Source: Sacculina carcini
Lineage: Eukaryota > Arthropoda > Thecostraca > Sacculinidae
Direction of reading: 5' to 3'
DNA: 64,000 nt
NCBI GenBank assembly: GCA_916048095.2
Contig: OU696589.1
Span: 3,321,948-3,385,947 of the forward strand
Part shown: one piece after another, positions 1 through 64,000 of the stretch
Numbering within the stretch: position 1 is the stretch's first letter
Layout of the letters: every line of letters starts with the position of its first letter
The notes under the pieces: generated by a model
Database searches by the model: none
Seen by the model: only the letters and a program-made list of their open reading frames with translations
Told to the model about the DNA's origin: nothing
Program-made: the position numbers and the translations under genes

Positions 1-1764
1 CTGACGACTGACGCAAGTCATCACACGGCGATTGGCAGCCGTTCGAACGGCCAGCGACACCAAGGCGGCCACACACATTGGCGCGGCATCGACTTCGCCA
101 AAGCCACAACATGTGCCATCATTACCGCTCCATTTCTGCTGCTGCATCCAGCGTAAAATACACTCGAAAGTCAGCAGCACACGGGCGATGTCCCGTCGGC
201 CCCGGCAATCGGCCAGCGCTGCCAGCAACGCGGCACTGAGCACATCGTTACCGGCGGCGTCCACAACTTGCCCATCGCCGCCGTCGGCCCCCGTCACTGC
301 CGTGTGTGGAACAACAGATAACAGAAAATGCACCAGCAAACCGCCAGCGAGCGATGTACGATCGTCGTCAGCTCCTGGATCGGAATCGACCGACTCCGCG
401 TCGAATCCAAGCTCATCAGCGTCGATATCCACGGTGTCTGCTTCCAAACCGACATCGCTGTCGGCGCAATCATAGTCGCACTCTGCACTGCTGTCGGCCA
501 CAGTTTCCAGCGCATCCGACGGAGGCAGCGGAAGTTTGGCGTCACTCTGATCTATGCAAGCAGCATTTGCCTCAGTCGCCGTGGTCTCGTCCGTGGTGAC
601 GACGGCGGAGGAGTCAGCAGTGCGGCGTGTAAGTCGCAGCAACTGACTGAGCACACTGACCACACGAGCTCGGCCCGCTAGCGAAGCCGACGCCGCCAAC
701 AGTCTGACTACACGCACACACGTCATCTGCTGAGCTGCGCTTCCTCTGCCGGACGACGGCAGCAGGCGAGCCAGCAGTCGCACGAGCGCCGGCGTCCAGC
801 GCGGAACGGCCAGCGACAAATTCTGCTGCCAATGATGAGACGCAGTGTGCTTGCCCGCAGTCATGCAGGGCAGCATGTGACTGGCAGCAGACAGACACGC
901 AGACACGCGTCCCGTGCACGCTACACTCTCCAGCTCGCACACCACGCGATCTTCACACACACACACACACACAAGCACACATGCGTACACACTCAGATTC
1001 CCACCGAACATCCTATTCAAAACACAATAACGAAAGAATACGCCCGCCCGGACAATTGCTCTTACGTCAATTATGTTTCAGAATTCGGACTGTGTACAAT
1101 TTATTGCAGCATTGTGACACGATTGTTGGACTCCGCGGCGTAGTGGTAGCACACTCGTCTCACAAGCGGGAGGTCCGCGGTTCGAAGCCTGGCGGTGAAT
1201 TTCTTTGGGGGAATTCTACAATCCAACAGCCCCTGTCCACCCAGCAGTAAATGGGTACCAGATATCAGTCATGTGTTGTGTCATGCATTCTGGGAAGGTG
1301 GCCTTCTCTAATACCACTTCCCTCCTTGTGGCGCCATAGCGTGGAGAGGATCGGATCTGCGGTGGCCGTGAGCTGCACGGAGCACAAGCCTGTGTTCATA
1401 AGCTTCGGCGTCTTTTAGTTCACCTCTAACAATTAGTTCTAATAAGATTAGTGTTCTGTTCACGATTAGATGATCTTTTTCTGCATGAACAACCCTCGTC
1501 TACCTAGCAAAATGGTGGCCGCTCTCTGTACGGGTGGCGCCCTCTGTGTCCCGCGCTCCTCGTCACTGGAGAGTCGCACAAGACGTGTGAGAATGTAGAC
1601 GCTGTCGACGTCCGTGTGCTGGTCCAACAAGCCAGCGCCGCCTGAGTGTAGTAGCAGCAGGCGAACGGCGTGCGTCAACAGTGTCTGCTGGTCGGCGAAA
1701 TGCCGCGCCACCCAGTGCGCGCGCTGCTCGCACAAAATCGACAGTTGGCTGTCGTCCACTGAAA

Positions 1765-1851
<87 letters not shown>

Positions 1852-2502
1852 AAACACATAAAGCCAACGAAATCAAGATGTGAACATGGAGAACATCATG
1901 AAGCAGTTTGCCATTCAAGAACGCCGAGGTGTGGAATCAATTGGGAAAACCACTGGAATGTAATAGTTTAGTGTTATTTGAGAAAATGTTCAAATATTAA
2001 AAGCCTCAAGTGGCAGCTGCTACACGGGAAGAAATCGAAGCTTATGAACACACACACATACACACAGGTGTGCTCCGTGCAGCTCGCTGCCAAAGCAGAA
2101 CCGACCGTCTCCACGCTATGGCTCCACAAGGACGTAAGACGTATTAGAGAGGGCCACCTCCCCAGAATGCATGGCACAACTCATGACTGATATCTGGTAC
2201 CATCATTTACTGCTGGGTGGACAGGGGCTGTTGGATTATATAATTCGCCCAAAGAAATTATCCTCCGCCGGGATTCGAACCACAGACTTCCCGCTTGTGA
2301 GGCGGGTGTGCTACCACTACACCACGGAGTCCAACAAGATGTTGATGTTGCATAATGATGAACGATGTTGCATAATGATACTACCTGACGGCAAGCCGAC
2401 GCGACACAAACTGGACCAGACGCGCGGCGATAGTTCTGCCAGTCGCATGAGAAAGGGTACGATGGCGGTGTGGCGGCCGTCACCGCCGACCAATGCCTCC
2501 TG

Positions 2503-2551
<49 letters not shown>

Positions 2552-5432
2552 AGCGTCACGAAAAAACAACGTCCAAGCGTACGTCCAGAGTTAATCCTAC
2601 AACTTAATCAGCCGTGGAGAAATTAGAAGGGATGAAAAAGACAAAAAGAAGAAAGAAGGGAAGAGAGAGGAAGTAATAGGGGGAATAGAGCTGTCAAGAA
2701 AAAAGGAAGAGCACAATTTATTCACAGCTATTAGTGATATATAATGGTGCTTATGCGTATGGGAACACTATAGTGTCCTAGCGCCACCTTTGTTATTATA
2801 CGTTCGTTTGTGTTCTTCTCAAGAGTTGGCGCTATGGCATGGTTATTGTAAGATAATGGGCTTGTGCGACCTTGAGGGTTTTGCGGGCGGACAGTTCTGG
2901 TTGAGTTGTGTGTGTATGCGTATGTGTGATATAGATACTCGTGATAAGCTGGTGTTTGGCGTCGGGGAACAGTACAGACACCTGAACAGCGCGACATGAT
3001 AGAATAATCACAGAAAGTGATACAGAAAATCCAAGGAAAATTAGAAGGAGAGATAAATACAACGACAAAAATCACTAGATAGACAAAGAGAGAGTTCTAA
3101 GAGAGTGCATAAGCAGTGACACCTGCAGTGTGTCGGCAATAGCGGCGTTAGTCTCGTCGGCATGAGCGGAAGATAGATGGTCTAGTAGTTGTGTGATGGA
3201 GCGCAACTTGACCGCGTCGCTCTCTCCCTCTGCAACACGACAATAGGCAACACGTCGTGCAATACACGTTTGCAACATGCTAGGTGAAGTGGTGCGTCGC
3301 CAGAGCAAAAAGCACAAACAAGAAAGAAGAAAGAATATTTCACACTCGAAATACGAAGAACGAAGAACATCACAAAAACAGTTGCAAAAATGATATTTTC
3401 AGGGTGTAAGGAAGAATCCTGTCTCAACCACTGAATTAATTTAAAATAATTCTAAATCATGCAACTAAGAACAATTGTGAAGTAAAGAAAAGAAAAAGTC
3501 ATCGTTTCAATTTTAGGTCGACCAAAACAAAAGTAGATCATTACAGATCAAATTAATAAAAAATAAAAAATAAAAATAATAAAAATAAGGAGATGATGAT
3601 CCGAGGAAATAAACCGAGCCAAGTACACGTGATATTGTCACAATTAACTATCAGCATTGGTGACATCAGCTATCATTACAATTTAAGATTGTCGGTGAAA
3701 ACAGTATTGAAAGCCGTACATTGTCAATTTCTATTGGATATTTAGAACGGATGCTTTGAACTGCAACTGCTTGATAAAAAACACTTAACAATAACAAGTA
3801 GTGAACAACAAAAACACGGCCACTTAGACCGCTTATTGCACTGCTCAAACATTGTTTCTCTCCCCCACGTTTCCATGACGACGCTAGAACGATCATTCAC
3901 AAATACATAACAATACATCAATCTCCAGCAGCTAACCGCAATATACTTCCAAGCAAATAATATTTGACAGTTAAAATTGATGCGATCTTGAATCGTCCTG
4001 TGTATTTGTACTCGTATATGAACTATTCAAGACATCCACAACAATTTAATAACCAAATTACATTGTTTCTGTATAACTATGAACTATAATGCCCCATAAA
4101 CTATACTGTGTATGAAATATACCACTGACTTTAAACTATAAAAGATGCTCTATAAAATATAAATTCCATCGTTCCAATGCGAAAAGCCCGCATATATATA
4201 TACACAACACAAATAATGGAATCGGATACCCCTGGATCGCAGAACACTAGCTCTATCTACCATAATTTAGTTGGCTCACCGGGATCAGGCAGTAGAGCCT
4301 TGCCGGGCTTCGAAGAAGCCGCCGCCGCCGCCGCGCCACACTGAGCGTCAAACTCGGACACGCCCACCGACAACAGATGCAGGGCCAGCTTGCGAGGAAA
4401 ACATGCACCGACGCGCGCCACCACCCAGTCGAAATGTGGCGCGCACTGCACCGATGTGTCTGCACAGCATAGCGGCGAATCCGGCGGAGTATGTATGTGT
4501 ATGTATGTATATGCATAAGTGCATGTTTGTGTATGTATGTATATGTATATATGTATTTACGCTTTGTTGTTCGTCTTTAAGTTATGCGCGCCCGTGTTTT
4601 ACAGGCGCTATAGTAAATATACTTTCGTTTGTTGTTTCGTTCGATTGTGTTCATGCCCGTCCAATTAATTATGCCCATATGCTGACTTCGTGCTGACCTA
4701 ATTAAACGTGCATTATACTTCTGTTATATATATATAATTGCCCATATTCTGCTCTTATATGTGGCAATGCATTTCTATTTTTTCTAATTGCTTCTAAATT
4801 TGAACAAAAACCCGGGCCAAAAGCGGCCATTGCCACTGAAACACCCCCCCCCCCTAGGTTATCCGCTAGGCCAGCGCTTCTAAACCTTTTTGTTCTTAAC
4901 CTGAGTGTTCACACTGTTTTCAAATCAGCGGTCACTTCTTGCACCCCCTGGACAGGTCTTGATAGGTATATGAAAAAAATAAATATAAAAGACGTAATAG
5001 CAGTTATATAAACGTAATAAAGTTGCTTCAAGTTTCGTATATTTTTTAGAGGAGAAACTATAAAACATAGGTAAAAACATATCTATTTTTCAAATTTTTA
5101 CATGAATACTAGCACCCACGGTGAATAGAGCCCATGTCCTAGGCTCAAAACCCCGCCGAGCGCCCAGCCTACCTAGCAGAGGCCGTACACATGCCGGCGT
5201 ATTGCGCTGCACACACTGTACGGCCAGTGTGAGCAGGCAGCGCGTCGCCTCACACTCGCTCCAACGACGCACGCACGCAGACAACTCCGACGTCGACGAT
5301 ATCGACGACGACGAGGCGGATTGTGCAGGAAGAAACGACGAAACGTGACCGCCGCGTCGATCGTGGCCGCGACCACTGGCCTGTGCCGCCGACACTGCGG
5401 CGCTGTGAAATCGCGACGATAAATGACCTGCA

Positions 5433-5477
<45 letters not shown>

Positions 5478-8253
5478 GCATAAGAAAATATAAATGTGAA
5501 TCATAAATAAAAGTGTATGTAACTTTGATACAACCGTTGATTGTGTCCTAATTTAGAGTTGGTATAATTGCTCAAACAAGAAACGAGCATTGAAAGGAAA
5601 TGTCTGCTGGTGGAAGAAGTGTTTCCGTGTATTGAAATGTTGTTCTATTGTTGATTGTTTTTGTAAATAGCCGAAACCACAGCTTGAAGATGGGAGAATT
5701 TGGCCATTGCAGTGTTCGGGGGAGGGGGATGGGGGGAGGATGGAGAGGGGAAAGAGGGGGCAACAAGAGCAGCTCAGACCGAGCAGTTGCAGCGACCACT
5801 GAGCCAGAACCAGGGTCCAGTCAGCCTGATCGATCAGTCGCGAGAGAAACTGCGTTGCTGAGGCCACAAGCGATGTGGAGGACGCCTCAGCACAGGTCGG
5901 CTCCGGCGCCGTAGACGATGATGGCGCGGCAAGTGGCGGCGATGGAGACGGTCGCGCGTCGCCAACGCCGCTCAGTGATGGCTTAACAACGACAAAAAAA
6001 ACAAATCAATGACATTAACATAGCAAGCAAAGTAATGCAGCAAAGCTAAGTTGGCGGAATTTATCGATTAGTTTTCATAAGACTATTTTCAAAGGTTAAA
6101 GATTAAAAGCTTCAAGTGGCAGCTGCTACACGGGAAGAAGCCGAAGCTTATGAACACACACAGGCGTGTTCCGTGCAGCTCGCTGCCACCGCAGAACCGA
6201 CCCTCTCCACGCTATGGCGCCACAAGAACGGAATACGTATTAGAGAGGGCCACCTCCCCAGAATGCTTGACACAACACAACTAGAGATGCGACCTAAAAA
6301 AAACATGTCATATCAGTCATGAGCTGTGCCATACATTTAGGGGAGGTGGCCCTCTCTAATACGTCTTGTGGCCTGTCCATTCGTCCTTGTGGCGCCATAG
6401 AGGGTCGTGGAGTGGAGACCGTGGAGAGGGTCGGTTCTGCGGTGGCAGCGAGCTGCACGGGGCACACCTTTGTGTGTTCATAAGCTTCGGCTTTTTCCCG
6501 TGTAGCAGCTGTCACTTAGGCATTTAACCTTTTCATTTTAATTATTGAGTTAATCATTGTGTAAGAAAGCAGGGTTTGAGAACCGTTTTTTATGCTAAAT
6601 CTGAAACTGTTTAAAAAAAACAACAGGTGGCATAATTGTTTATTATTTTTTACATATTACCTTTTTTTACCAGAAATGAACTACGTTGATTATAATAAGT
6701 TTCATCATTTCATTCAGCAGACCAATTATTTGCAAAAATAAAAGTACAAACATTGCAAATATTTACACAAATACTACAAATATACACACAAACTTAGTGT
6801 CCCTAATGAGGCTACGAATAAAAGCGGGTCGCATTAATCAGAGTGGCAATCCTGACCAGAAGAACGGGCAATATTTTCTTGTAGGAAAAAAACCACTGAG
6901 GAAATATATTTAATGTACAAAAAGGTATTTGAATACAAATTACTACATCAAAGAAACCATCATCCATAAAACCAGTTCTAAAAACAGGTTACTAATAAAA
7001 ACCAATAAATTTGGTTCAACTTTCCTTGATATGCCGCCAATTTTTTTCTAAATCTCTACATCTACGAAAACCGTTTTTCAAAAAAATATTTTGAAAAAAC
7101 ATGGTTTATAAAACAGTTTAAATCAAGTGGTTTAACCAGCCGCTTATACGTACCAGCAGGCTACTTGCTATACAAAAGGTATTTGAACGCACATCAATCA
7201 AATCTATCTTCCATAGAGACTGTTCTAGAAAGCATTGCTTCATTAAAAAAGCTTTAGTTTGAATAAAAGTTTGTCAAAAAAACACTTTACCAACCAATTA
7301 ACTAGTCTTGTTCTGCTGTCAACATTTGCTGAATCTGTACATTAATAAAACGAATTTGAAACCAATTTGAAAAACATCATTGCATTTTTTCATAGAAAAC
7401 ATGGTTTCTTTTAAAAAAACATGATTATTCAATGAATTTGTTTTGTTCTGCTGACAAACTACTTCAAATATCCACATAATTAAAACCATCTTTAAAAACA
7501 TGGGTTTTCTCAATGAAAAAAACCTAAACCACCGGATCCGGATGCACTTTCAAACAGTTTCCTGAGGTATTTATTGATAAATATTTTTGTTCTTTATACT
7601 ATTATCAAATTATCTTTGAAATAAGACACGTAAAGATGTACAAAACGTCAATTAAACTCGTTTCTATGTACTAAAATCCTACATCCGATGACAATTGGGA
7701 CTAATTCTAAAAAAAAAAATAAATAAGAAAAAACCCTAAAAAACATGTTTTTTTTTATAAAAAAACGCAACAAAAAACGTTTTTTTGCATCACTAAACAC
7801 AACACATACTGATAGCTGGTACCCATTTACTGATGGGTTGACAGGGACTGTTGGATTATAGAATTCGCCCAAAGAAATCCTCCTCCGCCGGGTTTTGAAT
7901 CACGGACCTCCCGCTTATGAGGCGGGTGTGCTAATCACTACACCACAAGAAGAAGTTCAACAAGAAAGTCCAACAAGAAGTTTTTGAAATGAAATTCAGC
8001 GAAAACATAAACGTCGTTAACATATGACACTCACTTTGAGGCGCCGGAAAAAGTCGGCGGTGGCGTGTTCGAACACCGCGCTTAGATGCTCCAAGCACGC
8101 TCCCCGAGCCGCCGGAACCTGGGACAGCAGCTGCAGCGCCAGCGACACGACACGTGCGTCAGGTTCGCCGCCGCGCGACAAACGCGCCGCGCCTGCCAAA
8201 AATTGACGCAGCTGGTGGCCGATGTTGTCGGCGGCAGCTGCCGGCGTTGCCAT
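1..8253 (-). CDS. INTS5: Integrator complex subunit 5, first eight exons (3' part beyond left edge)
   Basis: INTS5 is a helical-repeat subunit of the nuclear Integrator complex, which cleaves snRNA and paused Pol II transcripts. I place exons at 8035-8253, 5780-5981, 5173-5427, 4280-4459, 3123-3229, 2385-2499, 1504-1758 and 950 to the window edge. All junctions are GT-AG and their phases agree throughout (0,1,1,1,0,1,1). The 761 visible residues match INTS5 as I recall it: GHQLRQFLAG and VPAARGACLEHLSAVF near the N-terminus, WSLQLLGHLSS across exons 2-3, then LLDTSVQCAPHFDWVVA across exons 3-4, and AIVPFLMRLAELSP in exon 6. The human protein is about 1019 aa, so roughly a quarter is missing to the left. 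I chose the ATG at 8253; an in-frame ATG-like codon lies further upstream near 8322. Exon 8 carries an acidic D/E-rich stretch. Introns hold SINEs, (CA)n arrays and repeat R. I see no known element in 2549-3122 or in the intron 3230-4279. Confidence 0.93.
1124..1430 (+). repeat. tRNA-derived SINE, copy 1 (INTS5 intron 7)
   Basis: The head is tRNA-like, with A-box-like GCGTAGTGGTAGCAC, a B-box GGTTCGAAGCC and a loop that would read CAC (valine type). A body shared with copies at 1996, 6096, 6306, 7810 and 9937 follows, ending near the TTCATAAGCTTCG motif. It lies in an INTS5 intron in the orientation opposite to the gene. Confidence 0.85.
1767..1848. repeat. (CA)n microsatellite abutting INTS5 exon 7 acceptor
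   Basis: An almost pure CA array. On the transcribed minus strand it is a GT tract that ends about ten bases before the exon 7 splice acceptor, replacing the usual pyrimidine-rich stretch. Confidence 0.95.
1996..2335 (-). repeat. tRNA-Val-like SINE, copy 2 (INTS5 intron 6)
   Basis: A near full-length copy whose tRNA-like head lies at the right end (CACCACGGAGTCCAAC read on the plus strand). With copy 1 in the opposite orientation it flanks INTS5 exon 7. Confidence 0.87.
2503..2548. repeat. (CA)n microsatellite abutting INTS5 exon 6 acceptor
   Basis: A pure CA array, read as GT on the transcribed strand, that runs directly into the GGCAG acceptor of INTS5 exon 6. Confidence 0.95.
4861..4990. 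mobile_element. hAT-like transposon end, fragment
   Basis: The start resembles the CAG-CGCTTCTAAACC type of terminus seen in many hAT elements, and a text like their usual subterminal region follows. No second end or target duplication is visible, so the call is tentative. It lies in INTS5 intron 3. Confidence 0.3.
5430..5475. repeat. (CA)n microsatellite abutting INTS5 exon 3 acceptor
   Basis: A CA array read as GT on the transcribed strand, followed by TTTGTGCAG and then exon 3. Confidence 0.95.
6096..6279 (-). repeat. SINE, tail half, copy 3 (INTS5 intron 1)
   Basis: It matches the non-tRNA half of the SINE family and lacks the tRNA-like head. It faces the next half-copy across a spacer of about 26 bases, forming a strong inverted repeat. 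Confidence 0.85.
6306..6530 (+). repeat. SINE, tail half, copy 4 (INTS5 intron 1)
   Basis: The inverted partner of copy 3, also headless, with a short internal duplication around GTGGAGACCGTGGAGAGG. Repeat R begins directly after it. Confidence 0.85.
6541..7128 (+). repeat. Unclassified interspersed repeat R, copy 1
   Basis: About 590 bp of AT-rich sequence, highly similar to 56559-57290 and 60220-60935. It starts near TTATTGAGTTAATCATTGTG. I see no coding content, terminal repeat or target duplication. The homology stops near 7128. The remaining intron to 7800 is AT-rich, with recurring AAAACATGGTTT-like motifs and no recognised element. Confidence 0.75.
7810..7976 (-). repeat. SINE, head half, copy 5 (INTS5 intron 1)
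   Basis: It contains the tRNA-like head and the adjacent body, with small duplications at the right end (AAGAAGTTCAACAAGAAAGTCC). The tail half is absent. Confidence 0.8.
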
Positions 8254-9184
8254 GCCTACAGTGGATGACGGCGAATCGAAGAACACCACTGGTTGCTGGA
8301 TAATGACATGACAACGCGCCACAGGAATGGGAAAATAAGACTATAAAAGTAAAGTATAATACAACCAAATTCCAACATTCACCAGGTAATTATTGCATAA
8401 ATACGTCAAAAACACGGAAAGCAATAACAAAAACGACGAATTTTTCTAGTGTTCGACCCAAATTGAGCCCAAACTCCATTAAAACTGTCACAAAAACTTG
8501 TGGTGGCGTAGCCCATATTGAATTACAGTCGGATACACGGCAGCAGTACATTTTTGAGGCGACCGCACAATACTATGACCGCACAATGTGAGTCACAGCG
8601 AATGCCTGGTGACCGGCTTATATACGCCGGATTATATAGGCTCGGTCACATGACCTTTCACACGGTCATACTCACACACACGCTCAAACGCAATCAACAG
8701 CACAAGTTGATACACACAGACATAATATTCTCTTAGCATACATACACACTAGACACGCATACAAGCGGGCGAAATGTGAAGACAACAGGACACATGACAT
8801 TACATTTAGACATTTATATTGCTCTTTTCCCCCCCGAGGGTCTCAAAAGCGCTCACACTAACACACGGTCGCAAACATACAAACGGCGATACACAAACAT
8901 ACAAAATATAACTCACATGACGCCACAAACTTATAAAAAATTGTCTCCGCTTTTATTGATATATTACAAATATACTGCACTTCTTAAATTGAATCCCCTC
9001 TAGTACTTGATTCGGCGAGATTTTAAATGGTACTTTGTGCGCATTATATGTAATTTAGCTCGTTATGGCTCATTATGGCGTGTACCAAACGTTTTTTGCG
9101 CTTTTCACACGTTGTCTATATTCCTGGCGTGTAATTTGGATTCTGGTTTCTCTGCGTTCGGTGTGAGTTTGCCTTTCAAGCAAA
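8254..9184. promoter_or_regulatory. Shared upstream region of INTS5 and SNRPG
   Basis: The two genes diverge from this 931-bp interval, so both promoters and 5' UTRs should lie here. It holds TATA-like words within CGGCTTATATACGCCG near 8614-8630 and an E-box-like TCACATGACC close by. Core promoter positions cannot be fixed from sequence alone. I see no transposon in it. Confidence 0.6.
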
Positions 9185-10458
9185 ATGAGTAAGGCTCATC
9201 CTCCAGAATTGAAAAAGTAAGTAGTTTAGGACTTAAGCAGTCTTGATACGTGCATTTGAGCAAGTGAGCCTGTCCGTGAACCATAATGGGATAATTCGAG
9301 AGAATGTGAGACAAAATAGACATGCACAATTACTTTCAATACCCATTTTTAGTTTCATGTCAGAATTACTTGATTTTTACGTACTTGGAGTATTTTTAGT
9401 ATTTTCATATCGTTAGTGTTCAAGCGTATAAAATGGGTTGTCTTGTTTTGTGTTTCAGATTCATGGACAAAAAAATGAAGCGTGAGTATTGCCAGTACAC
9501 ACAGTAATAACTAAATTATTTCTGGTTCAGTTTCATTTCATTTCATTTCCAATGTGCTTTGTATCTAATATTGATTTTTCGCTGGATGATGAATATGCAT
9601 GGGGATTGCATTCAAGCGATGTATAGCGATCAATTCATTTTAAATTCACTCTATGTCTTCTCTGTGTGCGTGCATGTGTGTGGGAGCGTGTGTTTCGTCC
9701 CTGAGAGAGTTGAGGTTGTCAGTCACGATTGCATCGCTCACGAGACGCGCTTGTCTTGGCGCTTGTTTGTTTGAGCAGTTAAGTTGAATGGCGGCCGGCA
9801 GGTGGAGGGTATTCTGCGCGGCTTCGATCCGTTCATGAACCTCGTCATTGACGAGACGTTCGAAACCAGTCGGCCCGGACAGAGCACTGGCATGGGAATG
9901 GTGGTGAGTTACACAACTCTGCGCACGTACTCAAAGGTTAAAGGCCAGCTCCTACTGGGGAAAAAGCCGAAGTTTATGAACACACACAGGTGTGCCCCGT
10001 GCAGCTCGCTGCCACCGCAGAACCGACCCTCTCCACGCTATGGCGCCACAAGGACGTAAGACGTATTAGAGAGGGCCACCTCCCCAGAATGCATGGTACA
10101 ACTCATGACTGACATCTGGCACCATCATTTACTGCTGGGTGGACAGGGGCTGTTGGATTATATAATTCGCCCAAAGGAATTCTCCTACACCGGGATTCGA
10201 ACCACGGGCCTTCCGCTTGTGAGGCGGGTGTGCCGCCACTACACCACGGAGTCCAACGATATAATACTTTGTGTATTGTCACTCAGCACGGATGTCATTT
10301 GCACCCATTCACACCAATTTGCACCTATTTATACCCATTTACACACCGTTGTCTGTTTGGTATACACTGAATATGTGTGTGTATGTGTGTGTGTGTGTGT
10401 GGGTTAGGTGATTCGAGGCAATAGTATTATTATGCTGGAGAGTGCAGAAAGGGTGTGA
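9185..10458 (+). CDS. SNRPG: Small nuclear ribonucleoprotein G (Sm protein G), complete
   Basis: SmG is one of seven Sm proteins that form the ring around the Sm site of U1, U2, U4 and U5 snRNAs. Exons are 9185-9216, 9459-9481, 9779-9903 and 10408-10458, all GT-AG with matching phases. Together they give 76 residues, the usual length. The start [16 protein letters not shown], the Sm1 region [20 protein letters not shown] and the Sm2 end [16 protein letters not shown] closely follow animal SNRPG. The micro-exon 2 is only 23 nt. Intron 3 contains a full SINE in antisense and ends in a GT array next to the acceptor. The gene faces away from INTS5. Confidence 0.97.
9937..10257 (-). repeat. SINE, near full-length, copy 6 (SNRPG intron 3)
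   Basis: The tRNA-like head is at the right end and the body runs leftwards. It is antisense to SNRPG. It is one of the cleanest copies and suitable as a family reference. Confidence 0.87.
10372..10402. repeat. (GT)n array abutting SNRPG exon 4 acceptor
   Basis: A GT-rich run that ends in GGGTTAG, the acceptor of SNRPG exon 4. Confidence 0.9.
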
Positions 10459-10599
10459 CTTTCGCTCGACTGCGACTCCAGTATGTCTCCGGTCGCCTCA
10501 TTCTCTCCTCGCGCACCTTCATCCATCTCCATCTTCAATCTGCCATGTGTTGTTTCTGAATCGGCGTTTCTCTATGAGTGTGTGTGTAGGTTTTGGTCA

Positions 10600-10605
10600 A
10601 ATAAA
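10600..10605 (+). terminator. Polyadenylation signal, SNRPG
   Basis: A canonical AATAAA lies 142 bases after the SNRPG stop codon. A GT-rich region lies both before it and some way downstream. Confidence 0.65.
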
Positions 10606-10870
10606 ACAGCCCTTCACTTGAACATGCTCTTTGCTCTCCGCTTCATTTCATGCTTTTGAGATGATAGAACGTGTTGTGTCGTTGCTGGCGTGATCTGAAA
10701 TGGTGTTTTTGTGATTTTCTACACACCGCACTTGCTCTTACACGAATCATCTGTTGTATTAATTCTCTCTCGTGAAATTCGTCCGTTGTGTTTGGTTTGC
10801 GTCCGAAAATACAGTTTGTCTTGTACATGTGTGTGTGTGTGTTTGTGTGATGTTTTTGGAGGGCACCTTG

Positions 10871-11141
10871 CAGTGGCGGCGCCAAGGGGGGCTCCAGTCC
10901 CCCCCCCCCATAAATATGTCAAGCCCCCCAAATCATAATCGTAGACATTAAAATTTCTTACCACTGTAAATGAAGTCCTGTAATTATGGTTCAAGTTCGA
11001 GGACTGAATCAGTGTGCCCCAATACCTTATTATAATAGTATGTAGTCAGCGTTCGAGTGTAGCTCTTCATGCGTCGTCAAGCCCCCTCATCCTTTTCCTT
11101 AGCCCCCCCCCCCCATCGGAAAAATCCTGGCGCCGCCACTG
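10871..11141. mobile_element. hAT-type MITE, 271 bp, with 8-bp target duplication
   Basis: The terminal inverted repeats are CAGTGGCGGCGCCA and its complement. The flanks are GCACCTTG and GCATCTTG, an 8-bp duplication with one mismatch, as expected for hAT. Internal G/C runs and a body shared with the MITEs at 17714 and 53254 are present. No coding content. Confidence 0.85.
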
Positions 11142-11899
11142 GCATCTTGTTCATTGGTTGAAATTAAATGCTTGATTCATTGGGTCTGTGTTTCAATCAT
11201 GTATTGTCATTGGCAATTTCAAATTTACAGAAAACCTCAAATTTCAAATTTTACTGTCTTTGCTGGCAATATTTTCGACGAAGAATATGTGTTTACATAT
11301 TAGTGGAACAATCAAAATTGTTTTTTTTTAATTATTTCTGCTTGTATTAAGACGTTTTTACAGCGGGTGTGTGTTGTGGTTGTCTGTACAGTCGAAACGC
11401 TTGCCAATACCTCGGGACATGCAAAAATTATGACATTAATCGAACTCAACCTTTTTGGACATTTGACGGCTGCAAACTTGTGTTTATATGTCGGTCTATT
11501 TTCATAAACATCGAAAATGTAAAAATAATGCACAGTACGCAAGTGATTGCTTCACGAAGATAAAGTTAATTAAAGTTTGCTTGTATTTGTATTTCACACA
11601 ACATACTGCTTCACATGGTGCTTTTTCAGCGCATGTAACAATAACAATTAAAAATCGAAAAACGATTTAAAATACATGGTCAACTATTAATAATATACAT
11701 GAACGATGTGATGTGTGAAAATGATCAGAGATGTGGCAATATACATATATACACATACGTAACGTATACATACACACATATAGACATACACATCGTAGAT
11801 ATAAACATGCATTATTATATACATATATACATTTACATACACATATACATCGAAAATTATGTTGTAGAACTAAGACAGTACGCGTGCAAAAAAAATAAA
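11142..11899. other. AT-rich stretch without recognised gene
   Basis: No convincing exon. Around 11385-11460 there is a pogo/Tigger-like terminal word (CAGTCGAAACGC) followed by ATTATGACATTAATCGAAC, which recurs in similar form near 13590. 11740-11850 is a degenerate (ATAC)n-like run. Confidence 0.4.
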
Positions 11900-12733
11900 A
11901 TCAAACTGATATGAGACGGTTATAAGCGTAGGTTGCTCGGCACCGAAACTGACGCTTTGTATGCTCCAGTCTGACTCGCGGAAGCTGCAACTCTCCTGAC
12001 GCAGTGGCTCTGGTGCTCCTTGTCGATACGTTGCTTCTGTAGCTGAACAATTGAGCCAGACTGTAGGAAGATGGTGGTTCTCGCAGCGCTCTTACAACAG
12101 CCTTAGTGTCGCGTTGTGTTCTCATGTCACTGAAGGAGGGCCAGCCAGAGTTGCGCAACGCCATGGACACGTGGTCGTATTTCGCAATGCCGTAAACAAC
12201 TCTAGCCGCAAATCACAACAATCGACTCACTCTTTCCGAGTCCTGTTGTCTGAGGCCTCCCCAGATCGGAAGACAATATCGCAGCCTAGAGAAAACGTAG
12301 GAGGCCACCAGGGATTTGACGATCGGCGTGCTGAGCGTTTTTCTCAGTTTGGCGATTGTGACCAGCACAGCGCTGCAGCATCTGACGACGTGTGACACGT
12401 GCGCGCTCCAACTGAGAGTCTCATCAACAATGACGCCCAATACTTTCATTTCGGCGCTTAGAGGCAAGTTCGAGAGCGACGATTGCGTGTCGCAAACCAT
12501 GATTTTCTGTCTTTTTGGCGTTTATCTTTTGACCGTTTGCATTGTACCAGTGTGTAGCAGCTCGAAAACTAATCTCCAACTGACGTTCCGCCTCGTATAT
12601 TCCATTGGTCGAAAGTTGTTCCTGAGGTGAGGTGATGACTAGTTGAATATCGTCGGCGTACGCGAACATTCGACCGTATGGTATGTGGCACATCAGGTCG
12701 TTGACAGCTACCAAGTATAACAGCGGGCCGAGT
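11900..12733 (-). mobile_element. CR1/Jockey-like LINE, 3' fragment of ORF2
   Basis: Minus-strand frames encode reverse transcriptase pieces: GPLLYLVAVNDL, then FAYADDIQLVI (the YADD catalytic site), the thumb motif LGVIVDETLSWSAHV, and the C-terminal LPRVRLEHTKRQFRCRA typical of CR1/L2-type LINEs. These lie in different frames (12424-12714, 12213-12500, 11901-12170), so frameshifts have broken it. It is 5'-truncated and starts directly beside the pogo fragment. Confidence 0.8.
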
Positions 12734-13450
12734 TTGGCCGGGCTTAGGTTTGCTCAGCAGGTTTTTCTCCATTTTTCCCTCCATGCTGCTGAACGACCAG
12801 TGCCCAAAATCCGCAAAATTATTCTCCAAGTAGGTGCGAATGACAGCCATCACCGCATGCGCCTCCTTCGCGGTGGAGGGTGGCACGTCAGTCCCACTGG
12901 CACCATCAGCCGTCCCGTCATCATCGTCGCCGCCATCGACTTCTTTGCCCCTCACTGCGCTGACGATCTCAGAATCACTCAGCTCGCCGTAGCACTCCAC
13001 TTATGCATCAAATGCTACCAACTCTTCAAACTCCGCCATTTTCGCTAAGTCCGGCTCATCGTCATCATCTTCGTCACCGCAACTGTTGCTGCGCTCTGTG
13101 GGCGTTAACCTCGACTTGAGGAAGCAGTTCTCCACTGTGCTGGGCTTCACTAAGAAGAGCGCGTGCTTCAGCATGTGCATTGCCCGCACAATCTGGTGGC
13201 GCGCATCTGGTGGAACCACATAAGCACGGCCTCATCCACCTCTGCAAGATTGCTCGATATCTTGCGCTTCCAACTCATATTGCTGCTGGTCACCGCAATG
13301 TCTCGAATTTCTTTCTCTTTCGTCCTGATTTTTATTGTTCCCCGATCGCAGCCGAGGTCCTTTGCAATGGTCGTTTGTTTCTAGCCAGTCTTGAGCTGGT
13401 CCAAGATCTACAACTTATCCTGCAGCTTGAACTAAATACGCTTTCCCATC
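12734..13450 (-). mobile_element. pogo/Tigger-type transposase remnant, internally deleted
   Basis: At the right is a CENP-B-like helix-turn-helix (TTIAKDLGCDRGTIKIRTK), interrupted by stop codons. It is followed by the C-terminal VKPSTVENCFLKSRL motif found after the DDE domain in Tigger transposases, and by an acidic tail. The DDE catalytic core that should sit between them is missing. The order on the minus strand is N-terminal piece then C-terminal piece. The terminal repeats were not resolved. Confidence 0.7.
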
Positions 13451-13639
13451 ACTGCTGCCACAATCACTACGCTCAAAGAATGACTATGATTTTGACTAAA
13501 TGGGCAAACACACAAGAAACATGGACTGACCACAAGGGTATGACAATCACCGATGTCATTTGTATAGAAAAATGGCATAATGGACCACAAAATTATGACA
13601 TTAACCGAACTATGACATATTTTGTGTGTATGTGCACGA

Positions 13640-13880
13640 TGGACAGTGTGGTTCTTGCAATAGTTGCACGTGCGTTGTTGTATGAGAAGTGTGAAATGTG
13701 TAGGGAGAGTGAGCGAGCGTGTCAGCTCGTTGTTGATTGGCTGCTGTATGTTGCAATGTGTGCACGTTGCCTGGTATTATGTGGCATGCGGAGAGTTGTG
13801 TTATGAGCGTGCTTGCAGGTGGGGAGGTCTTGTAGGCGCGCGTTGGCCAGCGATGTCCCACGCATCGGTCTTTTAATACA
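13640..13880 (+). repeat. GC/GT-rich repeat G, copy 1
   Basis: It shares an ordered set of words with 48330-48600, such as TTGATTGG and TCTTGTAGGCGCGCGT, which suggests a dispersed repeat of unknown class. No supported coding function. Confidence 0.4.
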
Positions 13881-15556
13881 TATTGTTTTTGTTTTCTTAA
13901 AAGTGTGTTTTATGATTTGACACTGCTATTCGCTATTTTTCATTTCGAATGCAAAAACCAGTTGCCAACGCATCTACCAAAATTCCGCGCGGTTCATTTA
14001 ATAATTTCTCATTCACTAATTTTGAATATTGCTGTGTATTGCGTGTCCACTGGCACTCCATCAGCTACTCTGTCAATATGGAGTCAGATAACTGGAATAT
14101 TCACCAATTCACGTTGACCGTATAGGACTCCAGCAAACTTTGTTTTACTTTACATCCTTCGGTGACTTTTTCGGGTACGGTGCTGTCACCGAAATGCAAA
14201 TTTCCACTTTGCTTTTGGTTGGAAATTCAATTATTTCTTCTATTATGGACTCTGAGGTTGCATATGGTGCATATTGTGTTTCATTTTGGCATTAAATTGA
14301 GCGCGCAGACGCTTACCCCATCTCTAGCCCAGGAGCTTCGTGGGAAGATACCAGATGTATGTGCAATCATTTGTGTAGACATCATTCGACTGCATTTCCG
14401 CTCGTGTGTTTTGTGCACTGACACCTCTGTTGATTTATTCCTCGACACGCCACTGCGCGTCAGCTTTTGTTTATTGGTTCAATTTGATTGCAGTGCCGAA
14501 TGGAAATGCTTACCTCTATGACAATTCAATTTAACCTACTCAACAATGGCCTAGTCGCTGTGTTGTTGATAGTTCCTACGAAAAATTGTCAAATTGAAAT
14601 TTGTTGTAAAATAACAAAAAACGTCGTTTGGACAAGGTGTTGTTTTACAAAACGATGATTGAATTAATGTATTTGATATATCTTTTTTTGCAAGATTAAA
14701 ATGATTAATGATGAAATTATCTGTATCGACACATTATATACCAGTACAATTCTAGGCATTTTCCTATTAATTGGACCTATCTTTTTCTAGACACAACTTT
14801 AGTGGTGGTAGCTTCGCTGTCTTGTCTATGAACTTCTTCACTCGTGTTCTCCTTCATACTCACTCGAGCGAGCAATCTTCCAGTCGCCGTCCTGTATCTC
14901 TTGTTTGTCCTCCTGCTCTTCATGAGTCAAATTGGTCGGCCAAGTCATTCTACTTCTCTGCTCCCAGTTGTTCTGAAGCAAGAATCTCATTCTCTTCGAC
15001 TGAAGCAAGTGTTTGGACCCCCTCTCCCCAATACGTCTCAAACGATGAGTGCTAGAATTATATCGATTAATATCTATCCATTACGAACGTAATGTACGCA
15101 TCTGTACGTATCTGTACTGACATCGAATAATTTATGTTTATATATTTATTTTTGCAAGGTTTGTCATATAAACAAGCTAGTAACCAAGAGGATTAATTCT
15201 GTAGAAGCAATCAGCAATAAAACTGTTTTGAGCCACTTCTGGTTATTTCAAATTGCCTACGTACTTTGCCGAAGTGGATAGATCAATCATTGTATGTGCA
15301 TTCAGGTTAGGATGCATTCAATCACATTTTAAATTGCTCAGCGCTCAAAAATTATGTCAAGCCAAGTAGAAAGCTGTTACACTGATATGTCTATAATGAC
15401 CACAAGCGAGGGATATGATTTTGTTTGTGAGTTTGGTGACCGTGGTGAGTTTGTCAATTTGTACAAGAAAACGAGCCTGATGAGGGATGCCTGAACACAA
15501 GAGCAATACTCCACCAATAGAAAGTGACGTGCGATTTTCGTACGGCCACTCTCGTA
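13881..15556. other. Non-coding stretch, nothing recognised
   Basis: AT-rich. An open frame on either strand around 14780-15055 has no recognisable domain and no clear splice context, so I do not call a gene. Confidence 0.4.
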
Positions 15557-16348
15557 TTATTCCGCATCACTTAACACTGCACCGACCGCCTCGTGGTAGG
15601 TTGGTGGGGGAAACGGGTCTTCTTCCGAGTAGCTGGGTGCTCTGGCCATGCTGTTCTGGTAGGACGGCGGTGGTGCATGGTGGAAGATCATGCCATCCGG
15701 CAGTTGCTCCTGTGACTCCTCTGCACGCATATTGAGGGCGATTCGATCGATCAACATTTCCCAGACTGTCGGCCCATCTCCGAAGATCCAGCTGCTCACA
15801 TCACACCCACACACATACACACACAGACACACAAACACACATACACACACACACACACACATGCTGACATGCTTCTTTGTGTGCTGTGGTCTTATATCAG
15901 TGGCTTACAACATGTAGTACGCGAGGTCCTTCCAGGTGGTACGCGAACACTTTCGGGATGAAGAACAATGGCACCAGGGCATGATTTCCGATGTTTTGAG
16001 AGCAAAGTCATGTCCCGCATTCACCAGCTAGTGGAGAAGATACAGTCCTCGCATTGACTTGTTTTTTCTCAATTGATTTGTGTCTTCTACTTGTACACTT
16101 ATGTAAATATATTAATATCTGATCTAAACGAATTTTCTCTCCAACCAAGTGGTACGCAGCGACTGTACGGCATCTCTAAGTGGTTCTCGATCAAAAGAAT
16201 AGGGAAACACTGTTTTGTAGGCTAATTTCAATCGCACGGTTCGGCTGCTTTGCATCAATTGGAGAGTGGTGAACTTGTGGGAGGAAAGCAACTCGTGGTC
16301 AACGGATACTTACAATTTTAACAGGTGCCACAGGATCAAGGTGGCTGT
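15557..16348 (-). CDS. Last two exons of an unidentified PPxY-containing protein
   Basis: The terminal exon runs from about 15794 to the stop at 15557. It encodes a tail with two PPxY-type motifs, PPPSYQ and PPPTYHEAV, which are known ligands for WW domains such as those of NEDD4-family ubiquitin ligases. A 35-nt exon at 16314-16348 is bounded by TTTTCAG and GTAAGT. In one frame it reads TATLILWHLLK, compatible in phase with the last exon. The last acceptor sits at the end of a long GT array. Earlier exons were not found; repeats fill the region upstream. PPxY tails of this type are common on small membrane proteins, but I cannot name the gene. An hAT-like MITE lies in the intron. Confidence 0.5.
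15898..16212. mobile_element. hAT-like MITE in intron
   Basis: It starts CAGTGGCTTACAA, contains the GTGGTACGCG-type words typical of non-autonomous hAT elements, and ends GGGAAACACTG. The 8-bp flanks do not match clearly, so the boundaries are provisional. Confidence 0.5.
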
Positions 16349-17474
16349 CTGAAAAAAATACAATAGGGAGACACATATAGATTTGATTACGTAAATTACT
16401 TGCATGTATTACAAATGCATAATTATCATCATTTACAGCTATGCTTGCGTGGTGATAGCTTTTAAAAAATACACGACTACTTTATTTACACTAAGAATTA
16501 CGTTCTAGTATTGTGTATATAATCGAGGCATTTAAATACGATGATAAAATTTAAATTATGTTGGTAGATAAATTTTTAATATTGTATATATTGTCTGAAA
16601 ATATCATATTTATATAGCAGGGCTGTTTGGTTTTACTGAGGTGAAGCATTTCCGGTTACAATTTAACGTATTCAATGTTGCCGAAATTATACATATTAAA
16701 AAGTGAATGAATTTGTTAAATAAAACCCTACTAAGCTTTAATTGAATTAGACATTTATCTGATTCTAAATTGAAATGTTTTATTTCGGTTTTATTTCACT
16801 CACCAAACCCATCAGCACTTTTAACGTGAGCTCCTTCCAAGCCATTTCGCATGTAAAAGCGAACAATACAACTCCAGTTGTGTAATCGCTGAATTTTCTC
16901 TACGTCAGCGCCACCTGTGTGGCGACGGAAGTAATTACTAGCAATTACATTTACAATGGGGGCTTGGAGCGGCTGAGCCCCCTCCCCCATTTCCAAATGT
17001 TTCTGGCCTCATGTTTGGCCAACCCCCGATTCTTCTTCCATAGTTCCTCCCCTGTCTCCAGCCTCCGACCGTAGAAGTACTAGCGCCGCCACTTCACCAA
17101 ATTGTCACCGATAATTGAAAATGTTGACGATGTGGCTTCCAATTTGTTCCTAGAAAGTGCTGAAAAATAGCACGTAGAGCTTGAGCAATACTTCATGGTA
17201 AATTTGTTCGTTTGTCAACATTTACCTCGTTAAAATTAGGTGTGCATATGTGAAAAATTTCCCAAGAGAAGAATAAAAAACTTCAAATTATTGTTTTAAA
17301 AAAAGTTCCATGAAACATCAAGTAGAATATAAATGCAACAATATATTTTATTATAACACTAAAGATACTTTATAAATTTACAAAATAATAAATTCCTGCC
17401 GAATATATATTATAAAAATATAGACACTAAATTCTATAAGAATGTAATAAAATTTGAGTAACTATAATTGATTC
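16349..17474. other. Non-coding stretch
   Basis: AT-rich. 16905-17095 has G/C runs and a GCGCCGCCACT end resembling the hAT MITEs above, but I could not pair two ends. No gene seen. Confidence 0.35.
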
Positions 17475-17713
17475 TTCCATTTGAGGTGAATCTTTTTAGA
17501 CTACTGTCGCCTCATTGGAAAGTCTCCGTCTGACTTGTTTTGAAATTCAAATATATTTTAGATCGGTGTGTGTATTTGATTGCGAGTACAATATTTTTTC
17601 TCATCCAGCTAGCGACCGAAACTGAAAATGAAACATTCCGTTGTCAAGGTGAAATGTGTCTCATTTTTTACGATTGGAATCCACGAGAGAAACTTCAAAA
17701 TACATTGATATTC

Positions 17714-18014
17714 CAGTGGCGACGCCAAAGGGGTTGTTGGGGGGGGGGCCTAAAAATATCTTCCCAACTAAGCCCCCCCCCCAAAAAAAAATAATCATAA
17801 TCATGGACTTTAAATTTTCTTACCACTGTAAATGATGCCCTGTAATTATGGTTCAAGTTCGAGGACTGAATCAGTGTGCCCCAGTCCCTTATTATAATAT
17901 TATGTAGTCAGCGTTCGAGTGTAGCTTTTCATGCTTCGCCAAGCCCCCTCAACTTTTTCCTTAGCCCCCCACCCCTTTTCAGTCCCCCATCGGAAAATCC
18001 CGGCGTCGCCACTG
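17714..18014. mobile_element. hAT-type MITE, 301 bp, perfect 8-bp target duplication
   Basis: The termini are CAGTGGCGACGCCA and its near complement, flanked on both sides by TGATATTC. The same insertion with the same duplication is present at 53254-53546, so it predates the segmental duplication. Confidence 0.9.
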
Positions 18015-18345
18015 TGATATTCTATCAATCGACATGAAAAAACAGGATTTGAAATAATAAAATGCAGAATCAATTCTCTGCGCACGTTCAGATCAAACAA
18101 AAACCCATGCATAAATCACAAACAAGCGAAGATTCAACGTCAACATGGAAAAAACACTTTCACGGAATGTAACCAGCACGCCTGTTGTGCGCTCAAATTC
18201 GTTGTCTAAATTTATCACATCGTTCATTTTTTTCCAGTGAAGACAACAGACAAACACGCACTCACACATACATACACAAATCTTCACGAGCGGGAGAGAT
18301 TTTTATCGCAAGAATTGAAATGGAATGTGGGTGCGCCGGTGTGTG

Positions 18346-18353
18346 TATATAAA
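18346..18353 (+). promoter_or_regulatory. TATA box of peptide gene A
   Basis: TATATAAA lies 80 bases before the start codon. It is conserved at 52917-52924 in the inverted copy. Confidence 0.65.
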
Positions 18354-18432
18354 TTCGGGACGATAAGAACACAACAGCCACACATCAGCTAGAAAACGTC
18401 GTGCAATTTCACTGCAGCCGAGCCATTCTGTC

Positions 18433-19259
18433 ATGACAACCAAAATTGTTTTGTCCCTATGTCTGCTTCTACTGGCCTTTGTAGGCAGCACTGTGAGTAT
18501 TTTATTGGTATATTTTATTTGGATATATTGCAGAATTTTGCTGACACCGAACATGTGACCATTTTCAGCGGTGCATTGATGTCGCGTCATGTTTACAAAT
18601 GATTTGATTGAATTTTGATTTGATAGGTTTGATTTCTGTTAATTTAATAAGAAGTATATTTCCTTAATTTTATTTTGTTTAAGTCATCATTTTTGTCTTT
18701 TGCATATGCGAGAATTTGCTTCTTTGTGTGTCTTGCTCGTTTGTGCATTTTAGTGTTGAAAAATGGCTCAGTTGGTCAATTGTATGAGACACTCAACTAT
18801 TTTCGGGCTATTCAATTACAACACACATACCTCAATGAAAAGTATATTGCTTAATTTATAATTTATATTGTTATAATGAAAGTATAATTTTTCACATATT
18901 TATAATTTTTGACATTTTTGTGTATTGTTATGTTTGCTATGCTGATTTTGATTATTATGTACCCAATGAATTGAACTCAGCAGAATTTTCGAGGGGTATA
19001 ATTGCATATTCATACCCCCAGCCAATTTGTCGGGGGGCATATTTACCCCCATACCCCAGGATTTACGCTCATTGTTTGATTATATATTGAATTCACTTTG
19101 TTGTTGTTGTTGATCAAAAATTACATGTTTAATCTGTAATTATTATATTTTTCGTCAAATATTATCAGACGGCGGTATCATGCGGTCCTGGAAATGCACG
19201 GTGCGAAATTGTGCTCATCGAAAATTTCGAGTTGGGCTCTAGAACAACACTGTGCGTGA

Positions 19260-19346
<87 letters not shown>

Positions 19347-19524
19347 AGCACACACACACATATATACATACATGTACACACATACACAAAAAAACACACA
19401 TACAGGCACACACATATACACACAGACCTATACATACACACATACACACAGGCATACACACAAACATACACACACAACACACATACAGGCATACACACAC
19501 AGGCGCACACACACGTACAGGCAT

Positions 19525-19555
<31 letters not shown>

Positions 19556-20030
19556 GGCATACACACACATACACCTACACACACGTACACATACACACAC
19601 TTACACATACACACATACACACACACACAGGCATACATTACTAATAGCCAACGAATCGTGTTTTGTGGATAAATTTGAAATTTAGTGGAGATGAATATTA
19701 TCAGAAATACTGAAGATTTAATTCCAACAAAGCGAAAATATTGCTATTTCTTAATTGCACTATTTTATTACATATCTATTATATAACTTTGCCATAGGAA
19801 ATATATTTTGGCCAGCATTAGAATTAATTGACAATTAATTGATGACAGCCCATTGAAATTTGATTAATGTGCAGCTCACTCATAAGTGGAAGATGTGTAT
19901 CTAATATTCAATTAATTGATGTGCAATCAATTACCAACTAACTAAATGCGCAATTAATCGAAAATTACTTAATGTGAAATTAATTTAAAATTAATAGTTG
20001 CTGAGGCACGCATTACTGGGCCTGCCACAA

Positions 20031-20068
<38 letters not shown>

Positions 20069-20198
20069 GTTGTTGACGATAGCACTCATATTGATTGTTG
20101 ACAGGTGTCAGTGTAGATATCCACTCACATGTCAACTTGCCGAGACGATCGTACAGGGAGGACAGACCAAGTTCATCAAGCGTTGCAAGCGATACTAA
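18433..20198 (+). CDS. Secreted six-cysteine peptide A, three exons
   Basis: Exons are 18433-18492, 19169-19251 and 20105-20198, giving a 78-residue precursor. Exon 1 encodes exactly a signal peptide (MTTKIVLSLCLLLLAFVGST). The mature part has the pattern C-X6-C-X16-C-X-C-X5-C-X17-C and ends KRCKRY, very basic. An alternative pair of splice sites (exon 2 ending at 19255, exon 3 starting at 20112) would shorten it by one residue and keep six cysteines. The gene has its own TATA box. Intron 2 holds long CA/TA arrays. I do not recognise the family. Size, signal exon and cysteine density fit antimicrobial peptides, toxins or small signalling peptides. The inverted paralogue at 49228-52837 supports it being a real gene. 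Confidence 0.75.
19261..19640. repeat. Compound (CA)n/(TA)n microsatellite in peptide A intron 2
   Basis: CA units, then a pure TA run of about 55 bases, then a long interrupted CA array. Its counterpart at 49800-50180 and 51861-51965 has been split by Penelope-like fragments. Confidence 0.95.
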
Positions 20199-20510
20199 TA
20201 TATATATACACATACATACACACACAAGTGTATGTGCGTGTGTATGAGTGATGTATGCATGCTTTGAGCAAGGGAAAATATATTTGAAATGTCCGTTGGA
20301 CAGTGCATATGCGATGTGGTCTTGTTTGTGCTGTTGTTTTCAAGCCGTGTGCTTCGTGCAAATCATGCGAAGCTATCTAAAATGAAACAAATCAGATTTG
20401 TTCTTTGTCAGTGAGGAAGAGATATTTCGTGAAAAGGCTTATATGAACTTGTTAGCTATTAACATGGAAAATTAAACAATTAATACGAAACAAGAATAGT
20501 CTAATATGGT

Positions 20511-20639
20511 GCACATTCACAAAACATCTACCTATGTAAATATAATTTCTAGTTGTGCTTCAAGTTCGATTTAGCTAATGTCAGATGCTTGTGGCGCACT
20601 TAAGGCGAGCATTTGAATTTAAAATTCATTTGTTCAGTT
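20511..20639. other. Short non-coding junction between peptide repeat and LINE-1
   Basis: Unique sequence after the inverted duplication ends. The LINE 5' end is probably near 20640 but cannot be fixed. Confidence 0.4.
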
Positions 20640-20796
20640 CCGGTGCTGGCGTGCTCGTGTTGACATTGGACTGACCAGACTTATCTTTTTCCTTACTTGG
20701 TGAGATCGTTCCTTGTCTATTTGTATCGTTTTTTCTCTTTGTCCCTTTTTTGGCTTATTTTGTTCTTGAAGAGTCGGGGACTCGCATGGTCGGGGG

Positions 20797-21894
20797 ATGA
20801 CCCGACCAGGCGAGACGGAGGCACCAGGTCTCCCTGGGACCTGGAAGGTGCGCAAGAGGCGTCGAGGGAGGAAACTTAGTTCTACGGAGCATCACTCTGA
20901 TGATTCCTGTCGGAGTGATTGCTCCAATGGTAATGACTTGGCATCGAAATCGGATATGAAGGCGGCTAATTCAAAAGGGAAGATGACCACTGAAAACGGA
21001 AATGGAAACGCTGTACCCAAGGAACGTGAGTCTAAAACATCATACGTAGACCCAAACGGCTCTTACGTAGTGATCCGTTCCACCAATGACAATTTTTCGT
21101 TTAAGCGCATTGGTCCTTTTTGGCCATGTGCTCAACTGGATTGCTATTTTGGCAAGGTTAAATTTGAATGTCAGACGCCGTTCGATGGGTCTTTCATTGT
21201 GAGGACCAAAAACGAGAAGGAAACTCCTAGGCTGTTGAAATTGAACGAGTTCTGCCAGCATCCAGTAAGTGTCACCACTGACAACATCCGCAACACATCG
21301 AAGGGAGTGATTTTCGCTCCTGAGTTGCGTGATGTCGCTGAAGATGTTATCTGTGAAGGGCTAAGTTCTGATGGAGTGAGCAGCGTGCGTCGCGTGATAT
21401 CATTCCGCGACGGTCAGCGCAGACCCACGCCGCTGCTCATTCTCACTTTCAACACTGCCACCAGACCAACAGAACCATTCGCAGGCAATATAAGATACGA
21501 CGTCCGAGTTTTTATCCAAAATCCGCTCAGGTGCTTCAAATGCCAGCGGTATGGTCACAGATCCCGCAACTGTCGCGGTGAGGCTTTGTGTGCACGGTGC
21601 GGCGAATGCGAACACGGTGATCAGCCGTGTACCGCTGTAGCCGTGTACCGCCGCTGTAGCCGTGTACAGCCGTGTACCGCCGTAGCCGTTCACTGTGTGA
21701 ACTGTCGCAGCACAGAACACTCCGCCGGACATAGTGACTGCCCAGTGTGGCAAAGGGAAAAAAAGATTTGTGCTATCCAGGCCAACCAGGGAATTTTTTT
21801 ATTGAGGCGAGAAAAATGTACGAGAGGTAGTGTCCACAGACACAGCTGTCCTACGCAGTTGCGACCAGGACACCGGTCGAACGCGTCTCAGTGA
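20797..21894 (+). CDS. LINE ORF1 protein with zinc knuckles
   Basis: The open frame of 365 aa starts at ATG 20797. The C-terminal half has nucleic-acid-binding knuckles CFKCQRYGHRSRNC and CARCGECEHGDQPC, and a third CVNCRSTEHSAGHSDC. Between the second and third lies a short tandem duplication (around 21625-21690, repeats of GCCGTGTACCGC-like units) that lengthens the linker. The frame ends at 21894, after a likely shift near 21780. Confidence 0.8.
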   Translation: MTRPGETEAPGLPGTWKVRKRRRGRKLSSTEHHSDDSCRSDCSNGNDLASKSDMKAANSKGKMTTENGNGNAVPKERESKTSYVDPNGSYVVIRSTNDNFSFKRIGPFWPCAQLDCYFGKVKFECQTPFDGSFIVRTKNEKETPRLLKLNEFCQHPVSVTTDNIRNTSKGVIFAPELRDVAEDVICEGLSSDGVSSVRRVISFRDGQRRPTPLLILTFNTATRPTEPFAGNIRYDVRVFIQNPLRCFKCQRYGHRSRNCRGEALCARCGECEHGDQPCTAVAVYRRCSRVQPCTAVAVHCVNCRSTEHSAGHSDCPVWQREKKICAIQANQGIFLLRREKCTRGSVHRHSCPTQLRPGHRSNASQ

Positions 21895-22282
21895 GTGTGC
21901 AGACTGATCTCATTCCTCAGCTGCCGCCACTGATGAAAGCCCAGCGAATGCAAACATCGACAACAAAACAATGCCAAACCCAATCCATTGCAGCAGCACA
22001 AACACCACCAGTCCTTAAAAAGTCCAGTGCCAACACCAACAATATCAGTGTGACCAAACCATCCATAAGTACCGCTACTTGTGTCCAAGACCACAGTTAC
22101 AGTGGTCAGAAAAAAGCGGCGGCAAAGCGCACGTCGCGCAGACGGTACAAGTCGGCAGCCCCCGACATCGACATCGTCGATGTGCCTCCTGATGACCCGG
22201 GGAGCACCGACATCGTCGATGCGCCCGCGGATGACCGGGGGAGTATCGTATCATAGTTTTTAATTTTTTAGCATATCTAAAA

Positions 22283-25200
22283 ATGACGAACGAGTGCAAT
22301 AATTTATTCATGCTGCAATGGAACTGTCGTGGGCTCGTATCAAAATGGGCCGAGTGTGAACAATTATTTTATCATCGCTTACCCAATTTCATCGCCCTTC
22401 AAGAGACTTGGCTCCTTCCCACTGATCAGTATGATCTCTCGTTGAGAGGATATTCGTTATATAGGGATGATTTCGTTGGTTCCTGACGGCGCAGAGGCGG
22501 TGCGGCGCTGTACATCAGGAACAGTATCCCTCAGAAAGTTCTGGCTGTGCAGCATAGCGAGGAATTTCAAACAGTGGCATGTACGATTATGGTTAATCAG
22601 AGTTTTATAGATGTTGTTTGCTTATATTCATCGCCACATGTTTCATCACATGCACTCGATCGTCATTTAAACAGTATCGTTTTTAGCACACATAATCGCG
22701 TTTTAATCGTTGGTGATTTTAACGCGCATAATACGTTATGGGGAAGCTGTTTAACGTCAGATAAGGGGCGGTTGGTCGAGCGTTTTATGGCTTGCAACAA
22801 CTTAGCTTTAATGAATGATGGGTCCCCTACACATTATGACATCTCCACTGGTAGTTCATCGGTCATAGATTTGACACTCGGCTCACCTGAGATTGTGCAC
22901 TGGTTCGGGTGGTCAGCAGACACTGACCCGAGGTCCTCCGACCATTACCCAGTGTACTTGACGTCATCTCAGTGTGTTAGTCCGACACAGTGGATTCCTG
23001 GGTGGAATGTGAGGCAGGCCAATTGGTTTTTATTCGGTCAATACTGCACTTGGGAACAGTGTGACGAGACTGAGGATGTCCAGCATTCTCTCGACACTAT
23101 CAACCTCTGTCTCCACCGCGCTGCAACGTGCTCGATGCCCTACAGACGGCGACCGCCCAAGAAACCCCCGGTGCCCTGGTTCACAGACTAATGCCGCCAA
23201 GTGCTGGCTCGTCGGACTAGGGCATTGTGACAGCATAAGCGCCTCAACACGACACAAACCAGAATCTTATTTTGTAAACAACGTGCGCGCGCTAGGAAAA
23301 CATTGAGAAACGCCAAAATTGTTTCCTGGCAAAACTTTTCACATTCTTTTAATTCATCCACATCAATAGCTGTGATATGGCGCGGCATTAGGAGATTGAA
23401 CGGGAAGCAAGTGCACATACCGTCTCCTGTATTGTGTATCAACGGTGAGAGTGTGGCAGAGCCCGGAGCGGTGGCCAATGCGCTCGCTCGTCATTTTGAG
23501 GTCATCACATCGGTGGACAGCAGTAACATGTCCAACGAACGTGTGTTGGTCTTTTCACCCGCTGCCACCTGATGCTTTCCGCACTGCTTACGCCTTACAA
23601 TACAACAATAGCTTTACTCATCTAGAACTTGCTAGTGCAATATCGAAGTCCGTGTGTACATCTGTGGGCCCAGATAATCTCCATTATGAGTTTTTAAAGT
23701 ATGCGCCGTCATCTTTTATAAGTCATATTTTATCATTTTTAATCTTGTTTGGACATCGGAGACGTTTCCTATATCATGGAAGGAGAGCACAATCACTCCC
23801 ATCCTCAAACACGGCAAACGGAATTTTTCACCTGCATCCTATAGGCCGATTACCCTGACGAGTTGTTTGGGGAAAACACTGGAGCGCATGGTGGCACACA
23901 GGCTGTCATATCTGGTGGAAACTCATCATTTATTGGACGAGCACCAGAGCGCCTTCCGCCCTTGTTGTGCTGCCATCGATCAGGTCGTGCGATTAGAACA
24001 TGCCATCAGAATGGATTTCAGCAAGAAATAATGCACTCTCGTGGTGTACCTCGACCTGACAAACGCATATGACAGTGTCATCCCAGACATCCGCCTTCAT
24101 AAATTGTATTATATGGGTTTCAGGGGACATTTGACAGCCTATATAAAGAGTTTCCTTTCAGGTACCAGGTGGTTTCGGGTGAGGTGTGGCAGTGTCCTAT
24201 CAGATTGGCACTCGTCAACAAAGTGTCTGCCCCAGGGTAGCTGTTTGTCTCCACTCTTATTCAATATAATGTTAAGTGATATGTTCAATGAAGTATCCAC
24301 AGGTGTATCGTACTCCTTGTATGCGGATGACAGCGCCATTTGGATCAGTGGTAGCAATGTGTGCGCCATGATCTCTCTTCTGCAGGCAACGCTGGACACG
24401 CTCTCATCCTGGGCTGACAGAAATGGCCTCGAGTTTTCGGGTAGAAAGTCAGCCGCTGTGTTGTATACGGTCGACAACATCAGAACTGGTCCCGTACTCA
24501 CAGTGGCAGGGGAACCAATACCCTACACCGAATCTCACAGGTCTCTAGGTGTCACGCTGGATAAGAGGCTAAATATGCAGCAGCACATACAACGGCTACG
24601 AGCACGATGCGCGAAGAGCCTTTATGTGATGCGAGTCATTGCGGGTACACGTTACGCTGGCGGTAGCACATCCGTGCTGCAAAGAGTCTACAAGGCCTTG
24701 CTATTACCCGTCATAGATTATGGTGTGCAGGTGTACTCCTCCGCAAGCCCGTCGAGTCTAAACCAGTTGGAGACCATTCGAAACGAAGGTCTCCGATTGA
24801 CCTCCGGTGCTTTCAGGTCATCACCAGTCGAGGCCATGCGCGCATACACAGGCATCCCGGCACTGGACGTACGGAGAATAAAACTCATGTTACGATATGC
24901 TTTTAAAAATTCTATCCGCGCGAATAATTTTAGTCAATCGATTTTAGATTTCAATCCCATTCCATCCAATCAGCGCACCAAGAGACATCGTATACTGGTT
25001 TCTACTTTTTCGAGAAGGGTCTTAGCTAAGTCGGTTGATATAGGCGTATCGGTGCCAAATAAGATGCAAATATGTTATTCCCCTTTACCTGCACCATGGG
25101 CAATGTGTACTCCTGTGACCAGATAAATATTCACAGAGAAATCCGAGTCAATAACTGATTACGAGGTTCAGGACCGGTTCGCAGAATTTTGCCATAACAA

Positions 25201-26065
25201 CAGTGGGTACGTTCATATTTACACCGATGGATCCAAACGAAAGGACAAGGTGGGATGTGCCGTGGTGGTAAGACACTGGCTTCATGGGTACCAGGAAGTG
25301 TTCCGTCACCGCCTGTCTTCCTACGCCACGGCCTTCCACGCCGAAATATACGCCATTTTTAAATCCTTTGAATACGTCGAGAGTCATTATTATACCACAG
25401 TTTTTGACATTTCGGATTGCAAGTCGGGACTCCGGCATTTATCACATCCCTCATCATCTGATTTTATTCATCATCGTATTTTATATCTTTTTAGACACAT
25501 TGTGAGAGCTGGCAAAATTTGTGATTTGGTGTGGGTACCGGCTCACCGTGGCATTACCGGTAACGAGGTGGCTGATACCGAAGCCAAGCGTGCTCTGGGT
25601 GAGGACGAGGTACAGCCGTATCCTTTGAATAAGGTCCTAACAAATTTGTTAGTCGACGATCACATCCGAGCGTTTGTTAGACTGGATTGGCAACAGAAAC
25701 GGCATCAATTCAAGCTGGGCGATGTTACTGGAGATATAGGCCCCTGGTCAGTAGTGAGTTATTTACATCGGAGAACGGAGGTCATACTGACAAGACTTGG
25801 TCTCGGTCACTCCAGATTGACTCGCGGATACATAATGGAACACACTCCACCTCCCCACTGTTCATATTGCAATGCCGTCCTATCCATTGATCATGCACTT
25901 CTAGACTGTACACGGTATGATGAGCATCGCGAGCCATTACGCAGGTACTGCCGCCGTAGCAGCATACCGTTCAACAAGGATAGTTTATTGGGAACAAACA
26001 ACCCCTCTCTTCTCAAACACCTCGTTAACTTTGTTTTCCGAACGGGTATAGCCGACAAACTGTGA
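22283..26065 (+). pseudogene. LINE ORF2 (endonuclease, RT, RNase H), broken
   Basis: The endonuclease has LQWNCRGL, FIALQETWL, IVGDFNAHNTLWGS and SSDHYPV. The reverse transcriptase has VYLDLTNAYDSV, LPQGSCLSPLLFNI and LYADDSAIW. The RNase H has IYTDGSKRKDKVG and WVPAHRGITGNEVAD, followed by CSYCNAVLSIDHALLDC. Most of it lies in one frame, with stops at about 22484, 23189 and 25124. Between 23570 and 24070 the reading moves through other frames, so at least two frameshifts are present. It cannot make a full protein. Confidence 0.88.
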
Positions 26066-26417
26066 GGAAACTCGGTGAAAGCTTTAAACCATATGATAGT
26101 TTTATAAATTCGCAGCATCACTTTTACATATCAACATTTTAACCTTTCTTTCATCGTCTCCTTTTATAATCATTGGCATATGACTGACGTTTGTGACTGA
26201 CGAATTACTGTGCAGCGCAAAGTGGTCGGAACAGGCCGACGCGCTCTATCAAGCAACAACAGCATTTAAAAACCTTCAGTCAGGAGGTTCGACCTGGTGT
26301 CTAGCGTTAGGCTGTTGTTCTCTATTGAGTGAAAGTTCATACTTTGTCGTGGTTGATTTGATATGTTTTGCGAATGACATGCTTGTTTTTAGTGGAGGGT
26401 GCATTTTAATGCATTGT

Positions 26418-26419
26418 TA

Positions 26420-26464
<45 letters not shown>

Positions 26465-28029
26465 ATATATATATGTATGTGTGTGTGTTTGTCCCACCCT
26501 CCTTGGTTCATTTTCTATGAGCTGCTACTCGGCCATCACTTGGCGTAACCAATAAAAATTTATACCATCATTTTGGAAATTGTATTGTCTAAACTGTAGG
26601 TTAAATTTTTAATTTTAAAAATAAAACCAAAAAAGTTAAAGCGGTGAAAAGACAAAATGAATCCTGAAAAATGCGAAAATTTTGGTCAATTTTCTGAAGA
26701 CTACTCCTCCTAAACCAGCAATGGTACAACTATACAAATTATACCACTGTGTAGAAAATATTCTGTTCTACTGAACATACAATAATTTATACCCAAAAAT
26801 TAAATATAAAACATGTAAAATGGAAAAAAATTCAATCTACATTCAAATTTTTATTTAAACTCTACGCGTCCGATTTTCTATACTTTTTTCTCTATTTCTC
26901 AAAAAACTAATTATCACACATCTAAATAAATAATACCATCATGCTGGGAATTTTGTTATCTACAACACGGTACAGTTTTTAATTTTCCAAAGCGTATTAT
27001 GAAAAAGTTACGGCGGTGTGAATTGTAAATGACAAAAAGGCAAAAAGGCAAAATTAGCACAAAAAACGTGAATTTTTTGGTCAATATTCTGCTATCTATA
27101 ATTCCTAAACCAGCAATGGTACAGGTATAAAAGTTATACTATTGTGTAGATAATTTTCTGTTCTACAAGAAACGTTATAATTTATACCCACACAAGATAC
27201 AAAAAACGTGTAAAATTGGCAAAATTCTCAAATACATCTAAAATTTCACATGAACACCATGTGACTAAAATTAATTCATTCTTCTATCAATTTCTCAGGA
27301 ACTATTTGTCACACATTAAAATGAATTATACCATCGTGCTAGAAATCTTGTTGTCTACAATACGGTATAATTTGTAATTTTCCAAAGTATATCTAAAGGA
27401 AATTAAGGCGGTGTAAAGTCAAAAGGACATATTGCCAATTTGACAGCTATTATGCGCACTTGCGATTACACAGGAATATACTACTGTGTAGAGAATTTTG
27501 TGTTCTAAAAGAAAAGTTATAACTTATACCCACAATTTTATATATAAATTTGTAATTTTCCAAAGTGTATCTGAAGGTAGTTGAATAAAAATTTAATAGT
27601 ATGAACTGTTTCGCACGACGGGCGAGTTTACATGCTAGAATTTTCATTGTTTTGTACGTGTTAGTGTTCTGAAATAATCCGCACGAAGGGTAGGTTTAAA
27701 TATGAGGTGGATTAAGGGATAATATTTTGTCAAATTTATTATTAAAATATTCACATTTAGAGTTTCTATTGGTGAACGTATTTACAGGTTAAATTTTTTG
27801 CTTTTTAATTTTTATTCAGTTTATTCTATGAATTGAATATGCATTTTAATTTATGAATTGTTAAGCACGACGGGCGGGTTTCAATATGAGGCGGGTTGAA
27901 GGAAAATATTTTGTCAAAATAAAAATAAAATAATTAAATTTAGCCTTTTCAATTGAGTAAGATTTTAATGAGTATATCTGTTTTATTTTTCATCTTGCAA
28001 TATGTTTATGAATTAAATATGAATGTAAT
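26418..28029 (+). mobile_element. Helitron-like non-autonomous element, 5' part
   Basis: It begins with a TA array and TGTGTGTGTTTGTCCCACC, matching the start of a second copy at 45432. Internal sequence repeats in 45450-46450. From 27590 on there are units with the core CGCACGACGGGCGGGTTT. The copy continues at 32619-33030 and 45263-45431, interrupted by a gypsy element and a Polinton-like element. Terminal style (TATATATAA start, hairpin-like GC core before a CTAG end) resembles Helitrons. No Rep/helicase is present. Confidence 0.5.
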
Positions 28030-28206
28030 TGTGGCATGTGTATAAGTGCTGTACCGTATGGCGTCATGTCAGAGAGTGTAGAGTGTGACAGGCTTATTCG
28101 CAGAACTCTGTTGCAACCCGATCCTGTGCACCTGCAGCCATGTATGTCAGTATTGTATGTATCAATAGCAGTCATGTGTGTGCAATAAACCAGACAACAC
28201 GTTACA
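28030..28206 (+). repeat. 5' LTR of the Steamer-like element
   Basis: 177 bp, TG...CA, containing AATAAA near its end. Identical by eye to 32437-32613. Confidence 0.93.
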
Positions 28207-28275
28207 TGGTGTCAGAAGTTTCGGACCTGCGTCCCATTATTATCGTTATTGTGTTGGTGGTATCGTGGAGTAACT

Positions 28276-31200
28276 ATGTCGTGCAGACAGCCGGATGAGC
28301 TAGATCTCAGCTCTCCAACGTTGGCGAATACGTGGCGCACCTGGAAAAGAGATTGGACGTATTATGCGTCCGCTAGGGAGTTATCCAGCAAGCCAATGGC
28401 GATGCAAATTGGCACTTTTTTTAATTGTGCCGGAAAAGCTGCACAAGAAGTGGCTTCTCATTTTTTGTGGTCGGAGGAGGGCGGCACTCTCGACGAATTG
28501 ATTGCCGAGTTCGAGAATTACTGTGCGCCACACAAGAACGTGATTATGGAGAGGTTCAAATTCTACAACCGTGCTCAACAGCCAGGGGAAAGCGTCACGG
28601 CGTTCGTCGCTGCGTTGCGAAATCTCAGTGCTAGCTGTGAGTTCACTAACACTGATGAAATGATTCGCGACAGAATATGCATCGGTGTATACGACAAATC
28701 AACGCAACAAACGCTGTTGAAAATCTCATCCCTGACGTTGGCCTCAGCTATTTCAACGGCGCTGACGGAGGAGGCGTCGCGTCAAGATCAACTGGTCATG
28801 ACCAACGTGGATCCTCCAGTTTCAGGCGTGTGTGCTGCTACTTCGTCATCATCATCATCATCTGCAGCCGGTGGTCGTCAAACTGGTGGAAGTGAGTGCC
28901 GTTTTTGTATGCGCAGGCACGAAATGAGACGGTCCGAGTGTCCTGCGTGGAACCGCCTCTGCCGAGTCTGCGGACGCCGTCACCATTTTGCAGGCAGTAT
29001 CGAGTGTCGCGCTGCACGTGCTGGCGAGAGCGGTGAGCGTCGCAGTGCACCCACCAGGGAAAGAGCGGTCGCTCAGAGCGATAGCCCTGCAACACGAGAC
29101 AGTCGAGCGATGAGTCATAGACGTGACGTGCAGACACTGCAGGACAATAAGCTGCAAGATTCGCTGTCAGTGGGTATGGAGAGTAGCAGTGTCGGTAGTA
29201 AAGTATTCAAAACATTGATCACGCAGAACGGTAAACTGATCAAATTTCTCGTTGACTCAGGGTCTCAACTAAATGTAGTTTCTGTTGAGTCCTATAAACA
29301 ATTTTCTGGTGATGTTGAAATGGTCAGTTTAAAACCGTCAAAAATGCTGCTTCGAATGTATAACGGTGCTCTCATATCCACTGTGGGTAAAATATCGGTC
29401 CCAGTTAAGAAACATGTAAATGATAATCTGCAAAATATGTTGTGTTATGTAGTGGACGCTGATGTTTTTCCGGTCCTCAGTCTGCAGACTTCGGTTAGCA
29501 TGGGTATTATATCAGTGCTCGATTGTGACCCACTTGATTACGTGCCCGGGCCCAGCATGGTACACAACTCGCAGAATAATTCACCGTCTGCAACCACACT
29601 GTCAGGTTTGACACAATCGCCTATGACAGCCGGAAATAAGCAAGACGTAATGCATAAATTCGCTGATGTTTTCGATGACAATACAGTTGGGCTGATTTGC
29701 CAGGACTTTGAAATTCAAGTAGACCCCACGGTTGTTCCTGTGGTTGAACCTCCTAGGCGTGTGCGTATACATGTGAGAGAAAAACTTCGAGATAAGCTGA
29801 ATAACCTCGAAAATCAAGGAATAATTGCCAAAGTGGTCGAGCCAACAGAATGGGTATCCAACATAGTTATTGTGCCCAAGGCTTCAGGCGATATCAGGTT
29901 GTGTCTTGATCCCAGATCTTTGAATAAGGCGATTCGACGGGCTCATTACCCCACACCAACGGTAGATGAGGTTGCGTATCGACTTTCAAAGGCGAAAGTT
30001 TTCTCTCTCATTGATGTACATTCAGCGTTTTTACATGTAGGATTGTCAGAACAATCTTCCAGGTTATGCTGTTTTCACACACCGTTTGGTAGGTACAGGT
30101 GGTGTCGTCTGCCTTATGGAACATCTTGCGCACCCGAAATTTGGCAACGATTAATGCACGAAATGATCACTGACTTGGCAGGAGTAGAAGTTATAGCCGA
30201 TGACTTTCTAGTCTCGGGAAAAGGGGACACATATGAGGAAGCAGTAGCAGACCACGATAAAAACCTAGTTGAGTTTCTCCAGACAGCCCGTTCGCGAAAT
30301 TTGAAACTGAATACAGCGAAATTCAGATACCAACTGAAGGAAGTAGAGTGGATGGGACATGTGTTTAATGATAGTGGCATGAGTCCGAGTCCAAGAAAGG
30401 TTGAAGCCGTTGCTAAATATCCGCAGCCTACCTGTTTGGCAGAGTTGAAGCGATTTTTGGGAATGGTGGCATACCTCTCGAGATATATTCCTGACGTGTC
30501 GTCGGTAGTTGCTCCTCTTAGGCAGCTTACGAAAGCGAAATATGAGTGGTATTGGAGTACGGAGTGTGAGAAGTCATTTGACAAGATAAAACATATTTTG
30601 ATCAGAGCCCCGGTGCTCACGTATTACCGACCCGAGCTTCCCGCTACTGTACAATGTGATGCTTCGAGCACAGGACTAGGGGGAGTACTACTACAGGAGG
30701 GACGCCCCGTAATTTATTGCAGCAGATCACTGACGTCAGCTGAGCGTGCGTATTCACAAATAGAAAAAGAATTGCTGGCAGTCAGTTTTACAATGAACCG
30801 ACTGGATCAATTTGTCTATGGCAGATCTGTTTTGGTGCAAACAGATCACAAACCGTTAGTTGCAATTCAACAAAAAGCGTTGTGTGACGCCCCACTCCGG
30901 CTCCAAAGAATGTTGTTATCGCTGCAACGCTATAATTTCACATTGGTGTATTGTCCAGGTGCAAGTGTTCCAGTGGCTGATGCTTTGAGTCGCAGCACTA
31001 ACGCGAGTAATACTGTTCAGAGCGTGGCAAGTGTTGAAGTTGAGAATATAAACTTGAGTTCAGGGCTAGCTGTTTCTCCAGAACGTAAACAGGTCTATCA
31101 GGAGGCAACGAACAATGATCATTCGCTCCGACAAGTAATTGAGTACACCAAATCGGGGTGGCCGTCTCGTAGATCCATGTTACCTGCTGATGTCGCTCAG

Positions 31201-32346
31201 TACTGGCCATTTCGTTTAGAAATGACGTCCCAGGACGGATTAGCGTTTAAGTATGGTAAGCTAGTGGTTCCCAAGTCGCTACGGGCAGGTGTCCTCTCCA
31301 GGCTTCATCGCGCTCATATTGGCTTGGCGTCAATCATGAGGTATGCCAGAGAGAACGTGTTTTGGCCGGGCATGGCGTCTGAGGTTAGAAACATGATATT
31401 GAACTGCACTGTTTGCATGTCCTATAGACAGGAGCAACCATCTGAGCCCATGATGCCACACACTATAGCGGAACGTCCGTGGCAAAAATTAGCGGCAGAT
31501 CTCTTTGAATTGAGCGGAAAGTGTTATCTTGTAACCGTTGATTATTTTAGTAATTATGTAGAAGTCGATCTCCTTCATCGTGTGACAACTGCAGCAGTTG
31601 TCTCGTGTTTAACTACTCAGTTTGCTCGTCACGGGGTGCCAGAAGTATTGGTCACGGACAATGGTCCACAGTTTTCGTCCCATGAGTTCAAACAATTCAT
31701 GCATCAAACAGACGTAGTACATATCACGTCAAGTCCGAGGTACCCCCAATCAAACGGGAAGGCTGAAAATGCTGTAAAAACGGTAAAACAACTCTTCCGT
31801 AAAGCCAGCGCTTCTCATGAAAATCCACTTTGGGCATTGATGATCTGGCGTAACACACCCAGTGAGGGTACGAAATACTCGCCAAGTCAGATACTGTTCG
31901 GGCGTAGATGCAGAACGTTACTACCGACACATCGCGATTCTCTTTCACCTGCAACGGCAGTCGGTGTGCGAGAGAAGTTAGAAGAGCAGAAAAGGCGCCA
32001 ACAGCAGGCGTACGACACTAGAGTGGGTCATCATCCGCTGGTACCACTGTCTATCGGCTCAGCAATACGAATGAAATTACCGGGTTCAACAACATGGTCT
32101 TCCGGTATTTGCCTACGTTATTTAGGACACCGTTCATATGAAGTCCTTGTGAATGGAGTAAGATACAGGCGGAATCGCAGGCAGCTGATGCTCGACAGTC
32201 AAACTCAGCCAGATTTGTACAGTGGCGTCAGCTCTCCTGCTCAAGATATCAGTGAGCCGAAGCTGAGTCCGGTTCTTCAACGACCTGTACGAAGATCGTC
32301 GCGTCAGACCAGGCGTCCAGCGTACCTTGATGATTATGTTTGTTAA
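28276..32346 (+). CDS. Gag-pol polyprotein of the Steamer-like element
   Basis: One frame of about 1356 aa from ATG 28276. The parts in order are: gag with a retrotransposon capsid-type region; zinc-binding CRFCMRRHEM and CRVCGRRHHFAGSIEC; aspartic protease FLVDSGSQLNVVS; reverse transcriptase with VIADDFLVSG at the catalytic site; RNase H beginning VQCDASSTGLGGVL; and integrase with an HHCC zinc domain (HRAHIG, CTVCMSYRQ) and the D-D-E core (VDYFSNYVEV, VTDNGPQFSS, QSNGKAENAV). All expected parts are seen. Gag and pol share one frame, as the Steamer lineage is known to do. Confidence 0.92.
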   Translation: MSCRQPDELDLSSPTLANTWRTWKRDWTYYASARELSSKPMAMQIGTFFNCAGKAAQEVASHFLWSEEGGTLDELIAEFENYCAPHKNVIMERFKFYNRAQQPGESVTAFVAALRNLSASCEFTNTDEMIRDRICIGVYDKSTQQTLLKISSLTLASAISTALTEEASRQDQLVMTNVDPPVSGVCAATSSSSSSSAAGGRQTGGSECRFCMRRHEMRRSECPAWNRLCRVCGRRHHFAGSIECRAARAGESGERRSAPTRERAVAQSDSPATRDSRAMSHRRDVQTLQDNKLQDSLSVGMESSSVGSKVFKTLITQNGKLIKFLVDSGSQLNVVSVESYKQFSGDVEMVSLKPSKMLLRMYNGALISTVGKISVPVKKHVNDNLQNMLCYVVDADVFPVLSLQTSVSMGIISVLDCDPLDYVPGPSMVHNSQNNSPSATTLSGLTQSPMTAGNKQDVMHKFADVFDDNTVGLICQDFEIQVDPTVVPVVEPPRRVRIHVREKLRDKLNNLENQGIIAKVVEPTEWVSNIVIVPKASGDIRLCLDPRSLNKAIRRAHYPTPTVDEVAYRLSKAKVFSLIDVHSAFLHVGLSEQSSRLCCFHTPFGRYRWCRLPYGTSCAPEIWQRLMHEMITDLAGVEVIADDFLVSGKGDTYEEAVADHDKNLVEFLQTARSRNLKLNTAKFRYQLKEVEWMGHVFNDSGMSPSPRKVEAVAKYPQPTCLAELKRFLGMVAYLSRYIPDVSSVVAPLRQLTKAKYEWYWSTECEKSFDKIKHILIRAPVLTYYRPELPATVQCDASSTGLGGVLLQEGRPVIYCSRSLTSAERAYSQIEKELLAVSFTMNRLDQFVYGRSVLVQTDHKPLVAIQQKALCDAPLRLQRMLLSLQRYNFTLVYCPGASVPVADALSRSTNASNTVQSVASVEVENINLSSGLAVSPERKQVYQEATNNDHSLRQVIEYTKSGWPSRRSMLPADVAQYWPFRLEMTSQDGLAFKYGKLVVPKSLRAGVLSRLHRAHIGLASIMRYARENVFWPGMASEVRNMILNCTVCMSYRQEQPSEPMMPHTIAERPWQKLAADLFELSGKCYLVTVDYFSNYVEVDLLHRVTTAAVVSCLTTQFARHGVPEVLVTDNGPQFSSHEFKQFMHQTDVVHITSSPRYPQSNGKAENAVKTVKQLFRKASASHENPLWALMIWRNTPSEGTKYSPSQILFGRRCRTLLPTHRDSLSPATAVGVREKLEEQKRRQQQAYDTRVGHHPLVPLSIGSAIRMKLPGSTTWSSGICLRYLGHRSYEVLVNGVRYRRNRRQLMLDSQTQPDLYSGVSSPAQDISEPKLSPVLQRPVRRSSRQTRRPAYLDDYVC

Positions 32347-32436
32347 ACCAATATGTGTGTGTGTGATTCATTATTTATATCAACTTGTCACTTGAAATGT
32401 TTAACACATATATGTTTTTTTGGGGGGAAGAGGAGA

Positions 32437-32613
32437 TGTGGCATGTGTATAAGTGCTGTACCGTATGGCGTCATGTCAGAGAGTGTAGAGTGTGACAGGC
32501 TTATTCGCAGAACTCTGTTGCAACCCGATCCTGTGCACCTGCAGCCATGTATGTCAGTATTGTATGTATCAATAGCAGTCATGTGTGTGCAATAAACCAG
32601 ACAACACGTTACA
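32437..32613 (+). repeat. 3' LTR of the Steamer-like element
   Basis: 177 bp, identical by eye to the 5' LTR, followed by target duplication GTAAT. Confidence 0.93.
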
Positions 32614-32618
32614 GTAAT

Positions 32619-33030
32619 TTTATGAATTACTCCGCACAACTGGCGGGTTTCAATGCTAAACGGTGATGTTAAGTTATAAAAAATATTTTGGAAACATTAT
32701 GATGAAAAAGTGTAGTCATTTTTCATTGTTTCGTGTCTGAGTTCTGAATTATTCAGCACGACGGGCATGTATAAATATGAGGCGGTTTAGGCAAACTATT
32801 TTGTGAAAATAAATATGAAAATATAGAAATTTAGACTTTTATACGGGTTTACTCCACTCTTTTTTAATTCATATTCCTTTTCTCTTATGAATTGAATACA
32901 AATTTAATAGTATGAACTGTTTCGCACGACGGACGTGTTTACATGCTAGAATTTTCATTGCTTGTTACGTGTTTGTGCTCTGAATTATTCCGCACAATGG
33001 GTGGGTTTATATATGAGGCGGGTTGAGGGA
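32619..33030 (+). repeat. Helitron-like tandem core units
   Basis: The Helitron-like element resumes with four more copies of the CGCACGACGGGCGGGTTT-type core at about 32633, 32755, 32923 and 32990. They are separated by AT-rich text with TATGAATT words. Confidence 0.6.
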
Positions 33031-33124
33031 AAGTAAGTAGAAGGCTTCACCACTTTGTTACATTTGTTTACATTATCCCCCTTGCCCCTCCCCCCTCTGA
33101 CGTCATCCCCCTATGACGTCATAC

Positions 33125-33500
33125 CTAACCTAACTTTTTTTTAGTTTTTTTTTTTAAATTAACCTAACTTTTTTTTTTAACCTAACTTTTTTATTATATT
33201 TTTTTAATCTAACCTAACTTATTTTCTTATTCTATACCTAACCCGACCCAACCTAACCTAACCTAACCTAACTTATTTTCTTTATTTCTTTATTCTATAC
33301 CTAACCCAACCCGACCTAACCTAACCTTTATTTTCTTTATTTCTTTATTCTATACCCAACCTAACCTAACTTTTATTTTTAATATTTATTCTATACCTAA
33401 CCTAACCCGAACCGACCTAACTTTTATTTTTAATATGTATTCTATACCTAACCTAACCTAACCTAACCCGACCCAACCGAACCCAAGTTTTATTTTTAAT
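33125..33500. repeat. CCTAA-type arrays, left subterminal region
   Basis: Clusters of CCTAACCTAAC separated by poly-T/TATTTATTCTATAC blocks, present in mirror form at 44790-45175. Read on the other strand the unit is TTAGG, the telomere unit of most arthropods. Confidence 0.9.
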
Positions 33501-34116
33501 ATTTATTTTAAATATGCATACCTGACAGGTTTCGAACTGGGGTCCTCGCAGAGTTCAGTCACAGCGGGAATATGCTGGTGGAGCTAGACATATTTGTTTG
33601 CGCCGCATTTGTTTGCGTCACGATATATCGGGATCGCCAAGTCGATGTTTGGCAGAGACGTGAGTAGTGTATTATAGCCGAAATGGGTTTATACAAAATG
33701 GTTTGACTAAATCGGTAATTAAAACGCTATTCGACTGTGTCGGAATTGACACAAAAATGACTTGCAACGAAATGATCTTTGTGTATTTTCACTTGATACA
33801 CAACTATGGCAAATATACAAGCGGAAATCTTATTGAGGACACGATTCAGCGAACACATCGTGAACACAAATGTTTGTTGATTTTTCGATCAATTTTGATG
33901 ATGTAAATCATATCGTGTGTCTCATACACAATTTCCAGTTCAGCCGACCATGTATCAGGAACAGAAACACCTTCTTGTAGAGCTTCCGAAAGACACACGT
34001 CAAACGATGTGTACTCTTTGTACGATTCGCTGATGATGTGTCTGCTATCTGACGAACTACCACCAACATAGCGATAGTTATAATTAGGCACCAGTGTAGC
34101 AGGAGAAACACAGCTC

Positions 34117-34893
34117 ATGGTGTTTATACAAAGAAAGATAAACATTGACTGTAAGAGCGAAATTATCAGACACGGATTGATGGCGATAATTATGACGCAT
34201 GCTCCGATAAGTAGTGCAATTAGTCTCAGCCGTGATACGCAGTTGAGCTCGAGACGCTTGCGGGTGAGGTTGTGTAGCTTTTATCGGGGAATTGTCAACA
34301 TGAGTCAGGTGAATACAAACGTTGATACGACCAAGCGGATCCTGCCACTGGAACATCATGCGGTCAAGTTTGTTGCCGATACACCGTTCATCTGTGGACA
34401 CCCACTGGAGCAGAGGATTTGGATTATTTTCGGACGACTGGAAAAACATAGTCAGACGGATTTCGAACACTTACAAAAACAGCTTACTAATATTATGCAA
34501 CTGGAGCGATATTTTGACCCCTTTTGGAAAATTCATCGCGGCGCGGTGAGAATGTTCACCAACGAGGAGCGTGCACTACAGATTGTGATCGATACAGTTA
34601 TGAGTCGACCGATGAGAGATGCTGTTCCTGGAGCCGTTGCAGCCGCTGTATCATTTAAAGTGTTGTCGGTGGCGTTGGTGCGAAGTGACGAGACTCAGAT
34701 TTACCGGCCGCCCGATGCGACCTGCAACACTATGGAGTGGATGAAGACCATTGTTATGAGCTACTATGAGTCGCGAAAACAGTACTTGACCGAAACCAAG
34801 TTTTATCGTGAATTTAAAGCCCACAAAATGAAGATGGTTGTGCACAAAGAGGTTCAAGGTGAACCACAAAGTAAACGGAACAAAATTTGTTGA
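34117..34893 (+). CDS. Unassigned 258-aa protein, left arm, convergent
   Basis: The mirror copy of 43382-44158, differing by about one residue. The opposite-strand 99-codon ORF lies at 33846-34145. Confidence 0.5.
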   Translation: MVFIQRKINIDCKSEIIRHGLMAIIMTHAPISSAISLSRDTQLSSRRLRVRLCSFYRGIVNMSQVNTNVDTTKRILPLEHHAVKFVADTPFICGHPLEQRIWIIFGRLEKHSQTDFEHLQKQLTNIMQLERYFDPFWKIHRGAVRMFTNEERALQIVIDTVMSRPMRDAVPGAVAAAVSFKVLSVALVRSDETQIYRPPDATCNTMEWMKTIVMSYYESRKQYLTETKFYREFKAHKMKMVVHKEVQGEPQSKRNKIC

Positions 34894-34993
34894 ATTATTC
34901 TATATGTACGGTTTACCAATACATTTCGTGATGTGTTTCAAGAGTTTGATTATTGCGCGCGAACAAAAACACACTTTGTTATCGTTCAATTTA

Positions 34994-35518
34994 TTAAAAT
35001 GGTAGCATGCGCGGTGTACACAGATTCATTGCATACAGCAATTTAGCGAAATGTTGACAACGTAAAATACAACAGTTTGTAGGAATGACATGAGTATATG
35101 GACACGGTGTGATGTTGGGTAGTACATGTATGTCGCGTGCGTTCATTGATAAATAGTCGGGTAGGATGTCTTCGAGATTTTCAATATTTAGTTCAAGTAG
35201 GTGGGAAAGTCGACGAGCCTTGTCGATACCTTTGGCGTAGATGTGGTCGGGTGCCAGACTTTGAATGAGGTAACTTGCGTCGCGCAGCTTTTGTTCATAC
35301 TTGTGCGTGTTGTAAGGATTGTAATTATATTCCAAGCCGTGTAGGGTCGCCGTCAAAAATAGAAAATGCTTGCGTCGCTCAGCGTTGAGTTTCAATTGTG
35401 GTGGCGGTAGGATGGTGTGCCACAAGTATCCCGAGCACAGGTCATGCACAAACAATTCCTTGACAACAAAAGGCGAATCCTTGTGCTGGAAACCGTCACA
35501 GTCTACAAGTATGACCAT
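34994..35518 (-). CDS. Unassigned 174-aa protein, left arm
   Basis: The mirror copy of 42757-43281. Confidence 0.55.
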   Translation of the reverse strand: MVILVDCDGFQHKDSPFVVKELFVHDLCSGYLWHTILPPPQLKLNAERRKHFLFLTATLHGLEYNYNPYNTHKYEQKLRDASYLIQSLAPDHIYAKGIDKARRLSHLLELNIENLEDILPDYLSMNARDIHVLPNITPCPYTHVIPTNCCILRCQHFAKLLYAMNLCTPRMLPF

Positions 35519-35949
35519 ACCAGCGCTAAAAGCTGATTGTTGATAGCAGGGTCGGTGGATAGGCACGAAACGAAATCTTGCAGATCCCAGCCGGCGTCAA
35601 ACAATGCAACAAATAGGGCACAGTACTGTCCACACACGTCCGAGTCCGGCGCCTGAATTACGCGCGTGTTCAGCACACACTGATTATAGTTTACATGTTT
35701 GTTTATAAAATTCACAAACGAGGGATGCCAGACGGGTGAGTTGCTAGACGAGTCGAAATATTGGAGATTTTCACCGTCCCAGGCAAACACGACGCAATGC
35801 AGACCCGATTGCCAGCGCGGTTGTATATTCACAATAATTGATGTGCGCACACCGCGAGCAAATGTGAAATGTTTTAGCCGGTCGCACGCCCAAACCCCCC
35901 GAAATGTGGCGACTGTGTCGAGCAACCGTTCCAATTCAAGCGCGTTCAT
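35503..35949 (-). CDS. Adenain-like maturation protease, left arm
   Basis: The mirror copy of 42326-42772 with the same His, Asp, Gln and Cys positions. Confidence 0.8.
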   Translation of the reverse strand: MNALELERLLDTVATFRGVWACDRLKHFTFARGVRTSIIVNIQPRWQSGLHCVVFAWDGENLQYFDSSSNSPVWHPSFVNFINKHVNYNQCVLNTRVIQAPDSDVCGQYCALFVALFDAGWDLQDFVSCLSTDPAINNQLLALVWSYL

Positions 35950-37235
35950 AGTTGAAAATCTGTGCTGACACGTCCCGCACTGTCAATTGTGATTTCGTTT
36001 TCAAACGTGGCGTAGATTAGAACGTTAATTGTCTCGGGTAGAGCGTAAGTGAATGCCAGCTCACACCTCACATTACCTTGTTCACGCGGATGCAAATGAT
36101 CACCACCACACTGATCCGGAGTCAGATCTACAATAAACAAAGTATAACCAGCCGCATAATCATCATGTGTGATATCCAGGCCCTGGTTTTCCGTATCGAG
36201 ACCGGTACCGTCAAACAGTGACAGATACGATCTCATATATAGACCTTTTGTGAAATCGGGGCGATAGGGGTGCGTGGGATACGGCTCGCCATTTATATAG
36301 AACTGAAGACTGTTTAGATGGTAGTGGTGAAAATTCCATGGGTTTTTCTGTAGCGATCCGTGGTACGCTTCAGTGCTTACGAGTCCCAGCAGAATTTGTC
36401 GCGGCACTTGTGAGGTGAAAATATTATTCAAAGTTCCACTCATGTTTCCTTTGGGGAGAGTATATGTTTTCAGTAGAACTCGTGGAATAGGATATCGGGC
36501 TGGTGTTTTCGCCAACTGTTTGTGAAAACTCACCCACATCGAGTCGGAAAGCGTTATTTTCTCGACATGCACACACAGGTCGACAATTTCAATCTTGTAT
36601 TCTCCCTCGGCACCGAGTAGAGCAAACTGATCAGAGTTTCGAATCAGTTTGAGTTTCTCCGAAACTGTACCGGGCAATATACGACATTGATGGTTGGTAT
36701 CCAGCTGTAGCGGTATACAAAAATCAAAAACTTTGCTTCCAGCCACCCATTGTTTGCGTTCGTTAAAACCAATGTTCAAAAGTTTAACATCATGCAAGTG
36801 CCCAGCAGTATCTTTACGCCAAAAACCCGACCGTAAATGACCGTTTTTAGCGTTCTGGTTATACGACAACAACGTCTCAAGATAGGCACGATAGCCATAG
36901 AGTGCGCTGGAATCCGATACAATAGTATCACCAATCTGGTAGTCAATCTATTTGAAGAGAGCATGTGGTAGCAGGTTGACAACGCTCACGTTGGCGTCGT
37001 CGACGAGTTCGCTACCGTCACGATTGACAACACGTGCTTTGCCATAGAGCTTGGTTTTTGATGGACGCGTAGACGATTTACCGAGCGCAGGTAAGTGAAA
37101 TTCAAACGGACCTTCGCTGCTTAGTCGACTCACCGGGTAATATACATGTGTTTTGGACGATTTCACACTGGTTTCAAGCACTGGTCGAGAGAATACCTCG
37201 GTTATTTCACAAGCGCATTCGTCTACGTTTTGCAT
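35946..37235 (-). pseudogene. Major capsid protein region, left arm
   Basis: The mirror copy of 41040-42329, near-identical to the right-arm gene but broken in this arm. It is the same family and in the same position between the core and protease genes. Confidence 0.8.
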
Positions 37236-37596
37236 TGTCAAAGATGTCGCGTTCCTGTTGACGTCGTTGACCAACACCTTTTCGTTTTGTCGGTCGTCGA
37301 GAGACTGATTGACTCGTCGCACGATTTAAACTATTTATACTGGTTCGAAGAAGACGTTTAGCTTCGTGTCGAGAGCGATTGCGGACGGCTTGACTTGCAT
37401 TTTCTCCGTCGAGAACGTCCTGCAGTGTGCGTACGCCCGTCTTCAAGGCGGATTTAGCCAGATGTTTTGTCAGAGGTTGTTTGGCGACAGTTTTGACGGC
37501 GGGTATCACCACTCTCATTAAGCCTCTGAAAATACTCCCAAGTCCGCTGCCACGCTGTATCATTGGACCTCGAAATATCAACTGAGAATTTGTCAT
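37207..37596 (-). CDS. pX/pVI-like virion core protein, left arm
   Basis: The mirror copy of 40679-41068, with the same 129-residue product as far as I can read. Confidence 0.65.
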   Translation of the reverse strand: MTNSQLIFRGPMIQRGSGLGSIFRGLMRVVIPAVKTVAKQPLTKHLAKSALKTGVRTLQDVLDGENASQAVRNRSRHEAKRLLRTSINSLNRATSQSVSRRPTKRKGVGQRRQQERDIFDNAKRRRMRL

Positions 37597-38633
37597 TGTT
37601 GTTTTTGCATAAAATGTAGTGTCAGGTACGAACGGCCGTGGTGAAATGGAACCAATTGCCCATTGCTCTGTCTTATATGCACTCCCAGATCGGTGATGAA
37701 CTCATCTTCCAGCGGTACATACTGAATTTGATTGAATGTTCGATGAATTTGAGGTGATTTTATATCGTTCGTGTACGGACTGACAACACGTAATACCGGA
37801 GCCATAGTATCACCAACCATCTGCGCCTGTAATTTGTCCATGTAGATATACAAAAATGTTGGGTTGAGTCGACTTACATCCATCACATTCGACGAGCGTG
37901 TATGTTTTTCAATAACAACGCGACTATCTGACACTACGTGGCTGGTGAACCCAAGAGCCCTAGCTATTTTGGTGTTTACTGATACGTCAGTGTCCCCACA
38001 CCATACATGTCCACCAGTATCCAGAGTGAGCACTTGTCTACCGCAAACATAGTGGAAATTTTCCAGCAGCGCCTGATTGGACATGTAGTGCCCTGTGATG
38101 AGTTGGAACGTCTCACCATCAATCTCGAATTCATTCATACGATTTTCTACATTCAGCCAGCGAGCGGAAAATGTGATTTCGGCCAGTCCAACAGTCCACG
38201 AACGATCTAGATTCAGTGGTGCCGGTAGCTGAACACGAAATTGAGATGCAGTGTTTCCAGGATAAAGATGCAGACTGCTCGAACTGTCCAACGACACATA
38301 GAATCATTGGCTGGACATTTTTCGAAAATGTAGCGTCAAAATTAGCCCCGGACCGGCAGTGAAAGGGAATTTCTTACGGGATTCGTCAGGGATTCTCACC
38401 TGAACAGTAGATATATTGGAATGTGACAAAGGTTTATAATACATTTGATTAAATACCAATTCTTGAATCGGATAGGTGTCACACACATGTATTTGACGGA
38501 GTTGTGGTTGCAGTGAACGATTGACAATTTGCGCAGCTACAAGATCTGTTTCGATAGTCAACAATTGTGTCGAGGCTGGGTCCAACGGAAACGGTGTGGA
38601 CATGATCATAGTGATATCGCTGGCGTCAAACAC
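37593..38633 (-). CDS. Minor capsid/penton-like region, left arm
   Basis: The mirror copy of 39642-40682, nearly identical in sequence. In this arm the region is broken. Confidence 0.65.
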
Positions 38634-38657
38634 ACCATAATGTGCATAGCGATATCG

Positions 38658-39080
38658 TCATGTCGAGTGTGCTATCGATCCGTTGACATGCAATAGTCGG
38701 GAAAATTGTTCGCTTATGTGCAACACAATGTTTGTAGCCTCCAGCCATAAATGATTGTCTCGTGATACTTTTACTTTCACATGATCGCTATTCACATACG
38801 TTTGTAGCGCCGAAATGAACGTATCGGTAGTATACTTGCCAGCATACACTGTTGAGGATTTATTGAGATCGCCCGCATTCGGACTGTACTCTGAAAATAT
38901 TATATCTTTGTTGAGGGTCAGCCAGTTGGTGGGCAGAAGAACAGAGTGTAAGGCCACTTGCCATTGTTGTGTATCTAGACATAAAGGCTGAGCGAGATTC
39001 ACCGAGAATTTGGCAGTGGTGTTACGTGTGAATGTCTGACTACTGGCGACGCTCGGCAGCGTTACATAAAACTCGTTCAT
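38658..39080 (-). CDS. Minor capsid/penton-like segment spanning spacer and left arm
   Basis: 140 codons starting MNEFYVTLPSVAS. The arrangement FYVTLPS...NTTAKFSVNLAQPLCL...WQVALHSVLLPTNW is the N-terminal pattern of a family found beside Polinton-type capsid genes and thought to be the minor capsid (penton-like) protein. It is present once, because the palindrome centre cuts through it; the other arm has only its end. Function is inferred from family and neighbours. Confidence 0.6.
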   Translation of the reverse strand: MNEFYVTLPSVASSQTFTRNTTAKFSVNLAQPLCLDTQQWQVALHSVLLPTNWLTLNKDIIFSEYSPNAGDLNKSSTVYAGKYTTDTFISALQTYVNSDHVKVKVSRDNHLWLEATNIVLHISEQFSRLLHVNGSIAHST

Positions 39081-39504
39081 ATCGACCAGTACACTAAGTA
39101 TATCTATACGTCTGTCAACCTTATATACAAACAGGAAACAAACAACAAAATATATTTAGAAAAAATAACCTAACCTAGCCTAAAACTTAGAAATACACGA
39201 AGTGCGCACGAAAAATATTTTTGCTAAAGTTTACACACACCACAAAACCCTGTCGGTTAATTATACCATTTCTGAATTAGCTATGGGGACGACGTCGATG
39301 ACTAATTTGCTGATAACTCAATCGCCATCACGACATTGTTGATTACAAAATCAGGGTAGTCAATAGCATTAATGAAATTTTCACATTGATACATTGAAAC
39401 GAAGCTTACCGGGGTGTGTTGCAGATTTTCAATATTATTGTCGCCTCTGACAAGTTGTGATATAAGTATTCACGAACAGTCTAATTAAATCAAGTATCAA
39501 GTAT
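38771..39504. other. Spacer (unique centre) of the palindrome
   Basis: 734 bp present once. Its left half codes the N-terminal part of a capsid-like ORF that runs on into the left arm. The right half is AT-rich non-coding DNA with a few CCTAA words. A short AAGTATCAAGTATAAGTAT repetition marks the right-arm border. Confidence 0.8.
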
Positions 39505-39641
39505 AAGTATCACGAGACAATCATTTATGGCTGGAGGCTACAAACATTGTGTTGCACATAAGCGAACAATTTTCCCGACTATTGCATGTCAACGGATCGA
39601 TAGCACACTCGACATGACGATATCGCTATGCACATTATGGT

Positions 39642-40682
39642 GTGTTTGACGCCAGCGATATCACTATGATCATGTCCACACCGTTTCCGTTGGACCCAGC
39701 CTCGACACAATTGTTGACTATCGAAACAGATCTTGTAGCTGCGCAAATTGTCAATCGTTCACTGCAACCACAACTCCGTCAAATACATGTGTGTGACACC
39801 TATCCGATTCAAGAATTGGTATTTAATCAAATGTATTATAAACCTTTGTCACATTCCAATATATCTACTGTTCAGGTGAGAATCCCTGACGAATCCCGTA
39901 AGAAATTCCCTTTCACTGCCGGTCCGGGGCTAATTTTGACGCTACATTTTCGAAAAATGTCCAGCCAATGCTTCTATGTGTCGTTGGACAGTTCGAGCAG
40001 TCTGCATCTTTATCCTGGAAACACTGCATCTCAATTTCGTGTTCAGCTACCGGCACCACTGAATCTAGATCGTTCGTGGACTGTTGGACTGGCCGAAATC
40101 ACATTTTCCGCTCGCTGGCTGAATGTAGAAAATCGTATGAATGAATTCGAGATTGATGGTGAGACGTTCCAACTCATCACAGGGCACTACATGTCCAATC
40201 AGGCGCTGCTGGAAAATTTCCACTATGTTTGCGGTAGACAAGTGCTCACTCTGGATACTGGTGGACATGTATGGTGTGGGGACACTGACGTATCAGTAAA
40301 CACCAAAATAGCTAGGGCTCTTGGGTTCACCAGCCACGTAGTGTCAGATAGTCGCGTTGTTATTGAAAAACATACACGCTCGTCGAATGTGATGGATGTA
40401 AGTCGACTCAACCCAACATTTTTGTATATCTACATGGACAAATTACAGGCGCAGATGGTTGGTGATACTATGGCTCCGGTATTACGTGTTGTCAGTCCGT
40501 ACACGAACGATATAAAATCACCTCAAATTCATCGAACATTCAATCAAATTCAGTATGTACCGCTGGAAGATGAGTTCATCACCGATCTGGGAGTGCATAT
40601 AAGACAGAGCAATGGGCAATTGGTTCCATTTCACCACGGCCGTTCGTACCTGACACTACATTTTATGCAAAAACAACAATGA
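39642..40682 (+). CDS. Minor capsid/penton-like protein, right arm
   Basis: An open frame of up to 346 codons; its true start is uncertain because the first codon of the frame is not ATG. The second half, from FYVSLDSSSSLHLYPGNTASQF through WTVGLAEITFSARWLNVENR to HHGRSYLTLHF, follows the Polinton-neighbour minor capsid pattern. The first about 110 codons resemble the C-terminal half of the same family. Virion structural role inferred. Confidence 0.65.
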   Translation: MFDASDITMIMSTPFPLDPASTQLLTIETDLVAAQIVNRSLQPQLRQIHVCDTYPIQELVFNQMYYKPLSHSNISTVQVRIPDESRKKFPFTAGPGLILTLHFRKMSSQCFYVSLDSSSSLHLYPGNTASQFRVQLPAPLNLDRSWTVGLAEITFSARWLNVENRMNEFEIDGETFQLITGHYMSNQALLENFHYVCGRQVLTLDTGGHVWCGDTDVSVNTKIARALGFTSHVVSDSRVVIEKHTRSSNVMDVSRLNPTFLYIYMDKLQAQMVGDTMAPVLRVVSPYTNDIKSPQIHRTFNQIQYVPLEDEFITDLGVHIRQSNGQLVPFHHGRSYLTLHFMQKQQ

Positions 40683-41068
40683 CAAATTCTCAGTTGATAT
40701 TTCGAGGTCCAATGATACAGCGTGGCAGCGGACTTGGGAGTATTTTCAGAGGCTTAATGAGAGTGGTGATACCCGCCGTCAAAACTGTCGCCAAACAACC
40801 TCTGACAAAACATCTGGCTAAATCCGCCTTGAAGACGGGCGTACGCACACTGCAGGACGTTCTCGACGGAGAAAATGCAAGTCAAGCCGTCCGCAATCGC
40901 TCTCGACACGAAGCTAAACGTCTTCTTCGAACCAGTATAAATAGTTTAAATCGTGCGACGAGTCAATCAGTCTCTCGACGACCGACAAAACGAAAAGGTG
41001 TTGGTCAACGACGTCAACAGGAACGCGACATCTTTGACAATGCAAAACGTAGACGAATGCGCTTGTGA
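40679..41068 (+). CDS. pX/pVI-like virion core protein, right arm
   Basis: 129 aa, starting within the last codons of the preceding gene (4-base overlap ATGA). It has the glycine-rich then hydrophobic start GSGLGSIFRGLMRVVIPAVK, a region TGVRTLQDVLDGENASQAV, and a very basic tail rich in R/K. This matches the small basic, membrane-active or DNA-binding core proteins of adintoviruses and adenoviruses. Encoded directly before the major capsid gene, which it overlaps. Confidence 0.65.
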   Translation: MTNSQLIFRGPMIQRGSGLGSIFRGLMRVVIPAVKTVAKQPLTKHLAKSALKTGVRTLQDVLDGENASQAVRNRSRHEAKRLLRTSINSLNRATSQSVSRRPTKRKGVGQRRQQERDIFDNAKRRRMRL

Positions 41069-42329
41069 AATAACCGAGGTATTCTCTCGACCAGTGCTTG
41101 AAACCAGTGTGAAATCGTCCAAAACACATGTATATTACCCGGTGAGTCGACTAAGCAGCGAAGGTCCGTTTGAATTTCACTTACCTGCGCTCGGTAAATC
41201 GTCTACGCGTCCATCAAAAACCAAGCTCTATGGCAAAGCACGTGTTGTCAATCGTGACGGTAGCGAACTCGTCGACGACGCCAACGTGAGCGTTGTCAAC
41301 CTGCTACCACATGCTCTCTTCAAACAGATTGACTACCAGATTGGTGATACTATTGTATCGGATTCCAGCGCACTCTATGGCTATCGTGCCTATCTTGAGA
41401 CGTTGTTGTCGTATAACCAGAACGCTAAAAACGGTCATTTACGGTCGGGTTTTTGGCGTAAAGATACTGCTGGGCACTTGCATGATGTTAAACTTTTGAA
41501 CATTGGTTTTAACGAACGCAAACAATGGGTGGCTGGAAGCAAAGTTTTTGATTTTTGTATACCGCTACAGCTGGATACCAACCATCAATGTCGTATATTG
41601 CCCGGTACAGTTTCGGAGAAACTCAAACTGATTCGAAACTCTGATCAGTTTGCTCTACTCGGTGCCGAGGGAGAATACAAGATTGAAATTGTCGACCTGT
41701 GTGTGCATGTCGAGAAAATAACGCTTTCCGACTCGATGTGGGTGAGTTTTCACAAACAGTTGGCGAAAACACCAGCCCGATATCCTATTCCACGAGTTCT
41801 ACTGAAAACATATACTCTCCCCAAAGGAAACATGAGTGGAACTTTGAATAATATTTTCACCTCACAAGTGCCGCGACAAATTCTGCTGGGACTCGTAAGC
41901 ACTGAAGCGTACCACGGATCGCTACAGAAAAACCCATGGAATTTTCACCACTACCATCTAAACAGTCTTCAGTTCTATATAAATGGCGAGCCGTATCCCA
42001 CGCACCCCTATCGCCCCGATTTCACAAAAGGTCTATATATGAGATCGTATCTGTCACTGTTTGACGGTACCGGTCTCGATACGGAAAACCAGGGCCTGGA
42101 TATCACACATGATGATTATGCGGCTGGTTTTACTTTGTTTATTGTAGATCTGACTCCGGATCAGTGTGGTGGTGATCATTTGCATCCGCGTGAACAAGGT
42201 AATGTGAGGTGTGAGCTGGCATTCACTTACGCTCTACCCGAGACAATTAACGTTCTAATCTACGCCACGTTTGAAAACGAAATCACAATTGACAGTGCGG
42301 GACGTGTCAGCACAGATTTTCAACTATGA
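41040..42329 (+). CDS. Major capsid protein (Polinton type), right arm
   Basis: 429 aa from ATG 41040, which overlaps the core gene. It belongs to the family annotated in animals as F54H12.2-like, recognised as the double-jelly-roll capsid protein of Polintons. Telling stretches are LPALGKSSTRPSKTKLYGKA, NQNAKNGHLRSGFWRKD, LQFYINGEPYPTHPYRPDF, and a C-terminal YTLFIVDL-like segment followed by CELAFTYALPETINVLIYA. Length fits the family. The protein should form the trimeric capsomers of the particle. The adenain-like protease gene begins 4 bases before its stop. Confidence 0.8.
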   Translation: MQNVDECACEITEVFSRPVLETSVKSSKTHVYYPVSRLSSEGPFEFHLPALGKSSTRPSKTKLYGKARVVNRDGSELVDDANVSVVNLLPHALFKQIDYQIGDTIVSDSSALYGYRAYLETLLSYNQNAKNGHLRSGFWRKDTAGHLHDVKLLNIGFNERKQWVAGSKVFDFCIPLQLDTNHQCRILPGTVSEKLKLIRNSDQFALLGAEGEYKIEIVDLCVHVEKITLSDSMWVSFHKQLAKTPARYPIPRVLLKTYTLPKGNMSGTLNNIFTSQVPRQILLGLVSTEAYHGSLQKNPWNFHHYHLNSLQFYINGEPYPTHPYRPDFTKGLYMRSYLSLFDGTGLDTENQGLDITHDDYAAGFTLFIVDLTPDQCGGDHLHPREQGNVRCELAFTYALPETINVLIYATFENEITIDSAGRVSTDFQL

Positions 42330-42772
42330 ACGCGCTTGAATTGGAACGGTTGCTCGACACAGTCGCCACATTTCGGGGGGTTTGGGCGTGCGACCGGCTA
42401 AAACATTTCACATTTGCTCGCGGTGTGCGCACATCAATTATTGTGAATATACAACCGCGCTGGCAATCGGGTCTGCATTGCGTCGTGTTTGCCTGGGACG
42501 GTGAAAATCTCCAATATTTCGACTCGTCTAGCAACTCACCCGTCTGGCATCCCTCGTTTGTGAATTTTATAAACAAACATGTAAACTATAATCAGTGTGT
42601 GCTGAACACGCGCGTCATTCAGGCGCCGGACTCGGACGTGTGTGGACAGTACTGTGCCCTATTTGTTGCATTGTTTGACGCCGGCTGGGATCTGCAAGAT
42701 TTCGTTTCGTGCCTATCCACCGACCCTGCTATCAACAATCAGCTTTTAGCGCTGGTATGGTCATACTTGTAG
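42326..42772 (+). CDS. Adenain-like maturation protease, right arm
   Basis: 148 aa. The cysteine-protease layout of adenovirus-type proteases is visible: His in GLHCVVFAWD, an acidic residue in LQYFDSSSNS, and Gln plus Cys in DVCGQYCALFVALFDAG. Such enzymes cleave capsid precursors during virion maturation. The start overlaps the major capsid stop (ATGA) and its end overlaps the next gene by 16 bases, giving the tightly packed order of a viral late cluster. Confidence 0.8.
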   Translation: MNALELERLLDTVATFRGVWACDRLKHFTFARGVRTSIIVNIQPRWQSGLHCVVFAWDGENLQYFDSSSNSPVWHPSFVNFINKHVNYNQCVLNTRVIQAPDSDVCGQYCALFVALFDAGWDLQDFVSCLSTDPAINNQLLALVWSYL

Positions 42773-43281
42773 ACTGTGACGGTTTCCAGCACAAGGATTC
42801 GCCTTTTGTTGTCAAGGAATTGTTTGTGCATGACCTGTGCTCGGGATACTTGTGGCACACCATCCTACCGCCACCACAATTGAAACTCAACGCTGAGCGA
42901 CGCAAGCATTTTCTATTTTTGACGGCGACCCTACACGGCTTGGAATATAATTACAATCCTTACAACACGCACAAGTATGAACAAAAGCTGCGCGACGCAA
43001 GTTACCTCATTCAAAGTCTGGCACCCGACCACATCTACGCCAAAGGTATCGACAAGGCTCGTCGACTTTCCCACCTACTTGAACTAAATATTGAAAATCT
43101 CGAAGACATCCTACCCGACTATTTATCAATGAACGCACGCGACATACATGTACTACCCAACATCACACCGTGTCCATATACTCATGTCATTCCTACAAAC
43201 TGTTGTATTTTACGTTGTCAACATTTCGCTAAATTGCTGTATGCAATGAATCTGTGTACACCGCGCATGCTACCATTTTAA
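42757..43281 (+). CDS. Unassigned 174-aa protein, right arm
   Basis: Starts at ATG 42757 inside the protease gene. The opening MVILVDCDGFQHKDSPFVVK, then KELFVHD and LFLTATLHGLEYNYNPYNTH, resembles a protein found in other animal Polinton-like elements and often annotated only as uncharacterised. The early D-x-D-G-F and later H-G-L arrangement could suit a nuclease fold, but I would not assign one. Confidence 0.55.
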   Translation: MVILVDCDGFQHKDSPFVVKELFVHDLCSGYLWHTILPPPQLKLNAERRKHFLFLTATLHGLEYNYNPYNTHKYEQKLRDASYLIQSLAPDHIYAKGIDKARRLSHLLELNIENLEDILPDYLSMNARDIHVLPNITPCPYTHVIPTNCCILRCQHFAKLLYAMNLCTPRMLPF

Positions 43282-43381
43282 TAAATTGAACGATAACAAA
43301 GTGTGTTTTTGTTCGCGCGCAATAATCAAACTCTTGAAACACATCACGAAATGTATTGGTAAACCGTACATATAGAATAAT

Positions 43382-44158
43382 TCAACAAATTTTGTTCCGT
43401 TTACTTTGTGGTTCACCTTGAACCTCTTTGTGCACAACCATCTTCATTTTGTGGGCTTTAAATTCACGATAAATCTTGGTTTCGGTCAAGTACTGTTTTC
43501 GCGACTCATAGTAGCTCATAACAATGGTCTTCATCCACTCCATAGTGTTGCAGGTCGCATCGGGCGGCCGGTAAATCTGAGTCTCGTCACTTCGCACCAA
43601 CGCCACCGACAACACTTTAAATGATACAGCGGCTGCAACGGCTCCAGGAACAGCATCTCTCATCGGTCGACTCATAACTGTATCGATCACAATCTGTAGT
43701 GCACGCTCCTCGTTGGTGAACATTCTCACCGCGCCGCGATGAATTTTCCAAAAGGGGTCAAAATATCGCTCCAGTTGCATAATATTAGTAAGCTGTTTTT
43801 GTAAGTGTTCGAAATCCGTCTGACTATGTTTTTCCAGTCGTCCGAAAATAATCCAAATCCTCTGCTCCAGTGGGTGTCCACAGATGAACGGTGTATCGGC
43901 AACAAACTTGACCGCATGATGTTCCAGTGGCAGGATCCGCTTGGTCGTATCAACGTTTGTATTCACCTGACTCATGTTGACAATTCCCCGATAAAAGCTA
44001 CACAACCTCACCCGCAAGCGTCTCGAGCTCAACTGCGTATCACGGCTGAGACTAATTGCACTACTTATCGGAGCATGCGTCATAATTATCGCCATCAATC
44101 CGTGTCTGATAATTTCGCTCTTACAGTCAATGTTTATCTTTCTTTGTATAAACACCAT
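43382..44158 (-). CDS. Unassigned 258-aa protein, right arm, convergent
   Basis: It runs towards the capsid cluster from the outer side. The longest frame starts at 44158. An internal start at MSQVNTNVDTTKR is plausible, because the first part overlaps a small opposite-strand ORF (44130-44429, 99 codons). The C-terminus is basic (QSKRNKIC). No family recognised. By position it could be an early or regulatory gene; that is a guess. Confidence 0.5.
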   Translation of the reverse strand: MVFIQRKINIDCKSEIIRHGLMAIIMTHAPISSAISLSRDTQLSSRRLRVRLCSFYRGIVNMSQVNTNVDTTKRILPLEHHAVKFVADTPFICGHPLEQRIWIIFGRLEKHSQTDFEHLQKQLTNIMQLERYFDPFWKIHRGAVRMFTNEERALQIVIDTVMSRPMRDAVPGAVAAAVSFKVLSVALVRSDETQIYRPPDATCNTMEWMKTIVMSYYESRKQYLTETKIYREFKAHKMKMVVHKEVQGEPQSKRNKIC

Positions 44159-44789
44159 GAGCTGTGTTTCTCCTGCTACACTGGTGCCTAATTATAACTA
44201 TCGCTATGTTGGTGGTAGTTCGTCAGATAGCAGACACATCATCAGCGAATCGTACAAAGAGTACACATCGTTTGACGTGTGTCTTTCGGAAGCTCTACAA
44301 GAAGGTGTTTCTGTTCCTGATACATGGTCGGCTGAACTGGAAATTGTGTATGAGACACACGATATGATTTACATCATCAAAATTGATCGAAAAATCAACA
44401 AACATTTGTGTTCACGATGTGTTCGCTGAATCGTGTCCTCAATAAGATTTCCGCTTGTATATTTGCCATAGTTGTGTATCAAGTGAAAATACACAAAGAT
44501 CATTTCGTTGCAAGTCATTTTTGTGTCAATTCCGACACAGTCGAATAGCGTTTTAATTACCGATTTAGTCAAACCATTTTGTATAAACCCATTTCGGCTA
44601 TAATACACTACTCACGTCTCTGCCAAACATCGACTTGGCGATCCCGATATATCGTGACGCAAACAAATGCGGCGCAAACAAATATGTCTAGCTCCACCAG
44701 CATATTCCCGCTGTGACTGAACTCTGCGAGGACCCCAGTTCGAAACCTGTCAGGTATGCATATTTAAAATAAATATTAAAAATAAAACT

Positions 44790-45175
44790 TGGGTTCGGTT
44801 GGGTCGGGTTAGGTTAGGTTAGGTTAGGTATAGAATAAATATTAAAAATAAAAGTTAGGTCGGTTCGGGTTAGGTTAGGTATAGAATAAATATTAAAAAT
44901 AAAAGTTAGGTTAGGTTGGGTATAGAATAAAGAAATAAAGAAAATAAAGAAAATAAAGGTTAGGTTAGGTCGGGTTGGGTTAGGTATAGAATAAAGAAAT
45001 AAAGAAAATAAGTTAGGTTAGGTTAGGTTAGGTTGGGTAGGGTTAGGTATAGAATAAGAAAATAAGTTAGGCTAGGTTAAAAAACTAAAAAAAAAAGTTA
45101 GGTTAAAAAAAAAGAAAAAAAAGTTAGGTTAGGTTAAAAAAAAAAAAACTAAAAAAAAGTTAGGTTAGGTATGAC
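44790..45175. repeat. TTAGG-type arrays, right subterminal region
   Basis: The mirror of 33125-33500; the unit counts differ slightly between the arms. Confidence 0.9.
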
Positions 45176-45262
45176 GTCATAGGGGGATGACGTCAGAGGG
45201 GGGAGGGGCAAGGGGGATAATGTAAACAAATGTAACAAAGTGGTGAAGCCTTCTACTAAGTA

Positions 45263-45431
45263 GTATGTCAAAATAAAAATAAAAATATTCACACTTGGAC
45301 TTTTCTATTGAGTAAGACACTTAAGAGTTTTAATTTTTCTTAATTTGGAATATTTTTTATGAATATGAATTTTTATGAATATTAATTCCATTTTATGAAT
45401 TCCTCCGCACAACGGGCGGGTTTTAATGCTA
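45263..45431 (+). mobile_element. Helitron-like element, 3' end
   Basis: The continuation of the copy begun at 26418. It ends with CCGCACAACGGGCGGG and TTTTAATGCTAG, directly before the start of the next copy. Confidence 0.5.
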
Positions 45432-46450
45432 GTATATATATAAAAGAGATCCTCTGTGTGTCTGTGTGTCTGTCCCACACTCCTTGGTCCATTTCTATCA
45501 GCTACTTCTCGGCCACCATTTGGCCTACTTGCTAACAATTTATACCATCACGTTGGAAATGTTCTTGTCTACACTGTAGGTGAAATTTATTTGCTTAGAA
45601 AAAAAAAACAAAAAAAATTATAGCGCGTGAAAAAACAAAATTAACCCTAAAAAATGCGAAAAGTTCGGTCAATATTCTGCCATCAAGATCTCCTAAATCA
45701 AAAATGATACAGCAACACAGAATATACCACTGTGTAGAAAATTTTTCGTTCTACAAAATAGGGCATAATTTATATCCAAAAATTGAATTTAAAAGATGTT
45801 TAAAATGTAAAAATGCAAATCTACATTCAAAATTATTTTTAAACTCCGGGCGTCCAATTTTCTTTATTTTTTTATTCATTTCTCAAAAAGTAATTATCAC
45901 ACATCTAAATAAATAATACCATCATGCTGGAAATTTTGTTTTCTACAACACGGTATAATTTTTAATTTTCCAAAGTGTATTAAAAAAAGTTACGGCGGTG
46001 TGAAGTCAAAATGACAAAGTCCAAAAGGCAAAATTAGCACTAAAAACGTGAATATTTTGTTCAATATTCCGCTATCCATTTCTCATAAACCAACAATGGT
46101 ACAGCTATAAAAATTGTACTATTGTGTAGAAAACGCTTGTGTTCTACAAGAAAAATTATAATTTATACCCACAAATGATACAAAAAACGTGTAAAATTGG
46201 CAAAATTCTCAAATACATCCAAAATTACACTTGAACACCGGGCGACTAAAATAAATTCATTTTTCTACTATTTCTCAGTAACTATTTGTTACACATAATA
46301 ATAGATTATACTATTGAGCTGTAAATTTTCTGTTCTACATTGCGTATAGTTTTTAATTTCCCAAAGTGTATTTGAGGAAGTTACAGCGGTGTAAAGTCAA
46401 AAGGACATATTGCCAATTTGACAGCCAATTATCATATTAGCTCCAAGCAT
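45432..46450 (+). mobile_element. Second Helitron-like copy
   Basis: It starts TATATATATAAAAGAG with TGTGTGTCTGTCCC and follows 26480-27450 in order (GTATAATTTTTAATTTTCC, TTACGGCGGTGTGAAG and similar words). It loses similarity near 46450. Non-coding. Confidence 0.5.
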
Positions 46451-46726
46451 GGATGGTGTGGTTTTATTGCGTACAGCTTAATTAATGATACATTATACTG
46501 AATAGAAAAGCTTTATCAGAGCCATAGCAACCGCCCCCCGTACCCCCCGGCCGGGGGTTGGGGGTGGGCCCGAGTGTTGAGGGGCCCCGTTGCTTCACGT
46601 ATGACATTAAATTTTATCATATTATGTATAGCCTTTACCTTTCTGCTCAGATGTTTTCACCTGAGCTTGTATTATGTGATTATGTATAATTTATATATTT
46701 ATTATTTGATGGTTTATTTATAATGG

Positions 46727-46840
46727 GGGCCCCAAGTGCTGCCTTCGGGGGGGGCCCCAAGTGTTACCTTCGGGGGGGCACCTAAGTGCTGCCTTCGGGA
46801 GGGGCTTCAAGTGTTGCCTTCGGGGGGAGCCTCATAAGTC
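46727..46840. repeat. GC-rich minisatellite
   Basis: Four imperfect units of about 25-30 bases containing AAGTGCTGCCTTCGGGGG. The preceding 46510-46600 is also extremely G/C-rich. Confidence 0.8.
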
Positions 46841-46849
46841 CTCGCAACG

Positions 46850-47620
46850 GCTCTGAGTGACAGGGCAGGATGCGCTGTAGTGGTCTCAAATGCGCCTCAG
46901 CTACCTCAACAAGTGTTCAAGTACCGCCTGCCATCATATGTTTCATGTTTTCACGCGGAATTGTACGCCATTTATCGCGCCCTGTTGTTGGTAGTATCGT
47001 GCAATCTCAGTAGCACTATCATTTTTTTGGATTCTCAGTCCGCTCTACAACATATTTCACAGATATCATCGCAGGATTTTATTCATCGTCATATTTTAAT
47101 CAGCTTTCATCATTTGAAAAGTGCGGTAAAGAATGTCAATTCGTCTGGATTCCAGCTCACAAAGGCATTCCGGGAAACGAGCGCGCTGATCGAGAGGCAA
47201 AGATGGCCCTGAACGAGGTACAAATACAGCAGTATCCGTTCAGTAAGAGCGTAGTGTACTCTCTGGTGGACCAACAAGTGCTTATGCATTGCCGAGAACG
47301 ATGGAACCAATTTAGACCACAATATGCCCTCGGACGAGTAATTGGTCAGATGGGTCCCCACTTGGCGCCAGCAGCCATCTCCCCGAGACAAGAGAGACTG
47401 TTGGGTCGGCTGAGAATTGGGCACACTAGACTAACGCATAGTTTTCTGATTGATAGATTACCTCCGCCAATTTGTATAGAATGCAGGTCCCCTCTCACGG
47501 TCGAGCATGTCCTCATACATTGCGTGAGCTATAGTCGGCAGCGCCACTCACTTCTACGGTATTTAGCGAACCAACAACTGGTCCCGAACCTCAGCATAAT
47601 TCTGGGCTCAGAAAACCTCG
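46850..47620 (+). mobile_element. LINE fragment, RNase H and C-terminus
   Basis: The RNase H part has FHAELYAIYRALL and IIFLDSQSALQHIS, then after a frameshift near 47130 a segment with the knuckle CIECRSPLTVEHVLIHC. It is related to the LINE at 20640 but a separate family member. It is 5'-truncated, and LINE similarity stops near 47620. Confidence 0.75.
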
Positions 47621-48329
47621 GTGCTCAGGTGCTCGGCGGCGTGTCAGGCTGGTGTGCAGGGGGACGGCAGTGCAGCATGATGCCGACGGGAGGCAGCTGA
47701 GGAGCTGTGGCCGAGGTATGCTGGTCGTCTCGCCTGCACTGGTGTAAGGCACGTCGCCGGGCAACTACAGGATTGTCGGTGGAGGCGACGATCGCTCGTG
47801 GAGGATGCTGGTGCTGGACGGCAGATGACAGAGAGGGGCTGCTGAAACCGGAGGAAAACATGACGAACGACGGCGACGGCGTGGCCTGTGTGAACGGCGA
47901 CGTCCCGGCTGTTTGCGGCAGGGTGCTGAAGAGCACTGGAGTCGACGGGAGCATAGTGGGTGCTGGGGTCGAAGTGTTGTGCCCTGTCGCGGCAGCCGGT
48001 GATGAAGAAGACGGCAGGCTGCGGCGAAGCACCGAAGAGCACGGGCGGAGGCGGGAGCGCGGTGGACGCTGGGGCCTGACGTGTGTGCTTCGCCGCAGCC
48101 ACGGTGTGTGCATCTGGTGGAGGCCGTCGTCGAGTTAGGTTTTTTATTGGTTCTTGGTGTGCTTGGTTCGCGTTTTTTAATTGTCTGTTCTTTTGTTGAT
48201 TTATGTTTCTTTAAAACAGGTGGAGGTGTGGTGTGATCGTGTGCAGTGAGAGAGAGTGTGTGTGTGAAAGATTGTGTGTGCGTGAACGTGTTAGTGTGTC
48301 TATATGTGATCGTGTATGGTTGAATTGTA
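47621..48329. other. GC-rich then GT-rich stretch, unassigned
   Basis: Long low-complexity open frames occur on both strands, proline/serine-rich on the minus strand. With no domain, splice context or neighbour support I do not call a gene. Confidence 0.4.
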
Positions 48330-48600
48330 TATTGCGTGCGAGAGTGTGTGAGCGAGTGTGTGTAGCTGTGTCGGTGAGTGTGTGCAGTTGTTTCGGTGTG
48401 TGTGTGTGTGTGTGTATGTGTTTGTCGAGTATGCATGCCCCGCGGCGGCGAGCGATTGACCGGCTCGCCGCTGATTGGTTGTTACGGCGGGTGAGGAGCT
48501 TGGAGTCGTGTTTGTGGTGCGATCGGAGTGTGACGTCTTGTAGGCGCGCGTGGGGCGGTGATGCCCACGCGCGCCTGTCTGTAATATATTTTAGCTTCTG
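48330..48600 (+). repeat. GC/GT-rich repeat G, copy 2
   Basis: It shares ordered words with 13640-13880, including CTGATTGGTTG and CTTGTAGGCGCGCG. Confidence 0.4.
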
Positions 48601-48639
48601 GTTTCTTTTACAGATATACAGATTAATGTTCGAGTTTCT

Positions 48640-48918
48640 CCGTGAATCCGGCCTGGACAGTGCAATATTATTTTATATTATTTTTTTTCCGAGAGACGTG
48701 TAACTATTGTTCTAAAATCTTATCGTTTTGGAACGTTCCCGCATTTTATTTTCATTCTGTAATGTCGCATCCGTTTTACGTTGGGCAGCTCCTTGCCCAA
48801 GCCTCGTTGCCCGAATACGACTTTGACTAGACATATGACAGTGCTGACATAAGACAGTATCTGCGCGAAATGGTCGATTTCGGCCGAAGCGCGTAACATC
48901 AACAACAACAACAACAAC
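48640..48918 (+). mobile_element. LINE 3' end with (CAA)n tail
   Basis: It ends GCGCGTAACATCAACAACAA with further CAA units, abutting the inverted peptide segment. The LINE at 58080-60183 has the same ATCAACAACAA type of tail. It may be the 3' end of the fragment at 46850. Confidence 0.45.
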
Positions 48919-49227
48919 CATATTAAACTATTCTTGTTTCGTATTAATTCTTTAATTTTCCATGTTAATAGCTAACAAATTCGTATAAGCTTTTTCACGA
49001 AACCTCTCTTCCTCACTGACAAAGAACAAATCTGATTTGTTTCATTTTAGATAGCTTCGCATGATTTGCACGAAGCACACGCTTGAAAACAACAGCACAA
49101 ACAAAACGACATCGCATATGCACTGTCCAACGGACATTTCAAATATATTTTCCCTTGCTCAAAGCATGCATACATCACTCATACACACGCACATACACTT
49201 GTGTGTGTATGTATGCGTATATATATA

Positions 49228-52837
<3,610 letters not shown>

Positions 52838-52916
52838 GACAGAATGGCCCGGCTGCAGTGAAATTGCACGACGTTTTCTAGCTGATGTGTGGCTGTTGTG
52901 TTCTTATCGTCCCGAA

Positions 52917-52924
52917 TTTATATA
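52917..52924 (-). promoter_or_regulatory. TATA box of peptide gene B
   Basis: TATATAAA on the minus strand, 80 bases before the start codon, as in gene A. Confidence 0.65.
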
Positions 52925-53253
52925 CACACACCGGCGCACCCACATTCGATTTCAATTCTTGCGATAAAAATCTCTCCCGCTCGTGAAGATATGTGTATGT
53001 ATGTGTGGGTGTGTGTTTGTCTGTTGTCCTCACTGGAAAAATGAACGATGTGATAAATTTAGACAACGAATTTGAGGGTACAACAGGCGTGCTGGTTACA
53101 TTCCGTGAAAGTGTTTTTTCCATGTTGACGTCCAGTCTTCGCTTGTTTGTGATTTATTTATGGGTGTTTGTTTCATCTGAACGTGTGCAGAGAATTGATT
53201 CTGCATTTTTTTATTTCAAATCCTGTTTTTTCATGTCGATTGATAGAATATCA

Positions 53254-53546
53254 CAGTGGCGACACCAGGATTTTCCGATGGGGGACTGAAGGGGGGGCTA
53301 ATGAAAAAGTTGTGGGTGCTTGAAGCATGAAACATGAAGAGCTACACTCGAACGCTGACTACATAATATTATAAATAAGGGACTGGGGCACACTGATTCA
53401 GTCCTCGAACTTGAACCAAAATTACAGGGCTTCATTTACAGTGGTAAAATTTTTTAAAGTCCATGATTATGATTTTTGGGGGGAGGGGGCTCAGGGGGAA
53501 GTATATTTTTAGGGCCCATCCAGCACCCCCATTGGCACCGCCATTG
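53254..53546. mobile_element. hAT-type MITE upstream of peptide B
   Basis: Flanked by GAATATCA on both sides, which is the complement of the duplication around 17714-18014. It is therefore the same ancestral insertion, copied with the segment. Confidence 0.88.
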
Positions 53547-53796
53547 GAATATCAATGTATTTTTAAGTTTCTCTCGTGGTTTCCAATCGTAAAAAATGAG
53601 ACACATTTCACCTTGACAGCGGAATGTTTCATTTTCAGTTTCGGCCGCTAGCTGGATGAGAAAAAATATTGTACTCGCAATCAAATACACACACCGATCA
53701 AAAATATATTTGAACTTCAAGACAATTCAGACGGAGACTTTCCAATGAGGCGACAGTAGTCTAAAAACATTCACCTCAAATGGCATTGTTTGCACG

Positions 53797-54032
53797 TATA
53801 ACGTCGGGATAGGGTAAATGCGTGGCACAAAACAACACTATATTACACAAACACACAACACAAGACCTACCCAAAGACTGAATCCAACCCCGATCGAACT
53901 TACCATTTGACCTCGCAATCGTTACGCCCTGTTACCCGATTGGCTAAACAGTTACACGTCATCGTCTCAATAGCCTCACAAACGCAACAAACACAATATG
54001 AGAGACAATATTGGATCGCCATAGACACTACA
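53797..54032 (-). repeat. 3' LTR of gypsy fossil 2
   Basis: 236 bp, preceded on the minus strand by the purine tract AAAGGGGGAATA. Confidence 0.85.
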
Positions 54033-54333
54033 TATTCCCCCTTTAAAGCAGAACGTAACACCTGCCGAAAACCCAATGTATGCTAATTACCTCGCCCTAA
54101 GCCTGACTTTCTTAACACGAGCCGGTCTCCAGCGACGGCGGCCACTTCGAGATGGTGGTAGCTCCGTTAAATTGTGATTGACATCTGCCGGCCGTATACC
54201 GACGACTCGACTTCTTGCTGAGCCATTGCGTCGGCGATCGGCTCTTCCATAGTGGAGCCGGAAGTGTCGCCGACGGGCACTGACGTCTGCGGTAGCAAAT
54301 CAATCTCGTCGTCCTCCTGTTCCTGCGGTGGCT

Positions 54334-55491
54334 TCACGAACGATCGTCAGATAACGGATACGACGTGGGGCCGTTTTGATTCTGCACCACAAGAGGACCC
54401 CGGAACGTTGACTCTCCCTTTGGCACATGCCCGTGCCGACGGAAGTAGACGCAATCGTCGACCTGGAACCCGGGTTTGCGGACCGCGTTCCGTGCGTTGA
54501 AGACAACAGCATTCCGTCGTTGTTGCTTCGACATACGCTGGCCAGGATCATCTCTCGTCGGCCCGTCGTCTATCACGGGCAGCGTCAGTCGCATGATTCT
54601 CCCGTGAAGCAGCTCCGAAGGAGACACGCCCGTGCTGCAGTGCGGTGTGCTTCTGTAGTGCGCCAACTGTGACCCGATGAAATCCGCGAACTATGCCGAC
54701 ACAGGAACCTGGTCTATCCAAGACCTGAAGGTCCAGTTGAACCTTTCTGTTGCAGCATTTCCTCGCGGCCAATAGGGTGAAGATCGCCTGTGCTTGACAC
54801 CTCTCACCGTCAGGTACCTCTCAAACTCGGCGCTGGTGAACGGAGTACCGTTGTCGGTGACGATTTCGTCAGGGAATCCCTCGCGAGACCAAACAACACG
54901 GAGAAACTCCAACGCTGCTTCTGTTGTGACCGAAGGCACCAGACAGATCTCCGCCCACTTAGACCTGTAGTCTGTCAGCTTGATAGCGTAACGGTACTTT
55001 GGTGGAGCTACGCTGATGGGTCCGATGACATCCATGCCGAGTTTTGACCAGCATTTATCCGGCAGTGGAACGCTGGTCAGCGGTGCAGGCTTGCACTTGT
55101 CCACCTGAGACAGAGTTCCTTCACGCGGACGAATCGTCATGCCCAGCTTTGCTATCACCGGCAACCCAAGGAGTCCCTCCGACGACGCTGTGTCGATGAC
55201 GTAGAACGTGGTATTCGTTGTGCGCTGCTCCACTGTCACCGTCGCTGCCATTGTGCCGATCATATTGAGCTGTTGTTTGCCGACTCCGAACAGTCGTGTG
55301 TCGGACGGCATCAAAGCAGTACCCTTAAGATGGGCCCTGGCCAGCGGAAGACTGATCACCGACACGCTGGCCCCGGTGTCGACCTGCAGCTGGAGACGCG
55401 CCGTCATGCCTGAAACGACTGAAACAACTGCGTCACACACCTTTTTGGAGTCTTTAGGCGCGTGACACGTCAATATTGTCACTCCTCTCAC
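54334..55491 (-). pseudogene. Protease and integrase region of gypsy fossil 2
   Basis: The aspartic protease shows LQVDTGASVSVISL. The integrase core shows GMDVIGPISVAP, DEIVTDNGTPFTSAEF and YWPRGNAATERFN, followed by a C-terminal segment with FQVDDCVYFRRHG. Broken. Confidence 0.8.
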
Positions 55492-56276
55492 TTTTGTGTC
55501 GCGTGCTGATTTCTCTTTCGATCGGCAGACGACCTCCCAATGACCGTTCCGTCCACATGCGTTGCACGTGCTTTTGCGTGCAGAGCAGAAGTCCTTCCGC
55601 GGAGTTTTGTGATGGCGGCCGCAGTTCGAGCCAACAGGCAGTACAAAGCACCGTGTCCGCTCGTCCGATGGTGTTGTCTGTTGACGCTCCTGGTCGCGTT
55701 CACTTCGCCGACGTTACCAGTATCCCGTGTCATTTTGGAGGAATGTTCCCGTGAAGTCTCATAGACCTCAGCTATTTGCAGAAGAGAGTCCAGCGTCAGC
55801 GTTGGCTCCTGGAGAAACCGTTCCCGCAGGCGCTTGAGCACTGTGTACCCGACGACCTGATCACGCACTAGTTCGTCTGTGAGTGCACCATATTGACAAT
55901 TGAGCGCTAGAGTGCGGAGCGCAGAGACAAAATCTGATGTCGACTCTGACTCCCGTTGGCGTCGCTGTTGAAAGGCGAACCGCTCGGCGATGACGTTCAC
56001 CTTCGGAGCGTAGTGTTGAGTGAACTGTCGCTTCAACTTGTCAGTCTCGGATACGCCTTCTCTCTTCGCTTCCATTGGCAACGCCTTGTAGGCGCGCGCA
56101 GCCTCGGCGCCAATGCAATGCATCAGGAGTGCACGACGACGAGAATCCGTGTACGTGTCGCCGCCCACTGCCTCCAAGTAATTCTCAAAAGTTTCAAGCC
56201 ACTCGATCCATGGAACCTGAGGCTTCCCTGGACGAGGCAAGAACTGATCCGGTGGTGGGATACCGTTGCTACTCAT
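55488..56276 (-). CDS. Gag region of gypsy fossil 2
   Basis: 262 codons from an ATG next to the 5' LTR. A retrotransposon gag pattern is visible: PQVPWIEWLETFENYLEAVG, then RRALLMHCIGAEAARAYK and ERFAFQQRRQRESESTSDFV. The C-terminal part, with a zinc-knuckle-like region, is less clear. Confidence 0.75.
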   Translation of the reverse strand: MSSNGIPPPDQFLPRPGKPQVPWIEWLETFENYLEAVGGDTYTDSRRRALLMHCIGAEAARAYKALPMEAKREGVSETDKLKRQFTQHYAPKVNVIAERFAFQQRRQRESESTSDFVSALRTLALNCQYGALTDELVRDQVVGYTVLKRLRERFLQEPTLTLDSLLQIAEVYETSREHSSKMTRDTGNVGEVNATRSVNRQHHRTSGHGALYCLLARTAAAITKLRGRTSALHAKARATHVDGTVIGRSSADRKRNQHATQK

Positions 56277-56324
56277 ACTAGATTATGAATAAGCCAACTA
56301 AATTGAAAAAACCTCGTCGCCAAA

Positions 56325-56553
56325 TATAACGTCGGGATATGGAAAAGGCGTGGCACAAAACAACACTATATTACACAAACACACGACACAAGACCTACCC
56401 AAAGACTGAATCCAACGAAATTACCATTTGACCTCGCAATTGTTACGCCCTGTCACCCGATTAGCTGAACAGTTACACGTCATTGTCTCAATAACCGCAC
56501 AAACGCAACAAACACAATATGAGAGACAATAGTGGATCACCATAGACACTACA
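56325..56553 (-). repeat. 5' LTR of gypsy fossil 2
   Basis: 229 bp. Next to it on the minus strand is TTTGGCGACGAGG, a common primer-binding-region word in gypsy elements. Confidence 0.85.
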
Positions 56554-56558
56554 GCACG

Positions 56559-57290
56559 GTACTGTGCGGCACTTCTATGTACAGTACAGTTTTGCATTCA
56601 ATTATTGAGTTAATCATTGTGTAAGAAAGCAGGGTTTGAGAACCGTTTTTATGCTAAAATCTGAAACTGTTTTAAAAAAACAACAGGTGGCACAATTTTT
56701 TATTATTTTTTACTTATTACCTTTTTCATACCAGAAATGAACAACGTTGATTATAATGAGCTTCATCATTTCATTCAGCAGATTAATTATTTGCAAATAT
56801 AAAAGTACAAACACTGCAAATATTTACACAAATACTACAAATATGCGCACAAACTTAGTGTCCCTAATGAGACTACGAATAAAAGCGGGTCGCATTAATC
56901 AGAGTGGCAATCCTCACCAAAAAACGGTGAATATTTTCTTGTAGGAAAAAAACGACTGAGGAAATATATTTAATGTACAAAAAGGTATTTGAGCACAAAT
57001 CACTGCATCAAAGAAACCATCATCCATTAAACCAGTTCTAAAAACAGGTTTCAAATAAAAACTAATTAATTTGGTTCAGCTTTCCTTGATCTGCCGCCAA
57101 GTTTTTTCTAAATCTCTACATCTACGAAAACTTTAAAAAAAAAAGATTTTGAAAAAAAACATGGTTTAAAAAACAGTTTTAATATTTGTACAGGATTTGA
57201 GCTTTCTAATTATGTATTCAATTATACTGTAGCTGTTATAGGCTTTGAGTAATACTCCTCTAGTTCATGCTACCAAAATGGGAACGTTAG
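56559..57290 (+). repeat. Unclassified repeat R, copy 2
   Basis: It follows the gypsy target duplication and starts GGTACTGTGCGGCACTTC. It is the longest match with copy 3 and shares about 590 bp with copy 1. Confidence 0.8.
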
Positions 57291-57317
57291 TAACTACAGG
57301 GTTAAACCTTTAGACCG

Positions 57318-57745
57318 AATTTATATACACACACCGGCCAACCCACATTCCATTTCAATTGTTGTGATAAAAATCTCTCCCGCTCGTGAAGATATGTGTA
57401 TGTATGTGTGGGTGTGTGTTTGTCTGTTGTCCTCACTGGAAAAATGAACGTGATAAATTTAGACAACGAATTTGAGCGCACAACAGGCGTGCTGGTTACA
57501 TTCCGTGAAAGTGTTTTTTCCATGTTGACGTCCAGTCTTCGCTTGTTTGTGATTTATTTATGGGTGTTTGCTTCATCTGAACGTGCGCAGAGAATTGATT
57601 CTGCATTTTATTATTTCAAATCCTGTTTGTTCATGTCGATTGATAGAATACCACAGTGGCGACACCAGGATCTTCCGATGGGGGACTGAAGGGGGGGCTA
57701 ATGAAAAAGTTGTGGGTGCTTGAAGCATGAAACATGAAGAGCTAC
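57318..57745 (-). repeat. Third copy of the peptide-gene upstream region, no gene
   Basis: It matches 52918-53345 (promoter-distal flank and MITE start) but stops short of the exons. The TATA-side end lies at about 57318. It is part of a tandem duplication of the 52.9-57.3 kb segment. Confidence 0.85.
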
Positions 57746-58079
57746 ACACGACGACGAGAATCCGTGCACGTGTCGCCGCCCACTGCCTCCAAGTAATTCT
57801 CAAAAGTTTCAAGCCACTGGATCCATGGAACCTGAACTTGCTTCCCTGGACGAGGCAAGAACTGATCCGGTGGTGGGATACCGTTGTTACTCATACTAGA
57901 TTATGAATAAGCCAACTAAATTGAAAAAAACCCCATCGCCAAATATAACGTCGGGATATGGAAAAGGCGTGGCACAAAACAACACTATATTACACAAACA
58001 CACGACACAAGACCTACCCAAAGACTGAATCCAACGAACTTACCATTTGACCTCGCAATTGTTACGCCCTGTTACCCGT

Positions 58080-60183
58080 TGTTGTTGTTGTTGTTGATGA
58101 ATACTGCATATAGCTCTGGATAGGCTCAAATGCAGGTGTTCCTGTCAAAACACACACGGCAGTATCAAATTACGCAGACAATTTGTTTGGCAAATTTAGC
58201 ACATTTCCTGGCCTTTAGAGACGTTTTTGCAGTCCCGATAGTGTAATAAAATCGGTGAGGTAGTTGGTAATGTTGGTATCGTATAGTAAGGCGTCCATGG
58301 TGAGATGCCTGTTGATGTTGTGTTGTTGTTTCAGTTGTCTTCTGATGGCGTTGTATCGTGGACAGATTACCAGGATGTGTTCAATGGTTAGTTGGCGACC
58401 GCAGTGGTGGCAGGTAGGCGGTGGTTGGCGTTTCATGAGGTGACCGTGTGTGATGTACGTGTGTCCAGTGCGCAGGCGCATCAGGACCACATCCCTCCAC
58501 CGCGGCCGAGCTAGGACCTTGTACAGTTTGTGTGTGAGGTAATAGTGGCAGTGTGATTGTGCGTGTATGTTGTCCATGAGTGATGACAGGAGCGATTCAC
58601 GACTCAGCTTAGTGATATACGAGTGCAGGTCTGAGGACGACAGTAGTGGAGTGGTGATTGTAGTGAGTTGTGTGGCATGTTTGGCTTTCTGGTCGGCCAT
58701 CTCGTTGCCTCGAATTCCTGTGTGACTGGGCACCCATAGAAACATTATTTTGGTGCCCGATACAGTTAGATTGTGGTTCATGGTGATTATGGAAGATGCC
58801 AGTGCGTTTTTGGGGCGTCGCGTGGAGATTGCAAGGAGAGAGGATTTCGAGTCTGTTACGAGAACGGCGTGCTGTGTTCGTTGTGAGTGAATGAGATGCA
58901 GTGCGTTGTGAATTGCAAAGAGTTCCGCTGTGAAGATGTTTGCGCAAGAGGGAAGACGGAAGCAGTTGTCCACATTATGTGAGGGGCACACGACTGCACA
59001 CCCGACACTACTGTTTTGAACTGATCCGTCTGTGTATATATACGTGTATTGTCGATGATTGGCTCGATGTTCAAGAAAAAGTTGTGTTGTGATTGGTGTG
59101 GGAGTGCTATGTGGTGTGGCATCAAGATATTGACAGGCTGGAAGTGAAGTTGAGAAAGATATTTCTGATGGTGCCGCTATTTTGGGAGGTTTGAAACCTA
59201 TTTCTTTACAGCACCGACGGTATGCGAGCCCCAAGGGGAAGCCGCCTCGTAGCCGAGTGGCTAAGACGCACGCTCTGTGCACGAGAGTTCCAGGGTTCGA
59301 TTCCCTGGCGAGGTGAAACGTTTGGGCTCGTTTCTGAAAGGGTAGCCCAATTGTCGCAATGCGGGTTTTGTGTGCGCGCAGCCGTGCAGTTTCTGTGCTG
59401 GCGGTGACTGCAAAACCCGTGCGGCCGGACCTGCGGTGTGCCAGCCGGGGCCGTGAGGCTTTGCCCATGCATAAATTCACGCGAACATTAGCCTTTCCAT
59501 TGCTGTGTTCAAATGCGTAAATTTTTAATTTTTTTTTTAAGGGGAAGCCACATAGTTTGTTGACTGCCGCTGTCTCCGCATGGTCCAGCGAGTTGAATGA
59601 TTGTAGTAGCGTGTAACATGGGTGTTCTGTATCGCCGGCTATTTTCAGACAGTACTTGATTGTGTTTGTGATTCTGCGTGATTGCAGTGTTTCCGTTCCT
59701 GTTTGCCTGATCAGTGACCTGATTGGTGTTGTTCTCATGACTCCTGTGGCAATGCGCATGCATTGATTTTGGATGACATCTAGTGGAGCGAGACATGACG
59801 GCGACAAATGTGTGAAAGTAGATGCTCCATATTCCAGGATTGGTCTGATGAGTAGTGAGTAGAGCCGTTGTAGTATTGTGCGATCAGTGCCGTATGTGGG
59901 GTATGCAAGACATTTCAGAACGCTGATACGCTGAATGGCACGTGTTTTTATGTGTTGTATGTGTGCTTTCATGGAGAGTTTGGTGTCCAGAATCATGCCT
60001 AGATATTTTATTTCTGATGTGAAGGATATAAAGTGTGTGTCGATGCAGAGCCTGGAAACATGTTGTTTGGCTGATAGCCTGGAGAACAGCATTGCTTGCG
60101 TCTTTTGCGTTGAGATGCTGAGCCCTATTTTTTTAACCTGTCGGCTTATATTATTCAAGGAGGTCTGTAGTTGGTCAGAGTTG
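58080..60183 (-). mobile_element. 5'-truncated LINE with RNase H and (CAA)n tail
   Basis: The tail ATCAACAACAA... is at the left end. The 3' UTR is 58080-58214. It is 5'-truncated just after the RT catalytic region and inserted in gypsy LTR sequence with no clear target duplication. Related to I/Ingi-type LINEs by its RNase H and C-terminal knuckle. Confidence 0.85.
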
Positions 60184-60191
60184 AGAGACAA
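58215..60191 (-). CDS. LINE ORF2 C-terminal part, open, with SINE-derived insert
   Basis: About 658 codons remain open, beginning in the junction with the LTR. The parts are the RT thumb (ISTQKTQAMLFSR, LGMILDTKLSMKAHI, LLIRPILEYGA), RNase H (YIYTDGSVQNSSVGCAVV, FTAELFAIHNALH, WVPSHTGIRGNEMADQKAKH) and the C-terminal knuckle CHHCGRQLTIEHILVICPRY. Between thumb and RNase H lie 102 codons contributed by an antisense SINE plus its target duplication. They keep the frame. Not a complete LINE protein. Confidence 0.85.
   Translation of the reverse strand: MSLNSDQLQTSLNNISRQVKKIGLSISTQKTQAMLFSRLSAKQHVSRLCIDTHFISFTSEIKYLGMILDTKLSMKAHIQHIKTRAIQRISVLKCLAYPTYGTDRTILQRLYSLLIRPILEYGASTFTHLSPSCLAPLDVIQNQCMRIATGVMRTTPIRSLIRQTGTETLQSRRITNTIKYCLKIAGDTEHPCYTLLQSFNSLDHAETAAVNKLCGFPLKKKLKIYAFEHSNGKANVRVNLCMGKASRPRLAHRRSGRTGFAVTASTETARLRAHKTRIATIGLPFQKRAQTFHLARESNPGTLVHRACVLATRLRGGFPLGLAYRRCCKEIGFKPPKIAAPSEISFSTSLPACQYLDATPHSTPTPITTQLFLEHRANHRQYTYIYTDGSVQNSSVGCAVVCPSHNVDNCFRLPSCANIFTAELFAIHNALHLIHSQRTQHAVLVTDSKSSLLAISTRRPKNALASSIITMNHNLTVSGTKIMFLWVPSHTGIRGNEMADQKAKHATQLTTITTPLLSSSDLHSYITKLSRESLLSSLMDNIHAQSHCHYYLTHKLYKVLARPRWRDVVLMRLRTGHTYITHGHLMKRQPPPTCHHCGRQLTIEHILVICPRYNAIRRQLKQQHNINRHLTMDALLYDTNITNYLTDFITLSGLQKRL
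59244..59538 (+). repeat. tRNA-derived SINE (second family) inside the LINE
   Basis: The tRNA-like head has A-box TAGCCGAGTGGCTAAG and B-box GGTTCGATTCCC. It ends in a T-rich tail. The 11-bp target duplication AAGGGGAAGCC lies at 59233-59243 and 59539-59549. A different family from the tRNA-Val-like SINE near INTS5. Confidence 0.87.
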
Positions 60192-60219
60192 TAGTGGATC
60201 ACCATAGACACTACAGCAC

Positions 60220-60935
60220 GGTGCTGTGCGGCACTTCTATGTACAGTACAGTTTTGCATTCAATTATTGAGTTAATCATTGTGTAAGAAAGCATGGTTTG
60301 AGAACCGTTTTTATGCTAAAATCTGAAACTGTTTTAAAAAACAACAGGTGGCACAATTTTTTATTATTTTTTACTCATTACCCTTTTCCTACCAGAAAGG
60401 AACAACGTTGATTATAATAAGCTTCATCATTTCATTCAGCAGATTAATTATTTGCAAATATATAAGTACAAACACTGCAAATATTTACACAAATACTACA
60501 AATATGCACACAAACTTAGTGTCCCTAATGAGACTACGAATAAAAGCATTAATCAGAGTGGCAATCCTGACCAAAAAACGGTGAATATTTTCTTGTAGGA
60601 AAAAAACGACTGAGGAAATATATTTAATGTACAAAAAGGTATTTGAGCACAAATAACTGCATCAAAGAAACCATCATCCATAAAACCAGTTCTAAAAACA
60701 GGTTTCAAATGAAAAACTAATTAATTTGGTTCAGCTTTCCTTGATCTGCCGCCGAGTTTTTTCTAAATCTCTACATCTACGAAAACCTTTTTAAAAAAAT
60801 GATTTTGAAAAAAACCATGGTTTAAAAAACAATTTTAATTTTTGTACAGGATTTGAGCTTTCCAATGATGTATTCAATTATACTGTAGCTGTCATAGGGT
60901 TTGAGTAATACTCCTCTAGTTCATATTCCCAAAAT
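60220..60935 (+). repeat. Unclassified repeat R, copy 3
   Basis: The tandem-duplicated partner of copy 2. Its right end is interrupted by the LTR of gypsy element 3. Confidence 0.8.
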
Positions 60936-61170
60936 TGTTATGTTATCACGATCAAACAACCCAATAACACAACTGAATATATTTATATAAACGGTAACGA
61001 ACTTGGTCAAATTAACTAACCACAAAACCACCAGAATAACTCAGCAATATCTCAATCACATCGCATTAATCTCCAACGACCACAATCCCAAAACACGCCT
61101 CCACAGTGAATGTCGCTCTCGCGTCATTATCGCTTCCCCGCTACTCTTGATGCCAGACCGGCACCATACA
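60936..61170 (-). repeat. 3' LTR of gypsy element 3
   Basis: 235 bp, beginning TGTATGGTGCC and ending CA on the minus strand, preceded by the purine tract GAAGGGGAGG. Confidence 0.8.
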
Positions 61171-61178
61171 CCTCCCCT

Positions 61179-63986
61179 TCAGTCTGTCGCTTGATGGGGC
61201 AGACGTAATCCTTCAGATAGCCTTCGATCACGTTGGCTCCGCCTCGGAAGTTCGACCTGTTCACGATTCTGAGGATCAACGTGATCCACAGTGACCGGGG
61301 TGTTGTCGACGTCGCTCCGCTCTGGGTTGACAATTGTCGGTCTCGTCTCCAACAAAAGATAGCGCCGGTTTCGGATAGCTATGCGTCCGCTGGGCATTCG
61401 TAAGGCGTAATTGCGATGATCACGTACACCGACGACAGTGCCCTTACGCTGCCACTGCTTTGTAGTCTGATCCTGTATGTACACGTCTTGGCCCACCTTC
61501 AGTCGAGGAAGGGGTTTCGACGTCTTGTTGTACGCTTCCTGTGCCTTCTTCTGCTCCACCTCCCTCACCGTGTCACAGACGTCTGCACACCGCTGCCATT
61601 CCTGTGAGAAGGCTGTATGATGAGTCGGCACCTGGGAACGAATGGGGTGTCCGAACAAGACTTGTGCTGGAGATCGTCCGTCCCGTCCTGGAGTATTCCG
61701 CATCTCCACAAGACCCTCGGTGAAGGCATCAGTATCTAAGTTTCCATTCAGCGTTGTTTTTTTTACCAGAAGCTTTATATTCTTCACAGTAGCCTCCGCG
61801 TGACCATTTCCTTGTGGATACTCTGGACTGCTCATGTGATGATCCACGTGCCAGCGTTTGAAAAACTCAGCTGTTCGCCGCGACGTGTACTGTGGTCCTC
61901 CATCGCTGCGAAGTCGATTCGGGGCTCCAAGCATCGCGAATAATCGCCGCATTGTTTTGATGAGGTGACGTGATGTGGAGTCGCCTCTCGGACAGTCGAC
62001 GACCACCGGCCAGTTGGACAGTCGATCAACATACACGAGGTACGTTCGACCGGCGTAGGTGAAGTAATCCGAAGACACACTCTCGAACACACGAGTAGGC
62101 GCATCATCGCACAAATATTCCTCCTTCTGAATGCTTCTACGGTGCGTTACGCACTGCTGACATGAAGACACGATCAACTTTATTTCGTTGTTGATTGTTG
62201 GCCAATATACCGCTTGTCGCGCGCGTTGCATTGTCCTCACGATTCCTTGATGACTGGCGTGTAACGAATTGAGTACTTCGCGTCGCAGAGCACGCGGCAC
62301 GACTAATCGACATCCATAGAGTATAACATCTCCATCCAGACGTAAATCGTTACGTACATTCCAGTACGGACGCATCAGTTCCTCTGTCTGATACTTTTCT
62401 GCTGGGAAACCACGTCTCACAGTGTTGAACAAAGTCCGGTATTCATGATCTGATTTACCGGCCTCGATGATGCGATTCAGAAGAAGATCACCTGATTCTG
62501 TTTGCGATTCAGCTTGCTCGTCCAACAGGCGTGATATCGTGATGGAATGCTCAAATTTTCCGCCGGTTTCATCGCAAACTGCCGTATCAATGTTCTCGTC
62601 ACTGGAAATCGGCAGTGGCGAGCGGGATAGGCAATCCGCAATTACGTGTTCCTTGCCTGCTTTCCAAACGGCTTCAAACCTCAAGTGCGATAGCTTGGTC
62701 CTCATACGCTGCAAGCGCGGGTTGCTTATTTCCGCGATACTTTTTGTGTTCAGTATGGGCAAGAGTGGTTTGTGGTCTGTCATGATGACGAATTTCTTGG
62801 CGCCAGCAAGATAATTATTTGCTCTGTGGCAGGCCCATACGACTGCCAACATTTCCTGTTCCACGGCAGCGTACCTGGTTTCAGTTTCCGTAAGGGCGCG
62901 CGAACCACACTGAACCAGTCTCCAGCGCTGCTGTTCGTCCATTTGACGTACAACAAAACCGAGACCGTGCAAACGAGCAGCATCAGTCTCAACCACCGTC
63001 TGTCTCGAGGGCTCGTAGAAATCCAATACAGGAGGTGACGTCAGGGATCGTTTCGTTGCCTCAAACGCCGGTGTGTGTATGGCCTCGTCCCAACGCCATT
63101 CAACATCCTTTCGCAGTAAATGCCTCAACGGTGCTGTGGTGCTGGCTATCTCAGTTGAAAATTGAGATAACTGGTTAGCCAAACCAAGAAACTATCTGAC
63201 CTCCCTGACGTTCGATGGGCGGGGAAACTTGGAAATTGCCTCCAGTTTCTTATCATCCACACAATATCCATCTTTGTCGATCACGAAGCCACAATATTGT
63301 ACGCGAGATTCAGCGAATGTGAATTTCTGCTTGTTCAATGTGATGCCATGTTCTCGACATCGCTGGAGAACGTTCCACACATTTTTCAAGTGTTCGTCGT
63401 ATGTAGTGTCGTATACGAGAATATCATCAACAATTTTATTCATGTTGACCAGGCCGGCCAGAGCCATATCACAGCGCTGATTATACACGTCACCGCTGGA
63501 GATGAGACCCATTGGAGCACGTTTCAATCGGTAACGACCCCACGGCGTCATGAAACACGTCAAATCACGGTCATGTTCATGTATGCCGATCTGAAAATAC
63601 CCATGTTTCGCGTCCAATGTCGACAAGTAACGACATCCGGGTGTGATGCTAGACACTGCATCAAGCGGGACCCTGACAGGATATGCAGGCCGAAGCACGT
63701 ACCGGTTCAATTTAGTTAAGTCGATGGTCAGACGACATCCGATAATTTTTCCGTCACTGCTGCGTTTCGGTACTGGTACTACAGGGTGGCACCATTCGGT
63801 CGGATGGGTGATATGTTCGATGTCATCCTGTTTAATTAGTTCGTCTAGATGACGCTTGATGTGCTCGCGGTACCCGACTGGAATGTTCCGCGGTGCGTAA
63901 ACGCTCGTTGCGCGTGCATTTTCGGCTAACGAAATGCGCATGGGAGGCCCCTTCATGCACCTCAACGGACCATCTTCATTGAACAC
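61179..63986 (-). pseudogene. Pol region of gypsy element 3
   Basis: The reverse transcriptase has CRLTIDLTKLNRYV and KIVDDILVYD. The RNase H has VVETDAARLHGLGFVV. The integrase has the HHCC domain (HASHQG, CQQCVTHRR) and core motifs SSDYFTYAG, RSDGGPQYTS and PQGNGHAEAT, with a C-terminal chromatin-side segment beyond. Most of the polyprotein is recognisable; about one break. Confidence 0.87.
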
Positions 63987-64000
63987 ATCAGGAAAAGCGA

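Follow-up and report, generated by a model that had tools for sequence, protein, structure and literature searches.

Palindromic half-Polintons in the genome of Sacculina carcini as probable products of snap-back replication

Introduction

In adenoviruses, defective genomes of the snap-back type carry one genome end in an inverted and duplicated form, with a replication origin at both ends. In yeast, inverted amplification of the ODIRA type involves a strand switch at short inverted repeats, giving rise to inverted copies. Protein-primed extrachromosomal replication of Polintons is deduced from their gene content and, to our knowledge, has never been observed. Among the open papers listed by literature searches, none concerns palindromic Polintons, judged by titles and the beginnings of abstracts.

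The vertebrate Mavericks (PMC8097293) have a mean size of 16.9 kb, inverted repeats of 46–1447 bp, and a target duplication of 6 bp. The locus considered here lies in a stretch of 64,000 nucleotides of the Sacculina carcini genome (contig OU696589.1, positions 3,321,948 to 3,385,947), hereafter the window. With the Mavericks described in PMC8097293, it shares terminal inverted repeats, AGT-type ends, and an adenovirus-type protease, and its fuller relatives likewise possess a retroviral-type integrase, a Pox_A32-type ATPase, and a viral-type polymerase B at a similar size (median ~16.5 kb). Unlike those Mavericks (PMC8097293), the element in the window has no integrase, ATPase, or polymerase gene, an inverted repeat of 5.7 kb, and a target duplication of 5 bp.

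Architecture of the Window Palindrome

Self-alignment of the window identified positions 33036–45257 as an inverted dimer, a unit of ~12 kb with the following layout:

33031..33035, no strand: target-site duplication AAGTA, left copy, 5 bp
33036..38776, minus strand: left arm, corresponding to the right half of a Polinton in reverse orientation
33036..33063, plus strand: terminal motif AGTAGAAGGCTTCACCACTTTGTTACAT
38777..39498, no strand: 722-bp spacer (loop), unpaired, which in other copies directly adjoins the left arm
39490..39510, no strand: strand-switch junction, placed by comparison with relatives
39499..45257, plus strand: right arm, read as the copied-back strand
45258..45262, no strand: AAGTA, right copy

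The original prediction, made from the letters alone, had described an inverted dimer with arms of ~5.7 kb, AG...CT ends, and AAGTA outside them, and all of this was recovered; the spacer, put at 734 bp, was in fact shorter. The termini read AGTAGAAGG...CCTTCTACT, i.e., AGTAG...CTACT, and belong to a class of terminal motif occurring 229 times in forward and 231 times in reverse orientation genome-wide (0 times in the reversed control). Beyond the AAGTA copies, the sequences on the two sides are not alike, and the duplication around the whole dimer supports the earlier proposal that it entered the locus as a single palindromic unit. The palindrome is neighbored by a Ty3 element. The window contains no N.

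The core arms (33326–38776 and 39499–44949) are complementary at 100% (rounded) across 5451 nt, with seven substitutions between them, and the outer pieces, extending to 33036 and 45257, differ in their outer 300 bp by several indels and substitutions. Judged against other copies, five of the core substitutions arose in the left arm and two in the right one. Two of the left-arm changes (36950 and 38304) create stop codons, so the arms are not equivalent; the right-arm base is found in 19/19 loci at 36950 and in 23/23 at 38304, counts which take in the right arm of the window itself and a few overlapping loci. The left arm together with the spacer represents the original order, since two other copies (L028 and L030) run through both in the same order. 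At the junction, the relatives go on as ..AATTAAATCAAGGTGCCG, while the window enters AAGTAT repeats and then the arm read as copied back.

Genes of the Two Arms

The arms harbor the following genes and reading frames:

34117..34893, plus strand: ORF258, left arm
43382..44158, minus strand: ORF258, right arm
34994..35566, minus strand: ORF of 190 aa with no assigned function, left arm
42709..43281, plus strand: ORF of 190 aa, right arm
35503..35949, minus strand: adenovirus-type cysteine protease, left arm
42326..42772, plus strand: adenovirus-type protease, right arm
35946..37322, minus strand: gene for the major capsid protein, left arm, its frame broken by a stop at 36948–36950
41040..42329, plus strand: major capsid protein, right arm, 429 aa from the likely ATG
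37207..37596, minus strand: basic ORF of 129 aa, left arm, core-protein-like by position only
40679..41068, plus strand: basic ORF of 129 aa, right arm
37593..38633, minus strand: minor-capsid/penton-like frame, left arm, with a stop at 38304–38306, the name being inferred from position
39642..40682, plus strand: minor-capsid/penton-like frame, right arm, 346 aa, name likewise inferred
38658..39080, minus strand: ORF of 140 aa starting in the spacer and extending into the left arm, shortened in the right arm

The protease announced for each arm by the original prediction matched Pfam Peptidase_C5 above the cut-off (E 3.5e-6; right-arm copy scanned). The 429-aa protein, a member of a family present in animals and metagenomes, is taken as the major capsid protein. 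With regard to a double jelly-roll fold, the window copy has no Pfam match of its own, DJR-like_dom was detected in 2 of 36 family members (best E 0.008), the PDB returned no match, and no relative of it was confirmed in IMG/VR. The penton-like protein, assigned from position only, had no Pfam or PHROG match, ORF258 had no homolog at E 1e-3 among 284 candidates of the protein search, and none of the seven proteins scanned matched PHROGs. The expected absence of polymerase B and integrase was borne out: neither these nor an ATPase appeared among the Pfam matches of the seven scanned proteins, and of the genome-wide polymerase (PF03175), integrase, and ATPase matches listed, none falls inside the dimer.

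Fuller Relatives in the Same Genome

The 264-Mb genome abounds in a Polinton/Maverick of which the dimer represents the right (capsid) half. Fuller copies of this element show the order INT–ATPase–PolB–[middle]–capsid genes–protease–ORF258. Markers of both halves were present in 40 of 85 end-bounded units (median 16.5 kb), a count built on 298 of the 460 element ends plus the two of the window; as the marker lists are incomplete, a copy without a listed marker may still have it. The relatives encode an integrase (Pfam rve, E 1.2e-9), an ATPase (Pox_A32, E 6.1e-8), and polymerase B (PF03175), the last counted from 89 of 148 rows, the remainder being mainly second pieces of the same genes. Three copies (L018, L021, and L036) that also carry integrase and ATPase are 98.8–99.1% identical to the dimer over 4.6–5.0 kb; overall, other copies differ from the dimer by ~1–6%. 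Canonical copies were flanked by a perfect 5-bp duplication in all four cases read, and a 10.5-kb relative (C6:6577427-6587949) possesses terminal repeats of ~1.1 kb. Thus, relatives with polymerase B, integrase, and the same ends do exist, as anticipated, and the repeat length given for ordinary Polintons in the original prediction (a few hundred bases to ~1 kb) agrees with that of the 10.5-kb relative.

Copies seemed to vary in their middle part and in the points where homology ends, but this reading was dropped: the differences largely reflect runs of N in the compared stretches, exactly 2500 or 5000 bases long where both edges lie inside the locus. The idea of large loops in C35:1147271 and C4:11574512 was abandoned along with it.

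Further Palindromes and Their Turning Points

The window palindrome is not unique: palindromes of both element ends occur elsewhere in the genome. Four more were read through their centers, two of the right end (C26 and C20) and two of the left end (C9 and C16), the latter with INT–ATPase–PolB doubled; they are self-complementary around their centers over 2.7 (C26), 5.5 (C20), 4.6 (C9), and 1.7 kb (C16). The centers of two further right-end palindromes (C35:1147271 and C4:11574512) were read in part, and the arms at C4 differ at 27 of 5649 columns. Up to 12 additional candidates rest on marker order and are of varying strength. The original prediction had asked for other palindromic copies with target duplications of their own, and six were read; together with the window, all seven palindromes with both flanks read have a perfect 5-bp duplication. 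Nine end-bounded palindromes measure 10.8–22.2 kb, eight of them 10.8–18.8 kb; the unit C11:4494936-4520563 was discarded, its ends having been wrongly paired.

Arms of the same palindrome are very similar, with 3 substitutions in 1325 positions for C26, 3/2290 for C9, 1/850 for C16, and 2/2742 (plus 24 gap columns) for C20; the substitution divergence is 0.07–0.23% across the arm parts compared, which for the further palindromes represent portions of the arms. Unequal arms, judged by INT or ATPase score, were seen in the left-end candidates C4:8196071, C4:3902280, and C3:7389427 and in three on C37; e.g., the INT copies of C4:8196071-8214902 score 97% and 99%.

Close pairs of the same gene mostly have their element ends facing outward: for ORF258, 11 pairs are outward, 3 inward, and 4 in tandem; the respective numbers are 8, 2, and 5 for INT, 8, 2, and 3 for ATPase, and 5, 0, and 3 for the capsid gene. 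Eight of the 11 outward ORF258 pairs were accepted as palindromes. The others were set aside on account of unequal arms (C29:3792732/3802260, 98% vs. 92%), an ambiguous structure (C9:7339449/7355443), and a canonical copy being spanned (C35:3942604/3961994).

All five palindromes with readable centers turn at different points, hence each of them arose on its own. Compared by eye with uninterrupted relatives, three turns coincide with short inverted repeats: AAAGCCA/TGGCTTT (7 nt, 17-nt loop) in C16, AATTA/TAATT (5 nt, 12-nt loop) in C9, and GAG/CTC (3 nt, 30-nt loop) in C20; in the window, the match is only ~3 nt, over a loop of 722 bp. Strong hairpins as turning hot spots found no support: the three turning-point stretches are not unusually stable, with 17%, 42%, and 61% of equal windows being at least as stable.

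Origin of the Palindromes

Judging from the sequence, the window palindrome most probably arose by snap-back (fold-back) during replication of a Polinton/Maverick and was already complete when it integrated (probability of about 0.85). A linear element would be copied extrachromosomally, starting from its terminal repeats, and the growing strand would halt inside the element; the halted 3' end may then anneal to a short complementary stretch, either of its own strand or of a sister strand, and be extended back to the end where the strand started. The product, having the same end twice, would be able to replicate from both, and integrase would insert it with a 5-bp duplication, fuller relatives supplying the enzyme in the case of right-end palindromes. 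The best reading of the replication mode is extrachromosomal and protein-primed. Two traits of such an origin are present: the same element end faces outward on both sides, and short complementary sequences lie at the turns of C16, C9, and C20 and, at ~3 nt, of the window. The snap-back origin put forward in the original prediction gains strength from the left-end palindromes, a finding outside that prediction, and from the inverted repeats at three turns. Since right-end palindromes lack integrase and polymerase, their mobilization requires help in trans, and we infer trans-integration for them; left-end palindromes retain both enzymes.

A switch of template between two Polinton molecules, rather than the folding of one strand, would be a variant of the same process (the odds of the two are not exclusive) and appears rather unlikely. 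The unequal arm scores of some marker-level left-end candidates (C4:8196071-8214902; C37) and the 722-bp loop of the window would suit it, but arms are 99.8–99.9% alike in the window, C26, C9, and C16, against ~1–6% between copies, C20 has only two arm substitutions (though also the gap columns), and short loops favor the folding of a single strand. The palindrome as the normal inherited design of a stable non-autonomous family is very improbable: C37:4123784 and C37:4150609 do have a common layout, but their spacing of 26.8 kb on one contig is what a local duplication would give, and the readable centers all differ.

Rearrangement in place, i.e., two opposite insertions or fold-back repair of a break with later trimming, seems highly improbable. 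Inward pairs (ORF258, INT, and ATPase) show that clustered insertion occurs, yet such events would leave no single matching 5-bp duplication around the unit, as seen in 7/7 palindromes, and the compared arms are closer to each other than copies are. Least probable of all is an artefact of assembly or library, such as collapsed haplotypes or chimeric fold-back reads. Long palindromes are known to cause sequencing artefacts, but in an artefact the mirror image should extend into the flanks instead of stopping at element ends with a target duplication, and in the window substitutions arose in both arms.

Like the snap-back genomes of adenoviruses, the dimer is an inverted duplication of one end; unlike them, Polinton palindromes are chromosomal with target duplications, both ends are represented, and no particle is known. 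The inverted copies formed via short inverted repeats also resemble ODIRA in yeast, which, however, acts on chromosomal replication forks, whereas the palindromes start exactly at transposon ends.

Biological Significance

Palindromes of both ends are predicted by a protein-primed extrachromosomal mode and not by cut-and-paste transposition; the mirror-image copies of both halves point to an extrachromosomal replication of the element, as is thought for adenoviruses. Their signature, i.e., own duplications wherever tested and different turns wherever read, can be searched for in any long-read genome. More speculatively, the sizes of eight of the nine end-bounded palindromes, near the 16.5-kb canonical median, could reflect passage through size-limited particles.

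The palindromes further suggest that the integrase acts on molecules lacking its gene, as well as a route by which a one-piece virus may split into complementary parts. That snap-back regularly divides the Polinton into two complementary half-genomes, an incipient two-part virus, is a speculative proposal with a modest chance of being right. If true, the left-end half, with integrase and ATPase doubled, and polymerase as well where the arms are long enough, would in principle be self-replicating and self-integrating, and the right-end half would carry the capsid genes in double.

Structure of the Palindrome in the Window

The doubled right half of a Polinton/Maverick, i.e., the side of the capsid genes, the protease and ORF258 (an ORF near the right end), forms an inverted dimer at 33036-45257 of the window.

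Features of the window palindrome
33036-38776, left arm
39499-45257, right arm
between the arms, 722-bp spacer
each outer side, one copy of AAGTA, the flanks being unrelated to each other

Aligned with each other, the arms differ by seven substitutions within a 5451-nt core, while their outer 300 bp, rich in CCTAA-like repeats, carry additional substitutions and indels and are more divergent than the remainder. With polarity set by the majority of the other copies, the derived base lies in the left arm at five of the seven sites (two of these changes are stops) and in the right arm at two, so both arms mutated after the doubling. CCTAA-like units, which resemble the arthropod telomere repeat, enrich the terminal 500 bp of the palindrome (33110-33510 and the mirror stretch). 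A Ty3-type retrotransposon (28249-32346) with a 1365-aa open frame ends ca. 0.7 kb before the palindrome, and a canonical-looking Polinton with ATPase, capsid and ORF258 resides ca. 30 kb away on the same contig, just outside the window (C24:3396601-3408684).

Polinton Population of the Genome

The search covered 264 Mb in 43 contigs, the window being C24:3321948-3385947. The capsid protein, tentatively assigned from its position and weak profile matches in 2 of 36 family members, was scored in at least 92 places, ORF258 in at least 147, and ATPase, in two families, in at least 150; polymerase B (PolB) gave at least 148 matches, often two per gene, and integrase (INT) at least 151. The 150 integrase matches listed were divided by score: 131 belonged to this Polinton family and 19 to a second family or were partial. 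In fuller copies, INT, ATPase and PolB are encoded on one strand and the capsid genes on the other, followed by ORF258.

The Polinton end motif was found 229 times forward and 231 times in reverse (reversed control, 0). Pairing of 300 ends, comprising 298 of the 460 counted plus the two of the window palindrome, yielded 85 end-bounded units. Markers of both halves were present in 40, termed canonical (median 16.5 kb), left markers only in nine and right markers only in two, whereas 23 showed none of INT, ATPase, PolB, capsid and ORF258 among the matches listed. The latter, 16 of which measure 12.8-19.7 kb (e.g., C1:9089392-9103472, C1:9528446-9543571, C2:6057601-6073073 and C4:8643108-8657618), perhaps represent another element family with the same ends. 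The remaining 11 units had an inverted layout, and nine were accepted as palindromes; C9:7338114 and C11:4494936 were set aside. The region from C11:4494936 to ca. 4500400, with an element end on its left and two outward integrase copies only ca. 2.3 kb apart, is possibly a very short left-end palindrome (an estimated 5.4 kb).

Other Palindromes

The center was read through in four further palindromes, named after their contigs. Sequence was examined for the central 1.8-5.5 kb; the outer parts are placed by markers, and in C20, C9 and C16 by end motifs as well.

Further palindromes in the genome
C26, capsid end doubled, 8-nt loop
C20, capsid end doubled, 15.0 kb
C9, integrase-ATPase-polymerase end doubled, 17.7 kb
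C16, integrase-ATPase-polymerase end doubled, 13.2 kb
C2:3783727; C35:3462216; C29:3807008, right end, by markers
C3:10316226; C3:7389427; C4:8196071; C4:3902280, left end, by markers
C37:3447983; C37:4123784 with near copy C37:4150609; C11:4495839, left end, by markers
C19:2139260, left end, by markers, second family

The second-family element (C19:2139260-2151700; integrase ca. 68% identical) has an inverted INT-ATPase / PolB-ATPase layout. For some of the palindromes identified by markers, element ends and target duplications were seen too. Several left-end palindromes of this group show unequal arm scores and hence may be older or mosaic. Two more palindromes had centers that were readable in part: at C35:1147271, 861 bp of arm were observed inverted; at C4:11574512, the 5.65-kb arms differ in 27 of 5649 columns, and the interior also contains a direct repeat.

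For vertebrate Mavericks, PMC8097293 gives a mean size of 16.9 kb, repeats spanning 46-1447 bp and target duplications of 6 bp; in the window palindrome, the repeat measures 5.7 kb and the duplication 5 bp. A 10.5-kb relative (C6:6577427-6587949) has a 482-bp repeat in the portion examined, or ca. 1.1 kb in total if it continues to the end. No report of a palindromic Polinton was found among the matches listed in the open-access literature.

Insertion and Origin of the Palindromes

A perfect 5-bp duplication was present in all seven palindromes with both flanks read: besides AAGTA in the window, GAGTT (C2), CACAC (C3:10316226), TATAC (C4:8196071), TTGTG (C4:3902280), ACCGT (C20) and ACTTA (C4:11574512). 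CACAC, located within a CA run, and ACTTA, within a 22-bp repeat array, are weak if taken alone. The same test in four canonical copies returned AACCA, CTGTC, ACATC and ACATA. Thus, the palindromes appear to have been inserted as finished units.

Turning points, i.e., departures from the original order relative to copies continuous there, were compared by eye in C16, C9, C20 and the window palindrome, for which such copies were available. They comprise AAAGCCA opposite TGGCTTT across a 17-nt loop in C16 (relatives L027 and L046), AATTA opposite TAATT across 12 nt in C9 (relative L028) and GAG opposite CTC across 30 nt in C20 (relative L034, which differs from the parent). In the window palindrome, the original order breaks off after ATCAAG and gives way to extra AAGTAT-like repeats and then the copied-back arm; the match is ca. 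3 nt and the loop 722 bp. Exceptional hairpin stability was not found around the turning points, which therefore look opportunistic.

A strand switch between two molecules, rather than within one, is a possible source of such structures. Most likely, the palindromes arose by fold-back of the growing strand during protein-primed replication, for which we infer the priming, free DNA and packaging; fold-back copying would account for the doubling of either end, the outward ends, the different centers and the near-identical arms. Strand-displacing, protein-primed replication would generate long stretches of single-stranded DNA, whose growing 3' end could fold back onto a few matching bases and copy its own strand as far as the terminus. 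The product would bear the same origin on both ends, and the integrase would handle the two identical ends like a normal pair; for right-end palindromes, this integrase would necessarily come from another copy.
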